Shown: positions 1 to 64,000 of the stretch, in pieces | Layout of the letters: every line of letters begins with the position of its first letter | Position numbering within the stretch: position 1 is the stretch's first letter | Source: Halogeometricum sp. S3BR5-2 | Lineage (GTDB): Archaea; Halobacteriota; Halobacteria; Halobacteriales; Haloferacaceae | Direction of reading: 5' to 3' | Length of the DNA: 64,000 nt | Assembly (NCBI RefSeq): GCF_031624635.1 | Contig: NZ_JAMQOQ010000001.1 | Coordinates: 1,054,001-1,118,000, forward strand | Program-made: the position numbers and the translations under genes | Notes under the pieces: generated by a model | What the model saw: only the letters and a program-made list of their open reading frames with translations | Told to the model about the DNA's origin: nothing | The model's database searches: none

Positions 1-5
1 CGTCC

Positions 6-3000
6 TCAGTCATCCGCCGGCGCCTCCTGCTCGCCGGCCTCCTCGTCCTCGCCGAGTTGGATGCCCGTCACCGCGCTGACGTTGTCGCCCTGCATGGTGA
101 CGCCGATGACGCGCTCGGACCGCTCTAAGAGCGCCGAGCGGTGCGAGACGACGACGAACTGCGCCTCGCCCGCCAGGTCGTCGACCATCTCGCCGACGCG
201 TTCGGCGTTGGCGGCGTCGAGGAAGGCGTCCACCTCGTCGAGGGCGTAGAACGGCGCGGGGTTGTGCCGCTGGATGGCGAAGATGAACGCCAGCGCCGTG
301 AGCGACTTCTCCCCGCCCGACATCGCGTTCAGCCGCTGGATGGGCTTGTCGCCGGGTTGGGCCTTCATCGTCAGGCCGTCCTCGAAGGGGTCTTCGGGGT
401 TCTCCAAGAGGAGTTCCCCGGTGCCGTCCGAGAGGCGCTCGAAGATGTCGGTGAAGTTCTCGTTGATGGCGTCGAAGGCGTCCATGAACGTCGCCTTCTT
501 CTGCGACTCGAACTGCTCGATGCGGTCCTCGATGCCGTCTCGTTCCTCTTCGAGTACGTCCCGGCGCTCCTGCATCTCTTCGAGGCTCTCCTCGACCTCG
601 TCGTACTCGTCGATGGCGAGCATGTTGACCGGTTCGAGCGCCTCCATCTCCTCGGTGAGTTCCTCGACGGTGGCCTCGACCTCCTCGTGGTCGGGTATCG
701 CCTCGGGGTCGTACTCGCCCACCTCCGATTCGAGTTCGTCTATCTCCCAGGCGAGACGCTCGACGCTCTCGCGCAGGTTCTCCGCGCGGGACTCCGCGCG
801 GTCGACCTTGTCTCGCTGCTCGTCGCGTTCGCTCTTGGCCTCGCGCACGTCCTCGCGGAGGTCCGAGCGCTCGGCCTTGAGCTCCTTCAACTCCGCTTCG
901 AGGTCGGAGACGGCCTCGCGCTTCTCTTCGAGCGTCCCCTCTTTCGCCTCGATTTTCTCCTCGTTCTCGCGGACGGCGTCGCGGGCGTCGGCCTTCCGCT
1001 CCTGCGCGCTCTCGACCGTCTCGTTCAGGTCCGCGACGGCGTCCTCGGCGTACTCCTTCTCCAACTGGAGTTCGTTGAGGCGGCCGTCGAGTTCGTCCAT
1101 CCGCGCCTCCTTCTCGTCGATGTCGGCGCGTATCTCGTCGGCCTTCGCCGTCAGTTCGGGAATCTCGGAGTCTTCGAGTTCGGATTCGAGGCCGTCGATG
1201 TCGGACTCCACGTCCGCGATGTCGGCGTTCAGCGATTCGACCTCGGCGTCGAGCGACTGCATCTCCTCGTCGACGTCCGCTCGCTCCTCGCGGAGTTCCT
1301 CGATGCGGTCCTCCAGGCGCGTTATCTCCGCCTCCTTCTCGTCGACGTCCGACTCGGCGCGTTCGATGTCGTTCTCGACCGAACGCACCCGGTCGGCGGC
1401 ATCGGAGGCCTTCTCGCGGGCGTCGTCCAGTCGGGACTCGACGTCGCGTATCTCCGACTGCAGGTCGCGGCGGTCGTCCTCCAGCGAGGATATCTCGGTG
1501 GCGAGGCGTTCGAGTCGGCCGGACCCGGACTTCGAGAAGGAGTACCGAGAGCCGCCGCCCGACCCGCCGGTCATCGCGCCGGAGCGCTCCACCAGGTCGC
1601 CGTCCAGCGTCACCATGCGGAAATCGCCCATGAACGACCGCGCCGTCTCCATGTCCTCGACGACGAGCGTCGACCCGAGGACGTACGAGAAGATGGGCTC
1701 GTACTTCGAGTCGTACTCGACGATGTTGCGCGCGAAGCCGACGACGCCGGGGTCGTTCGGCTTCGACGGCAGGCCGCGGTCGTCCATCTTCGTGATGGGG
1801 AGGAACGTCGCCCGGCCCGCGTTTCTGGACTTCAAGTAGTCGATGCAGTCGGAGCCGACGCCGTCGTCGTCGACGACGACGTGCGCGAGGCGGCCGCCGG
1901 CGGCCGTCTCGCAGGCGGTGGCGTACTCGCCGGGCACCGAGCCGAGTTGGCCGACGGTGCCGTGGACGCCCGACCGCCCCGCGTTCAGGATGGTCGTCAC
2001 CGCGCGCGGCCACGAGGTGTCGCCGTCCTCGCCCGCGCGCGCTTCGAGTTCGGCGTACTCGGACTGCTTCGAGCGTAGGTCGTCTTCCACCTCGCTCAGG
2101 TCGTCTTTCAGCTCCGAGCGCTCCTCGCGCAGGTCCTCGATGACGCCGTCTATCTTCGCCTTGTTCTTCTCGGCCTTGTCGAGTTCGGAGTGCAGGTCCG
2201 ACAGCGTCGCCTTCAGTTCCGGCAGTTCCTCGCGTATCTCGTCTATCTTCTCCTGCGTCTCAGAAATCTCCGAGGAGCGGCGGCGCGTGTCGTCGAGGAG
2301 GCGGTCCTTCTCGCGCTGGAGGTCGTTGCGCTCGGTCTTCAGTTCCTCCAACTCGGCCTTCTTCTCGGCCAACTCCGCTTTCAGTTCGTCGAACTCCGTG
2401 TCGACGCTGGCTATCTCCGCCTCGACTTCCGCGAGGTCCGTCTCCCGCGACTGCACGTCGGATTTGACCGACGCCTTCTCGACTTTCACCGACCGGATGT
2501 CGTCCTCGACGTCGTCTATCTTCTCCTGCTTGCGGTCGAGTTCGACGAACGCCTTTCTCCGCTCTTTCTCCGCCTCGTCGATGCGCTCCTCGGCGGCCTC
2601 GACGGCGTTCTCTAATCGGTCTATCTCGCCTTTGACCGACTCGATTTCGGATTTGATCCGGAGTTGTTCGTCCTCGCCCTTCCGCTCTATCTCCTTCGAG
2701 AGCTCCTCCAACTCGCCCTCGAGACGCGAGACTTTGCCCTGTCTCGTGTCGAGTTCCTCGCGCAGGGAGTCGAGTTTCGCCTCCTTCTTCTCCGCCTTCG
2801 ACTCGGTCTTCTCCAAGTCCGCGCGCTTGTCTTCGAGTTCGGCGGCCTTCAGGTAGCCCTCGTACTCCTCGCGTTCCTCGCGGAGCGACTGGTACTGCAG
2901 CGCCGTCTCGCGTTCGTCTTCGAGTCGGTCGAGGCGGCCCCGCTTCTCCTCGATTCGGAGGTCCGCCTCGTCGATGCGCTCCTCGACGGCGTCGAGTTCG

Positions 3001-3599
3001 CCGAAGGCGTCCTCCTTCTTGGCGTCGAACTCCGCGACGCCGGCTATCTCGTCGATGATGCCCCGCCGCTGGTACGGGGTCATGTTGATTATCTCCGTCA
3101 CGTCGCCCTGCATCACGACGTTGTAGCCCTCCGGGGTGATGCCGGCCTGTGCGAGGAGGTCCTGGATGTCCGAGAGGTTGCAGGAGCGGCCGTTGAGGTA
3201 GTAGTACGAGTAGTAGTTGTCGTCCGTCTCCTTCACCCGGCGCTTGACGCGAATCTCGGAGACGTCGCCGACGTCGTCGCTGCCGGCGGCGTTGACCACC
3301 TGCGAGCGGTCGAGTTTGCCGTCCCCGTTGTCGAGGACGACGGTGACGCTCGCCTCCTTGGTGCCGCCGCCTCCTTCGGAATCGTCGGCGTGGCCGGGGT
3401 TGTAGATGAGGTCCGTCAGTTTCTCCGCTCGGATGCCCCTCGTGCGGGCGAGGCCGAGCGCGAACAGCACGCCGTCGATGATGTTCGACTTGCCCGACCC
3501 GTTGGGGCCGGTAACCACCGTGAAGTCCTCGTAGAACGGAATCCGGGTCTTACGCCCGAAGCTCTTGAAACCGTCAAGGACGAGCTCTTTGATATGCAT
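6..3599 (-). CDS. smc: Chromosome segregation ATPase Smc
   Basis: Smc is the SMC-family ATPase that compacts and segregates the chromosome as a coiled-coil dimer on DNA. The 1197-aa product has the full family architecture. An N-terminal ATP-binding head carries Walker A GPNGSGKS at residues 31-38. Two very long Glu/Lys/Arg-rich coiled coils (about 180-520 and 690-1030) flank a globular, Gly-rich hinge (about 530-680). The C-terminal head has the ABC signature (LNAMSGGEKS, near 1090) and Walker B (YALDEVDAFLD, near 1120). The start is the only sensible ATG (MHIKELVLDGFKSF). The upstream gene on this strand ends 30 bases away, so the two are probably cotranscribed. A ScpA partner is commonly encoded just downstream of smc in haloarchaea and would lie beyond the left edge of the window. 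Confidence 0.97.
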   Translation of the reverse strand: MHIKELVLDGFKSFGRKTRIPFYEDFTVVTGPNGSGKSNIIDGVLFALGLARTRGIRAEKLTDLIYNPGHADDSEGGGGTKEASVTVVLDNGDGKLDRSQVVNAAGSDDVGDVSEIRVKRRVKETDDNYYSYYYLNGRSCNLSDIQDLLAQAGITPEGYNVVMQGDVTEIINMTPYQRRGIIDEIAGVAEFDAKKEDAFGELDAVEERIDEADLRIEEKRGRLDRLEDERETALQYQSLREEREEYEGYLKAAELEDKRADLEKTESKAEKKEAKLDSLREELDTRQGKVSRLEGELEELSKEIERKGEDEQLRIKSEIESVKGEIDRLENAVEAAEERIDEAEKERRKAFVELDRKQEKIDDVEDDIRSVKVEKASVKSDVQSRETDLAEVEAEIASVDTEFDELKAELAEKKAELEELKTERNDLQREKDRLLDDTRRRSSEISETQEKIDEIREELPELKATLSDLHSELDKAEKNKAKIDGVIEDLREERSELKDDLSEVEDDLRSKQSEYAELEARAGEDGDTSWPRAVTTILNAGRSGVHGTVGQLGSVPGEYATACETAAGGRLAHVVVDDDGVGSDCIDYLKSRNAGRATFLPITKMDDRGLPSKPNDPGVVGFARNIVEYDSKYEPIFSYVLGSTLVVEDMETARSFMGDFRMVTLDGDLVERSGAMTGGSGGGSRYSFSKSGSGRLERLATEISSLEDDRRDLQSEIRDVESRLDDAREKASDAADRVRSVENDIERAESDVDEKEAEITRLEDRIEELREERADVDEEMQSLDAEVESLNADIADVESDIDGLESELEDSEIPELTAKADEIRADIDEKEARMDELDGRLNELQLEKEYAEDAVADLNETVESAQERKADARDAVRENEEKIEAKEGTLEEKREAVSDLEAELKELKAERSDLREDVREAKSERDEQRDKVDRAESRAENLRESVERLAWEIDELESEVGEYDPEAIPDHEEVEATVEELTEEMEALEPVNMLAIDEYDEVEESLEEMQERRDVLEEERDGIEDRIEQFESQKKATFMDAFDAINENFTDIFERLSDGTGELLLENPEDPFEDGLTMKAQPGDKPIQRLNAMSGGEKSLTALAFIFAIQRHNPAPFYALDEVDAFLDAANAERVGEMVDDLAGEAQFVVVSHRSALLERSERVIGVTMQGDNVSAVTGIQLGEDEEAGEQEAPADD

Positions 3600-3629
3600 G
3601 GGTTGCTCGCGGGGGACAGAGCCACCCAG

Positions 3630-4163
3630 TTACGCGACGATGATATCGCTGTCGTCTTCTGCGGACTCTGCCTCGTCGGTAGTCTCGGACTCCTCGGACT
3701 TGACTTCGTCGTCCGCGGGGTCGGCCGGTTCGGTCGCCGCGTCGGCGTCCGCCGACGGGTCGGACGAGGGCGACGGCGACGGGTCGTCGGCGTCGATGAA
3801 ACTCGCGTCGTCGGAGGGCTGCTCGGACGTCTGGGCGCGCGACTGCGCCTGCGCGGGAGACTCGCGGAGACTGGGCTCGTTCTCGTCGGCGCTGCCGCCG
3901 TCGGCGGCCGCGTCGGCCTCGCTCGACTGGGCGTCCGCGTCCGCGTCCGCATCCGGCGCCGGCGTCGCCGATTCGGATTCGGGCTCCTCGGACTGGGCGG
4001 TGGGGTGGCCGACGGGGCGGGTCCCCGTGGTGAGGTCGACCTCCACCTGGTCTTCGAGCAGGCGCACCCGCTCTTTCGTCTCGACCAGTTCCTCGGTCAG
4101 CCCGTTCACGGCGGCCTGCAGTTCCGCGACTTTCGATTCGAGTTCCTCCACCCGATTACTCAT
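3630..4163 (-). CDS. Small coiled-coil protein with acidic disordered tail (smc neighbour)
   Basis: The product is a 177-aa protein read from the ATG giving MSNRVEELESKV. Residues 1-50 form a predicted coiled coil (heptads VEELESKVAELQAAVNGL and on), and the remainder is a Ser/Asp/Glu/Ala-rich low-complexity tail. No enzymatic motif is visible. It lies 30 bases upstream of smc in the same direction, which suggests cotranscription and possibly a chromosome-related role (inference from position). Starting at the ATG at 4163 rather than at 4190 places a TATA-like CGTTTATG about 27 bases upstream, the usual haloarchaeal leaderless layout. Function is unknown; haloarchaeal smc loci often carry a protein of this kind. 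Confidence 0.75.
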   Translation of the reverse strand: MSNRVEELESKVAELQAAVNGLTEELVETKERVRLLEDQVEVDLTTGTRPVGHPTAQSEEPESESATPAPDADADADAQSSEADAAADGGSADENEPSLRESPAQAQSRAQTSEQPSDDASFIDADDPSPSPSSDPSADADAATEPADPADDEVKSEESETTDEAESAEDDSDIIVA

Positions 4164-4311
4164 GCGTGTTATCCCCGGCCGTGGACACATAAACGTGCGT
4201 CAGACATATAGTTCGGAAGTGATAGATTCCGGACAGGACTCGGGACACCCCGGCCGGCGGCGGGCGTCGATTCGCGGGTCGGGGGACCGAGAGACTCCGG
4301 GACCGCGTCCG

Positions 4312-5145
4312 TCAGCGGAGATGCCGGTCGAGGAACCCCTCGGTCCAGTCGACGGCCCACTCGAACTGCTCGCCGAGGACGTCGTGGCCCACCCCGTCGG
4401 CGACGACGCACTCCGCTTCGATATCGCCCTCCTCCAGTCCGTCGTAGAACAGTTCGGAGGCCATCGCCGGCACCACGTCGTCGTCGGCGCCGTGCAGCAG
4501 GAGAATCGGCGGGCCGCCGCCGCCGAGGTGCGAGGACGGGGAGGCGAGGTCGTAGCGCCCCGGAACCTCGCTCCGCGGCCCGCCGAGGAACGCGGCGAGT
4601 TCGGCCCGTTCGGGCGTGTGCTCGAAGTTGTACAGGCCGGCGACGCCGACGGCCGCGGCGAGGGCGTCGGACGCCTCGGAGACGGCCGCGGAGACGTGCG
4701 CCGGGTCGGGCGCGAACCGCGGGTCGTCCGCGGAGAGGGCCGCGAGCACGGCGAGGTGCGCCCCCGTCGACGGGCCGAACGCGGCGATTCGTGCGGGGTC
4801 GATACCGAGCGCGTCGGCGTTCGCGCGGCACCAGCGAATCGCGGCCTTCACGTCGCGTATCGCCGCCGGGAACGCCGCCGCGTCGCTGCCGCGGAAGTTC
4901 GGGACGGCGCAGGCGAACCGCCGCTCCGCGAGGGCGAACGCCACCTCCCGCAGGTCGGACTTGTCGCCCGCGCGCCACCCCCCGCCGTGGACGAGGACGA
5001 CGAGCGCCCGGCGCGCGCCCTCGCTCTCCGCTCCCCTTTCGCCGGACGGTAAGTAGAGGTCCAACGAGAGCGTCCCCTCCGGCGGCGAGGCGAACGCCGC
5101 GTCGCGGACGACTTCGACCGGCGGCGAACCGAAGGGGTAGGGCAT
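4312..5145 (-). CDS. Alpha/beta hydrolase (esterase/lipase-like)
   Basis: This 277-aa protein is of the BD-FAE/hormone-sensitive-lipase type. The oxyanion-hole motif HGGGWRAGDKSD is near residue 53. The nucleophile elbow is FGPSTGAHLA (GxSxG form, Ser near residue 120), a candidate acid is in HGADDDVVP, and the catalytic His is in GVGHDVLG near the C-terminus. No signal peptide is seen, so it is probably a cytoplasmic ester hydrolase of unknown substrate. It is divergent from gatB, and the two share a 142-base promoter region. The family is certain; the substrate cannot be told from sequence. Confidence 0.85.
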   Translation of the reverse strand: MPYPFGSPPVEVVRDAAFASPPEGTLSLDLYLPSGERGAESEGARRALVVLVHGGGWRAGDKSDLREVAFALAERRFACAVPNFRGSDAAAFPAAIRDVKAAIRWCRANADALGIDPARIAAFGPSTGAHLAVLAALSADDPRFAPDPAHVSAAVSEASDALAAAVGVAGLYNFEHTPERAELAAFLGGPRSEVPGRYDLASPSSHLGGGGPPILLLHGADDDVVPAMASELFYDGLEEGDIEAECVVADGVGHDVLGEQFEWAVDWTEGFLDRHLR

Positions 5146-5248
5146 CTGTCTCTGTGAGCCATCGCCGCACGGCTCCGAATAAGTTCCGTTCGACCGAGGC
5201 GGCGCCGGTTGTGCGGCGGTTCTCGGCGAGCGTCGGACTCGCGCCGGT

Positions 5249-5287
5249 CCCGTTAGTCTTTAGCCGCACGCCGTCAAATCGCGCGTA
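5249..5287 (+). promoter_or_regulatory. Leaderless promoter of gatB
   Basis: The TATA-like GTCTTTAGCC lies with its centre about 28 bases upstream of the gatB ATG at 5288. This is the spacing expected for haloarchaeal leaderless transcripts. No Shine-Dalgarno sequence is present. Confidence 0.5.
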
Positions 5288-6784
5288 ATGACCGCGAAGG
5301 CGCTCTCTCAGCGCGACCTCGCCACCGTCATCGGGCTGGAGGTCCACGTCCAGCTCGAAACGGACACCAAGATATTCTGCGGGTGTTCGACCGACGCGGC
5401 CGAGGACGAGGAACCGAACACGCGGACGTGCCCCGTCTGCCTCGGACTGCCGGGGGCGCTGCCCGTCCTGAACGAAGGCGCCGTCGAGGCGGCCGTCAAG
5501 GTGGGCAAGGCGCTCGACGCCACCGTCGCGGAGCACACCCGATTCCACCGGAAGAACTACTACTACCCCGATTTACCCAAGAACTTCCAGATAACGCAGT
5601 ACGACGCCCCCATCTGTTCGGAGGGGAGTCTGGAGGTCTCCGTCGAGGGGAACCGCCGCGAGGTCGGCATCGAACGCGCTCACCTCGAGGAGGACCCCGG
5701 CAGCCTCCAGCACAAGGGCGGCAGCATCGACACCGCCGACTACACGCTGGTCAACTACAACCGCGCGGGGACGCCGCTGATGGAAATCGTCACCGAACCG
5801 GACTTCCGCAGTCCGCAGGAGACGCGCGCGTTCCTCGCGAAACTGGAGGAAGTCTTGGAGTACCTCGGCGTGTTCGACGCGACGCGGGACGGGTCGCTCC
5901 GCATCGACGCGAACATCTCGATGGTGCCGGAGGACGAGGTGGCCGACGACGGCTCCATCTCCGGGGAGACGTTGGCGAAGGCCAACAGAACCGAAGTGAA
6001 GAACATCTCCAGTCACAAGGGCGCCGAGAAGGCCCTCGCCTACGAGGTGACCCGGCAGAAGAACGCCATCTCCCGCGGGCGCGCGGTCGAACAGGAGACG
6101 CGCCACTGGGACGAGTCGCGGGGTATCACCGTCTCGATGCGCTCGAAGGAGGAGGAGAAGGACTACCGCTACTTCCGGGAGGCGGACCTTCCTCCCTTAG
6201 AGGTCGCCGACTGGAAGCAGCGTATCGAGATTCCGGAACTCCCCGACGCCCGCCGCGAGCGCTTCCGCGAGGAGTACGGCCTCGACGCCGAGTCGGCCTC
6301 GAAGCTCACCTCCACGAAGGAGGTGGCCGACTTCTACGAGGACGTGGCCGACCAGTTCGACCCCGGCCTCGCGGCGACGTGGGTGGCCGACAACCTCCTC
6401 GGGGAACTCAACTACCGCGACATGGAGATAACGGACGTCTCCGACCGTCTGGACGAGTTCACCCGACTGGTCGAACTCGTCGCCGAGGGCGAGATAACGA
6501 CGAAGAACGCCGAGGAAATCGTGCTCCGTCGGATGCTCGACGAGGGCGAATCTCCGGACGACATCGTCGAGTCGGAGGGCCTCGGCGCGGCCGACGACGA
6601 CGAAGTCGTCACGGCCGTCGAGGAGGCCATCGAGGAGAACCCCGACGCCGTCGAGGACTACCACTCGGGCGAGGGCGGCGCCGTCAACTTCCTCGTCGGA
6701 CAGGTGATGCAGAAGACGGGCGGGAGCGCCGACCCCGGCGACGTGAACGGGATGCTCCGCGAGCGGTTGGGCGAGGACAGGTAG
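5288..6784 (+). CDS. gatB: Asp-tRNA(Asn)/Glu-tRNA(Gln) amidotransferase subunit B
   Basis: GatB is the tRNA-binding kinase subunit of GatCAB, which converts misacylated Asp-tRNA(Asn) and/or Glu-tRNA(Gln) to the amidated forms. The 498-aa product opens with the family signature (VIGLEVHVQLETDTKIFCGC, residues 15-34). The paired Cys of CGCS and CPVCLGLPG are the zinc-site residues of the cradle domain, followed by the HLEEDPG and VNYNRAGTPLMEIV motifs. A helical and YqeY-like tail ends in VGQVMQKTGGSADPGDVNGMLRERL. Length and ends match the family. gatA and gatC are not in the window, as is usual when the genes are scattered. aspS, 11.5 kb downstream, is a likely supplier of the misacylated substrate. 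Confidence 0.97.
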   Translation: MTAKALSQRDLATVIGLEVHVQLETDTKIFCGCSTDAAEDEEPNTRTCPVCLGLPGALPVLNEGAVEAAVKVGKALDATVAEHTRFHRKNYYYPDLPKNFQITQYDAPICSEGSLEVSVEGNRREVGIERAHLEEDPGSLQHKGGSIDTADYTLVNYNRAGTPLMEIVTEPDFRSPQETRAFLAKLEEVLEYLGVFDATRDGSLRIDANISMVPEDEVADDGSISGETLAKANRTEVKNISSHKGAEKALAYEVTRQKNAISRGRAVEQETRHWDESRGITVSMRSKEEEKDYRYFREADLPPLEVADWKQRIEIPELPDARRERFREEYGLDAESASKLTSTKEVADFYEDVADQFDPGLAATWVADNLLGELNYRDMEITDVSDRLDEFTRLVELVAEGEITTKNAEEIVLRRMLDEGESPDDIVESEGLGAADDDEVVTAVEEAIEENPDAVEDYHSGEGGAVNFLVGQVMQKTGGSADPGDVNGMLRERLGEDR

Positions 6785-6817
6785 CGGGTCGAAGTCAGTC
6801 GCGCTAACCCGCGCGCC

Positions 6818-7000
6818 TCACGCCTTCATGTCGTAGATGTACTGTTCGATGGGGACGAAGGCCGTCGACCCGCACGCGGCGCACTCGCCGGGCGCCTCGA
6901 ACTCGTGCGTCTCGCCGTCGCTGCCGACGACGGTGCCGGCGTAGACGAGGTGACAGCTCTTGCAGACGAATCGTTCGGGAAGGTCCGGCGTGTGGGACAT
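6818..7000 (-). CDS. Small zinc-ribbon protein (60 aa)
   Basis: This 60-aa protein has two CxxC knuckles, CKSC at residues 13-16 and CAAC at residues 40-43, separated by a short acidic loop. That pattern fits a single rubredoxin/zinc-ribbon fold. The start ATG at 7000 gives MSHTPDLPERFVCKSC. It is convergent with gatB, 33 bases from its stop. The fold class is well supported by the Cys spacing. The role (metal or nucleic-acid binding) is not known. Confidence 0.75.
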   Translation of the reverse strand: MSHTPDLPERFVCKSCHLVYAGTVVGSDGETHEFEAPGECAACGSTAFVPIEQYIYDMKA

Positions 7001-7086
7001 GCGTACCCTTCGGCGGGCGGACACTTGGCCGTTTTCCGGGATTTCTCGGACAGTCCGGAACTGCGGGGGAGTCCGGGGTCGGACGG

Positions 7087-8514
7087 TCAGTCGGCCGTCG
7101 AGGGCGACTCCTCGCCGTCGGCCGCGGCGCCGTCCGCTCCGTCCTCGCCGTTCTCGCCGCCCTCCTCGTTCGTCCCGTCGCTCTCGACGACGGCCGAGCG
7201 CCACCCGCCGCGCAGGAACCACAGACAGCCGACGACGAACGTCACCACGCCCGACAGCGACAGACTCCACCAGAGGCCGGTGACGCCCCACGAGAGGACG
7301 TAGGCGAGGACGAACGCCGCCGGGAAGCGGACGACCCACCGCGAAATCAGGGAGAGCGCCATCGAGACGCGGGTGCGCCCGGCGCCGCGGAACGCCCCCT
7401 GAATCACCATCAGCCCACCCAAGAAAGCCCAGAACGGCGCGACGATGGTGAGCATCTCGACGCCCGCGTCGACGACGGCGGCGTCGTCGATGAACACGCG
7501 CATGAAGGCGGCCGGAACCGCCCAGACGACGGCGCCGGCGGCGCCGAGAATCGCCATCGTCCCCGCCGTCGCCTTCCACGTCACCTCCGCCGCGCGGTCC
7601 GGCGTGTCGGCGCCGAGGTTCTGTCCGACGCCCGTGGCGGCCGCCTGTCCGACGGCGCCCGAGACGGTCCAGGAGACGGACATGAGGCGGAGGCCGATGC
7701 CGTAGGCGGCGGTGGCGACGGCGCCGAACCGCGCGACGAGGGCCGCCAGCGCGACGGCCGCGAAACTCCGCGCGAGGCCGTCCAGCGTCGCCGGGTAGCC
7801 CACGCCGACGAGTTTTCGCAACAGCGTCGGGTCCGGCCGCAGGTCCGGCAGGCGGAGGCGCGCCCCCCACCCGCCGTGGAGGAGGATGGCGAGGCCGGCG
7901 ACGGCGGCGACGATTCGCGCGAGGAGGGTTGCGACGGCGGCGCCGCGCGTCCCCATCGGTTCGACCCAGCCCCACCCGAGGATGAATATCGGGTCCAAGA
8001 CGACGTTCAGGCCGGCGCTGACGACGACCAGCCACATCGCCGTGCGGGTGTCGCCCGCGCCGCGGAGGACGGCCCGGAAGGCGAAGAAGACGAACGTGAA
8101 CGGGAGCGTCACGAACAGCACCTCGGCGTACGCGAGCGCCTCGGTGTAGACGCGCCCCTGCGCGCCGATGAGGGCGAGCAGGGGGTGCCTGCCGAGGTAG
8201 CCGACGATACCGAGGAGGACGCCGACGCCGACGGCCAGGAGGAGCGTCTGCCCGACGACGCGTTCGGCCGACCGGTCGTCGCCCGCGCCGACGTGCTGGG
8301 AGACGAGGGCGACGGCCGCGGCGGTGACGCCCATGGCGACGGAGACGAACATCCACGCCGTCGGGAACATGAGCGAGACGGCGGCGACGGCCTCGGGGCC
8401 GACGCGGCCCACCCAGAACATATCGGCCAGATTGTAGAACGTCTGGAGGAGGTTGCCCGCGACGAGGGGCCACGAGAGGGAGACGAGTTTGGGCGTCACG
8501 GCCCCCTCGGTCAT
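7087..8514 (-). CDS. MATE family efflux transporter
   Basis: The product is a multidrug/toxic-compound extrusion antiporter of about 475 aa with roughly 12 membrane segments in two homologous halves. The N-terminal half carries the family-typical stretch LVAGNLLQTFYNLADMFWVGRVG and the second half the repeat-related YPATLDGLARSFAAVALAALV. MATE proteins export cations or drugs using H+ or Na+. The ATG at 8514 (MTEGAVTPKLVSL) is preferred over the GTG at 8568, because homologues begin just before the first transmembrane segment. The C-terminal 35 residues are acidic and disordered. It is divergent from topA across a 268-base gap. Confidence 0.9.
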   Translation of the reverse strand: MTEGAVTPKLVSLSWPLVAGNLLQTFYNLADMFWVGRVGPEAVAAVSLMFPTAWMFVSVAMGVTAAAVALVSQHVGAGDDRSAERVVGQTLLLAVGVGVLLGIVGYLGRHPLLALIGAQGRVYTEALAYAEVLFVTLPFTFVFFAFRAVLRGAGDTRTAMWLVVVSAGLNVVLDPIFILGWGWVEPMGTRGAAVATLLARIVAAVAGLAILLHGGWGARLRLPDLRPDPTLLRKLVGVGYPATLDGLARSFAAVALAALVARFGAVATAAYGIGLRLMSVSWTVSGAVGQAAATGVGQNLGADTPDRAAEVTWKATAGTMAILGAAGAVVWAVPAAFMRVFIDDAAVVDAGVEMLTIVAPFWAFLGGLMVIQGAFRGAGRTRVSMALSLISRWVVRFPAAFVLAYVLSWGVTGLWWSLSLSGVVTFVVGCLWFLRGGWRSAVVESDGTNEEGGENGEDGADGAAADGEESPSTAD

Positions 8515-8749
8515 ATCGATTCGACTCTCTCGTCCGGACACGGTAGCGTCCACTCCGCGCGGCGGCACGTATGTGTTGGGTACGTGTTACCGATTGCCGG
8601 TTCGTCGGGCGAGTCGCGGTCGGTCGGTCGGTCGACATCCCGACCGCTCGCGGACCCGGGTTCACCACACGTCCGCCCACGCGCTACACGTCTGCGCTCC
8701 CGCGCGTACGCCCGCACTGGCCGGCGATTCGGGGCGATTCGCCGCGAAA

Positions 8750-8782
8750 GGTTTAGGCCGACCCCTCGCATATCGCCGCCCA
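8750..8782 (+). promoter_or_regulatory. Leaderless promoter of topA
   Basis: The TATA-like GGTTTAGGC at 8750-8758 is centred about 29 bases before the topA ATG at 8783. The rest of the divergent MATE/topA interval (8515-8749) shows no further gene. An upstream in-frame extension of topA (from 8453) has no homologous content and crosses this promoter, which supports the later start. Confidence 0.5.
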
Positions 8783-11290
8783 ATGAGTAAGGGTCCGGAA
8801 CTCATCATCACCGAGAAGGACAACGCCGCTCGGCGCATCGCCGACATCCTGAGCGGCGAGTCCGCGGAGGCCGAACGCGTCAACGGCGTGAACGTCTACA
8901 AGTGGGGGGGCAAACGCTGTATCGGACTGTCGGGTCACGTCGTCGGCGTGGACTTCCCGCCGGAGTACAACGACTGGCGCGACGTCGAACCGGTGGAACT
9001 CATCGGTGCGCCCATCGACAAGCATCCGACGCAGGAGAACATCGTCGCCGCCCTGCGCCGCCTCTCCCGCAACGCCCGCCGCGTCGTCATCGCCACCGAC
9101 TACGACCGGGAGGGGGAACTCATCGGCAAGGAGGCGTACGAACTCGTCCGCGAGGTGAACGACTCGGTGCCCGTCGACCGGGTGCGTTTCTCCTCCATCA
9201 CCGACCGCGAGGTGACCGAGGCGTTCGAGAACCCCGACGAACTCGACTTCGACCTCGCCGCGGCCGGCGAGGCCCGACAGATCATCGACCTCGTGTGGGG
9301 CGCGGCGCTCACCCGATTCCTCTCGCTGTCGGCGCGCCAACTCGGCGACGACTTCATCTCGGTCGGTCGGGTGCAGGGGCCGACCCTGAAACTCATCGTC
9401 GACCGCGAACGCGAGATAGACGCCTTCGACCCGGAAGACTACTGGGAACTGTTCGCCGACCTGCAGAAGGACGCCGAGTCGTTCGAGGCGCAGTACTTCT
9501 ACCTCGACGAGGACGGCAACGAGGCCGAACGCGTCTGGGACGGCGACGACGCCGAGAAGGCGTACGAGACCCTCCGGGGGGCGGAGGCGGCGACGGTCAC
9601 TTCGGTCCGCCGCCGCACGCGGACGGACGACCCGCCCGCCCCGTTCAACACGACGCAGTTCATCCGCGCCGCCGGCTCCATCGGTTACTCGGCCCAGCGC
9701 GCGATGAGCATCGCGGAGGACCTCTACACCGCGGGCTACATGACGTACCCGCGGACGGACAACACCGTCTACCCGGAGGATTTAGACCCCAGAGAACTGC
9801 TCGACGCCTTCACCGCGAATCGGACGTTCGGCGACGACGCGCAGTCGCTCCTCGAACGCGAGGAGATAGAGCCGACCGCCGGCGACAACAAGACGACGGA
9901 CCACCCGCCCATCCACCCGACGGGCGAACTCCCCTCGCGCGCGGACCTCACGGAGGACGAGTGGGAGGTGTACGAACTCGTCGTCCGGCGGTTCTTCGCC
10001 ACCGTCGCGGAGTCCGCCGAGTGGGAGCACCTGCGCGTCGTCGCGGACGCCGCCGGCCTCTCGCTGAAGGCCAACGGCAAGCGCCTCGTGAAGGAGGGCT
10101 ACCACGCGGTGTACCCGTACTTCAACTCCAGCGAGTCGTTCGTCCCCGACGTCGAGGAGGGCGAGGAACTCGCCGTGACGGACACGGAGATGGAGGCCAA
10201 GCAGACCCAACCGCCCCGCCGCTACGGCCAGTCGCGCCTCATCGAGACGATGGAGCAGATGGGCATCGGGACGAAGGCGACGCGGCACGACGTGATACAG
10301 AAGCTCTACGACCGCAACTACATCGAGAGCGACCCGCCGCGCCCGACGCGACTCGCCCGCGCCGTCGTCGAGGCGTCCGAGGAGTTCGCAGAACTCATCG
10401 TCTCGGAGGAGATGACCGCCCAACTCGAAGCCGACATGCAGGCCATCACGCGCGGGGAAGCGACGCTCGACGACGTGACGGAGGAGTCCAGAGAGATGCT
10501 GGAGGACGTCTTCGAGGGGCTGATGGAGTCCGGCGAGGAGGTCGGTAAACACCTCCAGAAGTCGCTGAAGGCCGACAAGACCGTCGGACAGTGCCCCGAG
10601 TCCGACCACGACCTGGTCATCAGAAAGAGCCGACGCGGGTCGTACTTCATCGGGTGCGACGGCTACCCCGACTGCACGTACACGCTGCCGCTGCCGTCGA
10701 CGGGGAAGCCGCTCATCCTCGAGGAGTCCTGCGAGGAACACGACCTGAGCCACGTGAAGATGCTCGCCGGCCGGAAGACGTTCGTCCACGGCTGTCCGCT
10801 CTGCAAGGCCGAGGAGGCCGACGAGGAGGAGGACCTCGTCATCGGCGCGTGCCCCGAGTGCGGGGAAGAGCACGGCGGCGAACTTGCCATCAAGCGCCTC
10901 CGCTCGGGCTCTCGGCTCGTCGGCTGTACGCGCTACCCCGACTGCGACTACTCGCTGCCGCTCCCGCGCCGCGGCGACATCGAGGTGACCGACGAGGACT
11001 GCGAGGAGCACGACCTGCCGAAGATTCGCATCACCTACGAGGACAGCGACAGGGAGCCGTGGGACCTCGGCTGTCCCATCTGCAACTATCGAGAGTATCA
11101 GGCCGAACAGGTCGACGGCTCCCAACTGGAGAGCGTGACGGGCATCGGCGAGAAGACGGCGGAGAAACTGAAGGCCGCCGGCGTCGAGGACGTGCCGTCG
11201 CTGAAAGAGGCCGAACCGGACGCCCTGGCGGACCTGATGGACGGCGTGGGGCCGGATACGGTGCGGAAGTGGCAGACGTCGGCTGACTGA
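8783..11290 (+). CDS. topA: DNA topoisomerase I (type IA)
   Basis: This type IA topoisomerase relaxes negative supercoils through a transient 5'-phosphotyrosine. The 835-aa product begins at MSKGPELIITEKDNAARRIA with the TOPRIM domain. The acidic TOPRIM motif IATDYDREGE is near residue 105. The active-site Tyr lies in GYMTYPRTDN (near residue 320), followed by the DHPPIHPTG motif. After about residue 600 there are four Cys-rich segments, two with the CDGYPDCTY or CTRYPDCDY pattern and two with CEEH...CPxC. They act as zinc fingers for single-strand binding. The C-terminus is a helix-hairpin-helix module (TGIGEKTAEKLKAAGVEDV). Everything expected for an intact archaeal enzyme is present. Confidence 0.97.
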   Translation: MSKGPELIITEKDNAARRIADILSGESAEAERVNGVNVYKWGGKRCIGLSGHVVGVDFPPEYNDWRDVEPVELIGAPIDKHPTQENIVAALRRLSRNARRVVIATDYDREGELIGKEAYELVREVNDSVPVDRVRFSSITDREVTEAFENPDELDFDLAAAGEARQIIDLVWGAALTRFLSLSARQLGDDFISVGRVQGPTLKLIVDREREIDAFDPEDYWELFADLQKDAESFEAQYFYLDEDGNEAERVWDGDDAEKAYETLRGAEAATVTSVRRRTRTDDPPAPFNTTQFIRAAGSIGYSAQRAMSIAEDLYTAGYMTYPRTDNTVYPEDLDPRELLDAFTANRTFGDDAQSLLEREEIEPTAGDNKTTDHPPIHPTGELPSRADLTEDEWEVYELVVRRFFATVAESAEWEHLRVVADAAGLSLKANGKRLVKEGYHAVYPYFNSSESFVPDVEEGEELAVTDTEMEAKQTQPPRRYGQSRLIETMEQMGIGTKATRHDVIQKLYDRNYIESDPPRPTRLARAVVEASEEFAELIVSEEMTAQLEADMQAITRGEATLDDVTEESREMLEDVFEGLMESGEEVGKHLQKSLKADKTVGQCPESDHDLVIRKSRRGSYFIGCDGYPDCTYTLPLPSTGKPLILEESCEEHDLSHVKMLAGRKTFVHGCPLCKAEEADEEEDLVIGACPECGEEHGGELAIKRLRSGSRLVGCTRYPDCDYSLPLPRRGDIEVTDEDCEEHDLPKIRITYEDSDREPWDLGCPICNYREYQAEQVDGSQLESVTGIGEKTAEKLKAAGVEDVPSLKEAEPDALADLMDGVGPDTVRKWQTSAD

Positions 11291-11342
11291 TAACCCGTCC
11301 AAACCCTCGCGTTTCGAGTCTACTCGGACGGTACAGATTCGC

Positions 11343-11560
11343 ATGGAGATAGTCGAAGACCCGGCGCACAGTGACGGCGCGCCGACGGTCGAGGGGACGG
11401 GTATCCGCGTCAGGGACTCGCGTCCGCGTACGAACACAGCGGCTACGACCCGAACGAGATAACCCAGCCGTATCCCGACCTCTCGCTCGCGGGCGTACAC
11501 CGAACGCTGGTCTACTACTACTACTACGACCACATCGACGACTTTCGTTCTTCCCCGTCC
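11343..11560 (+). pseudogene. DUF433 family antitoxin, frameshifted
   Basis: The ATG at 11343 opens MEIVEDPAHSDGAPTVEGTGIRV, the beta-strand start of DUF433 antitoxins. The frame then breaks near 11412. The expected continuation LASAYEHSGYDPNEITQPYP and LSLAGVHRTLVYYYYYDHID appears in the next frame and ends near 11550. One missing G (GAC-TC for GAC-GTC) would restore a single reading frame, so this looks like a recent one-base deletion. DUF433 proteins pair with DUF5615 PIN-like toxins, and the next remnant is exactly that partner. A sequencing error cannot be excluded. Confidence 0.65.
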
Positions 11561-11584
11561 GAACCCGCTTCCGCACGACGCGGC

Positions 11585-11981
11585 CGGTGTCCTGCGACGA
11601 GCGATCTAGATTCCGGTCGCCGACGGACTGCGCCGTCGGGGCTGGACGGTTCACACCGCCAGAGAGGAGGGGACGCTGGGCGACCCGGACCGCGAACAGT
11701 TACGATACGCGGTCGAGAACGACTGGCTACTGCTGACGTTCGACGACGATTTCCTCTCGCTCGTGGAAGGGGACGGTCTCGAACACGCGGGTCTCATCTA
11801 CGTTCGACAGGCGGGCCGTAAAATCGGCGACGTGGTGAAATCGGTCGACGGCCACTTGCAGAACCGGAGCGGAGACGACCGGACGATTCGGTATCTGAGG
11901 CGACAGTCGCGCGGCGGTCAGTCCGTCACCGACTCCTCGACGATTTCTATCTCCTCGTCAGTCAAGCCGTACAACTCGTAG
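11585..11981 (+). pseudogene. DUF5615 PIN-like toxin, frameshifted
   Basis: From about 11620 one frame reads DGLRRRGWTVHTAREEGTLG, then continues with LLLTFDDDFLSLVEG and GLIYVRQAGRKIGDVVKSVD. This is the core of DUF5615 (Mut7-C/PIN-like) toxins, with the conserved TFDxDF acidic motif. The N-terminal DE...LDSRV portion (11585-11620) is split over other frames, and the last 20 residues run into a duplicated tail of the neighbouring restriction-modification gene. The protein is therefore probably not produced as a whole. It was the partner of the DUF433 remnant upstream. Confidence 0.6.
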
Positions 11982-11999
11982 ACGATGTCGTCGATGAGG
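11841..11999. repeat. Direct repeat copy 1 flanking the vapBC-like module
   Basis: This segment recurs at 12743-12897. The right part, 11927-11999, matches 12825-12897 over 73 bases with three mismatches. The left part (11841-11912) matches 12743-12810 less well (AGAAC[C/T]GGAGCGGAGACGAC core). In this copy the left part is the tail of the DUF5615 remnant. The right part is an antisense copy of the last ~25 codons of the restriction-modification gene, ending in its own stop codon (11918-11920). Confidence 0.85.
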
Positions 12000-12070
12000 T
12001 AGTTCCATCGTCGCGGCTCGTTCGTCACCTCCGTTGGTAGCCGTCTCCGACGAAACACTTTCCCGGGGCC

Positions 12071-12085
12071 GTATACACTGTATAC
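12071..12085. promoter_or_regulatory. Palindromic operator of the vapBC-like operon
   Basis: GTATACACTGTATAC is a perfect 7-bp inverted repeat around a central C, ending two bases before the vapB ATG at 12088. A palindrome overlapping the start region is the standard site for autorepression by a VapB dimer or VapBC complex. This is an inference from family biology, as no footprint is available. A TATA-like ACACTTTCC at about 12055 would place transcription initiation inside the palindrome. Confidence 0.55.
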
Positions 12086-12087
12086 AC

Positions 12088-12303
12088 ATGGCGAACATCC
12101 GAGTCAAAGAGGAAGTGAAAGACCGCCTTGAGTCGCTGAAACGCGACGACGAGACGTTCAGCGATCTGTTAGATCGACTCAGTCGGCGCGAGAAGGACGT
12201 CGACCGGATGGCGGGGTTCTTAGAGGAGTTCGACAACGGCCATCTCGAAGAGGAGATGGGGGAGGCTCACGACTCGCTGAACGACTCCTTGGAGTCGCGA
12301 TGA
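12088..12303 (+). CDS. VapB-like antitoxin
   Basis: The product is a 71-aa antitoxin starting MANIRVKEEVKDRLESLKRD, a short beta-strand plus helix DNA-binding (ribbon-helix-helix/AbrB-like haloarchaeal VapB) N-terminus. An acidic helical C-terminal tail would embrace the toxin. The ATG at 12088 is chosen because the longer frame would swallow the palindromic operator. Its stop overlaps the start of the PIN toxin (ATGA), a typical toxin-antitoxin coupling. It probably represses its own operon. Confidence 0.8.
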   Translation: MANIRVKEEVKDRLESLKRDDETFSDLLDRLSRREKDVDRMAGFLEEFDNGHLEEEMGEAHDSLNDSLESR

Positions 12304-12707
12304 TCGTTCTCGACAACGACGTACTGGTCAAGTTGGGTGGAAAGGATTCCGATCCCGCGGTCGTCGACCACCTCCGTCGGTACAGCAGCGAGGAGTGGAC
12401 GATTCCGGCCATCGTCGCGTGGGAGTTCTACAAATCTTGTCGCGGACGCACGGAGATACAACGCGCTCGCCGAACGCTCAACGAAAACCTCGATCGCATC
12501 CTCGAGTTCACCGACGGGACTGCCGCCGAAGCCGCCTATCTCGGTGAGAAGCTTCGGTCCCAGGAAGTATCGCTCTCTCCCGCTGACCTGCTGAATCTTG
12601 CGACCGCCTACGAGTCGGGGGGAACGTTCGTCACTCACAACAAGCGGGACTTCGACAAACCGCCGCTACGCCAACTCGTCGATGTAGACGTTATACGCAC
12701 CGCCTGA
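12300..12707 (+). CDS. VapC-like PIN-domain toxin ribonuclease
   Basis: This 135-aa PIN-domain protein is predicted to be an Mg2+-dependent RNase held inactive by the upstream VapB. The acidic active-site quartet is visible: Asp5 in MIVLDNDVLV, Glu in VAWEFYK (near residue 42), Asp in SPADLLNLA (near residue 97) and Asp in THNKRDFD (near residue 118). The gene overlaps the antitoxin by four bases. The module sits between two direct repeats (11841-11999 and 12743-12897), which suggests it arrived or was rearranged together with a duplication. The RNA target is unknown. Confidence 0.85.
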   Translation: MIVLDNDVLVKLGGKDSDPAVVDHLRRYSSEEWTIPAIVAWEFYKSCRGRTEIQRARRTLNENLDRILEFTDGTAAEAAYLGEKLRSQEVSLSPADLLNLATAYESGGTFVTHNKRDFDKPPLRQLVDVDVIRTA

Positions 12708-12742
12708 ACGGGACGTCCGACGCGAGCGCAGTCAGTCGATCC

Positions 12743-12897
12743 TCTGTCGATGGCCACGCGCAGAACTGGAGCGGAGACGACAGAACGATTCGGTGTCTCT
12801 GCGCCGGACGCTCGGTCATCCCTTCACCGACTCCTCGACGATTTCGATCTCCTCGTCAGTCAGTCCGTACAACTCGTAGACGATGTCGTCGATGAGG
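12743..12897. repeat. Direct repeat copy 2 flanking the vapBC-like module
   Basis: This is the second copy of the segment at 11841-11999. Its right part (12825-12897) is the genuine 3' end of the restriction-modification gene. Its left part is a decayed copy of the DUF5615 toxin tail that no longer belongs to any gene. The two copies together bracket the intact toxin-antitoxin pair. Confidence 0.85.
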
Positions 12898-15800
12898 TCG
12901 TCCGTCCGTTCGATTTGCTCCTCTAACTCCTCGGCGCGTTCGACCGTCTCGACGTAGTTTTCGAGGCCGTCGCGCACGTCGTCCACCGTCGGCAGCGTGA
13001 GTTTCTTCAGCCTATCGAGCGGCGAGTTCGTCTTCGTCGCGTTCGCCCGAAAGTTCGCGTACCCGCCCGCCTCCTCGACGGCGTGCGGGACGAACGCCTC
13101 GATGAGGTCGGCCTCCGTCTCGGTCAGGTCGGTGATGCGGAACGCGGGTTTCGGGTCGACGTAGTGATAGCCGTAGGTGTCCGTTTCGTAGTCGTCGGGG
13201 TTTTCGGGTTTGTAGCGCACGCCGACGTCGACGGTGAGGGTGGTCGGGTTCTCGCGCGTGAAGGTGACCTCGGTGACGCCGAGTTTTTCTTTTTCCTCGG
13301 TGGTGTCGTTGAAGGTTTCCTTCGCGGTGTCGGCGATTGGTTGTTGGAAGCCTATCTCGGAGAGGGTCTGGCTGTCTTGGTACGAACCAAGGTAGTCAGG
13401 GAGGGAGAGGTTGTAATCTCTCAGACGACTATGGAGATTGTGTAGGTCATCTACAGACTCGCATAAGAAATTGTGAATGGCAGTCTCTCCTTCACTCGTT
13501 CCGAGTAAACCTCCAATAACTTCCGCTACGTCGGACTGCGCGGAGTTCGGCTGCTCACCAAGTTGTTTGAGGCGAGTGAGTGTAGAGTCATCAGCGTGCT
13601 CGTCTACGGTTAGAACACGAATAGGTAGTGACTGAATTTCAGATAGAGTTGTTTGTCGAAAGTCGTCTTTTTGTGCAAGAGCTGACGACGAAACGTAGAT
13701 GTAGGAAAGAAGAGAGCTGTTCAAACAAGATAATAGATATTTTAAAGAGAGATCTGTCTCAGAAATGATGAACGGATTCAAATCTTTCTTTACAACGTAC
13801 TCGTCCTCCTCATAGGCGGCCATCAATCGGTCGTCTCGGTTCACTAACCTCCGAAGAAGAATACGTGGTTGCGTGTAGAACCGCTTCAGGTTTGGTTCAT
13901 CGCTGAAGTCAATATACCTTTCTTCAGAGACAGAAAGAGAGTACCGATAAACGTCACACTCTCGATACAGCAAGTGTCCCTCACTCTCTTTCGTAGATGA
14001 ATAGTCGTAAAATGAGGCGACAATACCTTGTCTTCCCTCAGTTATATCACCAAATTCACAGAAATCTGTGGATTCGTACGTCTCTAAGAGATCATAGTGC
14101 GCACTATCGAAGTATATTTTTGCGCCATCCGCTGATGCTAACTGTTCATACGAAATAGCCTCAAATCCATTTCGGAGAGATTCAGCATCAGTTATTCTAG
14201 TCTTTTTGTCGATCTCCTTTGCGCAAATAGTAGTAGTCGAAAAACGTTGAGGGCTAAAGATAGCAATGTTAGTATCAACGTATGCATCTGCGAATACATC
14301 AAATGGAAGATTTACTATTTGCATGAGCGCAGCATCTTTGGAAGCTATTCTGCTTTCCCGGAATTTAGAGTAGTTTTCTCCGGTTTCCCATGCAACTGGA
14401 GTTATCATTCCAACGAACCCTTTCTTTCTAGAGAGATCGAAGCACTGTTCTAGGAAAGCAACGGACAGATCATACTTGCGATAGAGAGTCTGGAATTGAG
14501 AGGTGAGATATTTCTTGTGAACTGTTGGTATCTGTTCCGTGGGAACATATGGCGGATTCCCGACCACCGCATCGAACCCCGCTTCCTCCGATTTCTCCCC
14601 GCTCTCCGAGAAGAACACCTCCGGAAACTCCAACTCCCAGTGGAAGAACTGCTCTCGCTGTGCGGTTTCCTGCGCGGAGACGAACCACTCGCTCTCGGCC
14701 ACCGAAAGCCACTCGTCCTCGTCTTCGATGGCTTCGGCCATCCGTTCGTAGGCGTCGTCGGGTACCTCGACGCCGAAGCGTTCGGCGGTGTGGACGTTGG
14801 CCATCTCGAACAGTCGCTGGTAGAGCGGGTCCGCGCGAATCTCGGCGTACGTCTCCTCCATCGACTTGACGTCCTCGTAGGACTCGTTGTCGATGGCCAG
14901 CAGGTCCTCCACCAGTTCCATCACGTGTTCGAGCGTCCGCTGTCGGGCGTGGGAGAACACCTGCGCGAACGTGAGTTGCCCGCCCTCGGCGTCGTCGTCG
15001 TCGGCCAGAACGTCGGTGATGTCCGACCCGACAAGCGAGTTGCCGGCCTTGAGGTGGTGGTCCAAGAACGCCAGCGGTTGGTCGGTGGCGAGCGTCTCCA
15101 GCCACATCGACAGTTTGGCGAGTTCGACGGCCATGCCGTTCAGGTCCACACCGTAGATGCACTCTCTGGATATCTCGCGTCGGATCTGCTGTTCGTCGAA
15201 CGCCGTCGCCGTCTCCAGTTCGCGGACGCGTTCCATCACCTGCTCCGCGAGGTAGCCCGTCGCCTTCGTGAGGAAGTGTCCGCTCCCCATCGCCGGGTCC
15301 AACACCTTCAGGTCCAGCACTTCGTCGGCGAAGCGGAACACGTACTCCTGTGTGCCGCGTTCGAGGCCCCGGTCTCCGAGGTCCGACTCGATATCCTCCA
15401 GCAGGGGGTCGACCGTCTCTTCGACGATGTACGTCACCACGTAGTCCGGCGTGTAGTACGCGCCCGTCGCCTTCCGTTCGCCGTCGTCGTTGACGACGTA
15501 TAGACCGCCCGCGTCGACCGTCTCCACCGCGTCGGCGACGCTCACTTCCGCGGCGTCCTTCCACACCTGTCCGCCGTCCTCCGAGACGGCGGCGTACTGC
15601 GTCGGCGCGATGCGGAACTCGTGTTCGAGCAGTCCCTCGTAGATGGTGCCGAGGTGTCGCGTGTCGAGGTCGGCGTAGTCCGCCGGGACGAAACCGTCGT
15701 CCGTCTCCGTGGTCGAGAGTCGGTAGATGACCTCCGCGAGGTGCCGGTCCGAAACCTCGTTCTCGGTCAGGAAGGTGTGTCGGTCCTCGTCGAACAGACC

Positions 15801-16916
15801 GCCGTTGTACGGCGGGATACCGAGCGACTCCTCGCCCGAGTCGACGAGCGAGAAGAGGTCCTCCAGTCGACCCCACATCGACGTGGAGAACGTGCTGTAC
15901 GAGTTGAACCCGCTCTCGGCGGCCCCTTCGCCGACGGTGTCGAGGATGTCGAGGCGAAGTTCGTCGAGGCTGAAGTGCTGTTCGTACTCCTCGCGTCGGA
16001 CCGGGTCCTCGGGGTTGATGAGATTCCGCGACTCGGCGTAGAGCGTGAACATCAACCGGTAGAGGAGGACGAGCGACTGCTCTTTCAGTTCGTCCAAGCG
16101 TTCGTCGTCGTCCGGGTCGATGTCGAGGTCGTTCGTCTCCACGAATCCCTTTCCGAGCACGCGAAGCGCGGTGAAGACGTTGTTCTGGAGGTCTTCGCCC
16201 AGTTCCTGCGCGGCCGTCTCGCTCTCGTTCCAGACGGTGTCCAGAAAGGTCGTTCCTCCGGACGCCTCGAACGCGTCGGGACGGAAGAACACGAAGAAGT
16301 ACTTGAACGCCTCGACGCTCCCCGATTCGAGCAGTTCGGGGAGGTCGACCTCGTAGTACGTCTGCGTCTCGTAGTCCTTCGTGCCGTAGAGCCGCCACTT
16401 CCGCCCGTTCGTCAGGACACCCCACTGGAGTTTCTCGGGCGTCCGTTCGAGATAGTACTTGACTTGGTGGGACGCGTCGCGGTACGACCGATCCTCGCTG
16501 AATCGGTCCTCGAACGACGCGTTCCAGCGCTTCGCTTCGAGCAGCGCGGACGCGAGGTCGTACATCGCCTCGTGACGACCGTCTTTCTTCTCGAAGGCCG
16601 CCTCCCGGCGCGTCTCCCGCGAACTGAACAGGAGCCGGTCGTTGTATCCGCCGCCGTCGGGGAGCGTCGTCTCCGAGAGCGTGTCGAATCCCAGAACGTC
16701 GAGCACCTCGCCGATCCACGAGTCGAGGAGTTCGTCCTCCTTGTACGAGTCGACGAGGTCGCGTTCGGCCTCCCAGAGCGACCGGAGTTCCTCGAACGCG
16801 GCTTCGGCGTCGGCGTCACAGTCCCACTCGTCGAGGCCGTAGACGTGTTCGTCGAGGTAGTGACTGGAGAAGAGATTCGAGTTATAGGGGCCGGTGGAGA
16901 GCGTCGCTTGACTCAT
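12816..16916 (-). CDS. Type IIG (Eco57I-like) restriction-modification enzyme
   Basis: This 1366-aa single-chain enzyme should both methylate adenine and cut DNA. The N-terminal part (1-230) has a PD-(D/E)xK-like candidate nuclease site with LLEAKRW near residue 127. The gamma-type N6-adenine methyltransferase domain has SAM motif I VLDPAMGSGHFLTK near 540, YGVDLNGMAVELAKLSMW near 600, and catalytic motif IV VVGNPPYVP near 787. Residues about 790-1180 hold the target-recognition region, followed by a C-terminal helical bundle. Bases about 13360-14540 (the recognition part) are conspicuously AT-rich and use codons unlike both ends of the gene, which indicates domain exchange. No separate specificity subunit is adjacent. 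The recognition sequence cannot be predicted by eye. Confidence 0.9.
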   Translation of the reverse strand: MSQATLSTGPYNSNLFSSHYLDEHVYGLDEWDCDADAEAAFEELRSLWEAERDLVDSYKEDELLDSWIGEVLDVLGFDTLSETTLPDGGGYNDRLLFSSRETRREAAFEKKDGRHEAMYDLASALLEAKRWNASFEDRFSEDRSYRDASHQVKYYLERTPEKLQWGVLTNGRKWRLYGTKDYETQTYYEVDLPELLESGSVEAFKYFFVFFRPDAFEASGGTTFLDTVWNESETAAQELGEDLQNNVFTALRVLGKGFVETNDLDIDPDDDERLDELKEQSLVLLYRLMFTLYAESRNLINPEDPVRREEYEQHFSLDELRLDILDTVGEGAAESGFNSYSTFSTSMWGRLEDLFSLVDSGEESLGIPPYNGGLFDEDRHTFLTENEVSDRHLAEVIYRLSTTETDDGFVPADYADLDTRHLGTIYEGLLEHEFRIAPTQYAAVSEDGGQVWKDAAEVSVADAVETVDAGGLYVVNDDGERKATGAYYTPDYVVTYIVEETVDPLLEDIESDLGDRGLERGTQEYVFRFADEVLDLKVLDPAMGSGHFLTKATGYLAEQVMERVRELETATAFDEQQIRREISRECIYGVDLNGMAVELAKLSMWLETLATDQPLAFLDHHLKAGNSLVGSDITDVLADDDDAEGGQLTFAQVFSHARQRTLEHVMELVEDLLAIDNESYEDVKSMEETYAEIRADPLYQRLFEMANVHTAERFGVEVPDDAYERMAEAIEDEDEWLSVAESEWFVSAQETAQREQFFHWELEFPEVFFSESGEKSEEAGFDAVVGNPPYVPTEQIPTVHKKYLTSQFQTLYRKYDLSVAFLEQCFDLSRKKGFVGMITPVAWETGENYSKFRESRIASKDAALMQIVNLPFDVFADAYVDTNIAIFSPQRFSTTTICAKEIDKKTRITDAESLRNGFEAISYEQLASADGAKIYFDSAHYDLLETYESTDFCEFGDITEGRQGIVASFYDYSSTKESEGHLLYRECDVYRYSLSVSEERYIDFSDEPNLKRFYTQPRILLRRLVNRDDRLMAAYEEDEYVVKKDLNPFIISETDLSLKYLLSCLNSSLLSYIYVSSSALAQKDDFRQTTLSEIQSLPIRVLTVDEHADDSTLTRLKQLGEQPNSAQSDVAEVIGGLLGTSEGETAIHNFLCESVDDLHNLHSRLRDYNLSLPDYLGSYQDSQTLSEIGFQQPIADTAKETFNDTTEEKEKLGVTEVTFTRENPTTLTVDVGVRYKPENPDDYETDTYGYHYVDPKPAFRITDLTETEADLIEAFVPHAVEEAGGYANFRANATKTNSPLDRLKKLTLPTVDDVRDGLENYVETVERAEELEEQIERTDDLIDDIVYELYGLTDEEIEIVEESVKG

Positions 16917-16982
16917 CGGTGCTGTCGAATGACGAACAGGCAGTCGACTTCAAACTACCTCTCGGGGCGCCCCATCCGCGTC

Positions 16983-17013
16983 ATTTTTATCGCTCCCCGC
17001 TGAAGTACGCCCA
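16983..17013 (+). promoter_or_regulatory. Leaderless promoter of the GGGP synthase gene
   Basis: CATTTTTATC at 16982-16991 is a strong TATA-like box centred 27 bases before the ATG at 17014. There is no Shine-Dalgarno sequence. Confidence 0.55.
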
Positions 17014-17742
17014 ATGACCGGGCCCTGGACCGAGTGGAACCACGTCCTCAAAGTCGACCCAGACAAGGACCTCGCGGACGGCGAGACGTTCGAGGACGTC
17101 TGTCAGACCGGGACGGACGCCATCGAAATCGGCGGCACCCTCGATATCACCGCGGACAAGATGCAACGGGTCGTCGACGCCTGCGCCGAGTACGACGTAC
17201 CGCTGTACCAAGAGCCGTCGAATCCGGGCGTGGTCGTCGACGACGACGCCCTCGACGGCTACCTCATCCCGACGGTGTTCAACGCGAAGGACGCCTTCTG
17301 GATCACCGGCGCCCACAAGGAGTGGGTCCGCATCGAGAACGGGATGGACTGGGACCGCACGCACACCGAGGCGTACATCGTGCTCAACCCCGACGCCTCC
17401 GTCGCGCAGTTGACCGACGCCAACTGCGACCTCGCGGTCGACGACGTGTCCTCCTACGCGGCCGTCGCCGAACGGATGTTCGGGCAGGAGATCGTCTACA
17501 TCGAGTACTCGGGCACGTTCGGCGACACGGAGAAGGTCCACGCCGCCTACGACGCGCTGGACGAGTCGACGCTGTTCTACGGCGGCGGCATCCACGACTA
17601 CGACTCGGCGTACGAGATGGGTAGTCACACCGACGTGGTCGTCGTCGGCGACCTCCTGCACGACGAGGGCGTCGACGCCGTCCGCGAGACGGTCGAAGGC
17701 GCGCGCGACGCGATGACCGAACGGGCGGAAGCCAAGCGGTAG
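17014..17742 (+). CDS. Geranylgeranylglyceryl phosphate synthase (PcrB family)
   Basis: This enzyme attaches geranylgeranyl diphosphate to sn-glycerol-1-phosphate, the first committed step of archaeal ether-lipid synthesis. The 242-aa TIM-barrel protein shows the family motifs: [11 protein letters not shown] at the N-terminus, [13 protein letters not shown] (residues 34-46), [25 protein letters not shown] and [12 protein letters not shown], with a terminal phosphate-binding [11 protein letters not shown]. Its length matches haloarchaeal group I enzymes. It lies alone, convergent with a small membrane protein. Confidence 0.93.
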
Positions 17743-17753
17743 CGCCGCGCGGG

Positions 17754-18029
17754 TCAGCGCTCGCGGTCCCCGTCGGCCGACCACGGGAGACGTTCTATCA
17801 CGAGTAGTTCGAGAGCGAAGAGGACGAAGAGGACCACGGGCAGGGTCACGAGCACTCCGACGCCGGTGACGACGGCGGCAGCGGCGACGCCGAAGAGGTC
17901 GACCAATCGGAGGTAACACCACGCGACCGCCAGCGCGTAGGGGACCGTCGGGAGCAGGCCCACCGCCCCGACGACGAGCAGCGTCAGCGAGCGAGCGGAC
18001 GCGGACCGAGTGAGTCGGAGACGAGACAC
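17754..18029 (-). CDS. Small membrane protein (91 aa)
   Basis: I do not recognise this protein. It has a basic N-terminus (MSRLRLTRSASARS) and two hydrophobic segments (about 14-40 and 44-75), then a short charged tail (LPWSADGDRER). That predicts a two-pass membrane protein. It ends 11 bases from the stop of the convergent GGGP synthase gene and is divergent from aspS. Codon use is like the neighbours. Confidence 0.6.
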   Translation of the reverse strand: MSRLRLTRSASARSLTLLVVGAVGLLPTVPYALAVAWCYLRLVDLFGVAAAAVVTGVGVLVTLPVVLFVLFALELLVIERLPWSADGDRER

Positions 18030-18150
18030 GGCTGAGAGACGTTCTGGATACGATTCCGAAGAGCAGTAAACGTGTCGTAAGATAATCAGGTTAGAGGTAG
18101 TCAGCCGTTCCTGTGTGTCGGTCGAATCGTCCGGTTCCGAGGGGAGCCGT

Positions 18151-18172
18151 CGTACATCATCGAAGATGTACG
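18151..18172. promoter_or_regulatory. Hairpin between the small membrane protein and aspS
   Basis: CGTACATC-ATCGAA-GATGTACG forms a perfect 8-bp stem with a 6-base loop. It lies in the divergent intergenic region about 75 bases before the aspS start. It could be an operator or a transcript hairpin; the sequence alone does not decide. Confidence 0.35.
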
Positions 18173-18212
18173 GAGACGGGGTCGTAGGGGCGGCGCTCGG
18201 GTCGAAACGACC

Positions 18213-18245
18213 GTTTTTAAGACCGGGCGGTCGGAATCACGCCAC
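18213..18245 (+). promoter_or_regulatory. Leaderless promoter of aspS
   Basis: The T-rich GTTTTTAAGA at 18213-18222 is centred about 29 bases before the aspS ATG at 18246, which is consistent with a TATA box for a leaderless transcript. Confidence 0.5.
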
Positions 18246-19550
18246 ATGCAGAACCGAACGTACACGGCAGACGCCGAACCCGGCGACAGCGTCACCGTCG
18301 CGGGGTGGGTCCACGAGGTGCGCGACCTCGGGGGTATCGCCTTCCTCATCCTCCGCGACAAGAGCGGGAAGATCCAGATCAAACTGGAGAAAGACGAGAT
18401 GGACGACGAACTCGTCGAGACCGGTCTCGACGTCGCCCGCGAGAGCGTCGTCGCCGTCACGGGCGAGGTGAAAGAGGAGCCCCGCGCGCCGACGGACGTC
18501 GAAGTCGTCCCCGAGAGCATCGACGTGATGGCCGAGGCGGACACCCAACTCCCCCTCGACCCTTCCGGCAAGGTCGACGCCGAACTGTCGACCCGCCTCG
18601 ACAACCGGACGCTCGACTTGCGGAAAGAGGAAGTGAAGGCCGTCTTCGAGATTCGCGGCGAGATCCTCCGTTCGGTCCGCGACGCCTTCCGCAGCCTGGG
18701 CGCCTCGGAGATCAACACGCCGAAGATCGTCGCCACCGGCACCGAGGGCGGCACGGAGCTGTTCCCCATCACGTACTTCGGCAAGGAGGCGTTCATGAAC
18801 CAGTCGCCGCAGCTGTTCAAACAGCTCATGGTCGGCTCGGGTCTGGAGCGCGTCTTCGAGGTCGGTCCCATCTTCCGCGCCGAGGAGCACAACACGCCGC
18901 GGCACCTGAACGAGGCGACCTCCATCGACTTCGAGTCGGCCTTCTTCGACCACACCGAGGCGATGGACGCCTGCGAACACGTCGTCAAGGCCGCCTACGA
19001 GGGCGTCGCGGAGAACTGCCAGCGCGAACTCGAACTGCTCGGTCTCGCTGATGAGTTCGAGGCGCCCGACGGCGAGTTCCCCCGGCTCACCTACGAGGAG
19101 GCAATCGAGCGCATCAACGCGACGGGCGAACTCGACGAACAGCTCGTCTGGGGCGACGACCTGCCCACCGAGGGCGAACGAGCGCTCGGCGACGACGTCG
19201 GCGAGCACTACTTCATCACCGACTGGCCCTCCGAGATCAAGCCGTTCTACATCAAGGACCACGACGACGACGAGCAGCTCTCTACCGGGTTCGACATGAT
19301 GCACCCGCGCATGGAACTCGTCTCCGGCGGGCAGCGCGAACACCGCTACGACCGCCTCGTGGAGGGCTTCGAGCAGCAGGGGCTCGACCCCGACCAGTTC
19401 GAGTACTACACGAAGATGTTCAAGTACGGCATGCCCCCGCACGCCGGCTGGGGTCTCGGCGGCGAGCGCCTCGTCATGACGATGCTCGGACTCGACAACA
19501 TCCGGGAAGCGGTGTTGTTCCCGCGAGACAGACAACGCCTGAGTCCGTAG
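18246..19550 (+). CDS. aspS: Aspartate-tRNA ligase, archaeal type (probably non-discriminating)
   Basis: This class IIb synthetase charges tRNA with Asp. The 434-aa product has an N-terminal OB-fold anticodon domain ([20 protein letters not shown], about 19-38). The catalytic core includes motif 2 ([21 protein letters not shown], about 210-230) and motif 3 ([15 protein letters not shown] near 400), and ends in [14 protein letters not shown]. The archaeal short form lacks the bacterial insertion domain. Haloarchaea are known to make Asn-tRNA by transamidation (shown in Haloferax volcanii), so with gatB nearby this AspRS probably also charges tRNA(Asn); that is inference. The final 34 bases of the gene recur three times downstream. 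Confidence 0.96.
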
Positions 19551-19799
19551 GACGAAGGCGTTTCTGCGAACGGGAACGGGGAGCGGCTCTGCCGCGACCG
19601 AGTTCCCGCGAGACCGGCAGCGGCTGAGTCCGTAGGCGGCGCCGCGATACGAGCGCGGGAGCTACGAGCAAATCTCCGATTTGCGAGTGAGTTCTCGAGA
19701 GACCGGCAGCGGTTGGGTCCGTAGGACGAAGACGTGGCGAGCCAACGAGAGGCGCGCCAGCGACTCTCGTCGGACCGACAGCGGCTGTCGCCCTCAGAC
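19517..19799 (+). repeat. Array of four copies of the aspS 3' end
   Basis: The last 34 bases of aspS (19517-19550) recur at 19602-19635, 19691-19724 and, more diverged, at 19761-19799. The spacing is about 85, 89 and 70 bases. Copies 2 and 3 still translate as [11 protein letters not shown]-stop and EFSRDRQRLGP-stop, and copy 4 as SSDRQRLSPS. The spacers share only short pieces (for example GTAGGACGAAG after copies 1 and 3). No protein-coding gene is seen in the interval 19551-19893. Confidence 0.85.
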
Positions 19800-19893
19800 G
19801 ACGGCGCGACCACGCGTCACCTCGTCCTCGGCGAGCCATCGCGCGTCGAACGGCCGCATCACCTTTTGTCCGGAGGTCCTAACCCTCGACCAC

Positions 19894-20484
19894 ATGGCCG
19901 AAACCGAGGTCGACCTCGTCGACGAAATCATCGAGACGGCGACCGAACGCGGGGAGTTCCTCGTCACCACCGAACTCGCGACGCTCATCGAACGGCACGA
20001 CCCGGCGGTCATCGAGTCCAACGAGTTCGGCGTGAGCGAGGACCGACTGAAATCCTACGTGGAGGCGCTCCGGTCCGGCGCCGAGTTGCTCTCGGTGGCG
20101 GACGTCGAGGAGGCGCTGGCCGAGGAGACGGTGCACAGCGACACGTGGGCCGGCGAGGAACGGCTCTACGTCACCGACGAGAACCACGTGAGCGTCTACC
20201 CGCGCGACTGGCACGAGGCGCTCGCCGGCGAGGACGACGTCGTCCGGTTCGTCGAGTACCTCGTCGCCGCCGTCGAGGACTCCCGGGAGGCGTTCCCGGG
20301 CGGCGGGCAGGGTCCCGGCGTTCCCGAAGAGACGCTTCTCAACGTCGTGACCACGCTCGGTCCGCTCACCTGGGAGGAGGCCAAACAGGAGGTAGAACGG
20401 CTCCGCGACGAGGACGTGTTCTCCGAGGACGCCGACCAACACCCCGAGGCCCGCGTCGCCCTCGTCGGCGTCGACCACGACTAA
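19894..20484 (+). CDS. Conserved haloarchaeal protein of unknown function (196 aa)
   Basis: I do not recognise the family. The 196-aa acidic, soluble protein starts MAETEVDLVDEIIETATERG. It has no membrane segment, Cys pair or nucleotide motif. A helical N-terminal half (about 1-75) is followed by a beta-rich middle (ERLYVTDENHVSVYPRDW) and a C-terminal part with TWEEAKQEVERLRDEDVFSE that resembles a small helical or winged-helix fold. The ATG at 19894 is chosen over an upstream extension that would read through the aspS-tail array. Codon use is normal for the genome. Confidence 0.7.
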   Translation: MAETEVDLVDEIIETATERGEFLVTTELATLIERHDPAVIESNEFGVSEDRLKSYVEALRSGAELLSVADVEEALAEETVHSDTWAGEERLYVTDENHVSVYPRDWHEALAGEDDVVRFVEYLVAAVEDSREAFPGGGQGPGVPEETLLNVVTTLGPLTWEEAKQEVERLRDEDVFSEDADQHPEARVALVGVDHD

Positions 20485-20574
20485 GTCGGGTCGGTCGAAC
20501 GTCCGGCACCGACCCCCGAGGAGGCGAAAGAGCGATGCTGTCGCGTGCGGTAGTGAGACCCGACTGAACCGCCG

Positions 20575-20979
20575 ATGGAAGAGCGTAGAACCGGAGGAGA
20601 CGAGGACGACGACACGCCGTTACAGGAGGTCGTAGCCGGCGTCGTCATCGGACTCATCCTCCTCACCGCGTTCACCCTCCTCGCGCTCGGATATCCGTTC
20701 TTCTGGGTGGTGTTCCCCGTCGGGTTCGCGGGGGTGCTCCCGGCCGCCATCGGTCTCACGAAGCTCTACGAGCGGCGGAAGCGACGGCAACGGGACTCTC
20801 ATCGAGCGGACGAGACGGAGACGGCGCTGGAGACGCTCCGGCGGCGGTACGCGACGGGCGAGATAGACGAAGCGGAGTTCGAACGTCGGGTCGAGCGGTT
20901 GCTCGGAACCGAGACGGTCGCCGACGCCGACGAGTACGTCCGCGAGGCCCGCGAGCGAGAGCGCGAATCCGAGTTCTGA
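20575..20979 (+). CDS. SHOCT-domain membrane protein
   Basis: This 134-aa protein has an acidic N-terminus and two adjacent hydrophobic segments (about 18-40 and 43-62). After a basic linker (ERRKRRQRD) comes a SHOCT-like motif ETLRRRYATGEIDEAEFERRVERLL (about 82-106), a short helix-turn oligomerisation or ligand module found at the ends of many small membrane proteins. Its exact function is unknown. It stands alone between a hypothetical gene and pantoate kinase. Confidence 0.75.
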   Translation: MEERRTGGDEDDDTPLQEVVAGVVIGLILLTAFTLLALGYPFFWVVFPVGFAGVLPAAIGLTKLYERRKRRQRDSHRADETETALETLRRRYATGEIDEAEFERRVERLLGTETVADADEYVREARERERESEF

Positions 20980-21033
20980 CCCGGGGCGGAACGAAATCGC
21001 ATTCGACATAACGGCCGACCGCCTGCTTCGGGT

Positions 21034-21888
21034 ATGACCGACGAGGCGACGGCGTTCGTCCCCGGGCACGTCACGGGGTTCTTCAGCGCCCACCCGCGCG
21101 AGGACCCCGCGAGAGCCGGGTCCCGCGGGGCTGGCGTCGCCCTCTCGCACGGCGTGCGCGTGACGGTGCGGCGAGCGGACGACGGGGAAAGAGGAGACGA
21201 ACCCGAGACGACTCTCAACGGCGAGTCCGTCGCGATGCCGCCCGTCGACGGCGTCCGGGAGCGACTCGGCGTCCCCGACGCCGCCGTCGACGCAGAGACT
21301 CCCCTCCCGCTGGGTTCCGGATTCGGCGTCAGCGGCGCGATGGCACTCGGCACCGCCTACGCCGCGAACGCCGTCTTCGGGCGGCGACTGTCGGAGAACG
21401 GACTCGTGACGGCCGCCCACTGCGCCGAAGTCGAGGCGGGGACCGGTCTCGGCGACGTGGTCGGACAGGCCCGCGGCGGGTTGCCGATTCGGCTCGAACC
21501 CGGCGCGCCGGGGTACGGCGCGATGGACGGCGTGCCGGCGCGTCCGCGCGTGGAGTACGTCACGTTCGGCGAGGTATCGACGGAGGAGGTGCTCTCCGGC
21601 GACACGACGGCGCTGACGAGGGCGGGCGAACGAGCCCTCGCTGACCTCCGGGAGCGACCGACGCCGGACCGCCTCGTCGCCCTCTCCCGGCGGTTCGCCC
21701 GCGAGGCCGAACTGACCACCGACCGCGTCGAATCGGTCGTCGCGGACGTCCGCGCCGCCGGCGGCGACGCGGCGATGGCGATGCTCGGCGACACCGCGTT
21801 CGCGTTCGGGACGGCGCTGTCGGACGCGGGCTACGACCCCGCCGTCTGCGAGGCGCATCCCGCCGGGTCGGGACTGGTTTCGGAGTAG
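21034..21888 (+). CDS. Pantoate kinase
   Basis: This GHMP-family kinase phosphorylates pantoate to 4-phosphopantoate, the archaeal branch of CoA synthesis. The 284-aa protein opens AFVPGHVTGFFSAH, typical of archaeal pantoate kinases. The GHMP phosphate loop PLPLGSGFGVSGAMALG is at residues 90-106, followed by AHCAEVEAGTGLGDVVGQARGG with the catalytic-domain acid. The next enzyme of the same route is the next conserved gene downstream, which strengthens the call. It is cytoplasmic. Confidence 0.92.
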   Translation: MTDEATAFVPGHVTGFFSAHPREDPARAGSRGAGVALSHGVRVTVRRADDGERGDEPETTLNGESVAMPPVDGVRERLGVPDAAVDAETPLPLGSGFGVSGAMALGTAYAANAVFGRRLSENGLVTAAHCAEVEAGTGLGDVVGQARGGLPIRLEPGAPGYGAMDGVPARPRVEYVTFGEVSTEEVLSGDTTALTRAGERALADLRERPTPDRLVALSRRFAREAELTTDRVESVVADVRAAGGDAAMAMLGDTAFAFGTALSDAGYDPAVCEAHPAGSGLVSE

Positions 21889-21942
21889 TCTATCCCATCT
21901 CGGCGGTACGTCCAAGTCGAACCGTCCGAATTCCAACGGGAG

Positions 21943-22167
21943 ATGTCGTTCCGCTCGCGCCGCGAGTTTCTCGCCGGCGGACTCGCGTGTTCGGTACTGT
22001 TCGCCGGATGCTCCGAACCCCCATCGGGAGGGACGGAAACCTCGGTCGGGGCTCCCGCGAACGGAGCGTCGGCACCGCGGTGCGCTCCGCGCTCACGTCA
22101 GAGCGGGCGGCGGACTGGCGTCGGTCTCGACCCGATTGCGGGCGGTACCCCGGTCGTCTGCTTCTGA
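21943..22167 (+). CDS. Possible short Tat lipoprotein or lipoprotein remnant
   Basis: The 74-aa reading frame starts MSFRSRREFLAGGLACSVLFAGCSEPPSGG. It has a twin-arginine motif (SRREFL), a hydrophobic stretch and a lipobox (LFAGC) with Cys23 as the lipid site. That is a textbook haloarchaeal Tat-lipoprotein signal. Only about 50 residues follow, and after about residue 40 they look non-coding (Arg/Ser-rich). It is therefore probably the 5' stub of a longer secreted protein, or less likely a genuine tiny lipoprotein. It lies between two genes of the CoA pathway. Confidence 0.4.
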   Translation: MSFRSRREFLAGGLACSVLFAGCSEPPSGGTETSVGAPANGASAPRCAPRSRQSGRRTGVGLDPIAGGTPVVCF

Positions 22168-22237
22168 CTCGGGGGATACCGCCACCCCATCGCCGCACAT
22201 CGCCCCGCTTTTCTCCCGCTACCACCCACACACCCGC

Positions 22238-22993
22238 ATGAGCGACATCGACATCCCGGAGAGCCACCCGCGCTACCTCTCGCTTCTCACGCGGCACCGC
22301 ATCGAGGAGGGCGTGGAGGAGGGAATCACCTCGAAGCAGGGGCTCATCGCGGAGGGCCGCGGCGAGGCGTTCGACTACCTGTTGGGAGAGACGACCATCC
22401 CCTCCGCGGACGCCGCCGAACGCGCCGCGGCGGCGCAGTTACTCCTCGCCGAACATCCCGTCCTCTCCGTCAACGGCAACGTCGCCGCCCTCGTCCCCGG
22501 CGAGATGGTCGAACTCGCGGCGGCGGTGGGCGCCGACCTCGAAGTCAATCTGTTCAACCGCACCGACGAGCGCATCCGCGCCATCGCCGAACACCTCCGC
22601 GACCACGGCGCCGAGGAGGTGAAGGGACTGACCGCCGACGGCGAGATTCCCGGGTTGGACCACGAACGCGCGAAGGTGGACGCCGTCGGCATCGGCGCCG
22701 CGGACGTCGTCCTCGTCCCCCTCGAAGACGGCGACAGGGCCGAGGCGCTGGCGGCGATGGGGAAGACGGAGATAGTGATAGACCTCAACCCGATGTCCCG
22801 GTCGGCGCGGTCGGCGGCGATTCCCATCATCGACAACATCCTCCGAGCGATTCCGAACGTCACCGAACACGCCCGCGACCTGTCGGCGTCGGGAGCCTCC
22901 CGCGAGGAACTGGAGCGCATCGTCGCCGAGTTCGACCGCGAGGCGGCCTTGGAGGGGGCCGAGGCCGCCATCCGCGGCGGCGACCTCGATTAG
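22238..22993 (+). CDS. 4-phosphopantoate-beta-alanine ligase
   Basis: This 251-aa archaeal phosphopantothenate synthetase (DUF137 family) joins 4-phosphopantoate and beta-alanine using ATP. It starts MSDIDIPESHPRYLSLLTRHRIEEG, as homologues do. It carries the conserved NGNVAALVPGEMVELA (about 84-99), NLFNRT and DAVGIGAADVVLVPLEDGDRAEALAAMGK segments, and ends in DLNPMSRSAR...PIIDNILRAIPN. Together with pantoate kinase upstream it provides the archaeal replacement for PanC/PanK. Its stop overlaps by three bases the stop of the convergent oxidoreductase gene. Confidence 0.95.
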   Translation: MSDIDIPESHPRYLSLLTRHRIEEGVEEGITSKQGLIAEGRGEAFDYLLGETTIPSADAAERAAAAQLLLAEHPVLSVNGNVAALVPGEMVELAAAVGADLEVNLFNRTDERIRAIAEHLRDHGAEEVKGLTADGEIPGLDHERAKVDAVGIGAADVVLVPLEDGDRAEALAAMGKTEIVIDLNPMSRSARSAAIPIIDNILRAIPNVTEHARDLSASGASREELERIVAEFDREAALEGAEAAIRGGDLD

Positions 22994-24123
22994 TCGAACC
23001 CGCTGACCAGCACCGCCAGCCACTGCGCGGAGTCTCTGCTTCGCCGGACCTCCACCGACTCGACCCACTTCACCCACTGGAACCCCCGCCTATCGGGAGC
23101 GACCAGTCGGCACGGGAACCCGTGTCCGTGCGTCAGTCGCTCCCCGCCGACGTGCGTGGCGAGGAGCATCCCGCGCGCCTCGTCGAGGGGAAACGACCAC
23201 CGATAGCCCGTTACGGAACGAACCGTCACCCACCGCGCACCCTCGCGGACGCCCGCCGCGTCGAGCACTTCGCCGAGTTCGACGCCGCGCCAGTCGCGTT
23301 CGGCGTACCACCCGCTGGTGCAGTCGAGCAGCGCCGTCCGTTCCGTCTCGGAGGTCAGGTCGGCCGCCGAGAGCGACAGCGGGGAGTCCACCAGTCCGCC
23401 GACCCGGAGTCGCCACGCCGACTCGTCGACCGGGTCGGGGTCGTCGGCGACCCAACTCGTCACCGGGAAGGAGGCGTTCCCGCTCCCGACGTCGCCCTCC
23501 GGTTCCAAACCGTCGTTCTCGACCGGTTTCGACCCGGTGAACCGCCGCGCGCGGCCGCCGGTGTCGAGGGTCGCGTTGAGGAGTTCTTGGAGTCGGAGGA
23601 GGAGGGCGCCGCCGACGAGGAGTGTCCCGAACTTCAGGGCCGTCCGGCGGCCCTCGAAGTCGGCGCGCGAGGGCGTTCGGAACCGGGTGTACAGGTGGAC
23701 GAAGACGAGGGGGACGAGGGCGAGGCCGAGGCCGACGTGGAGGTTCAGGAGGTTCCAGTACCCCAGAACGGAAGCGTTGGCTCCGAGCACCCACGCCGAC
23801 CCGGTGGCGAGGGCGGCGACGGCGACGGCGGCGAGGAGCACCGAGAGTCCGGTCGACCGCGTCCACAGGCGCGAGTCGGTGACGCGGCGACGGACGCGCC
23901 GGAACTTGTAGAACAGGAGGAAGACGAGCGTCAGGCCGACGACCGTGTGGAGCGTGAACAGAAGCCACTGGGACGGCGCGCCCGCGCCGAAACTGAGGAC
24001 GCCGCTGCCCGCCTCGAACAGCACGCACGCGAGGATGGACCAGTCCACGAGTCGCGGCGGCGGTTCGACTTCCCCGAGGAGGCGGCAGAGGCGGGCGAGT
24101 CGCCCGGTGCTCCCGTCGCTCAT
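22990..24123 (-). CDS. Membrane-anchored molybdopterin oxidoreductase (sulfite-oxidase domain fused to cytochrome b-type membrane domain)
   Basis: This is a 377-aa fusion. Residues about 25-190 form five hydrophobic segments, with His in FTLHTVVG, LLNLHVGLG and LVFVHLYTRF positioned as haem ligands of a cytochrome b561/ferric-reductase-like unit. Residues about 215-377 are the molybdopterin-binding domain of the sulfite-oxidase/YedY class: LLDCTSGWYAERDWRGVELGE with the candidate Mo-ligand Cys, then GYRWSFPLDEARGMLLATHVGGERLTHGHGFPCRLVAPDRRGFQWVKW. It probably oxidises or reduces a small oxyanion or sulfoxide outside or at the membrane and passes electrons to the quinone pool. The substrate is unknown. 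Confidence 0.82.
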   Translation of the reverse strand: MSDGSTGRLARLCRLLGEVEPPPRLVDWSILACVLFEAGSGVLSFGAGAPSQWLLFTLHTVVGLTLVFLLFYKFRRVRRRVTDSRLWTRSTGLSVLLAAVAVAALATGSAWVLGANASVLGYWNLLNLHVGLGLALVPLVFVHLYTRFRTPSRADFEGRRTALKFGTLLVGGALLLRLQELLNATLDTGGRARRFTGSKPVENDGLEPEGDVGSGNASFPVTSWVADDPDPVDESAWRLRVGGLVDSPLSLSAADLTSETERTALLDCTSGWYAERDWRGVELGEVLDAAGVREGARWVTVRSVTGYRWSFPLDEARGMLLATHVGGERLTHGHGFPCRLVAPDRRGFQWVKWVESVEVRRSRDSAQWLAVLVSGFD

Positions 24124-24198
24124 GGTCCGGCTAGGGAGTCGGGGAGAAAGAAGGCGTCGCCGCGGGGAAGGAGCGGTCGCGCGGCCGTCGCGGCGACG

Positions 24199-25083
24199 CT
24201 ACGGGTCGGACGGGAGCGGCGGGTGCGGCACCTCGTCGGCGGCGGTCATCGTCTTCGCTCCCCAAACGGCGACGATGACGCCGGTGAGTGCGAACCAGAG
24301 GGGGTAGTAGACGGCGTCCGGCACCACCACGACTTCGGCGGTGAAGTTCACCCACCCGTGGAGGGCGATGATGCCGAGGACGCTCCGCTCGGTGTTGTTG
24401 TATATCCACGTGAATACAGACGAGAGCGCGACGATACCGGCCATGAACAGCCAGAATCCCGCGGTCGCGAAGCCGACCGCGTCGTGTTGGTACGACCCCT
24501 CGACGAAGAAGAGGGGGAGGTGCCAGAGCGCCCAGACGACACCCAACACGACGCTGGACGTCAGTGCCGACCACTGCAACTGAAGCCGGTCCAGCGCGTA
24601 CCCGCGCCACCCCAGTTCCTCCAGAATCGGCGGCAGAGTCGCGAAGAACAGCGTCGGAACCACCACGAGAGGGTTCGTTCCGAACTGCGTCACGGCCTCC
24701 CCCCAGCCGACACCCGACCCGCCCGAAAGGAGGGTCACGAGGCCGGCGAGGAGGCTGACGCCCACCGGCACGCCGAGAATCACGGCGAACCACCGCAGGC
24801 CGACGCGTCGGCTCTCGGTGACGCGGCTCCAGAAGTCGGCCCGGCCGCGTTCGTCGTACACGAGGTAGACGAACGCGACGCCGGCCGCGCCCGGCGTCGC
24901 GAGGCCGGTGAGAAGCAGTGCGAGTCCCGCGGCGGTGTCGAAGCTCACGCCGAGGAAGATAGCCGGCAGCCAGAACGCCCACGTCCCGCCGACCGCGACG
25001 ACCAGGAACAGCCACCAACTACCGACGAGACCGGACCGCCGACGGACCAGGCTCGCTCCCACTCGCGAGCGAACGTTCGTCAT
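24199..25083 (-). CDS. CPBP family intramembrane glutamic endopeptidase
   Basis: This 294-aa membrane protein has about eight hydrophobic segments. It carries the three Abi/CAAX-protease motifs: EELGWRGYALDRLQ (about 152-165, catalytic Glu pair and Arg), ALWHLPLFF (about 183-191, His) and IALHGWVNF (about 235-243, His). These proteins cleave substrates inside the membrane. Archaeal substrates are unknown. It is divergent from nothing obvious and has no operon partner. Confidence 0.88.
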   Translation of the reverse strand: MTNVRSRVGASLVRRRSGLVGSWWLFLVVAVGGTWAFWLPAIFLGVSFDTAAGLALLLTGLATPGAAGVAFVYLVYDERGRADFWSRVTESRRVGLRWFAVILGVPVGVSLLAGLVTLLSGGSGVGWGEAVTQFGTNPLVVVPTLFFATLPPILEELGWRGYALDRLQLQWSALTSSVVLGVVWALWHLPLFFVEGSYQHDAVGFATAGFWLFMAGIVALSSVFTWIYNNTERSVLGIIALHGWVNFTAEVVVVPDAVYYPLWFALTGVIVAVWGAKTMTAADEVPHPPLPSDP

Positions 25084-25172
25084 ACGGGCGAGTAATCGCG
25101 GCCGAGCGAGATAGCACCGGCCGATGGCTCCCAGCGGGCGAGAACGGCGTCGGCCGGCGACGAGCCGGCTAC

Positions 25173-26174
25173 TCAGTCGTCAGCGGGCGGTGCATCCCGC
25201 CGAAGCGACTCGGGCAGGTCGGCCGCGAGTCGGTCCCGGTCGTGCGACTCGAAGAAGTCGATGTCCGGGCCGGTGGCGACGATGCGCGAGGGGTTCACGT
25301 CGCCGTGGCTCTCGTAGTAGTGACGCTTGATGTGGTCGAGGTTTATCGTCTCCTCGACGCCCGGCAGTTGCGCGAGTTCCTTCGCGTAGTTCCAGAGGTT
25401 CGGATACTCGTGGACGGCCCGCCGGTTGCACTTGAAGTGGGTGTGATACACGTGGTCGAATCTGACCAGGGTGGCGAACATCGCGATGTCGGCCTCGGTG
25501 AGCACGTCGCCCGCGAGGAATCGGTTCTCTTCGAGTACCCCTTCCCAGCGGTCGAGGGCGTCGAACAGGTCCTCGACCGCCTCGTCGTAGGCGTCCTGGG
25601 ACTTCGCGAACCCCGCGCGGTAGACGCCGTTGTTGATGGGGTCGTAGATGTCGTCGAGAATCTCCTCGACGTCCTCGCGGTGGCCCTCGGGCCACAGGTC
25701 CACGTCGCGTTTCGCGTGCTCGTCGAACTCGGTGTTGAGCATCCGCATGATTTCGCGGGACTCGTTGTTGACGATGGTCTCCTCCTCTTTGTCCCAGAGT
25801 ACCGGCACCGTGACGCGCCCCGTGAAGTCGTCGTCCGCGCGGACGTAGATGTCGCGCAGGAACTCCTCGCCGTGGAGGGGGTCGGGGTACTCCTCGGAGA
25901 ACTCCCAGCCGTCGTCGATGCGGACGGGTTCGACGACGGAGAGCGAAATCGCGTCCTCCAGTCCCTTCAGGCGGCGCGTCATCGCCGCGCGGTGCGCCCA
26001 CGGGCACGCCCGCGAGATGTAGAGGTGGTAGCGACCCGACTCGGCGGGGAACGCGGCGTCCGGGTCGTCCTCGACCCAATTTCGAAAGGACGTCTCCTGC
26101 CTGTCGAACTCGCCGTCATCGTTCGTGCTCTCGTAGGCGTCGGTGCGCCACTCGCCGTCGACGAGCATGTTCAC
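25173..26174 (-). CDS. Glutathione S-transferase family protein (glutathionyl-hydroquinone reductase-like)
   Basis: This is an Omega/Xi-class GST (ECM4/YqjG group) of about 333 aa. The N-terminal thioredoxin-like domain has the active-site motif SRACPWAHRAAM (Cys near residue 58). TVPVLWDKEEETIVNNESREI and an alpha-helical domain with FLAGDVLTEADIAMFATLVRFD follow, then KCNRRAVHEYPNLW. The enzymes reduce glutathionyl- or thiol-conjugated quinones. Haloarchaea use gamma-glutamylcysteine rather than glutathione, so the thiol partner is probably that (inference). The GTG at 26174 giving MNMLVDGEW is preferred; the ATG two codons later is possible. Confidence 0.88.
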   Translation of the reverse strand: MNMLVDGEWRTDAYESTNDDGEFDRQETSFRNWVEDDPDAAFPAESGRYHLYISRACPWAHRAAMTRRLKGLEDAISLSVVEPVRIDDGWEFSEEYPDPLHGEEFLRDIYVRADDDFTGRVTVPVLWDKEEETIVNNESREIMRMLNTEFDEHAKRDVDLWPEGHREDVEEILDDIYDPINNGVYRAGFAKSQDAYDEAVEDLFDALDRWEGVLEENRFLAGDVLTEADIAMFATLVRFDHVYHTHFKCNRRAVHEYPNLWNYAKELAQLPGVEETINLDHIKRHYYESHGDVNPSRIVATGPDIDFFESHDRDRLAADLPESLRRDAPPADD

Positions 26175-26293
26175 CGCCGGACACCTCCGCACTCGAAGCC
26201 GCGTCGTCCTGTCATCGCTCCTAGTTGGCTCTGGAAGCCGTAAGTCGTTCGGCGGACGGACGCGGACGACGCACGACCACTCGGACCACCGGT

Positions 26294-26341
26294 CTGTTCG
26301 CTATCCGGGAATGTAACGAACAGCGACGCCCACCCGAACAG
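26294..26341. promoter_or_regulatory. CTGTTCG/CGAACAG repeats in the thi4 promoter (candidate ThiR operator)
   Basis: CTGTTCG at 26294-26300 is mirrored by CGAACAG at 26317-26323 (7-bp arms, 16-base spacer). CGAACAG is repeated directly at 26335-26341, immediately before a TATA-like GTTTAGTAAC at 26341-26350. Such a cluster abutting the core promoter of thi4 is a good candidate regulator site. Assignment to the ThiR protein encoded 2.2 kb downstream is inference. Confidence 0.45.
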
Positions 26342-26370
26342 TTTAGTAACCAGTGATAACACTAGGTGGT

Positions 26371-27297
26371 ATGTCCGAGTTCAGCGGATTCGCGGACGTG
26401 AGCGAAGCACAGGTGACCCGAGCAATCGCGTCGGATTGGACCGAGGAGTTCTTGGACCGCGTCGACACCGAAGTCATCGTCGTCGGCGGCGGCCCCTCGG
26501 GGTTGATGGCGGCGAAGGAACTCGCCGAACGCGACGTGGACGTGACCATCGTCGAGAAGAACAACTACCTCGGCGGCGGGTTCTGGCTGGGCGGCTTCCT
26601 GATGAACAAGGTGACGGTCCGCGACCCGGCCCACACCGTCCTCGACGAACTCGGCGTCCCCTACGAGGAGGCCGAGGAGGCCGAGGGCCTGTACGTCGCC
26701 GACGGACCGCACGCGTGTTCGGCGCTGATACAGGCGGCCTGCGACGCGGGCGCGACGGTCCAGAACATGACGGAGTTCACCGACGTGGTCGTCCGCGAGG
26801 ACCACCGCGTCGGCGGCGTCGTCCTCAACTGGACGCCCGTCCACGCCCTCCCCCGAGAACTCACCTGCGTCGACCCCGTCGCCGTCGAATCGGACGTCGT
26901 CCTCGACGCCACCGGCCACGAGGCCGTCGTCATCTCGAAACTGACCGAACGCGGCGTCCTCGACGCGCCGGGCATCGAACACGCCGAGGAGCACAACACG
27001 GGGATGGACAAGACCGAAGACGGCGCGTACGGCGCCCCCGGCCACGACTCCCCCGGTCACGACTCGATGTGGGTCGGCGAGTCCGAAGACGAGGTCGTCG
27101 AGAACACGGGGCGCGTCCATCCCGGCGTCGTCGCCTCCGGGATGGCCGTCGCCACCGTCAACGGCCTGCCGCGCATGGGTCCGACGTTCGGCGCGATGCT
27201 TATCTCCGGAAAGCGCGCCGCTCAGTCCATCATGGACGAACTCGGGCGCGACGGCCCGGAGATAGAGTTCTCGCCGGCGGCGCCCGCGGACGACTAA
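26371..27297 (+). CDS. thi4: Thiamine thiazole synthase Thi4
   Basis: Thi4 makes the thiazole moiety of thiamine from NAD and glycine. The 308-aa protein has the FAD/NAD-type Rossmann motif [17 protein letters not shown] (about 36-52), [41 protein letters not shown] and the C-terminal [28 protein letters not shown]. Cys166 in ELTCVDP sits where yeast Thi4 has its sulfur-donating suicidal Cys (CMDP motif). The enzyme therefore belongs to the Cys-containing rather than the His-containing group (by-eye alignment). The ATG at 26371 is preferred over an upstream in-frame codon. Regulation by ThiR through the repeats at 26294-26341 is likely. Confidence 0.95.
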
Positions 27298-27298
27298 C

Positions 27299-27312
27299 CC
27301 CCACCTTTTTGC
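27299..27312 (+). terminator. T-rich terminator after thi4
   Basis: The sequence CCCCCACCTTTTTGC directly after the thi4 stop has the C-rich then T-run form of archaeal intrinsic terminators. Confidence 0.4.
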
Positions 27313-27319
27313 ATATTCG

Positions 27320-27513
27320 GGTGCGCTTCCGGCGCACCACTCTCGCGAGAACGCGACGCGTTCTCGCTGGCTCACGAGACGCACAGCGTCTCGTGAACGT
27401 CGCAAAAATCTGGACCATCGCCAGAAGTCGAAGACTTCTGGCTGTTCAGCCAGAACGCGCCGCGTTCTGGCGACAAAAAGATTCCGCGAGGCTTGCGTTC
27501 GCTCGCCTCGCGG
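27320..27513. repeat. Cluster of six consecutive short inverted repeats
   Basis: Six perfect hairpins follow one another: 27320-27338 (7-bp stem, loop TTCCG), 27345-27367 (11-bp stem, 1-base centre), 27373-27395 (10-bp stem, loop ACA), 27421-27441 (9-bp stem, loop GAA), 27450-27470 (10-bp stem, 1-base centre) and 27484-27513 (9-bp stem, 12-base loop). GTCGCAAAAATC and GGCGACAAAAAGATT add A/T runs between them. The rest of the interval 27298-27588 contains no gene. Confidence 0.9.
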
Positions 27514-27588
27514 TACAACGACGTACGGTGAAATAGGACGACGCTCGTGCGAACGGTCGGTCGCGAATCGCGTCAGTCGATTCTCTCC

Positions 27589-27846
27589 TCAGATGAACTG
27601 CCACAGAAACACCAGCAGGAGCACCGCCACGACGAACGCGACGAGCGTCACCGCGACTTTGGACAACACCGACTTGAGGAGGGCCGTCCTCGAGTCGGTA
27701 GCGGCTTCCCCTCCGTCGGGTCCGCCACCACCGTATCCCAGCGCCGTGAGCGACGAACTGTCGGAGCCGGGAGTGTCGTCCTTCACCTCGGGTTTGCTCT
27801 TGTACTCGCTCGCGCCCCAGACGTCGTCTCCGCTACCGGCGTCCAT
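27589..27846 (-). CDS. Tail-anchored small membrane protein (85 aa)
   Basis: I do not recognise this protein. Residues 1-55 are Gly/Ser/Asp-rich and probably disordered (SLTALGYGGGGPDGGEAATD). Residues 62-84 are one strong hydrophobic helix (VAVTLVAFVVAVLLLVFLW) at the extreme C-terminus. That is the layout of a tail-anchored protein exposed to the cytoplasm. It starts at an ATG and lies 50 bases downstream of the methyltransferase gene in the same direction, so it may be the last gene of the dcd operon. Confidence 0.6.
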   Translation of the reverse strand: MDAGSGDDVWGASEYKSKPEVKDDTPGSDSSSLTALGYGGGGPDGGEAATDSRTALLKSVLSKVAVTLVAFVVAVLLLVFLWQFI

Positions 27847-27895
27847 GCGTGACGGTCGTCTCCGCCCGCCGATGGGAATTGTCCGTTCGCTGAAT

Positions 27896-28576
27896 CTACC
27901 GTCGGGACCGCACCCGCCCGCCGGCCACCCGCGCGAACCCGAGCGCCCGCGTCTCCCGACGAACGTCCTCGCACTGATTCTCCAGTTCCCGATGCGCGGC
28001 GACGAGACGCGAGTCCAAGATATCCGTCGGCGACCCCGACATCGTCCGCGTTCCCGGCGGCGACGACGCGCGGACGAGTCCCCGGAAGACGAGGTTCAGC
28101 GGCGCGAACGGCGTCCGCGTCGTCCGCGCGAGGTCGGCCAAGGCGAGTCGACCATCGGGACCGACGAGTTCGGCCCACGTCCGCACCGCCGCGGCGGGGT
28201 CCGCGAGCATCCCCGAGACGAACGTGGCGAGGACGGTGTCCGCGTCGTCGAGAGGGGGCCGCGTGGCGTCGCCGCGGACGACGTGGACGTTCTCCCAGCC
28301 CTCCGTCTCGATTCGCCGCCTGGCGACGGCGAGGACGCCCGGCGTGAAGTCGACGCCGACAACGGTTCCCGCGGGACCGACTCGCTCTCTCAGGTAGGGA
28401 AAGTTCGCGCCCGTCCCGCAGCCCATCTCCACGACGACGTCGCCGGGGTCCGGGTCGAGGGTATCGGCGACGGCGCGCCGGAGGCCGCGGACGCCGGGCG
28501 TCCGGCGGGCGATGTCGTCGTACAGCGCCGCGTAGCGCGTGTAGAACTCCTGCGTGGTGGTGACGCCGTCGGTCAT
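27896..28576 (-). CDS. Class I SAM-dependent methyltransferase
   Basis: This 226-aa protein has the Rossmann motifs of UbiE/COQ5-like methyltransferases. Motif I is VVVEMGCGTGANFPYLRE (about 47-64) and motif II VVGVDFTPGVLAVARRRI. Then come VVRGDATRPPLDDADTVLATF and LVGPDGRLALADLART. The acceptor is unknown. It starts one base after the thiR stop, so it is translationally coupled to thiR and dcd. Confidence 0.85.
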   Translation of the reverse strand: MTDGVTTTQEFYTRYAALYDDIARRTPGVRGLRRAVADTLDPDPGDVVVEMGCGTGANFPYLRERVGPAGTVVGVDFTPGVLAVARRRIETEGWENVHVVRGDATRPPLDDADTVLATFVSGMLADPAAAVRTWAELVGPDGRLALADLARTTRTPFAPLNLVFRGLVRASSPPGTRTMSGSPTDILDSRLVAAHRELENQCEDVRRETRALGFARVAGGRVRSRR

Positions 28577-28577
28577 C

Positions 28578-29486
28578 TCACTCGGAGAGGAGGCTCCGGA
28601 CCGCGCGGGCGACCGAGGGCGCGTCCGGGCCGAGGACGTAGGTGATGGCCTCGATGCCGTACGCGCCGGTCTGGTACACCACGAACGTGTCCGAGAGGTC
28701 GTCTCGGCCGGAGAGGGCGGCGGCGATGGGGTCCTCCGGGGCGTCGGGGTCGAACTCTATCGCGTCGTAGCCGGCGGCTTCGAGGGATTCGACGACGTCG
28801 GGGTCGTACCGGACGTTGACCGCCGCGCGTACGTCCCTGCCCGCTCCGCGGGCCGACAGGAGGACGTTCGCGACGTGTTCGCTCACGCCGAACTCGGGGT
28901 CGCCGGGCACCGTCGCCTGCCCCTTCACGTCGAAGATGCGGCCGGGGACGCCCGCCACGTCGTCGATGCCGTCGGCGTCCGACAGACACTCCACGAGGTT
29001 CGACCCGACGTTCGGGATGAGGCCGGCGAACCCGCTGGCGTTCGTCAGCGTCCGCAGTCCGCGGCGGACGGACGAGCGGACCCGTTCGGCGGTTCTGAGC
29101 GTGCTATCGGGGTCGTGGACGCTCAGCGCGCCGTCGTACTCGGCTAAGGCCGGCATCGCCTCCTCGTGGAGCGTCGCCAGGAGGTCCCCCTCCTCCAACC
29201 GCCGGACGAGCACCTCGGCCTCGACGAGAGCCTGCACGGGGGTCATATCGCCCGTCGAGAGCCCCTCCGCGATGCGTTCGACCAGTTCCCGCACGCGGTC
29301 GTCTTCGAGGAAGGCCTCGTTGCGACTCACCTCGCCGTGAGCGTACTTCGAGACGGCCGACTGACTGATGCCGAGCGCCTCCGCGACCTCTCTCTGGGTG
29401 AAGCCCCGGCCGCGAAGTTCCTCGGCGAGCATCGACCGGAACGTGGGCAGGAACTCGTCGACCACTATCTCCTCGATGAACCGCAT
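28578..29486 (-). CDS. thiR: HTH/ThiN transcriptional regulator ThiR
   Basis: This 302-aa protein combines an N-terminal XRE-type helix-turn-helix (FTQREVAEALGISQSAVSKYAHGE, about 29-52) with a C-terminal ThiN domain. The ThiN-type core runs through FAGLIPNVGSNLVECLSDAD, GVPGRIFDVKG and VNVRYDPDVVESLEAAG. Archaeal proteins of this architecture are known as ThiR, thiamine-responsive repressors in which the ThiN domain senses thiamine phosphate. thi4, 2.2 kb away, is the obvious target. Its ATG overlaps the dcd stop (TGATG), so it is expressed from the dcd promoter. Catalytic ThiN activity as well as regulation cannot be excluded. Confidence 0.88.
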   Translation of the reverse strand: MRFIEEIVVDEFLPTFRSMLAEELRGRGFTQREVAEALGISQSAVSKYAHGEVSRNEAFLEDDRVRELVERIAEGLSTGDMTPVQALVEAEVLVRRLEEGDLLATLHEEAMPALAEYDGALSVHDPDSTLRTAERVRSSVRRGLRTLTNASGFAGLIPNVGSNLVECLSDADGIDDVAGVPGRIFDVKGQATVPGDPEFGVSEHVANVLLSARGAGRDVRAAVNVRYDPDVVESLEAAGYDAIEFDPDAPEDPIAAALSGRDDLSDTFVVYQTGAYGIEAITYVLGPDAPSVARAVRSLLSE

Positions 29487-31642
29487 CAGCTCCCCCCCGT
29501 TTCGTCCGTTCGGTCGGCGCCGGCGTCCGCGTCCGTATCCGCCTCCGCGTCCGCCTTCGCATCCTCCGCGTCCGCCTTCGCATCCTCCGCGTCCATCTCC
29601 GCCTCCGCCTCGGCGCGCGCCGCCGCGAACTCGGGGTCGGCGCCGATGCGGGACGCTTGGGGTCCTTCTTGGTCCTGGTACTTCGACCCGCGTTCGACGC
29701 CGTACGGGCGCTCGGCGGGGTTCTTCATCTCGGTGAACACGAGTTGGGAGACGCGCATCCCCGGCGAGAGGGCGACGGGCGCGGTGCCGAGGTTCGACAG
29801 TTCGAGCGTGATCTGTCCGTGGTATCCCGGATCCACGATGCCGGCGGTGTTCGAGAGGAACACACCTCCTTTCCCGCCGATGAAGTTCTCGATGACCCGT
29901 CCGTTCGGTTGGACCTCCAGGTCGTACGTCGGCTCCACGCGGTCGGTTTCCTCGACCGTTTCGACGCGTTCGAATCGAACGTGGCCATCGAGGATGTGGT
30001 CGAGACGGGCGGTGTCGACGCCGGCGTCACGGTACGCGTCGCGGAACCGTTCGAGCGTCTCACGTTTGACGCCGTTCCACTCCGCGTTCTCCACGTTCGA
30101 GATGCTCGACGCGGAACGGTATCCCATCTCCTCTGCCGCCTCCGCCATGGTCCACTCGGCTCGTTTCCGGTACCCCGAAAGGAGTTCGGTCGGTATCGGA
30201 ACGGACTGACCGCGCTTGTGCGACTCCTCGGCGAAATCGACGACGTGCTGTGTCCCCTCCCAATCGACGTCGCTCGGTTCGATGTGATACGAACGGTCCC
30301 GAGAGTACGTGGAGTTCACCAGTCCCAGTCGTGCCCCGAGATACATCGCGCGGTCGGCGAGGGCGTCGTTGTTCGTGAACAACGAATCCCGCGAGTCGCG
30401 TCTGGAACCGTCACCGTCTATCAGGCCCTCGTACAGACGTTCGAGTACGTCGGTCGACCAGTTCCACGCGCACTCGGGGATGTTCTTCTCGGAACCCGAT
30501 CCGCAGAGCGTCCGAACGAGTTTGGACCACAGGGCGGAACAGACGGTCACGTCGCGGATTCCGTCCTCGCGGACGTGTTCCGAGATGGAGACGCCCCGCG
30601 ACTCGAAGAACGACGCGAACCGGTCGAGATGCGCGTCGTTCCGGTTGTTCACGACTAGCTGTTTGCGTCTCCCGTAGCCCTCGGCGATGTAGAAACCGAG
30701 CACCCAACCGAACTCCGGAGTGACCTCGAAATGGCGCGGGAGTTTCGTGTCGCTCTGCTTGAACGCGACCGTCGCGTCCTCGGGGGTCTTCGACGCGCCG
30801 ACGGCCGGCAGCGGGGCGCTCCCTCGTTGTTCGTAGTGCCGTCGGGAACCCGTCGGAACGTGCGACCAGTCTACGTCCCCCAGGCCGTCCGCGGCGTACA
30901 CGACGATGTCCTCGTCGTCGCCGAACAGGTCCACGAGGTCGAGTTCCGTGTCGGGCGCGTGCGGTTCCGGGAGTCTGTCGGGGACCATCACGAGTTCGCC
31001 TTCCGCGTCCTCGCTCGGCAGCCGTGCGACGCCACCCCGTTCATCGAGCGTGAACAGGTTGTGATCGCGCGTCACCAAGACCTCGCGACCGGATTCGAGC
31101 GTCACCCGGAAGATCCGCTTCGTCGGGTTACGGATGTGATCGGAGACGCGGTGCGTACGCACTCGGAGCGTCTTCGGGTCGAACGAGACCGCGTGCGCGG
31201 CCCGCTCGTTTTCCACGATATCGCCGATATCGTAGAATCCGAACCCGCCCTCGGGGGTCCAGAGGAAGACCTGCTCGTCGTAGGGTAGCGACGCGTGGAT
31301 GACGATTGCGAGGCGTCCGAGCGACGACCGACCCTCCACGGTGGCGAGCAGGTCCGGCGGAATCTCGACGCGCTCTTTGGTCGTCCCGAGGACGAAGTCG
31401 CCGGGGTGGAGGATGAACTCGTCGCCCTCCGCGACGTGTGTCTCGCGGACGTACTTCGACACCTCCTCCTCCCGGTTGGGATGGATACAGGAGATGTTCG
31501 TCCGCTGGAACTCCAGGAACTCCTCGCCCAGTCTGAGGTCGACGCTGGCCGGTTGCACCTGCATGTCCACGTCGTCGATGGGGTCGACGACGAGGTCCCC
31601 CTCCCCCAGACGGTCGAGAATGTCCACGTCGGACAGTATCAT
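29486..31642 (-). CDS. dcd: dCTP deaminase containing an intein
   Basis: Dcd deaminates dCTP to dUTP, feeding dTMP synthesis. The host sequence is split. Residues 1-117 ([20 protein letters not shown] through [17 protein letters not shown]) and residues 599-718 ([21 protein letters not shown] onward) join to a 237-aa deaminase with its catalytic motifs RSSLGR and [17 protein letters not shown] restored. Between them lies a 481-aa intein (31291-29849), inserted directly in the active-site motif. After about residue 672 the protein has an acidic Ala/Glu/Asp tail, partly built of two 21-base tandem repeats. The start at 31642 has a TATA-like CTTTACG about 29 bases upstream. It is first in an operon with thiR and a methyltransferase. 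The deaminase can work only after splicing. Confidence 0.93.
29547..29588 (-). repeat. Two 21-base tandem repeats in the dcd tail
   Basis: Two perfect 21-base units (29547-29567 and 29568-29588, plus strand GCGTCCGCCTTCGCATCCTCC) encode the repeated AEDAKAD-type heptapeptide in the acidic Dcd tail. An imperfect partial unit follows. This is slippage-prone and probably variable between strains. Confidence 0.8.
29849..31291 (-). mobile_element. Intein with LAGLIDADG homing endonuclease and HTH insert in Dcd
   Basis: The 481-aa intein starts at Ser1 ([10 protein letters not shown]) and ends VFLSN481, with Thr as the first C-extein residue. Splicing block B is [10 protein letters not shown] with TxxH at 74-77. 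Two LAGLIDADG-type motifs mark a dodecapeptide homing endonuclease: [10 protein letters not shown] (196-205) and [10 protein letters not shown] (287-296). A helix-turn-helix segment ([20 protein letters not shown], 382-401) lies between the endonuclease and block F ([15 protein letters not shown], 456-470). The penultimate residue is Ser instead of the common His. All essential terminal residues are present, so it is probably splicing-competent. Confidence 0.93.
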
Positions 31643-31676
31643 ATATCGACAGAGGTGCGTCGGGACGACGTAAAGG
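31643..31676 (-). promoter_or_regulatory. Leaderless promoter of the dcd-thiR operon
   Basis: On the minus strand CCCTTTACG (31669-31677) is centred about 29 bases before the dcd ATG at 31642. It is the only evident core promoter for dcd, thiR and the methyltransferase. Confidence 0.45.
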
Positions 31677-31775
31677 GCTCGTCTCGGAGTCGCCGACCGA
31701 CCGCTGGCGACGACAGTGTCCGCGTCCGACCGGTCGGGCACAAGACCTTCCGGGCAGCCGAGAGTAACGAGTGAT

Positions 31776-33062
31776 ATGAAGTCGTTCTCCTCGCTCTCCT
31801 CGGAGTCGCTGATGGACCGCTCCCGAGTCGGTTGGTGGGCGTACGTGCTGGCCCTCGCCGCCGTCCTCGGGTTCGTCGTCTACTCGTTCATCGGGACGTT
31901 CGTGCTCGGCGTCTTCGCCTACTACGCGGCGCGACCGCTGTACGGCCGCATCAGTCGCGTCGTCGACTCGGACGGCATCGCCGCGGGGGCGACGGTGGTC
32001 GGGTTCGTGTTACCCGTCGTCCTGTTGCTGCTGTACGCGGGTATCCACGTCGCCACGAGCTTCCAGTCGACGGTCGGGAGCCTCCCCGGCCCGGCGCGGA
32101 TGCTCCTGCAGCGGTTCACCGGCATCCAGTCGCTGTCTGGCGCGCAGTGGCAGTCGCTCTCGCAGTTCGTCTCGAACCCGCCGCAGTCGCTCAGCGTGAA
32201 CCAACAGACCGTTCGGATGATGCTCCAGCAGGGCACCGCCGTCCTCGGGACTGCGGTGAACGTGCTCTTACACCTCGTCCTCGCGCTGGCGATGGCGTTC
32301 TACCTCCTCCGCGACGACGACCGCATCGTCGGGTGGTTCCACGACAACGTCGCCGGCAAGGAGTCGACCACGGGGCAGTACATGGCCGCCGTCGACACCG
32401 ACCTGGAGTCGCTGTACTTCGGCAACGTCCTGTTCGTCGCGGTCATGTCGGTCATCGCCGCGGCGGTCTACTACGGGACGAACATGCTGGCACCGGAGGG
32501 CCTCTCCGTCCCGATTCCGCTCGTCCTCGCGGTGCTGACCGGCGTGTCGAGTCTCATCCCGCTGGTGGTGAGCAAGGTGGTGTACATCCCGATAGCGGCG
32601 TACCTCGCCCTCTCGTCGATACAGACGCCCGGCAACCAACTCGTCTTCGTGGGCGGGTTCCTCGCGGTCTGTCTCGTCGTGTTGGACCTCGCGCCGCAGG
32701 GAATCATCCAACCCTACATCACGGGGCGAAAGCTCCACCCGGGCCTCCTGCTGTTCGCCTACATCCTCGGCCCCATCGTCTGGGGCTGGTACGGGTTCTT
32801 CCTGCTCCCCCTCGTCGTCGTCCTCGTCATCGAGGTGGTGCGGGTGACGTTCACCGACCTCGTCCACGGCGACACGCTGACGCCGCACGTCGACGCCGCC
32901 CGGTCGCTCGGCACGACCGAACCGGCGGCGTTCTCGGAGGACGAGGACGCCGGCGACTCGACCGCCGGCGACGACACCAACGAAGGGGCGACGGACGACG
33001 GGTCGTCGGGCGAGTCGAGAGACGGACGCGGGTCCGGGTCGAACTCGCCGGGCGACGCCTGA
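31776..33062 (+). CDS. AI-2E family (PerM-like) transporter
   Basis: This 428-aa membrane protein of the AI-2E/PerM permease family has about seven or eight hydrophobic segments. The characteristic C-terminal half is [20 protein letters not shown], then [40 protein letters not shown]. Members export small molecules or couple Na+/H+ exchange; the substrate here is unknown. The start at 31776 ([20 protein letters not shown]) precedes the first helix closely. The last 65 residues are an acidic Asp/Gly/Ser tail. It is divergent from dcd. Confidence 0.85.
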
Positions 33063-33084
33063 CGCCCGAGGGCGACTCGGCACT

Positions 33085-33114
33085 GCTTTACCGTCGGGGC
33101 GGCGACTGCGCCCC
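33085..33114 (+). promoter_or_regulatory. Leaderless promoter of pth2
   Basis: GCTTTACC at 33085-33092 is centred about 27 bases before the pth2 ATG at 33115. Confidence 0.45.
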
Positions 33115-33453
33115 ATGAAGCAGGCCATCGTCGCGCGGGCGGACCTCGGGATGAGTCGCGGGAAACTCGCCGCGCAGGTCGCCCACGCCAGCCTCTCGGC
33201 GTACGAGGACGCCGACCGGAAGGCGCGGACGGAGTGGAAAGGCTCCGGGCAGAAGAAGGTCGTCCTGAAGGCGAACGGCGAGGAGGAACTGTTCCGCCTC
33301 GCGGACGACGCCGAACGGCAGGGGCTCCCCCACGCCGTCATCCGGGACGCGGGGCACACCCAGTTGGACCCGGGGACGGTCACCTGTCTCGCGGTGGGGC
33401 CGGGTCGCGACGACCTGGTCGACCAAGTGACCGGTGACCTCTCGCTGTACTGA
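33115..33453 (+). CDS. pth2: Peptidyl-tRNA hydrolase, archaeal type 2
   Basis: Pth2 releases peptides from peptidyl-tRNA dropped by the ribosome. The 112-aa protein matches the family length. Its signature is [26 protein letters not shown] (residues 1-26), followed by [45 protein letters not shown] and the final [13 protein letters not shown]. It is cytoplasmic and lies just upstream of a histidine kinase gene and truD. Confidence 0.96.
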
Positions 33454-33536
33454 ACCGAGAGAAACCGCCGAGCGACCCCGTCTCGCGACGAGAGTAGCCG
33501 AACGACTTACAACGCGGCACCGCCGATACCCCGGCG

Positions 33537-34913
33537 ATGAGGGACTTCGCGGCCTCGGACTCGCAACCGCTCCTCGAGATACTGGAGAACGTCAACGACG
33601 TTATCACGGTTCGGGACGCCGAGACCGGCGAGACGCTGGCGGTCAGCGGCGCCGTCGAGGAGGTGTACGGGTACACCCCCGAGGAGTTCCGCGACCTCCC
33701 CATCGAAGCCTACAGCGCCGGGCCGCCGGAGTACACCGAGGAACGCGCGCAGAAACTGATAGAGGAGGCGCAGCGGACCGGCGAGAGCACGTTCGAGTGG
33801 AAGGCCAAGCGCGCCGACGGCACGGAGTTCTGGGTCGACATCGACATCTCGAAGACCGACATCGACGACCGGGCGGTGCTCGTGAGCGTCATCCGCGACG
33901 TGACCGACCGCAAGGAGCACGAACTCGAACTCGAGCGGTACGAACGGCTCGTCTCGCTCATCTCCGACCCGGTGTTCACGTTCGACGGGGAGGACCACAT
34001 CGACTACGTGAACGAGGCGACGCTGAACCTGACCGGCTACACACGCGAGGAATTGATCGGCGCGCACCCGACGAAACTCGCGCTCAGTTCCACGACGTCG
34101 CGCGAACATCTCGAAGCCATCCACGCGCTCCAGGAGTCCGACGACGACTCGGTCCGTCTGGAGGGGGCCATCACCCGCGCGGACGGCAGCGAGCGCACCA
34201 TCGAGTCGCACATGGCGCTGTTGCCGCCGCGGGGCGAGGGGTCGTTCGGAGGGGCGGTCGGCGTCGCCCGCGACATCACCCGCCGGAAGCGCCGCGAGGA
34301 GAAACTCGAACGGTTCGCCAGCGTGCTCAGCCACGACCTGCGGAACCCGCTGAACGCCGCGATGGCGCAGTTGACGCTGCTGCGGGAGGTCGAGGGCTGC
34401 GACAACGAGTACGTCGACACGCTGGAGGACCTGACCGACCGGATGGCCGAGATAATCGACGACGTGCTGACGCTGGCCCGTGAGGGCCGGTACGTCACCG
34501 ACCCCGAGACGTTCCCTCTATCCCCGGCCGTCGAGGAGGCGTGGAACACCGTCGACGCCCCCGCGGCCACCCTCGTCGTCGGCGACGACCTGGGGACCGT
34601 CGAGGGCGACAGGCGCCGCGTCCGCCGCCTCCTGGAGAACCTCTTCGACAACGCGACCCGTCACGGCGGGGCGGACGTCACCGTCACGGTGAGCCGCCTC
34701 GCCGACGGCTTCGCCGTCGAGGACGACGGGCCGGGCATCCCCGCCGAGGAGCGCGGGGAAGTGTTCGAGCACGGCTACTCGACGGCGGACGACGGCACCG
34801 GGTTCGGGCTCAACATCGTCGCGGAGATAGCCGACGCCCACGACTGGGACGTCGCCGTCGCCGAAGGCGAGGGCGGCGGCGCCCGCTTCGAGGTCACGGG
34901 CGTCTTCGACTGA
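33537..34913 (+). CDS. PAS-domain sensor histidine kinase
   Basis: This 458-aa soluble kinase contains two PAS domains (about 10-125 and 132-248), the second with [21 protein letters not shown]. They are followed by HisKA with the phospho-acceptor His266 in [18 protein letters not shown] and a HATPase_c domain (N box [15 protein letters not shown]1 [10 protein letters not shown]2 [14 protein letters not shown]). No membrane segment is present, so it senses a cytoplasmic cue such as redox or a ligand bound by PAS. No response regulator gene is adjacent, which is typical for orphan haloarchaeal kinases. Confidence 0.93.
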
Positions 34914-34995
34914 CGGGCGGGGCCGTGCGAGGACCGGACGAAGACGGAGACCGGAGGGGCCTTACGAGCGAAACGCCGAGCAACCGGAGACACAG

Positions 34996-36375
34996 ATGCG
35001 CGAGGCTCACTCACTCGAACGGCGCGTCGGCATCGACTACTACGCGAGCGACGCGGACGGCACGGGCGGCCGCCTCCGCGTCGACCCCGAAGACTTCCGG
35101 GTTCGCGAGGTGGAGGCGATGGACCCCGTCGACGTCGACGCCGACCCGGGCGACTACCCGCACCTCCTCCTGCGCGCGACGCTCCGCGAGTGGGACACGA
35201 ACGACTTCGCGCGCCGCCTCTCGGACGCGATGGGTATCAGCCGCGAACGCGTCGCGTGGGCGGGCACGAAGGACAAGTACGCCGTCACGACGCAGTTGTT
35301 CTCGGTCCGGGACGCCGACCCCGAGTCGATTCCCGACGTGCGCGACGCCGATATCGAGGTTCTCGGCCGAATCGGCCGCGACCTGGGATTCGGCGACTTG
35401 GCGGGCAACGACTTTCAGATTCGAGTCCGCGACGCCGACGTTCCCGAGAACGCCGCCGCGGTGACGGCCGACCTGACCGAGTTTCTGACCGGCGAGCGCA
35501 GCGACGCCCCCACCGACGAGGCGGCGGCCGTCGCCGTCCCCAACTACTTCGGCCACCAGCGCTTCGGCAGTCGCCGGCCCGTCACGCACGTCGTCGGCCT
35601 GCACGTCGCCCGCGGCGAGTGGCGCGAGGCCGTCCTCGCCTACGTCGGCAACCCCGCCGAGGCCGAACCCGAGGGGACGCAGGCGGCGCGCCGGGTCGTC
35701 GACGAGGAGGCCGCATCCGAAAATCCGGACTGGCAGGCCTGCCTGGAGGAGATGCCGCACCGACTGCGCTACGAGCGGTCGATGCTGCACCGCCTCGCGG
35801 AGGACGGCGCCGACTCGGACGACCAGTGGCGGCACGCACTCGAAGCGGTGCCCAGAAATCTCCAGCGCCTGTTCGTCAACGCCGCGCAGTCGTACGCGTT
35901 CAACCGCATTATCTCCGAGCGCCTGCGCCGGGGACTGCCGCTCTCCGAACCCGTCGAGGGCGACGTGGTCTGCTTCGCCGACCGCGACGCGCCCGAGGGA
36001 CTGTACCGCGCGGACCCCGGCCGGACCCAGGTCGCGACGGGCCGCCGCGTCGACGTGATGGCCCGTCACTGCGAACGCGGCCGGGCGTTCGTCACCGCCC
36101 CCCTCGTCGGCACCGACACCGAGTTGGCCGACGGCGAACCCGGCGAGGTGGAACGCGCCGTCCTCGACGAACTGGACCTCGAACCCTCCGACTTCGACCT
36201 GCCGGGCGAGTTCGACTCCTCGGGGACGCGGCGGGCGGTTCTCCTGCGAACGGACGCGGAGACGGCCGTGGACGAGGGAGACGACGCCTACGAACTCGCC
36301 TTCTCGCTGCCGTCGGGGTCGTACGCGACGGTGCTGCTGCGGGAGTATCTGAAGTCGACGCCGACGGACCTCTGA
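34996..36375 (+). CDS. truD: tRNA pseudouridine(13) synthase TruD
   Basis: TruD converts U13 (and in archaea some U35 sites) of tRNAs to pseudouridine. The 459-aa product carries the catalytic motif [19 protein letters not shown] (about 83-101, Asp of KDK) and the [19 protein letters not shown] motif (about 183-201). The large TRUD insertion domain shows [22 protein letters not shown], and the C-terminus reads [18 protein letters not shown]. All the catalytic elements are present. Confidence 0.95.
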
Positions 36376-36474
36376 GGTCCGTACCGCGTTCGCTCCGGTC
36401 GGGTCGAAGCCGGGGCGTACCGGACGGAGCGGAGATACCGTTAACGCGGACGAGTCGGTAGCAGTACGAGAGAC

Positions 36475-36741
36475 ATGGAGGGCGAATCGTCGGCGCTGCT
36501 TCGAGTCGGGGCGTGGGGTCAGCTAGTCGTCGTCGCACTGGCGGTCGTCTTCTGGTCTCTCGGCCTCGCCGACGCCCTCTTCGCCGCGTGTCTCGCGTAC
36601 TTCGTCGTGACGCTCGCCGGCGTGGTCGGTATCGCCAGACACGCGTCGGCCGTCGTCGGCCCCCTCGTGTATCCGTTCGTGGTTCCCGGGTTCGTCCCGC
36701 TCTACTACTTCGCACTCCGACGGGCGTCAGCGAGCGAGTAG
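36475..36741 (+). CDS. Small membrane protein (88 aa)
   Basis: I do not recognise this protein. It has three hydrophobic segments (about 16-32, 34-52 and 59-80) with short polar ends, so it is probably an integral membrane protein. It ends in ALRRASASE. Its base composition matches the neighbours, and it lies between truD and the DUF2103 gene. Confidence 0.6.
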   Translation: MEGESSALLRVGAWGQLVVVALAVVFWSLGLADALFAACLAYFVVTLAGVVGIARHASAVVGPLVYPFVVPGFVPLYYFALRRASASE

Positions 36742-36863
36742 TGCGGTCCCGCCTCCCGAACCCGGCGGCAGATTCGGCGCTGCCGGGTGAGACGGGCCCC
36801 ACCGCCGACGGCCGCCACCGGACTCGCGGACTCGCGGCCCCGCTACCCGAGGAGAACAATCGC

Positions 36864-36893
36864 GCTTTTATACGACCGCCCGTTCTTTCGACC
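36864..36893 (+). promoter_or_regulatory. Leaderless promoter of the DUF2103 gene
   Basis: CTTTTATAC at 36865-36873 is a near-consensus haloarchaeal TATA box about 26 bases before the ATG at 36894. Confidence 0.6.
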
Positions 36894-37616
36894 ATGGACT
36901 GCGGGCGGTGCGGCACGCCGTTGGAGAAGCCGGGAGACTACTGTCTAACGTGCAACACCGCCAACTGCGACACCGTCGTCGCCGTCCTCGACCGGGACCG
37001 AGCGACGCTGACGATGCTGGACGACGAAGAGGTGGTGGCGACGACGACGGTGACGACCATCCCCGAGGACGGCGAGGAGGAACGCGTGGTCGAACTGCGG
37101 AACTTCGCGGGCCTCGTCGCCGACGAGATACGGCGCAAGCGCCCCGAGGAGGTGTACGCCGCGGGCGACAGGGACGTGCTCCGCGAGACGCGCGCGCAGG
37201 TGCACCACGAATTCTACCGCGTTGCCGGCGAAGACCCCGTCGAACGCGTGCTCGAACGCCGCGGGGAGCGCTCGCTGGAAGTCGTCGAGACGCCGCCCAG
37301 AGAGAAGTTGGGCGGGTCGCACTCGACGCTCATCGGCGGACGGGAGGGCAGACGCGCCATCGGCGTCGTCGCCGACCACCCGCACGTGAAGAAGGTCATC
37401 CCCGGCCCCATCGACGCCGGCGGGATGGGGTCGCAGAAGGGCCTCCGCGCGAAGGTGACGCGCGCCGACGCCAACGGCAACGTCCGTCTTCTTCTCAGAG
37501 ACGGGTCGAGCGTGCAGGAGAACCGCATCGTCACCACCGCCATGGACAAAGAGACGGGCGAGTTCGTCCGCGAGGACCTGAACGAGGCGCTCCGCGAGGA
37601 GGAGTTGCAGGACTGA
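36894..37616 (+). CDS. DUF2103 family zinc-ribbon protein
   Basis: This 240-aa protein starts with a zinc ribbon, CGRCGTPLEKPGDYCLTC (residues 3-20, two CxxC pairs). It is followed by an acidic domain with RNFAGLVADEIRRKRPEEVYAAGDRDVL. The DUF2103 segment KLGGSHSTLIGGREGRRAIG, then ADHPHVKKVIPGPIDAGG, carries conserved His/Lys residues. The family is archaeal and has been described as a predicted RNA-binding or metal-binding protein. No reaction is known. It is convergent with the GH4 gene, 11 bases apart. Confidence 0.83.
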   Translation: MDCGRCGTPLEKPGDYCLTCNTANCDTVVAVLDRDRATLTMLDDEEVVATTTVTTIPEDGEEERVVELRNFAGLVADEIRRKRPEEVYAAGDRDVLRETRAQVHHEFYRVAGEDPVERVLERRGERSLEVVETPPREKLGGSHSTLIGGREGRRAIGVVADHPHVKKVIPGPIDAGGMGSQKGLRAKVTRADANGNVRLLLRDGSSVQENRIVTTAMDKETGEFVREDLNEALREEELQD

Positions 37617-37626
37617 GAAAGAGCGC

Positions 37627-38949
37627 TCAGTCGAACGCCGGCAGGTACGCCGCGTTGGCGTCGAGGAGTTCCTCGGTCATCTCGTGAATCTCGTCCAAGG
37701 TGCAGGCCGCGGCGGTCAGCGGGTCCAATTTGACGGCGCGGTGCAGTTTCTCGCGGTCGTTCTCGAGTGCCGCCTCCACGACGAGTCCGTTGACCGTCGC
37801 GTGCCGTCGGTCGAACGCCGCCAGTTCGGTCGGGAGTTCGCCCACGGAACAGGGCCGAACGCCCGTCCCGTCGACGAGGCAGGGCACCTCGACGCAGGCG
37901 TCCGACGGCAGGTTCTCGATGGCGTTCGTCCGATTGGAGACGTTGAGGTTGAACCGCCTCGAGGTGTCCGTCTCCATCGAGTGGATGACGCGCGAGGCGT
38001 ACTCCTCGGAGCGTTCGACGCCGACTTCGTCTAAGTCCGCCTCGATGTCGGGGTCGTCCCGCGCCGCCGACCGCGCGGTCCACCCGTCGAGGTACGTCGC
38101 CGTCGCCATCCGTTCGGCGTAGCCCTCACCGCGCATGGCGTCGATGGTCGACTGGTCGGTCCGGAAGTACGGCACGTACTCGCTGACGTGGTGGCTCGAC
38201 TCGGTGACGAACGCGCCGAAGTGCTTCAGCATCTCGAACCGGACGGTGTCGCGCCGGTACGTCTCCTCGTCGGCCATCGCCTCGCGCAGGGCGGGGTAGA
38301 GGTCCTCGCCGTCGCGTTCGAGTTCGAGGAACCACGCGAGGTGGTTGAGTCCCGCGACCCAGTAGTCGAGTTCCTCCGCCGGAACGTCGAGGTAGTCGGC
38401 TATCGCTTCCGCCGTGTGCGGCACGGAGTGACAGAGGCCGACCGTCTCCACGTCCGTCGCCTCGAACATCGTCTCGCAGAGGATGGACATCGGGTTCGTG
38501 TAGTTCAGGAGGAGGGCGTCGGGGCACAGGTCCTCGATGTCACGGGCCATCTCCAGCATCGTCGGAATCGTTCTGAGGGCGCGAAAGATGCCGCCGGGGC
38601 CGATGGTGTCGCCGATGGCCTGCTTCACGCCGTACCGCTCGGGGATGCGAATCTCGTTCTCGAACGGTTCCGTCCCGCCGACGTTGATCATGTTCAGGAC
38701 GTAGTCGGCGCCGTCGAGGGCCTCTCGGCGGTCGGTCGTCGCACGAATCGTCGCGTCCAACCCCTCGTTCTCGACCATCGCCTCGGCGACGCGCGTCGTC
38801 TTCGACAGGCGGGCTTCGTCCACGTCCATCAGGCAGATGTCGCTGTCGGAGAGTTCGGGAAAGGAGAGAACGTCGCCGACCAGCGTCTTCGCGAACACCA
38901 TGCTCCCCGCTCCGACGAGGGTGATCGTTGGCACGTCACGTGGGTGCAC
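37627..38949 (-). CDS. GH4 family glycosidase (alpha-galactosidase/alpha-glucosidase-like)
   Basis: This 440-aa enzyme of glycoside hydrolase family 4 uses NAD+ and a divalent metal to open glycosidic bonds by a redox-elimination mechanism. The NAD loop [17 protein letters not shown] is at residues 10-26. Then come [27 protein letters not shown], the metal/substrate motifs [12 protein letters not shown] (about 148-159) and [12 protein letters not shown] (about 170-181), and [11 protein letters not shown]. The NYTNP/CHSV combination favours the MelA-type alpha-galactosidase side over 6-phospho-glucosidases. The start is GTG (38949 or 38934). No sugar transporter is adjacent. Confidence 0.88.
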
Positions 38950-39035
38950 GCGACGCCGAGATAAGCGTGCCGGAGGGGAGACCGGCGGAGACGCGACGAG
39001 GCGGACTCGCAGGGTTTATCCCGGTACCGCGGATA

Positions 39036-39040
39036 GGAGG
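39036..39040 (+). promoter_or_regulatory. Shine-Dalgarno site of the L37ae gene
   Basis: GGAGG sits eight bases before the ATG at 39048. Such a good ribosome-binding site is uncommon in this window and supports that start. A TATA-like GGTTTATC lies at 39013-39020. Confidence 0.6.
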
Positions 39041-39047
39041 CGATACT

Positions 39048-39332
39048 ATGGCCGAAAACAGAGCGCGACAGACGGGAAGCGCCGGACGCTTCGGCGCGCG
39101 CTACGGGCGCGTCGCCCGCCGCCGCGTCAAGGAGATCGAAGCCGAGATGCGCGACGCGAAGGTCGACGGCGAGGACGTCACCCGCGTCGGCACCGGCATC
39201 TGGAAGAACGAGAAGACGGGCGAGAAGTTCACGGGCGGGACGTACCGACCCGAGACGCCCGGTGGCAAGCAGGTCCGCCGCTCCATCCGCGCCGCCCTCT
39301 CCAGCGACGGCGAGGACGAGGACGGCGAGTAA
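39048..39332 (+). CDS. Ribosomal protein L37ae (eL43), zinc-free form
   Basis: This large-subunit ribosomal protein has 94 aa. The family signature is clear: [21 protein letters not shown] (residues 9-29), [26 protein letters not shown] and RRSIRAAL. In the canonical protein two CxxC pairs flank the RxGTGIW strand and bind zinc. Here those positions read AKVDGED and NEKTGEK, and no Cys is present anywhere in the protein. The fold must be held without zinc. It is the first gene of the L37ae-rpoP-pcc1-pfdB-DUF3194 cluster, a conserved archaeal arrangement. Confidence 0.92.
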
Positions 39333-39364
39333 TATATCACGCCCGACCACTACTCCAACACACG

Positions 39365-39499
39365 ATGAGCTACAAGTGTTCTCGGTGCAAGCGCGACGTC
39401 GAACTCGACGAGTACGGCGGCGTGCGGTGTCCGTACTGCGGCCACCGCGTGCTCCTGAAAGAGCGCGCACCGACCGTCAAGGAAGTCCCGGTCCGGTAA
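39365..39499 (+). CDS. rpoP: DNA-directed RNA polymerase subunit P (Rpo12)
   Basis: This 44-aa subunit of archaeal RNA polymerase is equivalent to eukaryotic Rpb12. It has a zinc ribbon CSRC...CPYC (Cys 5, 8, 22, 25) and the family ending [19 protein letters not shown]. It is second in the L37ae operon, 32 bases after the ribosomal gene. It was located by translating the short frame, since it is below usual ORF cut-offs. Confidence 0.95.
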
Positions 39500-39524
39500 C
39501 GACCCCGATTCTCGCTTCTCGCAG

Positions 39525-39776
39525 ATGTCCCGCCGCCACGACGTGACCCTCTCGTTCCGCTACCCCGAGGAGCGGCGCGCCCGGGTCGTCGCCGAGAGCG
39601 TCCGCGTCGAGGAGGGGGAGATAGCCGACGCCCGTTCGTCAGCGTCGGTCGAACGCGACGGCCGGGTCGTGCGGGTCCGCGTGGAGGCGTCCGACCTCGT
39701 CGCCCTCCGGGCGGGCGTGAACACGTGGACGCGCCTCGTCGACACCGCCGAAACGGTCTCCGAGCGGGCGGCGTAG
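39525..39776 (+). CDS. pcc1: KEOPS complex subunit Pcc1
   Basis: This 83-aa Pcc1 is the dimerisation subunit of KEOPS, the complex that installs N6-threonylcarbamoyl-adenosine on tRNAs. It shows the family two-strand/helix pattern: [20 protein letters not shown], a central [19 protein letters not shown] and the C-terminal helix RLVDTAETV. It sits in the standard archaeal position between rpoP and prefoldin beta. Confidence 0.9.
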
Positions 39777-39810
39777 GCTCGCGCGAGGGGGCCGCGAGCG
39801 GAGAATACTG

Positions 39811-39843
39811 GTCTTTTTCAGTCCGGGTCTCCTGGGACCCAGT
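39811..39843 (+). promoter_or_regulatory. Promoter of pfdB
   Basis: The T-rich GTCTTTTTCA at 39811-39820 is centred about 28 bases before the pfdB ATG. It suggests that pfdB and the next gene can be transcribed separately from the upstream ribosomal genes. Confidence 0.4.
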
Positions 39844-40242
39844 ATGCAGGGTAATCTACCGCCTGAAGCACAGGAGAAGCTCGAAGAACTGCAGGACCTT
39901 CAGGAGACAGCACAGAAGGTTTCCGCGCAGAAACAGCAGGCCGAGTCCACGCTCAACGAGTCGCAGACGGCGCTGGAAGCCCTCGACGACATCGACGAGG
40001 ACACGCTCATGTACCGCGAAGTCGGCGAACTCCTCGTCGAGACGGAGTACGAGGCGGCCCACGACGACCTGAGCGAGAAGGTCGAGAGCCTCGAAGTCCG
40101 CGTCGAACAGCTCCAGAAGCAGGAAGAGCGCGTGCAGGAGCAGTTCGAGGACCTCCAGAGCGAACTCCAGCAGATGCTGCAGGGCGGTGCCGGCGGCGCT
40201 GGCGGCGGCCCGATGGGCCCCGGCGGCGCGGGTGGCGCGTAA
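39844..40242 (+). CDS. pfdB: Prefoldin subunit beta
   Basis: This subunit is the beta chain of the hexameric archaeal prefoldin chaperone, which hands unfolded proteins to the thermosome. The 132-aa protein has two long coiled-coil helices (about 8-48 and 72-112) around the beta-hairpin [18 protein letters not shown]. It ends in a Gly/Ala/Met-rich tail ([14 protein letters not shown]), as other haloarchaeal prefoldins do. Confidence 0.95.
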
Positions 40243-40246
40243 ACGC

Positions 40247-40525
40247 ATGCCTACCGACGCAGAAGTCGTCGAGACGGCCGCCGAGGCGGCCGAGGGCGTC
40301 ATCTTCGCGCGCTACAAGCAGTCCGAGGTCAAGGACTTCGACGTGACGGTGACGTTCGAGGAGGGCGTCCTCGACGTCGACGTCTACGTCAACGCTCCCG
40401 CCGACGGGGAGTCCGACCCGGACGCCGTCGCCGACGAGGCGGCGCTGGCCGCACAGGACGCCGTCGACGAACTGTTCGCGGACGATACGAACGCAGACGC
40501 AGACCCGGACGCGAACGCGGCGTAA
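40247..40525 (+). CDS. DUF3194 family protein
   Basis: This 92-aa acidic protein starts MPTDAEVVETAAEAAEGVIF and has the DUF3194 pattern: a helix, the two strands VKDFDVTVTFEEGVLDVDVYVNAP, and a helix with an Asp/Ala tail. The family is archaeal, of unknown function, and typically follows prefoldin beta as it does here, four bases away, so it is almost certainly cotranscribed with pfdB. The ATG at 40247 is used because an earlier in-frame ATG lies within pfdB. Confidence 0.85.
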   Translation: MPTDAEVVETAAEAAEGVIFARYKQSEVKDFDVTVTFEEGVLDVDVYVNAPADGESDPDAVADEAALAAQDAVDELFADDTNADADPDANAA

Positions 40526-40633
40526 GCCCGCTCGCGTTCGATTCGTCTTCTCACGCCGTTCTACCGACCCGACTAAACGCGAGCGGCGCGTCCGCGCAGA
40601 CGACGCCGTCGCCAACGACGAATCCTCGGGGGT

Positions 40634-42505
40634 TCAGACGCCGAGGTCCCAGAAGAACGCGATGCCGAGGACAGTGACCACGGACAACAGCAGTTGGAGG
40701 GGCGCGCCGACCCGCAGGAAGTCGGAGAACCGGTAGCCGCCGGGGCCGTAGACGAACAGGTTCGTCTGGTAGCCGACGGGCGTCATGAATGCCGTCGACG
40801 CCGCGAACGTCACCGCGAGGACGAACGCGAACGCGTTCGCCCCGACGGACTGGGCGGCGCTGGCGGCGACGGGAATCATGAGGACGACGCTCGCGTTGTT
40901 GCTGATGACGCTCGTCAACAGCCCGGTGGCGAGGTAGAACACCCACAGAACGCCGATGACGGGGAGGAACTCGGCCGTCGCGGCGACACCGTCACCGAGG
41001 ACGGCCGCGGCGCCCGTCTGCTGGAGGGCGATGCCGAGGGGGATGACGCCCGCGAGGAGGAAGATGACGTTCCACTCGACGGATTTGTAGAGTTCGTTCG
41101 GTTTGAGAACGCCCGTAAACACCATCGCCACCACCCCCGCGAGCGACGAGACGACGATGGGGAGGACGTTCAGCGCCGGGAGGGCGACGACGCCGGCGAT
41201 GATACCGACCGCGTAGGGAATCTTGTCGGTCCGGTAGGTGACGTCGTCGAACTCGTGGGCGACGATGAAGTCCTCGTTGCGGACGAGGCGGGTCAGACTG
41301 TCCGGCGGCGCCTGCACGAGCAGCGTGTCGCCGACGCGTATCTTGATGTCCTCGAACCGGTCGCGGACCACCTCTCCCCGCGTGCGGAAGGCGAGCACGT
41401 TCGCCGAGTAGCGCTGGCGGAACGTCGAACTCGCGAGCGTCTCGCCGACGAGGAACGACCCCGAGGGGACGACCACCTCGACGAGGACCGGTTCCTCCCC
41501 GCCGGGGTGGAGGTCGCTTTCGGTCCGGGGGCCGCCCGCGAACGCGAGTCCCTCCGCGTCCATGATTCGTTCGAGCGTCTCCCGGTTGGTCCGGAGTCGG
41601 AGCGTGTCCTGCTCGTGAATCTCCTTGCGGGCGAGCGGTTCGTCGAACCGCTCGCCGTACCGAATCAGCTGCAGCACGTCGATGTCGAGGTCGTCGTCGC
41701 CGAGCGCCTCCGCGACGGTCTGCCCGATGAGCGGGGACCCGTCCGGGACGACCACGTCCGTGAGAAACTCTTGGAGTTCGTACTCCTCGACGAGGTCCTC
41801 CTCGGCCGGGACGCGTTCGGGGAGCAACCGGACGCCGACGGTTCCGAGGTAGAGCGCGCCCACGACGAAGACGACGGCGCCGAGTTTCGTGAACTCGAAC
41901 ATCCCGAACGCCTGCAGTTCGAGGCCGGGGGACTCCGCGCCGAGTCGCGCCGCGATGTCGCTGGCGAGGATGTTCGTCGACGTGCCGATGAGCGTCAGCG
42001 TGCCGCCGAGCATCGACGCGAACGACAGCGGCATGAGCAGCTTCGACGGCGACGTCTTCCCCTCGTGTGCGAGGTCGGTGATGACGGGCACGAGGATGGC
42101 GACGACGGGCGTGTTGTTGACGACGCCCGAGACGGGGCCGGTGATGCCGATGGTCGCCGCGAGCTGTTTTCTGCGGTCGGTCCCGGCGAACGCGGCCATC
42201 TTCCGGCCGAGCGTCTGGACGATGCCGGTGCGGTTGATGCCGGTGCTCAGAATCAGCATCGCCAGCACGGTGATGGTCGCGGGACTGGCGAACCCGGAGA
42301 TGCCCTCCCGCGGAGAGATTTGGGTCCACGGCTCCAGCACCATCAGGAGCACCATCAGCAGAATCGCCGTCACGTCGATGGGGAGCCACTCGGTGGCGAA
42401 CAGCACGAGCGCGAGGAGGATGAGCGCGAAGACGACGAGCATCTCCCCCGTCACGGGGAGGGATGCCAGCCCCGAACTGCCGAGCGGGGCGGCGGAAGAA
42501 GACAT
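40634..42505 (-). CDS. SLC13-family permease with TrkA-C domains
   Basis: This 623-aa ion/anion transporter of the divalent-anion:Na+ symporter and arsenite permease group has about ten membrane segments, in two blocks (about 22-220 and 425-620). The hairpin motifs are GVVNNTPVVAILVPV (about 127-141) and SVISNNASVVLMIPVAASAA (about 538-557). Between the blocks are two cytoplasmic TrkA-C (RCK-C) regulatory domains (about 240-320 and 335-415). The substrate could be sulfate, dicarboxylate or another anion. It stands alone. Confidence 0.88.
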   Translation of the reverse strand: MSSSAAPLGSSGLASLPVTGEMLVVFALILLALVLFATEWLPIDVTAILLMVLLMVLEPWTQISPREGISGFASPATITVLAMLILSTGINRTGIVQTLGRKMAAFAGTDRRKQLAATIGITGPVSGVVNNTPVVAILVPVITDLAHEGKTSPSKLLMPLSFASMLGGTLTLIGTSTNILASDIAARLGAESPGLELQAFGMFEFTKLGAVVFVVGALYLGTVGVRLLPERVPAEEDLVEEYELQEFLTDVVVPDGSPLIGQTVAEALGDDDLDIDVLQLIRYGERFDEPLARKEIHEQDTLRLRTNRETLERIMDAEGLAFAGGPRTESDLHPGGEEPVLVEVVVPSGSFLVGETLASSTFRQRYSANVLAFRTRGEVVRDRFEDIKIRVGDTLLVQAPPDSLTRLVRNEDFIVAHEFDDVTYRTDKIPYAVGIIAGVVALPALNVLPIVVSSLAGVVAMVFTGVLKPNELYKSVEWNVIFLLAGVIPLGIALQQTGAAAVLGDGVAATAEFLPVIGVLWVFYLATGLLTSVISNNASVVLMIPVAASAAQSVGANAFAFVLAVTFAASTAFMTPVGYQTNLFVYGPGGYRFSDFLRVGAPLQLLLSVVTVLGIAFFWDLGV

Positions 42506-42560
42506 ACGTAACTGAAGACTCGGCGGCGGAAAAGGGCTGGTATACGCCGGCGCGGCCCGC

Positions 42561-42800
42561 TCAGTTCCCGAGGGTCCCGTCGTCTCGCTCGTAGGTGACG
42601 GTCAGCGTTCCCGCCGCCGGGTCCCGCACGGCGTCCCGGAGCGTCTCGAACTCCCGCAGGAGCGCCGCGGCGTCGTCCGTCCCCTCACGGACGCTCCGCG
42701 ACTCCTCGCGAATCGTGTCGTAGACTTGCTCTACGATGCGCCGGGCGGCGTACGAATCGGTTTTCGAGTCTATCTCGAAGGTGGCCTCGTATCGTGACAT
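42561..42800 (-). CDS. Conserved small haloarchaeal protein (79 aa)
   Basis: This is an unrecognised 79-aa soluble protein. A beta strand (ATFEIDSKT), a helical segment (AARRIVEQVYDTIREESRSVRE and ALLREFETLRDAVRD) and a final strand (GTLTVTYERDDGTLGN) suggest a small alpha/beta fold. A near-consensus TATA box (TTTATACC on the minus strand, 42822-42830) lies about 26 bases before the ATG, which supports a real, leaderless gene. Confidence 0.7.
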   Translation of the reverse strand: MSRYEATFEIDSKTDSYAARRIVEQVYDTIREESRSVREGTDDAAALLREFETLRDAVRDPAAGTLTVTYERDDGTLGN

Positions 42801-42863
42801 CCGAACAGATTGGCGCTCCGAGGTATAAACGTCGTCGCGGCTCCCGGTGTCGACAACCGGGCG

Positions 42864-44273
42864 TCACGTCCCCGCTCGCACCGTTCCGTCGTCGTCCGCC
42901 TCGCGGCCGTCGTCGTCGCCGGCCCCGTCCGGGTCGTCGCCGTCCGTCTTCCGGTTCGGGTCGCTCTCGCTGCGCCGTATCGAGAGGCGCTCGATTCGGG
43001 CGTCCTCGGTCGCCTCGACGCGGAGGAGACGGCCCTCTCGTTCGACTTCGTCGCCGACCTCGGGCACGCGCCCGAGGAGGCTGAAGACGAACCCGCCGAT
43101 GGTCTCGACGTCGTCGCTCTCGAAGGCGGTGTTCAACCGGTCGTTCACGTGCTGAACCGGAACGCCGCCGTCGACGACGTACACGCCCTCCGAGCGCTTC
43201 TCGATGGACGGTTCCTCGGTCGGCGCGTCGAACTCGTCTCGGATGTCGCCGACGATCTCCTCGAGGACGTCCTCGATGGTGACGATACCCTCGAAGACGC
43301 CCCACTCGTCGATGACGACCGCCATCTGCCCCTCCCCGCGCGCTTGGAAGTCCGTGAGAATCTCGTCGATGCGGCGCGTCTCCGGCACCGCGAGCACCTC
43401 TCTGGCGAGGTCGCCGGCGGTCAGCGACTCGTCGGCCTCCCGTTCGTCCGCCCTGAGGAGGTCTTTCACGTGGACGAAGCCGACGACCTGGTCGCCGTCG
43501 TCCTCCAAGACGAGATAGCGGGTGAAGCGCCCGCGGGCGGCCACGGTCCGGAGTTCCGACAGCGGCATGGACGCTCGAATCGTCTCCACGTCGGGCCGCG
43601 GCACCATGATTTCGCGCGCGACGGTGTCGCCGAGTTCGAAGACGCTCTCTATCATCTCGACCTCCTCGAAGTCGATGCGGCCCGTCTCCTCCGAACGGGC
43701 GAGGATCATCCGAATCTCCTCTTCGGAGTGGCTCTCCTCGCCCTCCGAGGCGGGGGAGACGCCGAACAGGCGCGTGAAGCGGTTGGCGGTCCCGTTGAAC
43801 ACGATGATGCCGGGCATGAAGACGTAGTAGAAGAACTTCATCAACGGCGCGACGAGGAGCGAGATGCGCGTCGCCTCTTGGATGGCGAACGTCTTCGGCG
43901 CGAGTTCGCCGAAGACGACGTGGAGGAACGTGATGAACCCGAACCCGAGCGCGAACGCGACGAAGTGGACCGACCCTTCCGGGAGGTAGCTTCCGAGGAC
44001 GGGTTCGATGAGCGCCGCCACGGCGGGTTCGCCGACCCATCCGAGGCCGAGCGAAGAGAGCGTGATTCCCAGTTGGCTCACCGCGAGGTAGCCGTCGAGG
44101 TTGTCGATGGCGTCCTGTACGAGCGAGGCACCCGCCTTCCCCTCCTCCGCCAGCGCGTCGATCTGCGTCGGACGGACCTTGACGAGCGCGAACTCCGCCG
44201 CGACGAACACGCCGTTCATCACGACGAGAAACAGCGCGAGAACGACGCCGCCGACGGATAGGAAGTCTACCAT
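42864..44273 (-). CDS. CNNM/CorC (hemolysin C-like) transmembrane CBS protein
   Basis: This 469-aa membrane protein has an N-terminal DUF21/CNNM domain of three to four helices (MVDFLSVGGVVLALFLVVMN onward; MNGVFVAAEFALVKVRPTQI motif). A pair of CBS domains follows (about 210-330, with DVETIRASMPLSELRTVAARG and VIDEWGVFEGIVTIEDVLEEIVGDI) and a C-terminal CorC/HlyC domain (about 350-430, VDGGVPVQHVNDRLNT). Relatives export Mg2+ or Co2+ or regulate Na+/Mg2+ exchange. The ATG at 44273 starts directly before the first helix. Confidence 0.92.
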   Translation of the reverse strand: MVDFLSVGGVVLALFLVVMNGVFVAAEFALVKVRPTQIDALAEEGKAGASLVQDAIDNLDGYLAVSQLGITLSSLGLGWVGEPAVAALIEPVLGSYLPEGSVHFVAFALGFGFITFLHVVFGELAPKTFAIQEATRISLLVAPLMKFFYYVFMPGIIVFNGTANRFTRLFGVSPASEGEESHSEEEIRMILARSEETGRIDFEEVEMIESVFELGDTVAREIMVPRPDVETIRASMPLSELRTVAARGRFTRYLVLEDDGDQVVGFVHVKDLLRADEREADESLTAGDLAREVLAVPETRRIDEILTDFQARGEGQMAVVIDEWGVFEGIVTIEDVLEEIVGDIRDEFDAPTEEPSIEKRSEGVYVVDGGVPVQHVNDRLNTAFESDDVETIGGFVFSLLGRVPEVGDEVEREGRLLRVEATEDARIERLSIRRSESDPNRKTDGDDPDGAGDDDGREADDDGTVRAGT

Positions 44274-44386
44274 GCTGCTCTGCGGTACGATTGGGGTGCT
44301 TATCCGTCTTCTCAACGAGGCGTCGCGACGCTCCGACGAGCGTGCCGTGAGCAACCGTTAACATTACGGACGCTGTATGGTATCAC

Positions 44387-44602
44387 ATGTCGTATCAAAG
44401 TCGTCTCGGGACCACGACGCTGGACAGCCTCCGCGAACGGTACAACGAGACCCGAATGCGCTGTACGGCGTGCGGGTACCTCGACGCCGACGGGGAGTGG
44501 ACGGCGGCGACGACGGGCGGCGAGATATCGTACGAGCACGTCTGTCCGAGTTGCGACCACGTCGACGAGGTGGTAATCAAACGGCAGACCGGGAAGGAGT
44601 AA
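44387..44602 (+). CDS. Small zinc-finger protein (HVO_0649-like)
   Basis: This 71-aa protein has a C4 zinc finger, CTACG at residues 26-30 and CPSCD at residues 53-57, inside a beta-rich fold (GEWTAATTGGEISYEHVCPSC). It resembles the small haloarchaeal zinc-finger family named after HVO_0649. The resemblance is from memory of the pattern, not a search. The function is unknown. A TATA-like GTTAACATTA lies about 27 bases upstream. It marks the left edge of the patchy accessory region. Confidence 0.75.
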   Translation: MSYQSRLGTTTLDSLRERYNETRMRCTACGYLDADGEWTAATTGGEISYEHVCPSCDHVDEVVIKRQTGKE

Positions 44603-44647
44603 ACACGCCAGAATCGCTGAATTTCCGGGTACTGACCGTTTGGTGGG

Positions 44648-45081
44648 GCCGTGCTGAATAGAGGGCGCGAGTCGGTCGCGGGCCGGCACCCAGCATGAGA
44701 GAATTGAATCGCTCGGGACAGGGGAGCGACAGTTCATCAAATACAGAGGTAGCTTTGGTCTCTGCGTACGTGCTGACCACAGAGCGCGAGTCGGGGTACT
44801 GTGTGGCGCTCGATGGGAAAATCAAACCTGCCAGTACGGCATCTAAGCGAGATATTTCTTGGCCATCCACAGAATAAGCGCGAGAAAGGCTCCGAAGAAG
44901 AGCGGGGAGTCCGACAGTGGGAGAAAAAGGGCCGAGAAAGCGGTGAGAAGAACCACCAAAACCCACCATTTGAGCGTAGGGACGGCCTCCCTTGCTCCCT
45001 CGAGAAAACGAGAGACCATACGCATCGTTCGAGTGTATTGCATAAACGGATTCTGGTGGATACATCCTCCCTATTCAGCAC
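44648..45081. repeat. Inverted GTGCTGAATAG copies bounding a small segment
   Basis: GTGCTGAATAGAGGGCGC at 44650 is mirrored by an inverted copy (plus strand CTATTCAGCAC, about 45071-45081). The 11 core bases are identical. A related direct copy (GTGCCGAATAGTGAACACGAGTCGGTCACTCG) is at about 45120. The bounded segment contains only the 66-aa membrane protein gene. No target-site duplication is evident. Confidence 0.4.
44843..45043 (-). CDS. Small membrane protein (66 aa)
   Basis: This is an unrecognised 66-aa protein. A basic N-terminal helix (MVSRFLEGAREAVPTLKW) is followed by two hydrophobic helices (WVLVVLLTAFSALFL and LFFGAFLALILWMAKKYLA), so it is an integral membrane protein. Its composition is less GC-rich than core genes. 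It is the only credible coding sequence between 44603 and 45297; the remaining bases show no gene. Confidence 0.5.
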   Translation of the reverse strand: MQYTRTMRMVSRFLEGAREAVPTLKWWVLVVLLTAFSALFLPLSDSPLFFGAFLALILWMAKKYLA

Positions 45082-45265
45082 TCGCCTCTTGGTAGTGGCC
45101 GGAGCGGTTTCTACGAGCGTGCCGAATAGTGAACACGAGTCGGTCACTCGAATGTCTCGGCTTCGTTGCTGCGCATGGACGTGCTACTTCACAACGGTCC
45201 CTCCGGGGACGAATCTCGATGTAAGTCATACGTTTGGTGTTGCATTAGAAAATATTCGACACACT

Positions 45266-45297
45266 ATTGTTATATGTGCTTCCGTTGACAAGGTTAT
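45266..45297 (+). promoter_or_regulatory. Leaderless promoter of the DUF5518-like gene
   Basis: TTGTTATATG at 45267-45276, in an AT-rich stretch, is centred about 26 bases before the ATG at 45298. Confidence 0.5.
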
Positions 45298-45702
45298 ATG
45301 GACAAAAGGGCAGTGTTAGTTGGAGGGACAGTCAGCGCCTTATTGGCGCTTCTTTCTGTCCTGTTAGCTGGAATCGCCGCTGCTGGATTTTGGGGAACTG
45401 CTGCCGGAGTGATCGTCGCAGTCCGAGCAAGAGATACGACTGATGGATTGTTTGACGGAGCACTAGCGGGTCTCATCGGAGGTGTGGGTACTGTCGGTGT
45501 CGTTCTTCTACTGATGACCTTAGAGGCCTTCGTTCTCACAGGAAGCTGGAGTGCTTCAACATCTATTGGTGCTTATTTCTCCGTTGCGACGATGTTCATA
45601 CTCATTCCGCTATTCGTATTCGAGGGGATGGTTACGGGTGCCATCGGTACGTACCTCCGAGAGAAAATGTCACAGCGGAAATCGACAATCGCCACGAAGT
45701 GA
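45298..45702 (+). CDS. DUF5518-like membrane protein
   Basis: This 134-aa protein has four hydrophobic segments (about 5-24, 27-43, 55-82 and 92-120). A Gly-rich hairpin (RARDTTDGLFDGALAGLIGGVGTVGVV) links the second and third. That is the layout of the small haloarchaeal DUF5518 membrane proteins. The function is unknown. The gene is richer in A/T than the core genome, as expected for an accessory locus. Confidence 0.7.
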   Translation: MDKRAVLVGGTVSALLALLSVLLAGIAAAGFWGTAAGVIVAVRARDTTDGLFDGALAGLIGGVGTVGVVLLLMTLEAFVLTGSWSASTSIGAYFSVATMFILIPLFVFEGMVTGAIGTYLREKMSQRKSTIATK

Positions 45703-46131
45703 GTCGGTGATCTATCGAGTGTTATAGAACAACGGTCCGTTTGCACGCTGTTCTAGTCGGTTCACACACCTCGTTCAGTGTGGAACAAAGGACAACGGTC
45801 TGTCGAATATCGCCTCTAAATCGGTCACGGGGTCGTCATGGCTGCGATCTACGTCGAAGACCACGGGTTCACACCCTTCGAACGCTCCATCTCGTCGAAT
45901 TCGGTGGTGACGCGATCGTCTCGAGCCACGAGACGTACGGCTCGGTTGCTCCACGACTCAACTCGAAGGCAGTCCAAGACGGGGGATAGTGTTTACCGAC
46001 ATCCCGCGGACGTGCTCTGGACTGCTGGATATGACGCTTTCCTTTGCTGAGCGACTCGTTTGCTCTAAGTAGCGTTATGAAGTGCCCAGACCTACTGTAT
46101 AGTATATATAAAACTGCGTCAAGTATATCAC
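45703..46131. other. AT-rich interval with a PIN-domain fragment
   Basis: There is no intact gene here. ACAACGGTC(C/T)GT occurs twice (about 45729 and 45793). A PIN-domain gene fragment lies at 45838-45989. A strong TATA-like run (TATAGTATATATAAAA, about 46098-46113) precedes the reading frame at 46132. Confidence 0.5.
45838..45989 (+). pseudogene. Fragment of a PIN-domain (VapC-type) toxin gene
   Basis: One frame reads AAIYVEDHGFTPFERS, and after a frame change at about 45890 the next reads LHLVEFGGDAIVSSHETYG and VAPRLNSKAVQDGG-stop. This resembles the C-terminal third of haloarchaeal PIN toxins (HGxTPFDAxHA, then IVSSDxxYD). The N-terminal two thirds and any antitoxin gene are missing. 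The homology is judged by eye. Confidence 0.4.
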
Positions 46132-46350
46132 GTGGAAGGGAACGTTATATCGTCACAGCCGAGACGTAGGGATGCGGTGAGAGCAAAACCACCATCAGTC
46201 ACGGGGGGTCCCGTCCGCGAATCAACCATCAACCCGGCCCCGTCCTACGGTGAGTACAAGATGTCGCCGCGCACGTCCCGTCCGTACACGCTCATCGCGC
46301 TGTCGTTCCTCGTAGTTGTGCTGGTGAGTACTATCGTTGCCAGTCGATAG
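46132..46350 (+). CDS. Possible small single-span membrane protein (72 aa)
   Basis: A GTG at 46132 lies about 25 bases after a strong TATA-like run (46098-46113) and opens a 72-aa frame. The first 45 residues are polar. The last 29 (MSPRTSRPYTLIALSFLVVVLVSTIVASR) contain one hydrophobic helix and could also be made alone from the ATG at 46261. The gene is followed by a T-run (GGTTTTTCGC near 46370). No family is recognised. Evidence is limited to promoter spacing and the helix. Confidence 0.35.
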   Translation: MEGNVISSQPRRRDAVRAKPPSVTGGPVRESTINPAPSYGEYKMSPRTSRPYTLIALSFLVVVLVSTIVASR

Positions 46351-46507
46351 TACACCCCTCCACCGATTTGGTTTTTCGCTGTCGCCACCTCACCACGTTA
46401 CGAGCCAGTAGCTCGCCTCGAACGCGATACGACCCCTCGAAGCCGTCGACGCGACGGGAGCGGTCGGTATCGACTCGACCTGACGGGGTTCGAGTCTGCG
46501 TCCCCGC

Positions 46508-46756
46508 CTACCGCTCTCTCACGACCGTCCGGGTCCGCTCGGCGTCGATGCCGAACAGGAAGCCGGCGAGAAACAGGAGCTCGTTGCCCAGATAATACTG
46601 CTGAATCACGTAGTCGACGAGGCCGATATCCGGTGCGGCCACGCCGAAGACGACCAACAGGAGCGCGATGATCGCCGCGAGGCCGGCGACCGCTCGGACG
46701 ACGACGCCCGAGATGAGTCCGACCACGAACACCACGACCGCAGCGAGGAGACTCAT
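46508..46756 (-). CDS. Small membrane protein (82 aa)
   Basis: This is an unrecognised 82-aa protein with two or three hydrophobic segments (about 3-18, 20-42 and 56-70), starting MSLLAAVVVFVVGLISGVVV. The C-terminus is charged (DAERTRTVVRER). GC-rich codon usage and the dense hydrophobic pattern support coding. An inverted repeat (46775-46823) lies just upstream of its start. Confidence 0.6.
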   Translation of the reverse strand: MSLLAAVVVFVVGLISGVVVRAVAGLAAIIALLLVVFGVAAPDIGLVDYVIQQYYLGNELLFLAGFLFGIDAERTRTVVRER

Positions 46757-47064
46757 CGCGCACCGACCAGTGACGTGTGAGTGCCGCGCGCCTCGGCCGA
46801 GACCGGTCTGTCAGCACTCACACCGGGGGTCGCGTCGAACGCGGGTCCGCTCCGTCCGAATTCGAAACGTAGCATTGTGATTCCTCGACGAGTTAGACGG
46901 CCCGGCCTCGCTTAACGGCGCGGTGTCGTTCTCGTCTCCGGGGTAGTTCGAGGGGCGAATCGCATCCGGGCTCGCGTTGTCTCGCGCCTCGGACCGTCTC
47001 GGGTTTCGAGAAACGGATGTCGAGGCTATCGTCTCACGGCCCGTACCGCACATCGTGAGCTGAG
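46757..47064. other. Intergenic interval with a 10-bp inverted repeat
   Basis: There is no gene here. GTGTGAGTGC (46775-46784) is matched by its exact inverse GCACTCACAC (46814-46823) across 29 bases, just upstream of the 82-aa membrane protein gene on the minus strand. It could be an operator or a transcript stem. Nothing else stands out. Confidence 0.55.
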
Positions 47065-47727
47065 ATGACTTCCATACTCATCGTGTACGGCACCGGTGAG
47101 GGACAGACCGCGAAGGTGGCGGCGTTCGTCGAGTCGGTGCTCGCGGACCGGGGGTTCGACGTGACGACGCGACACGTCTTCGAGACGGACGACGCGGACA
47201 TCGAGGCGTTCGACGCCGTGTTGGTCGGGTCGTCCGTCAACAACCGCGCGCACCGACCGGAGGTGGTGGCGTTCGTCGAGCGACACCGGGAGACGCTGGC
47301 GACGCTGCCGACGGGGTTCTTCCAGCTATCGCTCGCCTCGGCGGTGTCGACGAAGTGGGCGCGCGACGGCGCCCTCGGGTTCGTCGACGGGCTGACCGAA
47401 TCGACCGGGTGGGCGCCGGACCGCGTCGGTCTGTTCGCTGGCGCGCTGACGTTCTCTCGGTACGGCAGAGCGCAGCGAACCCTGTTCAAACTCGCGGCGA
47501 TCGTGATGGGTCTCGACGGCGACACCACGCGCGATTACGAGTACACCGACTGGGCCGATGTGGAGCGGTTCGCAGTCGAGTTCGGGGAGTTCGTCGAACG
47601 CGAGGTCGCGGAGCACGAGCGCTCCTGCATGGAGTGTGGGCATCGCGCGCGGAGGACCGGTCGCTCCGCGGTCCGTTCGGTGGCGCTCTCGGCGCGGCGG
47701 CCGCGGGCGTCGCCTACTGGGCGCTGA
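47065..47727 (+). CDS. Flavodoxin-domain protein (HemG/protoporphyrinogen-oxidase-like)
   Basis: The 220-aa reading frame begins with a flavodoxin FMN loop, ILIVYGTGEGQTAKVAAFVESV (about 4-25). FDAVLVGSSVNNRAHRPEVVAFVERH and GFFQLSLAS follow, then GWAPDRVGLFAGALTFSRYG. This pattern is typical of HemG-type and general flavodoxin-like reductases of haloarchaea. The last ~35 residues (CMECGHRARRTGRSAVRSVAL onward) look out of frame. The alternative frame reads a hydrophobic ending FGGALGAAAAGVAYWALRR, so a frameshift near 47640-47660 is possible. Confidence 0.75.
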   Translation: MTSILIVYGTGEGQTAKVAAFVESVLADRGFDVTTRHVFETDDADIEAFDAVLVGSSVNNRAHRPEVVAFVERHRETLATLPTGFFQLSLASAVSTKWARDGALGFVDGLTESTGWAPDRVGLFAGALTFSRYGRAQRTLFKLAAIVMGLDGDTTRDYEYTDWADVERFAVEFGEFVEREVAEHERSCMECGHRARRTGRSAVRSVALSARRPRASPTGR

Positions 47728-47901
47728 GACGACGGTGTTCGACGCGAAGCGAGGATGAGACCGCGACGCGTCCGTGAGGTGGGTCCGAGTTGGACGCGGT
47801 CGCCGTCGACTCGCGGAAGTGCTTCGATAGTGCGGCAGGGGTCGTAGAGGGTCACAGCGCCGGTCAGAGCGGCTATGCTCTCGGCGAGCGTACGCGTACT
47901 C

Positions 47902-48153
47902 ATGGCACAGATCGCTCGACTCCGCCTGCGCGCCGATTCGACCGGAACGCTCGAACTCGTCTGTGAACGCTCGGCCTCGGAGCGGCGGGTTCCCGACGTC
48001 CGCTCGTTCGTCGGGAAGGGCGAGTTCGGACTGCTCGTCGACGGTCTCGACCCGAACGAACCGGTCACGCTGTTCGTCGAGCGCGATTCGGGGGCGAGAG
48101 CGCTCCCCGCTCGAACGCCCGTCGAAGCGCCCACGGATGAAGGCCGGGAGTAA
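47902..48153 (+). CDS. Hypothetical protein (83 aa)
   Basis: This is an unrecognised 83-aa soluble protein (MAQIARLRLRADSTGTLELV). Beta-strand-like segments alternate with acidic loops (VPDVRSFVGKGEFGLLVDGLDPNEPVTLFVE). Codon use (GAC/GAG/CTC/GTC-rich) looks coding. The opposite-strand frames of this stretch are Arg/Ser-rich shadows. Confidence 0.45.
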   Translation: MAQIARLRLRADSTGTLELVCERSASERRVPDVRSFVGKGEFGLLVDGLDPNEPVTLFVERDSGARALPARTPVEAPTDEGRE

Positions 48154-48263
48154 ACGACAGCGGAACCCGCTCGCGACTCTCTTTGCGTTCGTCCCGACTG
48201 ATCTCGCTTGGCCAGCCGACGCGTCAAACCGCGTGGTGAACGCCGAGAGGACGTGAGCGACCG

Positions 48264-48539
48264 TCAGGCGTTGCCGTTGATGATTTCCGCGACGCGCCCG
48301 CGGTCGAACAATCGCTCTGCTTCGGGAATCTCCGGCAGCACGCGCTGTTCTTCGAACCCGGGCCACTCGCCGAACCGGTCGGGATACACCTGCTTGGCCG
48401 TCATCTCGAGTTGAAACAGGTTCAGCGTGATCCCCTGATCGAACGTCCCGCCGCGGTAGAACCGGTCGTTCTGAATTGCTGTCAGCTCTCGGCCGAGCGG
48501 GTCGTCCTCGAGCGCCTCCTTCGTCTCCGCTCGCGGTGA
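48264..48539 (-). pseudogene. C-terminal fragment of an ABC transporter substrate-binding protein
   Basis: From the stop at 48264 the minus strand encodes about 90 residues: EALEDDPLGRELTAIQNDRFY, then TLNLFQLEMTAKQVYPDRFG and FDRGRVAEIINGNA-stop. This is the C-terminal lobe of siderophore/cobalamin-type (BtuF/FecB-like) solute-binding proteins. No start codon, signal peptide or N-terminal lobe exists upstream. The sequence changes abruptly near 48540, where it meets the winged-helix fragment. It is a deletion remnant. Confidence 0.75.
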
Positions 48540-48581
48540 CGAGTTCGTTGGTCGCCGGTCATGTCACAGACTCGACGACCG

Positions 48582-48704
48582 TCACTGCATCCCGACGAGG
48601 CGCTCTAGGATATCGGTCGCGGGCAGGTCGCGTCGGTCGAGGAGGGACTGTCGCTCCAACAGCGCGCGGTTGAGTGTCCGACGGTCGAGCACGTCGGCGG
48701 TCAT
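48582..48704 (-). pseudogene. N-terminal stub of a winged-helix DNA-binding (HTH_42/AlkZ-like) protein
   Basis: The ATG at 48704 opens MTADVLDRRTLNRALLERQS and continues RDLPATDILERLVGMQ, then stops after 40 residues. This is the canonical start of the winged-helix DNA-binding domain family (DUF1006/HTH_42), in which VGMQ is normally followed by AQTP and about 300 more residues. The truncation point lies within 45 bases of the truncated solute-binding gene, so both were probably cut by one deletion. Confidence 0.7.
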
Positions 48705-48712
48705 CGGTGGGG

Positions 48713-49225
48713 TCACACCGCGCGCACGACCACCGTCGCGTTCGTTTGTTCCGCCGCGGAGACGACTGAGAGGTCGAACGCCGCGGCGACGACGGCGGTG
48801 TCGTTCCCTCGCTGTTGGACGACGACGCCGCCGTCGGCGCGACACGGTCCGAACGCGCGTCCCCGACCGCCGGGGCAGTGCTCGGCGGCCCACGCCTCGG
48901 CCTCGGTGACATTGTGCGAGACGAGGAGCGACCGGCCGCCCGCGGTGGCGGCGCGTTCCACCCGACCGATATCGTCCGCGAGTTCGGCTCGTACCTCGTC
49001 GACCGCTGCGGTCCGGTTTCGCCACCCGTACTCGCCGTCAATGCCGGTTGCCGCGCCGGTGAACGCCGCCGAGAGCGCGCGTCTGACGCCGTCGACGTCG
49101 GCGGCCGGTCTCGCCCCGTCTCCGGGCGCGTACGACAGTTGCGCGTACGCGAACGCCATCGGCACGAGGGCGACGGCGACGACGACGGCCGCGAGGAGGA
49201 CGACTTGCCCCCGGTCGTGGCTCAC
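48713..49225 (-). CDS. Pilin-like secreted protein, fifth minor component (DUF7261-like)
   Basis: This 170-aa protein reads from a GTG (49225) that overlaps the stop of the upstream gene (GTGA). It starts MSHDRGQVVLLAAVVVAVALV, a class III-type leader with a DRGQ processing motif before a hydrophobic helix (about 7-29). A soluble domain with one Cys pair (EHCPGGRGRAFGPC) follows. It is the last gene of the pilus-like operon. I recall a numbered haloarchaeal DUF of this type, but its exact number is uncertain. Confidence 0.75.
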   Translation of the reverse strand: MSHDRGQVVLLAAVVVAVALVPMAFAYAQLSYAPGDGARPAADVDGVRRALSAAFTGAATGIDGEYGWRNRTAAVDEVRAELADDIGRVERAATAGGRSLLVSHNVTEAEAWAAEHCPGGRGRAFGPCRADGGVVVQQRGNDTAVVAAAFDLSVVSAAEQTNATVVVRAV

Positions 49226-49692
49226 ACGTACCACACCCACAGCGTCGCCGTACAGCCGTCGGTCGTCACCGAGGCCCGACCGGTCGGGACGCCGGTCGGA
49301 CGCGGCAACCCCACATGTCCGTGCGGCGTCTCGAGGCGGTACGAGAGCGGGTTCGGGAGCATCGCGTCGAGCCGCGAGTCGAGGGCGTCCGCCTCGGCGT
49401 CGAACGACGACGGCGACTCGCAGGCGACGGCGAGACGGTTCGCGCCGTCCCCCGCGGGCGCCTCGGCGACGAGAATCGCCAGCGCGTCCGACGCGGTTCG
49501 GTCGAGCGCCCGTCGCTCGTCCGTCTCGACGGGAGCGAGCGCGAACCCCGCGACGACGGCGAGGAGGAACAGGAGTCCGACCGTCACCTCGACCATCGGC
49601 GTGGCGAGTTGCGCCCGGTCGGCGGACGACCGGCGGGTTCCGAACCGAGACCGGTTCCGATTTCGGCTCCGGTGCCGCGGGCGCTCAGTCAC
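49222..49692 (-). CDS. Pilin-like secreted protein, fourth minor component (DUF7262-like)
   Basis: This 156-aa protein has a basic leader (RHRSRNRNRSRFGTRRSSADRAQ) with a DRAQ motif, one hydrophobic helix (LATPMVEVTVGLLFLLAVVAGFAL, about 29-52) and a soluble C-terminal domain. Like its neighbours it looks like a minor pilin or pseudopilin. It overlaps the genes on both sides (8 and 4 bases), showing tight operon coupling. Confidence 0.75.
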   Translation of the reverse strand: MTERPRHRSRNRNRSRFGTRRSSADRAQLATPMVEVTVGLLFLLAVVAGFALAPVETDERRALDRTASDALAILVAEAPAGDGANRLAVACESPSSFDAEADALDSRLDAMLPNPLSYRLETPHGHVGLPRPTGVPTGRASVTTDGCTATLWVWYV

Positions 49693-50374
49693 CGACGGTC
49701 ACCGCCAGCGGTTCCACCGTCGCGTTCGTCGCGGTCCAGCGAACTGTCACGTCGCCCTCGGCGCCTCCGACGTCGCCTTCGAGTTCGAACGATACCGTCG
49801 GCGCGGCGGTCCGCGACACGCGGAACGCGTAGTCGCCGGAGAGTCCCTCCGGGTCGCGCAGGACGAGGCGGTCGTTCGCGCGGACCGCGGTGAGAGTCGT
49901 CCCGTTGCGCGCCGCGACGGATATTCGGACCGAGGGCGTGCGGTCCGGAGGCGACACGCGCCGCCGGGCGGAGAGGTTCACCGTCGCCGTCCGCGTCGCG
50001 GTTCGCTCGACGCGGACGAGACGGCGGACGCGAACTCCGCTCGGGTCGCCGCGTTCGACGAGTACCTCGTCTCCCAAGGCAACGCGGACGGGGCGCCCGC
50101 GGACCGACGGTGCGAGGCGGTCCGCGTCGGCGGCGGTCAGCGAGCGAATTCTCGTCGCCGACACGACGTTCGGCCGCCTCGCGTGCGGCGCGTCGGCGGC
50201 CACCAGTCGGTCCGAAAGCGCCTCCGCGGCGTGTCTCGCGTCGGGGTCGGTGTCGGCGCCCGCGAGTGCGACGTTCGCGAGGAGGACGCACCCGACCGTC
50301 GCCGTCGTCAGGAGGACGAGCGCGGCGGCGAGGCTCAGGAGGTTCGCCTGCGCCCGGTCGGCGCCGACGGTCAC
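49685..50374 (-). CDS. Pilin-like secreted protein, third minor component (DUF7263-like)
   Basis: This 229-aa protein starts MTVGADRAQANLLSLAAALVL, a short leader with DRAQ then a hydrophobic helix (about 10-39). Its beta-rich extracellular domain has many Thr/Val strands and N-glycosylation sequons (NAT, NGT, NLS). It overlaps the upstream gene by four bases. It probably forms part of the pilus or its tip. Confidence 0.75.
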   Translation of the reverse strand: MTVGADRAQANLLSLAAALVLLTTATVGCVLLANVALAGADTDPDARHAAEALSDRLVAADAPHARRPNVVSATRIRSLTAADADRLAPSVRGRPVRVALGDEVLVERGDPSGVRVRRLVRVERTATRTATVNLSARRRVSPPDRTPSVRISVAARNGTTLTAVRANDRLVLRDPEGLSGDYAFRVSRTAAPTVSFELEGDVGGAEGDVTVRWTATNATVEPLAVTVGD

Positions 50375-50907
50375 GGCCGCCCCCCGTCACCCGAATCGCC
50401 GTCCCCGTTCTCCAGCGACACGGTGACGCGCCCGGGCCCGCCACGAACGACGACCCACGAATCTCTCGCGCTCTCCCACGTCCCGGTCACGTCCGCTCCC
50501 CGCGTCGGAAGCGAGAGAGCGACTCGGCCGCCGACGCCGGCGTCGGGGTGGTCGAGCACCAACGCGGCCGCGCTCGTCTCCGGGTCCGAGACGGCGCGTA
50601 TCCGATAGGGGTCGCCTCGGAGCGTCGCCGGGAGCGAGACGGCGATGCGGCGGTCGGTGCGCCTCGCGTGTTCGGGGACCGCGCGCTCGATTCGCTCCGC
50701 GGCCCCGACGAGGGCGCGGTCACCGACTTCGGCGGCCGCCGCCGTCCGGTAACCGGGGACGACGCCGCCGTAGAACGACGCGCTCAGGAGCGCGACGAAC
50801 AGCACGACGATACCGAGTTCGAGCGACTTCCCGACGACCGGCGAGAGGCCGCGGTCGGTCCGGACGCCTCGGTCGAGTCGGCGGAGAGCCCCGCCGCGGC
50901 GTCTCAC
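50371..50907 (-). CDS. Pilin-like secreted protein, second minor component (DUF7266-like)
   Basis: This 178-aa protein has a basic leader (MRRRGGALRRLDRGVRTDRG), then LSPVVGKSLELGIVVLFVAL, which is close to the classical archaeal pilin H-domain (RGLSPVVG resembles R-A-V-S-P-V-I-G). A beta-rich soluble domain follows. It is probably processed by the prepilin peptidase PibD between Gly and Leu. It overlaps the neighbours by four bases at each end. Confidence 0.78.
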   Translation of the reverse strand: MRRRGGALRRLDRGVRTDRGLSPVVGKSLELGIVVLFVALLSASFYGGVVPGYRTAAAAEVGDRALVGAAERIERAVPEHARRTDRRIAVSLPATLRGDPYRIRAVSDPETSAAALVLDHPDAGVGGRVALSLPTRGADVTGTWESARDSWVVVRGGPGRVTVSLENGDGDSGDGGRP

Positions 50908-51650
50908 GCTCCCACCTCCATCCTGAGACGCAGGTCGTGGACGACGAGGTGGACGGTTCGCTCGCCGGGGAAGGCGGCGACGACGCTCGGAACGCCGTCA
51001 CCGTCGAAATCGCGGCGCGACGTCGTCGCGCCCCGCTGTCGGAACCCACGCTCCCACGCGTCGGGTGCGGTCGTCTCGACGGCCACGCGGTACCGGTCCG
51101 CCGGCAGGACTCGCCGCTCGTGCGTCGGCGCGGTCCGGAGCGTCACCGGGAGCGCCGCGCCCCGCGCCGATACGGCGTCCGTTCCGGAGGCGTTCAGCGC
51201 GGGGACGCCGACGTACAGCGTCCCGTTCGCGGCCGCGACGCTCGGCGGCGCCGACATCGAACTCCCGCCGCTTCGACCGATGGGATCGGTCGTCACAGCC
51301 CCAGCGACGGCGCTGACGCGCCTGCCGCCGGACTCGTACACCACCGCGCCGGCGCTCACCGACCGGACGACGCCGGACCCGTTCAGGACGCGGACGGTTC
51401 TGTCGGCCGTCCGGAGCGTGCCGTCGGAGAGTCTCACCGTGGTCTCAGTCTCCCCGACGGTGCCGGCGTCGAGGGCGTCGTCGACGCCGTCGGCGACCCG
51501 GGCGGTCGCGGCCGCCGCCGCCCCCTCTTCGACGACCGCACCCGCCGCGGCGGTGAGGGCGCCGATACCGACGACGGTGATGGCGAGGAGGACGGCGACG
51601 CCGACGACGGCCGACTGCGCCCGGTCCGTGCTCTCCCGATCCGGCGTCAT
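50904..51650 (-). CDS. Pilin-like secreted protein, first component of the set
   Basis: This 248-aa protein starts at MTPDRESTDRAQSAVVGVAV. It has a DRAQ processing motif, a hydrophobic helix (about 12-40), and then a long extracellular beta domain (GAAAAATARVADGVDDALDA through LRLRMEVGA). The ATG at 51650 is preferred to a longer frame that begins inside the platform gene. It overlaps the platform gene's stop by four bases. It may be the major pilin because it follows the machinery genes directly, but this is uncertain. Confidence 0.75.
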   Translation of the reverse strand: MTPDRESTDRAQSAVVGVAVLLAITVVGIGALTAAAGAVVEEGAAAAATARVADGVDDALDAGTVGETETTVRLSDGTLRTADRTVRVLNGSGVVRSVSAGAVVYESGGRRVSAVAGAVTTDPIGRSGGSSMSAPPSVAAANGTLYVGVPALNASGTDAVSARGAALPVTLRTAPTHERRVLPADRYRVAVETTAPDAWERGFRQRGATTSRRDFDGDGVPSVVAAFPGERTVHLVVHDLRLRMEVGA

Positions 51651-53557
51651 ATCGACCCCACTCCCGCGAAGACGAGATAGCAGACGGCGACCAGCAGTCC
51701 GGAGTGCAGCAGCGCCTCGTACCGGCCCCTGCTGGCCGTGCCGGCGAACCACCCCGAGGCGAGCATCGTCGCCTGCGTCGTCACGTACAGTCGGTGGCGG
51801 TCCCGCGCGAGGTCGATGGCGTTCGGGTCGATAGCGACGCTGTCGAGGTTCGCCATCGACGACAACTGCGCGAACCCGTCGAACACGTGCGACCCCGTCG
51901 CCACCGTGATGCCGACGACCAGCAGGGCGGTCGTCCACCCGACGGCGACGTAGACGACCATTCCCGAGCGAAGGGCCTTCCGTGCGTGGTAGAGTCTCCC
52001 AATCTCGGACTGTAGCATCTCGAACACCGTTCCCGTGTCGCTGCCGGCGTCGAGGGCGCCGATGACGAGTCCGATTGTCTGTTCGGCCATCGGCGTCCCG
52101 ACGCGTTCGACGAAGCGGTCGAGGGCGGCCGTGCGGAGGTCCTCGTCGGTCCCCGCGTTCGGGGAGGTGAGACTGAGGTTGAGCGCGAGGTCGGCCACGT
52201 CGGCCGAGAGCGGTCCCAGGTCGACGTTTCCGGCGACGTGTTCGACCGCCTCCGGGAACGGGCGTCCGAGGCTGACGTGCCCGGAGATGGCGTGGACGAA
52301 GTCCTTTAATTCTCTATCTTTCGCGTCGTCGACGCGCGCCCGGCGGACGGCGACGGCGCCGACCGAGACGGCGTAGACGACGTACCCCGCGAGGACGACG
52401 CCGACGGCGTCCGCGCCGACGACGGCCGCGAGGAGGCCGGCGGCGACGCCGAACGGGACGAAGGCGAGCGTCGCACTCGCCGGGTTGGTCGTCGCCGTCG
52501 AGAGCATCCCGAGCGTCGTCGCCGGGCGGGCGTAGCCGACTCGCTGGTCGGGCGGCCGAATCGTGGCGACGAGCACGGATGCCCCCAGACCGACGACAAG
52601 GATGAACGCGCCGTTGCCGTAGACGACGAGGCCGCGGAGCGTCGTCGTCCCCGCCGGCGTCGTCACCGTCGCGGACAGGCCGGGCGTGATGACGCTCATG
52701 ACGGTCAGCGTGATGACGAACAGGGCGGGGAGGACGAGGAGGACGATGAATATCTCCGCGAGGAGTTCGAGAAAGCCCTCCGCCTGCCGCCGCGCGCGGT
52801 CCTCCCGGTGGCCGAGCATCCGACTCTCCATGCGGAGGTAGTTCCGGAGGGCGTCCGAACCCTGGTCGGCGTGCTCGCCGAACTTCAGCAGGAAGGGGGC
52901 GAGCGTGTTCTGCGCCGGGGTGTCGCGGGCGACGCGCCGGAGGCCGGCGTTGACGTTGCCGGTCATCGCGGCGGTGTTCAGCGCCTTTCGACAGGAGACG
53001 GCCGTCTCGCCGTACGCCCGCGTGTCGGCGACGCGGCGGAGCATCGCTCGCCGGCCGTCGCTCCCGGAGGCGAGGACGTGCAGGTAGCGGACGGCGCCGG
53101 GGAGCGTCCGGTCGATGTTCGACCGGCGCGCCGCGGCGGCCCACCGGAGGTACCGGCCGCCGAGAGCGACGACGGCGCGCTTAGCGACGAGACCGACCGC
53201 ACAGGCGGCGATAACGCCGATTACGACCGGCGGCAGTCGGGGGACCGGGGTCCGTCCGACCAGCGGAACGACCGCTTCCGCGAACGCGACCCACCCGTCG
53301 AGCGTCCGCCGCGGGAGGGCGAGGACGACGAGGGGGAACGGGACGGCGACGGCGAGCATCGCCAGCCACGACGCGCCGTACACCCGCGCGAGGAACAGGT
53401 CGAACCCGACGCGCAGGTCGGTCCCGCGGTAGTCGCGGCGGTGACGCTCGTGCCGAGGAGCGTCGGCGTGGCGGGCGAACAGGGCGTACAGAGTGCGGTC
53501 GAGAACCGACAGCGAGTCGTCGCGCGCGGCGGTCGACGGGGCGGCCGTCTCGGTCAC
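51647..53557 (-). CDS. Type IV pilus assembly platform protein (PilC/TadC-like)
   Basis: This 636-aa polytopic protein has two T2SF/GspF-type cytoplasmic domains. The first is about residues 150-260 (RTLPGAVRYLHVLASGSDGR...PFLLKFGEHADQGSDALRNYL). The second is about 425-535 (KDFVHAISGHVSLGRPFPEAVEH). They are separated and followed by groups of hydrophobic helices (about 65-105, 280-355, 370-410 and 545-630). It anchors the ATPase and lifts pilins out of the membrane. It overlaps the ATPase gene (ATGA), so the two are translated together. Confidence 0.92.
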   Translation of the reverse strand: MTETAAPSTAARDDSLSVLDRTLYALFARHADAPRHERHRRDYRGTDLRVGFDLFLARVYGASWLAMLAVAVPFPLVVLALPRRTLDGWVAFAEAVVPLVGRTPVPRLPPVVIGVIAACAVGLVAKRAVVALGGRYLRWAAAARRSNIDRTLPGAVRYLHVLASGSDGRRAMLRRVADTRAYGETAVSCRKALNTAAMTGNVNAGLRRVARDTPAQNTLAPFLLKFGEHADQGSDALRNYLRMESRMLGHREDRARRQAEGFLELLAEIFIVLLVLPALFVITLTVMSVITPGLSATVTTPAGTTTLRGLVVYGNGAFILVVGLGASVLVATIRPPDQRVGYARPATTLGMLSTATTNPASATLAFVPFGVAAGLLAAVVGADAVGVVLAGYVVYAVSVGAVAVRRARVDDAKDRELKDFVHAISGHVSLGRPFPEAVEHVAGNVDLGPLSADVADLALNLSLTSPNAGTDEDLRTAALDRFVERVGTPMAEQTIGLVIGALDAGSDTGTVFEMLQSEIGRLYHARKALRSGMVVYVAVGWTTALLVVGITVATGSHVFDGFAQLSSMANLDSVAIDPNAIDLARDRHRLYVTTQATMLASGWFAGTASRGRYEALLHSGLLVAVCYLVFAGVGSI

Positions 53558-55872
53558 CGGTGCGCTCCCGACGCTCCGGCCTCAGCCGCCTCGTTGGCCT
53601 CGCTCGACCCGGTCCCCTCGTCCTTTCTCTCCTCTCCGCCCTCGGCCATCCTTCGGCGGACGCGTTCGACCGTCGCCGCCTCGTCGGTCCGGAGGTCGGA
53701 GAGGAAGCCGAACACCCGGTCGAAGTCGGAGACGTTCTCGCGGACGAGGTACTCGACGTACCCCCGCTTCCGCAGGAACTCGGCCTCGACCGCTTCGACC
53801 TCCCGGTCGGTCGCGGCGGCGACGCGGTGGAACACGCGGTGCGAGAGGCGGCGGTGCTCGTCGCCGAGTCGCGGGTGGTCGTGCGCGACGGCGAACGACC
53901 CGTCGGTCTCCCGCCACAGGACGGCGTTCCAGTAGAGCGTCTGGCCGCCCTTCTCGATGGACCCCTTTCGCGCCGTCGGCGGGAGCGCGTCGTACCCCGC
54001 CTCGTCGACGAGTTCGACGACTTCGGCGACGTAGCGCTTCCCGTCGACGCGGTGCGGGAACACCACGAGGTCCAATTCGCGCAGGAGGTAGACCGGGAGG
54101 CCCTGTTCGACGACGCGGTTGACAAGCGTCTCCACGTCCTCGGCGTGGGTCGTCCCGACGACGCCGTGACCGGTGTTCAGTACCTCGGCGAACGTCTCGA
54201 ACGACGCGGGCGTGTTCACCTCGGCGATGACCTCCACGTCGGGGTTGAGGTAGTTGGCCTCGGTCATCAGGTCGGCCATCGAGACGCGCTTGAACTCCGA
54301 CTCGTGTTCGCGCGTCGTCAGCGAGATGCCCGTCTCGTGCGGGAGGCGGACCTCCCGCGCCCCCTCGTCGATGCTCACCGGGCGATGGTCGTAGGGGATA
54401 AAGGGCATGTGCGCGTTCATGAGCGTCGTCTTCCCGACGCCCGTCGGCCCGGAGAACAGGACGACGCGGCGGTGTTCGTACAGCATCCACAGCAGGGCGA
54501 CCAACTCGACGGGCAGGGCGTCGAGGCGGACCAGGTCCACCGGCGTCATCGGGTCGGCGGCCTGCTTGCGGATGGAGACGTGCGGGCCGTCCGCGGAGAT
54601 GACCGGCAGGGCGACGGCGCAGCGAATCGTCTCTTCGACCCCCTCGGGTCGGAGGTTCACCTTCGCCGAGGGGCGAGACGCGTTCAACTCCACGCCGTCG
54701 GCGGCCGCCAATTGGGTGACGACGTTGACGAAACTCGTCTCGTCCTCGAAGGCGAGGTTCGTCGGGACGCGACCGCCGCCGATAGGGGTGCCGTCGACGA
54801 CGCCGGCGCGCGGGATGACCTTCACGCGTTCGCCGACGCGGTTCGCCTCGACGTCTTCGAGGTCAGGGTCGCGGATGGGAATCGACAGGACGCCCTCTCC
54901 GACGTAGTCGCGGAGGACGTAGTAGACGAGGTCCTCCAACCGGTCCTCGGCGAACCGCCGGTCGACGGGCGGGAGGGCGAGTCCGTACTCCGAGAGCGCC
55001 GACCGGACCCGGTACTCGGTCGCCTCGACCCACGCGCGGGTGTTTCGCGCCGTCAGGCGCCGCGAGAGAAACTGACGGGCGCGTTCGCGGACGAACCCGC
55101 GTCGGTCCTCGACCACCTCGCCGGCGTTGGCCTCCCAGATCCGCTCCTTGCACTCGGCGATGAGTTCCTCGTCGCCGGGGAGGAGGTCGGGTTCGAGGAC
55201 GGCGTACTTCGTCGTGAAGCGGTCGTCGCCGAGAAGGTGGTCGCGGTGCAGCACCACGTCGACGTCGAACCCGCAGAACGGGACGGTGTAGTGACGGAGT
55301 CGCTCGCCCGCTACCCGGTCCGCGAATTCGGCGTCCGTCCGGTAACTGGTCGTCGCGGGGGCGTAGTTCTCGGTGTGGACGACGAGCGTTCCGTCCGCGC
55401 CGTCCTGACTCACGTCGACAACCTCGATGCGGTCGTCCAGCGCCAACGGGGTCATCTCACCCAGGAGGCGCAACTCGCAGAGCGCGTAGTACTCGATGCG
55501 GCGCCGGGCGGCGGGCGACACGTCGAGCAGGCGGTCGAACACGCGCCGATACTTCGGAGGCACGCCGGCCTCGGCGCGTTCGGCGGTGCCCTCGCGGGTC
55601 AGCGGTCGGCGGCGGTTGACGACCGAGAAGTGGTCGTCGACGGTCCGCAAGGCGGACTCCTCGCGCGGACCCAAACCGGGTTCGGACACCTCGTATCGAA
55701 AGCCGACGCCGTCGCCGTCGCGCACGGTGACGACGACTTCCGGGACTACCTCGTACTGCGTTCGGACGTCCGGGGCGTACCACGCGTCCCCGTCGTTCGG
55801 GGGAAGGGGCGGCGGCACGTCTCCAGCCGCCACCTCGTTCGGACTCGCGTCGTTCTCCGCTGAACCGTTCAT
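53554..55872 (-). CDS. Type IV pilus/secretion ATPase (PilB/TadA-like)
   Basis: This 772-aa ATPase of the VirB11/PilB family powers pilus assembly. A long N-terminal domain is followed by the ATPase core: Walker A FSGPTGVGKTTLMNAH (about 467-482), Asp box DEGAREVRLPHE, Walker B-like DVEVIAEVNTP and the His box VVGTTHAEDVETLVNR. The ATG at 55872 has a perfect GGAGGT a few bases upstream, and an AT-rich TATA box lies at 55930-55942. It is the first gene of a seven-gene operon ending at 48713. Confidence 0.94.
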   Translation of the reverse strand: MNGSAENDASPNEVAAGDVPPPLPPNDGDAWYAPDVRTQYEVVPEVVVTVRDGDGVGFRYEVSEPGLGPREESALRTVDDHFSVVNRRRPLTREGTAERAEAGVPPKYRRVFDRLLDVSPAARRRIEYYALCELRLLGEMTPLALDDRIEVVDVSQDGADGTLVVHTENYAPATTSYRTDAEFADRVAGERLRHYTVPFCGFDVDVVLHRDHLLGDDRFTTKYAVLEPDLLPGDEELIAECKERIWEANAGEVVEDRRGFVRERARQFLSRRLTARNTRAWVEATEYRVRSALSEYGLALPPVDRRFAEDRLEDLVYYVLRDYVGEGVLSIPIRDPDLEDVEANRVGERVKVIPRAGVVDGTPIGGGRVPTNLAFEDETSFVNVVTQLAAADGVELNASRPSAKVNLRPEGVEETIRCAVALPVISADGPHVSIRKQAADPMTPVDLVRLDALPVELVALLWMLYEHRRVVLFSGPTGVGKTTLMNAHMPFIPYDHRPVSIDEGAREVRLPHETGISLTTREHESEFKRVSMADLMTEANYLNPDVEVIAEVNTPASFETFAEVLNTGHGVVGTTHAEDVETLVNRVVEQGLPVYLLRELDLVVFPHRVDGKRYVAEVVELVDEAGYDALPPTARKGSIEKGGQTLYWNAVLWRETDGSFAVAHDHPRLGDEHRRLSHRVFHRVAAATDREVEAVEAEFLRKRGYVEYLVRENVSDFDRVFGFLSDLRTDEAATVERVRRRMAEGGEERKDEGTGSSEANEAAEAGASGAHR

Positions 55873-56060
55873 CGAACCTCCCCGACTCGGGCGGTACGCG
55901 TCATCGAAGTATCGTTGTCAGATTTCAGTATATATAATTTGATAATCGACTCCGAGAGATGGATCACCTCAGAAGTGCTCTTTAGAGGCCCTCTAAATGC
56001 CCGAAGAAGCAGAGAGGTGTGTTTTCTCACCCAGCAGAAAGCAGAGCGGCCCTCCGAACT

Positions 56061-56090
56061 GTAGATATCAATATCAATACTGATATCTAC
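56061..56090. repeat. Palindrome GTAGATATCA-N10-TGATATCTAC
   Basis: Perfect 10-bp arms surround a 10-base AT-rich loop that itself contains ATATCAATA. It lies just left of two ORB-like motifs downstream of orc. It could be a regulator site or part of the origin region. Confidence 0.7.
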
Positions 56091-56116
56091 TGCGCCGTCG
56101 AAATCTCTCCGATGGA

Positions 56117-56186
56117 CCCCATGTGCGAAGTGAATTTCGGGTCGCGATGCTCGGTGGGGACACCCCGTGTGCGAGATGATTTTCCG
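56117..56186. promoter_or_regulatory. Two ORB-like motifs downstream of orc
   Basis: CCCCATGTGCGAAGTGAATTTC (56117-56138) and CCCCGTGTGCGAGATGATTTTC (56163-56184) match the motif repeated on the other side of the orc gene. The second ends 25 bases before the orc stop codon. Confidence 0.75.
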
Positions 56187-56208
56187 CGGGAGGACGCCCC
56201 GCTCTCGG

Positions 56209-57552
56209 CTACTCCTCTTCGAAGAAATCCGCGACCTGCGCGTCGACGACGGACCTGATGAGGTCCTCCTCGTGTTCGGCCGCTTCGAGCCGGATGTCGT
56301 CTTCGAGCGTCTCGGCGACGACGCTGGGGTCGTCGACGAACGTGTACTCCTTGTGGACGCCGCTGCCGTAGCCGCGGCCGCGCTTCTCCGAGACGACGAA
56401 GTTGTAGGTCTCCGCCTCGTTCATGTATCGGAGGTAGGAGTCGCGCGACTTCTCGTCGGTGTCCAGGAGGTCGGTGAGATACTGGTAGACGCGGTAGGCG
56501 ACCGTGCTGGGGACGGCGTCCAGCGTGCGCTGTGCGTGAACGGGAACGACAGCGGTCGCGTACAGCGAGAGCTTCTTCTGGGCCGACAGTCCCTGCATCT
56601 GCGTCAGCGTCCGGTCGCGCTCGGCCTCCTTCTGCGCGTCGCGCACGTCCGCCTCGCAGATGGTCCCCGTCCCCTGCCGATCCGCGATTTCGCCGGCCTT
56701 CCGGAACAGGTCGATAGCCTTGCGGGCGTCGCCGTGGTCCTGCGCGGCGAACGCCGCGCTGAGCGGGATGATGCCGTCTTCGAGCACGCCCTCCTGATAG
56801 GCGTCGCGGCGCCGTTCGAGGATGGCCTGTAGCTGGTTCGCGTCGTAATCGGAGAAGACGACGTCCTGCGGGTTGAACGAACTCTCCGCCCGTCCGTCGA
56901 GGTCCTCCATGAACCGGGGGTCGTTCGTCAGCGCGGCGACCGAGACGTGCCCCTCGATGCGGCCCAACTGCGAGGCGCGCGATAGTTGGTACAGCAGTTT
57001 CGAGTGGGCCGGCTCGTCGTTCGGGTCGCGCTGGCGGCCCACCAGCAGGTCCACCTCGTCGAGGATGATGATGACCGAGTCGAAGTTGTTCGTGAGAATC
57101 TCGTAGAAGCGGGTGAGCTTCTGGTCCGTCGAGATGCCGCTCTCGGGGACCCCCACCTCGACGCCGGCCTCGGCGGCCGCGCTCTCGACGAGTCGGTACA
57201 CCGCCCGGTCGTGCGACTTTATCGTCTGGCAGTTGACCTCGATGAACCCGAGACGGTCGCCCTGCGCGGTGGCGAGTTCGAGCACCTGCTGGCACACCGC
57301 GTTGATGATGAGCGACTTTCCGGTTCCCGAGGGTCCGTAGAGCAGCATGTTGGGCGGTCGGTTCCCCTGCAGGGCGGGTCGCAGATAGGTGATGATGTCG
57401 TCCAACTGTTCGTCGCGCCCGACGATTCGGTCCTCGTCGATGACGGTGTCGGGGTCGAGAAGGGCCTTCTCCCGGAAGACGGAGTTCTGAACGCCCTCTT
57501 GGAGGCGCCCCTTGATAGACTGGGAGAGAGACTGGTCGTCGCCGTCGGCCAT
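56209..57552 (-). CDS. Orc1/Cdc6 family replication initiator
   Basis: This 447-aa origin-binding AAA+ ATPase has an N-terminal region (DPDTVIDEDRIVGRDEQLDD), Walker A LLYGPSGTGKSLIINA (about 70-85), Walker B SVIIILDEVDLLVGRQ (about 158-173), a sensor region (VAALTNDPRFMEDLDGRAES) and a C-terminal winged-helix domain (about 345-445). It recognises origin recognition boxes and loads MCM. Both sides of the gene carry the same ORB-like repeat, which ties this initiator to the adjacent origin. A TATA-like ATATTTAC about 27 bases upstream of the ATG indicates a leaderless transcript. Confidence 0.95.
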   Translation of the reverse strand: MADGDDQSLSQSIKGRLQEGVQNSVFREKALLDPDTVIDEDRIVGRDEQLDDIITYLRPALQGNRPPNMLLYGPSGTGKSLIINAVCQQVLELATAQGDRLGFIEVNCQTIKSHDRAVYRLVESAAAEAGVEVGVPESGISTDQKLTRFYEILTNNFDSVIIILDEVDLLVGRQRDPNDEPAHSKLLYQLSRASQLGRIEGHVSVAALTNDPRFMEDLDGRAESSFNPQDVVFSDYDANQLQAILERRRDAYQEGVLEDGIIPLSAAFAAQDHGDARKAIDLFRKAGEIADRQGTGTICEADVRDAQKEAERDRTLTQMQGLSAQKKLSLYATAVVPVHAQRTLDAVPSTVAYRVYQYLTDLLDTDEKSRDSYLRYMNEAETYNFVVSEKRGRGYGSGVHKEYTFVDDPSVVAETLEDDIRLEAAEHEEDLIRSVVDAQVADFFEEE

Positions 57553-58155
57553 GTTCCGAACTGCCGCGCCGCGCGTAAATATCCACGGAAACCGTGTGCG
57601 AGATTAAATACCGATGTATCGAGTTGCAGAGAACCTGTGTGGCCGAACTAGGAAAGGACCGATGCACCGCGGACGAAATCAATCGCCGCCTCCCTCCCCC
57701 CGTTTGCGAGATGATTTTCGGTACTCGACCGGGCCCGTCCGGTCCGAACGGTGAGACGATAGCACACACCGTGTGCGAGATGAAATCGCTCCCGATACTC
57801 GCTCGGCCGCAGCAACTCGGCGCCGGTCGTCACCCCCTCACCCCGTGTGCGAAGTGAATTGCCGAGAGTCAAGCGGGGGGCCGGTCCGCTTCGTCGTGCT
57901 TCGAGCGGCAAAGCGCGTAGTATCAGAAGAGATAGTACCAAACCGCTCGATTACAGCTACATTACGGGTTCTGTTATCAAAGCATATAGATAAAAGTGCC
58001 TATCTTCAACAACTCCCGTCGCGCGGTTTTGGCCCGTCCGACGTCGTCCTGTCGACTCGATTCTGACGATCAGGGCCGCCTGTACCCGCGGCTGTCTCCC
58101 CCGGCCCCTCCGTCCCCGATTTCATCTCGCACACGGGGTGGGGGAGGTGGGGGTT
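57553..58155. other. Replication origin with ORB-like repeats and AT-rich unwinding element
   Basis: Four motifs of the form C-tract + CCGT(G/T)TGCGA(G/A)(A/G)TGAATTTT lie in one orientation at about 57592-57610, 57698-57721, 57767-57789 and 57841-57864. A fifth is inverted at 58117-58138 (TTTCATCTCGCACACGGGGT) and continues into a long G-run. Between 57900 and 58015 lies an AT-rich stretch (rich in ATTA, TTATCAAAG and ATAGATAAAAG), the candidate duplex-unwinding element. Inverted ORBs flanking an AT-rich core next to orc is the canonical haloarchaeal origin design. The interval contains no other gene. Confidence 0.88.
58132..58153 (+). repeat. G-rich tract at the right ORB (possible G-quadruplex)
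   Basis: GGGGTGGGGGAGGTGGGGG contains four G-runs (4, 5, 2 and 5) directly after the inverted ORB. The G-string of haloarchaeal ORBs contributes to Orc binding. Four runs could also fold into a two-tier quadruplex, given that one run is only GG. Confidence 0.5.
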
Positions 58156-58279
58156 CAGTTCTCGACTGGGGTGGGCTCCAGACGTCGGACTCGAACTCGA
58201 CCCGAGGACCGTACTCCGGTACGCCTCCCGAAACGCCCCCACCGAGCGCCTTATTCCAATCCGTCCCTTGACACTGGTG

Positions 58280-59878
58280 ATGGCTCCATCCCCCCGCGAA
58301 GAGCCGACGCTGTCGCCCCCCGTTCCGCCGGAGTCCGACGACGCGTGCGTCCTCTGGCACCGGCGCAACCTCCGCCTCACGGACGACCGAGCGGTCGAGT
58401 ACGCGACGGCGAACTACGACACCGTCTGTCCGTTATTCATTTTCGACCCGCGGTTCTACGGGGCGGACGGCCTCGCCTGCGACGCCCGGTTACGATTCCT
58501 CCACGAGTGTCTGGCCGACCTCGAAGACCAGTACACGAAGGAAGGAACGACCCTCGTCTACGCGCACGGGTCGCCGGTCGACGTCCTCGATTCGTTCCTC
58601 GACGCGGGGTGGGACGCCGTCGTCAATCGGGAGGCGACGGGGCGGTACGGGAAGGAGCGAGACGACGCGCTGGCCGCCCGCGACGGCGTGCGGTTCGTCG
58701 CCGACGACGGTATCCGGTACGGGCAGTCCGACCGGGAGGGGTGGGCCGAGCACGCGGAGTCGTACTTCGAGAGCGACCCCAATCGCCCACACGAGTCGGG
58801 GTTCGGGAGGCACGACCTCCCGTCGACAGTCGATATCGACGCCATCGAAGGCGAGTACGACGTTTCGCCGTCGAAGACGGACGTGCCGACGGGCGGCCGC
58901 ACGGCGGCGCTCGCCCGTCTCGACAGATTCCTCGACGTCGTCCACGAGTACCAAGCGAACGTCAGCAGTCCGCTGGGAGCGGCGACGCGCGCCAGTCGGC
59001 TGTCGGCGCACCTCCGCTTCGGTGCCCTCTCGGTGCGCGAGGTGTACCAGGCGCTCGACGACGCCATCGACTCCAACGGCAAGGAGGCGTTCGTCTCCAG
59101 ACTGTTCTGGAACCGCCACTACACGCAGAAGCTGGCCGACTGGTCGGGATGGATGGACACGGCGGTCAACCCGGTGCTCGAAGGCATCTACGCCGACAAT
59201 GGTGACGAGGAGCTGATCCGCGCGTGGAAACGCGGGCGGACCGGCTTCCCGATGGTCGACGCGTCGATGCGCTGTCTCCGGGAAACCGGCTGGCTCAACT
59301 TCCGGATGCGGGCGATGTGCGCGTCGGTGTTCAGCTTCGTCCTCAAACAACCCTGGCAAGTCGGCGCCGATTACATGTACTATCACCTCATCGACGCCGA
59401 CCCCGCCATCAACTACACGCAGTGGCAGAGCCAGAGCGGACTGAAGGGAATCGGTGCGATTCGCGTGTACAACCCCCGAAAGCAGGTCCGGGACAACGAC
59501 CCCGAGGGCGACTTCGTCAAGCGCTGGGTGCCCGAACTCGACCCCGTCCCCGCGAAGTACCTGGACCGCCCGGAGCGGATGCCGCTGTCGCTGCAGGACG
59601 AACTCGGCGTCGACGTCGGCGAGGACTATCCGTATCCGGTGGTCGACTACGACCGCGAGCGACGGGCGGCGCTGGACACCTTCGCCGGCCTCCGTGCGGA
59701 GTCCGAGGCGGCGATGCGAGAACCCGACGTATTCCGTCGGGCGTCGTTGTCGCCGAAGAGTCGGAACATCGTCGAGCAGGCGACGACCCGATCGGACGGG
59801 GCGGGGACACAGTCCGCCGAGTCAGCGGGCTCCGACTCCGAGTCCGCGAACGAACAGGCGGGACTCGACCAGTTCTAA
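58280..59878 (+). CDS. phr: Deoxyribodipyrimidine photolyase/cryptochrome family
   Basis: This light-driven repair enzyme for UV-induced pyrimidine dimers binds FAD and an antenna cofactor. The 532-aa product has an alpha/beta antenna domain (ACVLWHRRNLRLTDDRAVEY and on) and the FAD/catalytic domain with the hallmark RTGFPMVDASMRCLRETGWL, then RMRAMCASVFSF and NYTQWQSQSGLKG. The ATG at 58280 is used; the TTG at 58268 is possible. The C-terminal 45 residues are Ser/Glu-rich. It reads away from the origin. Confidence 0.93.
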   Translation: MAPSPREEPTLSPPVPPESDDACVLWHRRNLRLTDDRAVEYATANYDTVCPLFIFDPRFYGADGLACDARLRFLHECLADLEDQYTKEGTTLVYAHGSPVDVLDSFLDAGWDAVVNREATGRYGKERDDALAARDGVRFVADDGIRYGQSDREGWAEHAESYFESDPNRPHESGFGRHDLPSTVDIDAIEGEYDVSPSKTDVPTGGRTAALARLDRFLDVVHEYQANVSSPLGAATRASRLSAHLRFGALSVREVYQALDDAIDSNGKEAFVSRLFWNRHYTQKLADWSGWMDTAVNPVLEGIYADNGDEELIRAWKRGRTGFPMVDASMRCLRETGWLNFRMRAMCASVFSFVLKQPWQVGADYMYYHLIDADPAINYTQWQSQSGLKGIGAIRVYNPRKQVRDNDPEGDFVKRWVPELDPVPAKYLDRPERMPLSLQDELGVDVGEDYPYPVVDYDRERRAALDTFAGLRAESEAAMREPDVFRRASLSPKSRNIVEQATTRSDGAGTQSAESAGSDSESANEQAGLDQF

Positions 59879-59921
59879 CCGCGCGGCGGCCCTCCCGGAC
59901 GCGCGATATACGGGAACGCAC

Positions 59922-60242
59922 TCACGAATCCGCGTCGCTCCCGTCGTTCGGAAGGAGCGTCGAGACCAACAGCACGACGAGCACGAAGAGCGTAAGGAGC
60001 AACAGCGTCTCTCGCTGCGCCTGCACGACGGCGACGTCGAACACGCTCGTCAACAGCTCTCGCTGCGCGGGGGAGAGGGCGGCGAGGAACTCCCGCTGCG
60101 CCCCTCTCGTCGCCGTCTCCGCGGCTTCTTCGAGAGCCAGCGCGAGCGCTGCTCGGTCACCGGCCGGCACCGCCGCGTCCGTGGCGGTCAGTACGCCGTC
60201 GACGACGCCGCCGTAGAATCGCCGCAGCAAGTACGTGCCCAC
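59922..60242 (-). CDS. Small protein with C-terminal membrane helix (106 aa)
   Basis: This is an unrecognised 106-aa protein. A helical N-terminal 75 residues (AGDRAALALALEEAAETATR and so on) is followed by one strong hydrophobic helix (about 78-97, TLLLLTLFVLVVLLVSTLL) and an acidic end. It is probably membrane-attached. It lies between the photolyase (convergent) and the channel gene. Confidence 0.6.
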   Translation of the reverse strand: MGTYLLRRFYGGVVDGVLTATDAAVPAGDRAALALALEEAAETATRGAQREFLAALSPAQRELLTSVFDVAVVQAQRETLLLLTLFVLVVLLVSTLLPNDGSDADS

Positions 60243-60287
60243 GATAGCGGTCCCGAACGGCGAGCATCAAGCCCCTACTCGGCGGGT

Positions 60288-61127
60288 TCAGCGACGCGGA
60301 GAACCGGTGTCCTCGCCGCCGAACGATTCGCCGCAGTGGGGGCACCGCCCGACCCTCGGTGCCTCTTCGGCCCGGGTCTCCTTCCGCGCCTGCTCCGCGA
60401 AGAATCCCGCCGCCAAGATACTCGACGGGAGCGCGAAGAAAGCGACACCGCCCAGCATCGTCGCGGCGCCGAGAAGCCGTCCGAGCGGCGTGACGGGGAC
60501 GACGTCACCGTAGCCCACGGTGGTGAGCGTCACGATTCCCCACCACAGCGTCTTCGGAATCGACGAGAACGCCTCCGGCTGGACGCTCCCTTCGACGGAG
60601 TACATGAGCGTCGAGGAGACGAGGACCAGCATCCCGGCCCCGCTGAACGCGACGGCGAGGTCCGAACGCTGCGCGTCGAGTACCCGCTTGAACCGGCGTC
60701 GGGAGCGTCTGAACCACGAGAGGTTGAGCACGCGGACCAACCAGAGGACGCGAAACAGCCCCGACTCGAGCAGCGGTATCCCGAAGAGAAGGCCGGTCCA
60801 GAACGTCGCGAGAACGAAGAAGTCGACGACGGCGATCGGGTTGCGGACGAACGCGAACCGACCGCGCCGGTCGAGGCCGCCGGAAGCGGCGCCCGCGGCC
60901 CAGAGCCGAACGACGTACAGAGCGGTGAACAGCACCATCGACGCGACGAGCAAGGCCGTGAAGTAGACCGAATACCGTTCGTAGAGCGGCTCGACCGTCG
61001 AGAGAACGACGGCGACCACGTTCATCGACGCGACGGCGAACACGACCCAGCCGAATCGCTCCCCCCGCCGGTCCTCCGGATTCGGTTCCACCACCGCCCA
61101 CACCTGCTCTCGGGACGTCTGCGCCAT
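60288..61127 (-). CDS. Voltage-gated-type potassium channel/ion transporter with zinc-ribbon tail
   Basis: This 279-aa channel has six or seven membrane segments (about 25-45, 52-72, 95-115, 128-138 and beyond) with Arg-rich S4-like RVLNLSWFRRSRRRFKRVL. The pore carries the K+-selectivity filter (TLTTVGYGDVVP, residues about 205-216). The last ~25 residues form a C2-type finger (CPHCGESFGG). The ATG at 61127 is chosen, not the longer frame reaching into the metallophosphoesterase gene. It probably conducts K+ in response to voltage or a cytoplasmic signal. Confidence 0.88.
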   Translation of the reverse strand: MAQTSREQVWAVVEPNPEDRRGERFGWVVFAVASMNVVAVVLSTVEPLYERYSVYFTALLVASMVLFTALYVVRLWAAGAASGGLDRRGRFAFVRNPIAVVDFFVLATFWTGLLFGIPLLESGLFRVLWLVRVLNLSWFRRSRRRFKRVLDAQRSDLAVAFSGAGMLVLVSSTLMYSVEGSVQPEAFSSIPKTLWWGIVTLTTVGYGDVVPVTPLGRLLGAATMLGGVAFFALPSSILAAGFFAEQARKETRAEEAPRVGRCPHCGESFGGEDTGSPRR

Positions 61128-61297
61128 GTCGCAGTATCTCGGTCGAACTATATCTCGTTGCCTCTCGGCGGGACGGACTCTTCTCCGGTCCACCTCGATT
61201 CCGATTCGCTGGAAAACATACAATAATTTATATCCGTTCGTGGGTGCCGTCCACCTTCCGAATCGGTCGACCTCCGAATCGCATCGAGGCCGGTCCG

Positions 61298-62632
61298 TCA
61301 CTCGTTCGTCGAGTCGGTGTCCATCGAGACGTCCGCTTCCGGTTCGCGTGCGGGCCGAACGACAGTGCGCGGCGGGATACCGTCTTCTCGCCTCGGCGTC
61401 CGGGTGAGGAGGCGCTGGAACCACGTCTCGTCGTTCGGCGGCGCCTTCTCGACGAGTTCGTAGTCGACGACGACACCCCCGTTCTCCGCCGCCGACAGGC
61501 GGAAATAGTTGAGTTGGTACCAGGAGTAAAACACGGGCGGGAGGACGCCGAACGCCGGGTCGATACGCCGTAGTCGCTTCAGCCATGTCCCGGTGTTGAT
61601 GACGACTCTGTCCTCCACTTCCGTGACCGAGGGCCGGTGCGTGTGACCGTAGACGAACACGGCGACCGACGGGTCGGCCGCGAACACCTCTCTCGCTCCC
61701 GCGAGGTAGACGTCCACCGGCGGGTCTCGCTCGTCCGGTCGGTCGATACCGAACCGTCTGAGCGTCTTTCGAGCGTCCCTGACGAAGGCGTACAGCGGAA
61801 TCGCGACGAGCAGCAACAACAGCGTGATAACGAGGTTCGCGGTCAACAGCAGGTCGACCAGCGCGCCGACCGGACCGAACAGTCCGAGCACCCGCTCGAC
61901 GAACGCCATCGGGAGCGACCAGAGACCGGCCGCGTCGAGCGCGAACGCGAGGACGTAGAGGAAGCCGACGTTGAACAGCAGGAGAAACGGCGCGGAGACG
62001 TACCTGAGCCAGGGGCTCATTTCCCTGTAGAAGTAGTTGGACAGAATCCACGCGGGAATCTGCGTCATCGGCGTCACCGCTTGGATGTCTTTGAGCCAGT
62101 TGAACTTCCCGCGCGCGGAGAGGCGACCGGCGCGGCTCGTAATCTGTCTGTTGACGTAGTAGCCGGGTGGGTTCGCGTACGGGTTTCCGAAGTCCGGAAT
62201 CCGGTTGTTCGGGTCCCGTTGCATCCCGTGTTCGATGTAGACGACGTGGTCCCCGACGGGTCGCGTGATCGATATCTCCTGTCGCAGCGTGACGTTGAAC
62301 TCGGCCAAGCGGTCGACGTACTCGGGGTAGGCGGCGAGTTCGTAGTCGTGGTTTCCGGGAATGAGCGTGATGGGAATCCGACTGCCCGTGGCTCTGAACT
62401 GCTCGAACAGCTCCGGATACCGGTCGACGAGGGCGTCGAACTTGTCCAGTCCGTCGACCGCGGTGAACTCCCACAGGCCGAACGCGTCGCCGTTGATTAT
62501 CAGTTCGGCGTCCTCGTCTGTCGTCTCGAGCGTCCGGAGGAACGACAGCAGTTCGTCCAAGAAATCGACGTGCTCCAGTTGCTCGTCGCCGCCGACGTGG
62601 AGGTCGCTGATCAGGTAGTACGCGTCGGTCAT
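61298..62632 (-). CDS. Metallophosphoesterase with membrane segment insert
   Basis: This 444-aa calcineurin-like phosphoesterase has dinuclear-metal motifs: DLHVG (Asp9, His11), NGDAFG (about 47-52), GNHDYE (about 93-98) and VYGHTHRPS (about 340-348). Residues about 200-300 contain three to four hydrophobic segments (LLLFNVGFLYVLAFALDAAG, then LLLTANLVITLLLLLVAIPL) inserted in the phosphoesterase fold, which anchors it to the membrane. The substrate (nucleotide, lipid phosphate or UDP-linked sugar) is unknown. It overlaps the DUF389 gene start-to-stop by four bases. Confidence 0.88.
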   Translation of the reverse strand: MTDAYYLISDLHVGGDEQLEHVDFLDELLSFLRTLETTDEDAELIINGDAFGLWEFTAVDGLDKFDALVDRYPELFEQFRATGSRIPITLIPGNHDYELAAYPEYVDRLAEFNVTLRQEISITRPVGDHVVYIEHGMQRDPNNRIPDFGNPYANPPGYYVNRQITSRAGRLSARGKFNWLKDIQAVTPMTQIPAWILSNYFYREMSPWLRYVSAPFLLLFNVGFLYVLAFALDAAGLWSLPMAFVERVLGLFGPVGALVDLLLTANLVITLLLLLVAIPLYAFVRDARKTLRRFGIDRPDERDPPVDVYLAGAREVFAADPSVAVFVYGHTHRPSVTEVEDRVVINTGTWLKRLRRIDPAFGVLPPVFYSWYQLNYFRLSAAENGGVVVDYELVEKAPPNDETWFQRLLTRTPRREDGIPPRTVVRPAREPEADVSMDTDSTNE

Positions 62633-63156
62633 GCGCTCACTCCCCGCCCGGCGGGCGCAGCGACGCCGACGAGGGTCGACCCCGACCCTCGCATGATGCT
62701 GATCGCACCCGCGAGTCCCGAACCCAACGCGAGAAAGAGCGACAGGACGTTCGGACTGGTTCGCTCCGCGACCTGCGGAATCTCCTGGATGTCGAGCCCC
62801 GGCGGGATGAGAGTCGTCTGCTGAAGCACCGCTCCGAGCATCGCGGCCGTCGCGAGGGCGTGGTGTTCGCGGGAGATTCCGAGCCCGAGGGACCGCTCTT
62901 TCAGCGCGGAGAGATGCTGTGAGGCGACCGTTTCCGTCGGAAGAACGACGGTGTACGTGTCGTCTCGAATCCCCGCGTCGGTCAACGCTTCCATCACCGT
63001 CTCGACGCCGCTGGACGGGACCGGGAACTGCACCATCGCCTCGAAATCTCCGCGACCGACCTCCTCGAAGACGGCGTAGTCGACGCCCTGTCCGTCGAGC
63101 GAGTCGAGAACCTCCGCTCGCCTCCCCACGGGTATCAGCACCTCAACGAGTCGCAT
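62629..63156 (-). CDS. DUF389 (TIGR00341-like) membrane protein, internally deleted and truncated
   Basis: This 175-aa protein has a good N-terminal DUF389 regulatory part (MRLVEVLIPVGRRAEVLDSL, then YTVVLPTETVASQHLSALKE). Homologues of about 430 aa next have several membrane helices (with AVVVGSMVIAPL). Here the chain jumps at about residue 95-100 to LIPPGLDIQEIPQVAERTSPN and LALGSGLAGAISIMRGSGSTLVGVA, then ends 10 residues later. About 100 internal residues and the C-terminal half are missing. The stop overlaps the downstream phosphoesterase start. It is probably a decayed gene that still drives coupled translation. Confidence 0.6.
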   Translation of the reverse strand: MRLVEVLIPVGRRAEVLDSLDGQGVDYAVFEEVGRGDFEAMVQFPVPSSGVETVMEALTDAGIRDDTYTVVLPTETVASQHLSALKERSLGLGISREHHALATAAMLGAVLQQTTLIPPGLDIQEIPQVAERTSPNVLSLFLALGSGLAGAISIMRGSGSTLVGVAAPAGRGVSA

Positions 63157-63414
63157 ACGCGCTACGACGCGTCGAGAGAACAAAAGCTATGAGTGCTCTG
63201 AAAGGCGCACCTCGGCCGACGAGACCCGGATTCGGAGTGCGCGCGTTCGCGCCGCGCCGACCCTTGCGTCCCGGAGAAAGACGGGGGTATGCGCTCGTAT
63301 CTTTATCAGAGAACCGAATCCACCACCCAACTGCCGTTCTCATCCTTGTGTTCACAACAGAAGAGCGACAGTACCGTACCGGTCCAAAACGCGTTCGCGT
63401 TCGTCGAACGGCGC
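63157..63414. other. Intergenic region without recognisable gene
   Basis: This interval separates the DUF389-phosphoesterase genes from the IclR gene. T/A-rich pieces such as CGTATCTTTATCAG (about 63296-63309) could be promoter elements for the minus-strand genes. I see no conserved repeat or RNA. Confidence 0.4.
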
Positions 63415-64000
63415 TCAGTAGTCCTGTATCTCCAGTTCGATGATGTTCGCGGCGTCCGACACCGCCCGCGGGAGTTCCTCCTCGAAGTACTCGTCCTGTG
63501 CCCGACTCGCGGGGACGGCGACGCTGATGGCCCCCCGGACCGACACGTCGTCCGACTGGGCCTCCCGGATGGGGGCGGCGACGCAGCAGAGGCCGTTCAG
63601 TTGCTCCTCGTAGTCGAAGGCGACGCCCTCGGTGCGCGCCGTCTCCAGTTCGGCATCCAGTCGCTCCCGGTCGGTGACGGTCTGTCCCGTCGTGGCCGGC
63701 AGTCCGTGTCGCGCGACGATTTCGTCGACGCGTTCGGCGGACACCTGCGAGAGGAACGCCTTCCCCAGGGCGTTGTCGTGCAGTCGTTTCCGGTTCCCCG
63801 CGGTGTCGAAGTTGACGGCGTCCTCGCCTCGGTTGTCGTAGATGTAGTAGCCGTAGCCGTGCTCTTCGACCATCAGGATGCAGAGTTCGCCCGTCTCGCG
63901 GGCGAGTTCGTCCACCTTCGCTTTCCCGGCCTGATACGTGCTCATCTGTGCGACGACGTCGTGACCCATGGTCAACAAGTTCAGACTCACCCTGTAACCG
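63415..64000 (-). CDS. IclR family transcriptional regulator (partial, runs off the window)
   Basis: The visible 195 residues are the effector-binding domain of an IclR regulator: VDELARETGELCILMVEEHG, FDTAGNRKRLHDNALGKAFLSQV, and VAFDYEEQLNGLCCVAAPIRE with VRGAISVAVPA. The reading frame continues without interruption through the right edge (GYRVSLNLLTMGHDVVAQM), so the N-terminal winged helix-turn-helix lies outside the window. It probably regulates genes beyond the right edge. The ligand is unknown. Confidence 0.9.
   Translation of the reverse strand, partial: GYRVSLNLLTMGHDVVAQMSTYQAGKAKVDELARETGELCILMVEEHGYGYYIYDNRGEDAVNFDTAGNRKRLHDNALGKAFLSQVSAERVDEIVARHGLPATTGQTVTDRERLDAELETARTEGVAFDYEEQLNGLCCVAAPIREAQSDDVSVRGAISVAVPASRAQDEYFEEELPRAVSDAANIIELEIQDY

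Follow-up and report, generated by a model that had tools for sequence, protein, structure and literature searches.

The window analysed here, a stretch of 64,000 nucleotides from Halogeometricum sp. S3BR5-2, contains an apparently intact orc1/cdc6 initiator gene (56209–57552, minus strand) encoding 447 amino acids. The product combines an AAA+ domain, in which Walker A (GPSGTGKS) and Walker B (ILDEVD) are recognizable, with a winged helix. It scores 378 bits against TIGR02928 (cut-off 181), and the Pfam models for the Cdc6 lid (PF22703) and the C-terminal winged helix (PF09079) both exceed their own cut-offs. A TATA-like element, ATATTTA (57576–57582, minus strand), is centred at about −27 from the ATG of orc and aligns with a TATA element in relatives; this distance from the start codon is the usual haloarchaeal promoter spacing. 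Downstream of orc lies the gene for a type II/IV secretion (pilus) ATPase (53554–55872, minus strand; PF00437), the first of a pilus-like operon, and on the other side a gene of the DNA photolyase/cryptochrome family (58280–59878, plus strand; PF03441, PF00875). Between these neighbours, which are not part of it, the module of orc and its ORB motifs stands alone.

An earlier note on this DNA had listed seven ORB-like motifs around orc. All seven are real; the positions listed there are accurate to within 2 bases, and the orientations are correct. The sequence CCCCGTGTGCGAGATGAATTT, with at most three mismatches, matches six of them (56117+, 56163+, 57698+, 57767+, 57841+, and 58118−), the chance expectation from 100 dinucleotide shuffles being 0; the seventh is located at 57590–57610+. 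The profile, 21 bp long and built from 129 distinct ORBs of relatives with the window excluded, was run over 1.63 Mb of the same genome, i.e., contig C1, which carries the window, and most of contig C5. The seven window ORBs are exactly its top seven sites (23.5–36.6 bits), and the best site elsewhere in the 1.63 Mb reaches 16.7 bits. An ORB-like site of 22.0 bits on another contig of this genome (G000:C6:84051; L043) is far from any orc and is possibly an orphan ORB.

Five of the ORBs precede orc. Four are direct, with cores at −54, −162, −231, and −305 from the start codon, all on the plus strand: U1, the promoter-proximal copy (57590–57610; 31.4 bits), U2, the weakest copy, which reads GTTTGCGA (57698–57718; 23.5 bits), U3 (57767–57787; 36.1 bits), and U4 (57841–57861; 35.2 bits). 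The fifth, U5 (58118–58138, minus strand; 36.6 bits), is inverted, with its core at −582, and is the highest-scoring site in the 1.63 Mb. U4 and U5, each with the G-string pointing outward, would delimit the presumed unwinding region on its left and the origin on its right, respectively. The two remaining copies lie beyond the orc stop codon, with cores at +30 and +76: D1 just past it (56163–56183, plus strand; 33.9 bits) and D2 46 bp from D1 (56117–56137, plus strand; 32.4 bits). The ORBs directly adjoin orc, and most copies carry the CCCC prefix that constitutes the G-string. The AT-richer stretch bracketed by 57841+ and 58118− is the presumed duplex unwinding element (57920–58015), assigned by AT composition. 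The AT-rich core that the earlier note placed before the inverted copy exists but is modest: its best 60 bp (about 57950–58009) are 67% AT, and the 250 bp that separate the inner ORBs are 42% AT overall, versus 34% for orc. In most relatives this interval is longer, about 305–320 bp.

A genome scan for relatives of the window Orc found 64, and the closest 32 (77–90% protein identity) without exception (32/32) carry the ORB word of the window module both upstream and downstream of orc. Adding the window locus and two plasmid copies gave the 35 loci that we tabulated. The relatives share a common order: first an inverted ORB, then an AT-richer stretch followed by direct ORBs, the last of them at about −55, then orc, and further direct ORBs beyond the stop codon. 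The latter are present in 35/35 loci, with one to seven copies each (most commonly five), oriented like the direct ORBs upstream and mostly spaced 38–46 bp, or about twice that, apart. The earlier remark that ORBs beyond orc are less usual thus does not hold for this family. In all four relatives whose complete genomes were searched, 17-mers of the ORB (with no more than one mismatch) are confined to the orc locus. As 32 orthologues and the plasmid copies retain both the layout and the ORB sequence, a cognate ori-orc pair, as proposed earlier, is strongly supported; its firing is a prediction. This locus is very probably a DNA replication origin of a plasmid-type family, and the module is very probably replication-competent.

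The module could instead be what is left of an integrated plasmid, in decay and no longer functional, given its few downstream ORBs, one weak upstream copy (57698), a shortened central interval, and the position of the window Orc on a lone branch (length 0.12) in the Orc tree. We consider such decay improbable: orc has an uninterrupted reading frame with every motif preserved, its promoter retains both the ORB and the TATA box, and all but one of the seven ORBs have scores similar to or above the median of the relatives.

The sister Orc families, about 44–56% identical to the window Orc, use other ORB words (e.g., CCCCGTCATCGATGTG and CCCCTATCGATTTGTT), and most of the loci examined again carry their own word on both sides of orc. 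The same test identified exceptions: L083 has no downstream copies, and two Haladaptatus loci (L077 and L094) have downstream copies only. As they occur throughout the family and at most sister loci, downstream ORBs are a usual feature of this portion of the Orc tree. The genome of S3BR5-2 itself contains 16 orc1/cdc6-like matches, including a 55% identical paralogue on contig C10, which is likewise flanked on both sides by an ORB word of its own. A further variant, L154 (G013:C2, about 175–177 kb), encodes a 70% identical Orc; its ORBs have the same word mostly in the opposite orientation, the upstream ones in runs spaced about 45–65 bp.

The replicon that carries the module is the main chromosome. 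Contig C1 is 1.23 Mb long and has 13 tRNA genes, and in three congeners (G002, G003, and G004) the pilus ATPase gene shares one contig with oriC1, about 590–675 kb away. In S3BR5-2, oriC1 is on a different contig (C5), and its distance from the window would have to be read from synteny only. Most copies of the family are carried by plasmids. Matches occur in 415 plasmid records, with at least 60% identity in 33, and among the matches listed 32 are 78–90% identical; chromosomal copies also exist, for example in Halosimplex aquaticum. The window module is a member of a patchily distributed ori-orc family, mostly plasmid-carried with some chromosomal copies. The Orc tree intermixes Haloarculaceae, Haloferacaceae, and Natrialbaceae and has few well-supported forks; such mixing of taxa is as expected of a mobile module.

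Several individual copies deserve mention. At plasmid loci L283, L295, and L296, a type B DNA polymerase gene lies directly upstream of the origin, and in the Halorarius copy a transposase gene is found inside the downstream ORB cluster (2 + 4 ORBs). A 200,553-bp replicon carries a second copy of the module (L273; G073:C3, about 31–32.5 kb), in which the orc frame is broken in two; Haloarcula litorea plasmid NZ_CP119781.1 has the same length as this replicon. A 77% identical Orc is encoded on a 959-kb scaffold of a nanohaloarchaeal metagenome-assembled genome, Candidatus Nanosalinarum sp. J07AB56 (L079), accompanied by at least one upstream ORB and a weak downstream one. This copy possibly represents a transfer between haloarchaea and Nanohaloarchaea, or else mis-binning.

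The earlier note also pointed out that the far-side ORBs flank the pilus operon, but no special tie is apparent: the downstream ORBs of most relatives have unrelated neighbours. When the pilus and photolyase proteins were sought by tblastn, no match was found at any relative's origin locus; at the Haloarcula hispanica locus, a pilin-like gene is nearby and the next gene has no Pfam match. The pilus operon is thus an incidental neighbour, relatives carrying other genes in its place, and in view of the tblastn result we rejected it as a part of the system. As neighbouring genes vary between loci while the ORBs persist, the ORBs belong to orc. One might still suppose that the downstream ORBs serve as operators through which Orc controls the pilus operon, since these ORBs separate orc from the first gene of the operon, both genes being read in the same direction, and since the congener G004 retains two degenerate ORBs upstream of the same operon. 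In our opinion this is very improbable: in addition to the unrelated genes that adjoin the downstream ORBs of most relatives, two congeners possess the pilus ATPase with no ORB-like site within 18 kb, and the G004 sites are weaker than their window counterparts (24.9 and 19.8 versus 33.9 and 32.4 bits).

The G004 sites are better understood as a footprint of loss. A search of four congeners for an Orc of the window family returned no orthologue, the best match in G004 being 54% identical. In that genome the pilus operon is shared (92% DNA identity), the photolyase gene is truncated, and other genes replace orc and the origin. The two degenerate sites (L146 positions 3865 and 3910; G004:C1, about 775.9 kb) occupy the aligned place of the downstream ORBs, orphaned from orc. 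In the simplest reading of this alignment, G004 would have lost the origin with its initiator, leaving decaying orphan ORBs, which suggests that the module has been at its present place for some time.

GC skew is a poor guide to origins in haloarchaea, and here it is consistent with an origin only locally. The skew switch that the earlier note expected near 57.9 kb is present as a local cumulative maximum at 57656, with the same sign as the switch at oriC1. It ranks among the top 1.4% of positions at the 20-kb scale and the top 1.8% at 40 kb (neighbouring positions being non-independent), but disappears at 80–120 kb. G004 shows a similar local jump at its pilus operon without the origin, and the window maximum may only reflect gene orientation. 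As the signal is lost at the longer scales and a similar jump occurs in the origin-less congener, the skew is non-diagnostic, and we rejected it as proof of an origin. For comparison, oriC1 (G000:C5, about 269.5–270.1 kb), where classic TTCCAGTGGAAAC-type ORBs lie next to an orc gene whose open frame spans 627 aa, has the sharpest plus-to-minus switch of C1 and C5 at every scale tested; this switch is a cumulative maximum, not a minimum.

The absence of a long-range skew signature, the affiliation with a plasmid-type family, the patchy distribution, and the loss in a congener would all fit an origin that is intact but dormant, i.e., competent on a plasmid and silent on the chromosome while oriC1 and others fire. 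Recently acquired haloarchaeal origins can indeed be dormant (PMC4595724). We regard dormancy as a serious possibility, falling somewhat short of probable. All elements and orc are intact, the G004 relic suggests a stay of some time, and the value of skew in these organisms is limited. Moreover, the dormant oriC4-cdc6H of Haloferax mediterranei probably belongs to a different family: among 15 Haloferax genomes searched, the window Orc family is absent from all except H. elongans, and we therefore judged identity between the two origins unlikely.

Guidance on activity comes from H. hispanica. The genome that we take to be that of this species (G069) has one match to the window Orc at E ≤ 1e−60, located on a contig of 488,918 bp. 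The orthologue, HISP_RS17180, is full length and 88.8–89% identical, and is also found on pHH126 of strain N601. The H. hispanica minichromosome is 489 kb long and in N61 is split into a 363-kb replicon and the 126-kb pHH126; of its four cdc6 genes, Cdc6G lacks the 5′ end and promoter, and Cdc6H lacks the winged helix (PMC4441112). With G and H defective and the orthologue intact, the latter must, by exclusion, be Cdc6I or Cdc6J. Under the published family rule of at least 80% Orc identity together with the same ORB word (PMC3528665), the window module falls in the oriC6/oriC7 type, the shared word being found in the ORBs of L270/L282. ARS activity was found for both oriC6-cdc6I and oriC7-cdc6J, in each case requiring the cognate cdc6, and one of these two origins is essential; marker frequency did not resolve whether the origin of the orthologue fires on the minichromosome (PMC3936714). 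From oriC6 or oriC7 we infer origin activity of the window module.

Far-side ORBs and a model for their action have already been published for H. hispanica oriC2 (PMC3936714). There, 11 ORBs downstream of cdc6E, within 722 bp, form oriC2D, which has no ARS activity alone and whose single deletion was unobtainable. It lowers the copy number of oriC2 plasmids, an origin without it replicates more, and a construct with two downstream ORBs shows an intermediate effect; the authors propose titration of Cdc6E and point to comparable arrangements elsewhere (PMC3936714). For many genes, ORBs have also been listed in the intergenic regions on either side (PMC3528665). The window shares the defining feature, a cluster of same-word ORBs directly downstream of orc (56117 and 56163), as do all 35 loci. 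Orthology with cdc6E itself was rejected: the only match in H. hispanica at E ≤ 1e−60 is the intact orthologue on the minichromosome-sized contig, not on the main chromosome. Since the window Orc is not Cdc6E, the oriC2D parallel is an analogy of mechanism, not of membership. By this analogy, the downstream ORBs of the window likely soak up Orc and restrain firing. With only two copies, near the bottom of the family range, titration would be weak.

Alternatively, the downstream ORBs might be part of the origin proper, acting as a second loading platform in place of a titration sink. Their presence in every one of the 35 loci, their fixed orientation, and their prevailing spacing of 38–46 bp would suit a cooperative filament. 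However, the inactivity of oriC2D as an ARS and the increased replication in its absence (PMC3936714) speak against a loading function, as does the fact that most loci have no inverted ORB partner downstream, and we consider such a platform unlikely.

In nearly all of the 35 loci, one ORB, at about −55, is immediately adjacent to the TATA box of orc. In the window, the CC of U1 is at 57592 and the ORB, 9 bp from the TATA-like element, lies over the expected BRE. To judge from this anatomy, Orc bound at the promoter ORB should hinder TFB/TBP, and the conservation of the site suggests autoregulation of orc. The earlier proposal of autoregulation is accordingly plausible in outcome, but it would operate through the upstream ORB at 57590 and not through the far-side copies to which it had been attributed.

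Taken together, we think it likely that the locus represents a self-contained replicator-initiator unit from a plasmid/minichromosome family, residing on the main chromosome, initiating upstream, titrating downstream, and probably autorepressed. In the proposed mechanism, the window Orc would bind its own private ORB word. Orc assembled on the five upstream ORBs, including the inverted one beyond the AT-richer stretch, would open the origin and recruit MCM. The two ORBs beyond the stop codon would not initiate, and Orc bound there would be less free to fire the origin. Finally, Orc at the ORB beside the TATA box would probably repress its own gene. A broader and only tentative proposal is that every initiator gene of this Orc clade is enclosed by its own binding sites (autorepression ORB, origin, and sink), and that replicon copy number or firing rate can be tuned in evolution through the number of sink ORBs, which ranges from one to seven. 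If so, sink sizes would differ between plasmid and chromosomal copies, chromosomal residence selecting for a changed sink. On a more general note, the main chromosome of a haloarchaeon can harbour a plasmid-type origin in the form of just a 2-kb ori-orc module, of which the far-side ORBs are a fixed part and no oddity. The one to seven downstream ORBs of the family, the promoter ORB, and the orphan ORBs of the congener offer ready-made variants for tests of archaeal titration and autoregulation.

Among known systems, the closest to the window module is the HISP_RS17180 locus, which has the same ORB word, a promoter ORB beside the TATA box, and ORBs at almost the same positions (−702, inverted; −357, −248, −164, and −55; plus the downstream copies). 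It differs in residing on an unstable secondary replicon and in having five downstream ORBs, whereas the window module is on the main chromosome and has two; the central interval is also shorter in the window. The oriC2-cdc6E locus with oriC2D resembles it in general plan, i.e., an origin upstream of the initiator gene and an ORB cluster directly downstream, but the window Orc is of another family and two downstream ORBs stand against 11. Negative control by initiator titration is experimentally supported for oriC2D, while for the window it is proposed by analogy. H. mediterranei oriC4-cdc6H (PMC4595724) is similarly a chromosomal origin of patchy distribution, paired with an orc of its own and located in a variable region; it is dormant and, judging from the genus search, probably has an Orc of another family. 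Finally, as in the comparison drawn for oriC2D (PMC3936714), the predicted combination of initiator titration and autoregulation of the initiator gene parallels Escherichia coli datA and the dnaA promoter controlled by DnaA boxes; unlike in E. coli, the archaeal initiator is unrelated to DnaA and the titration sites adjoin the initiator gene.
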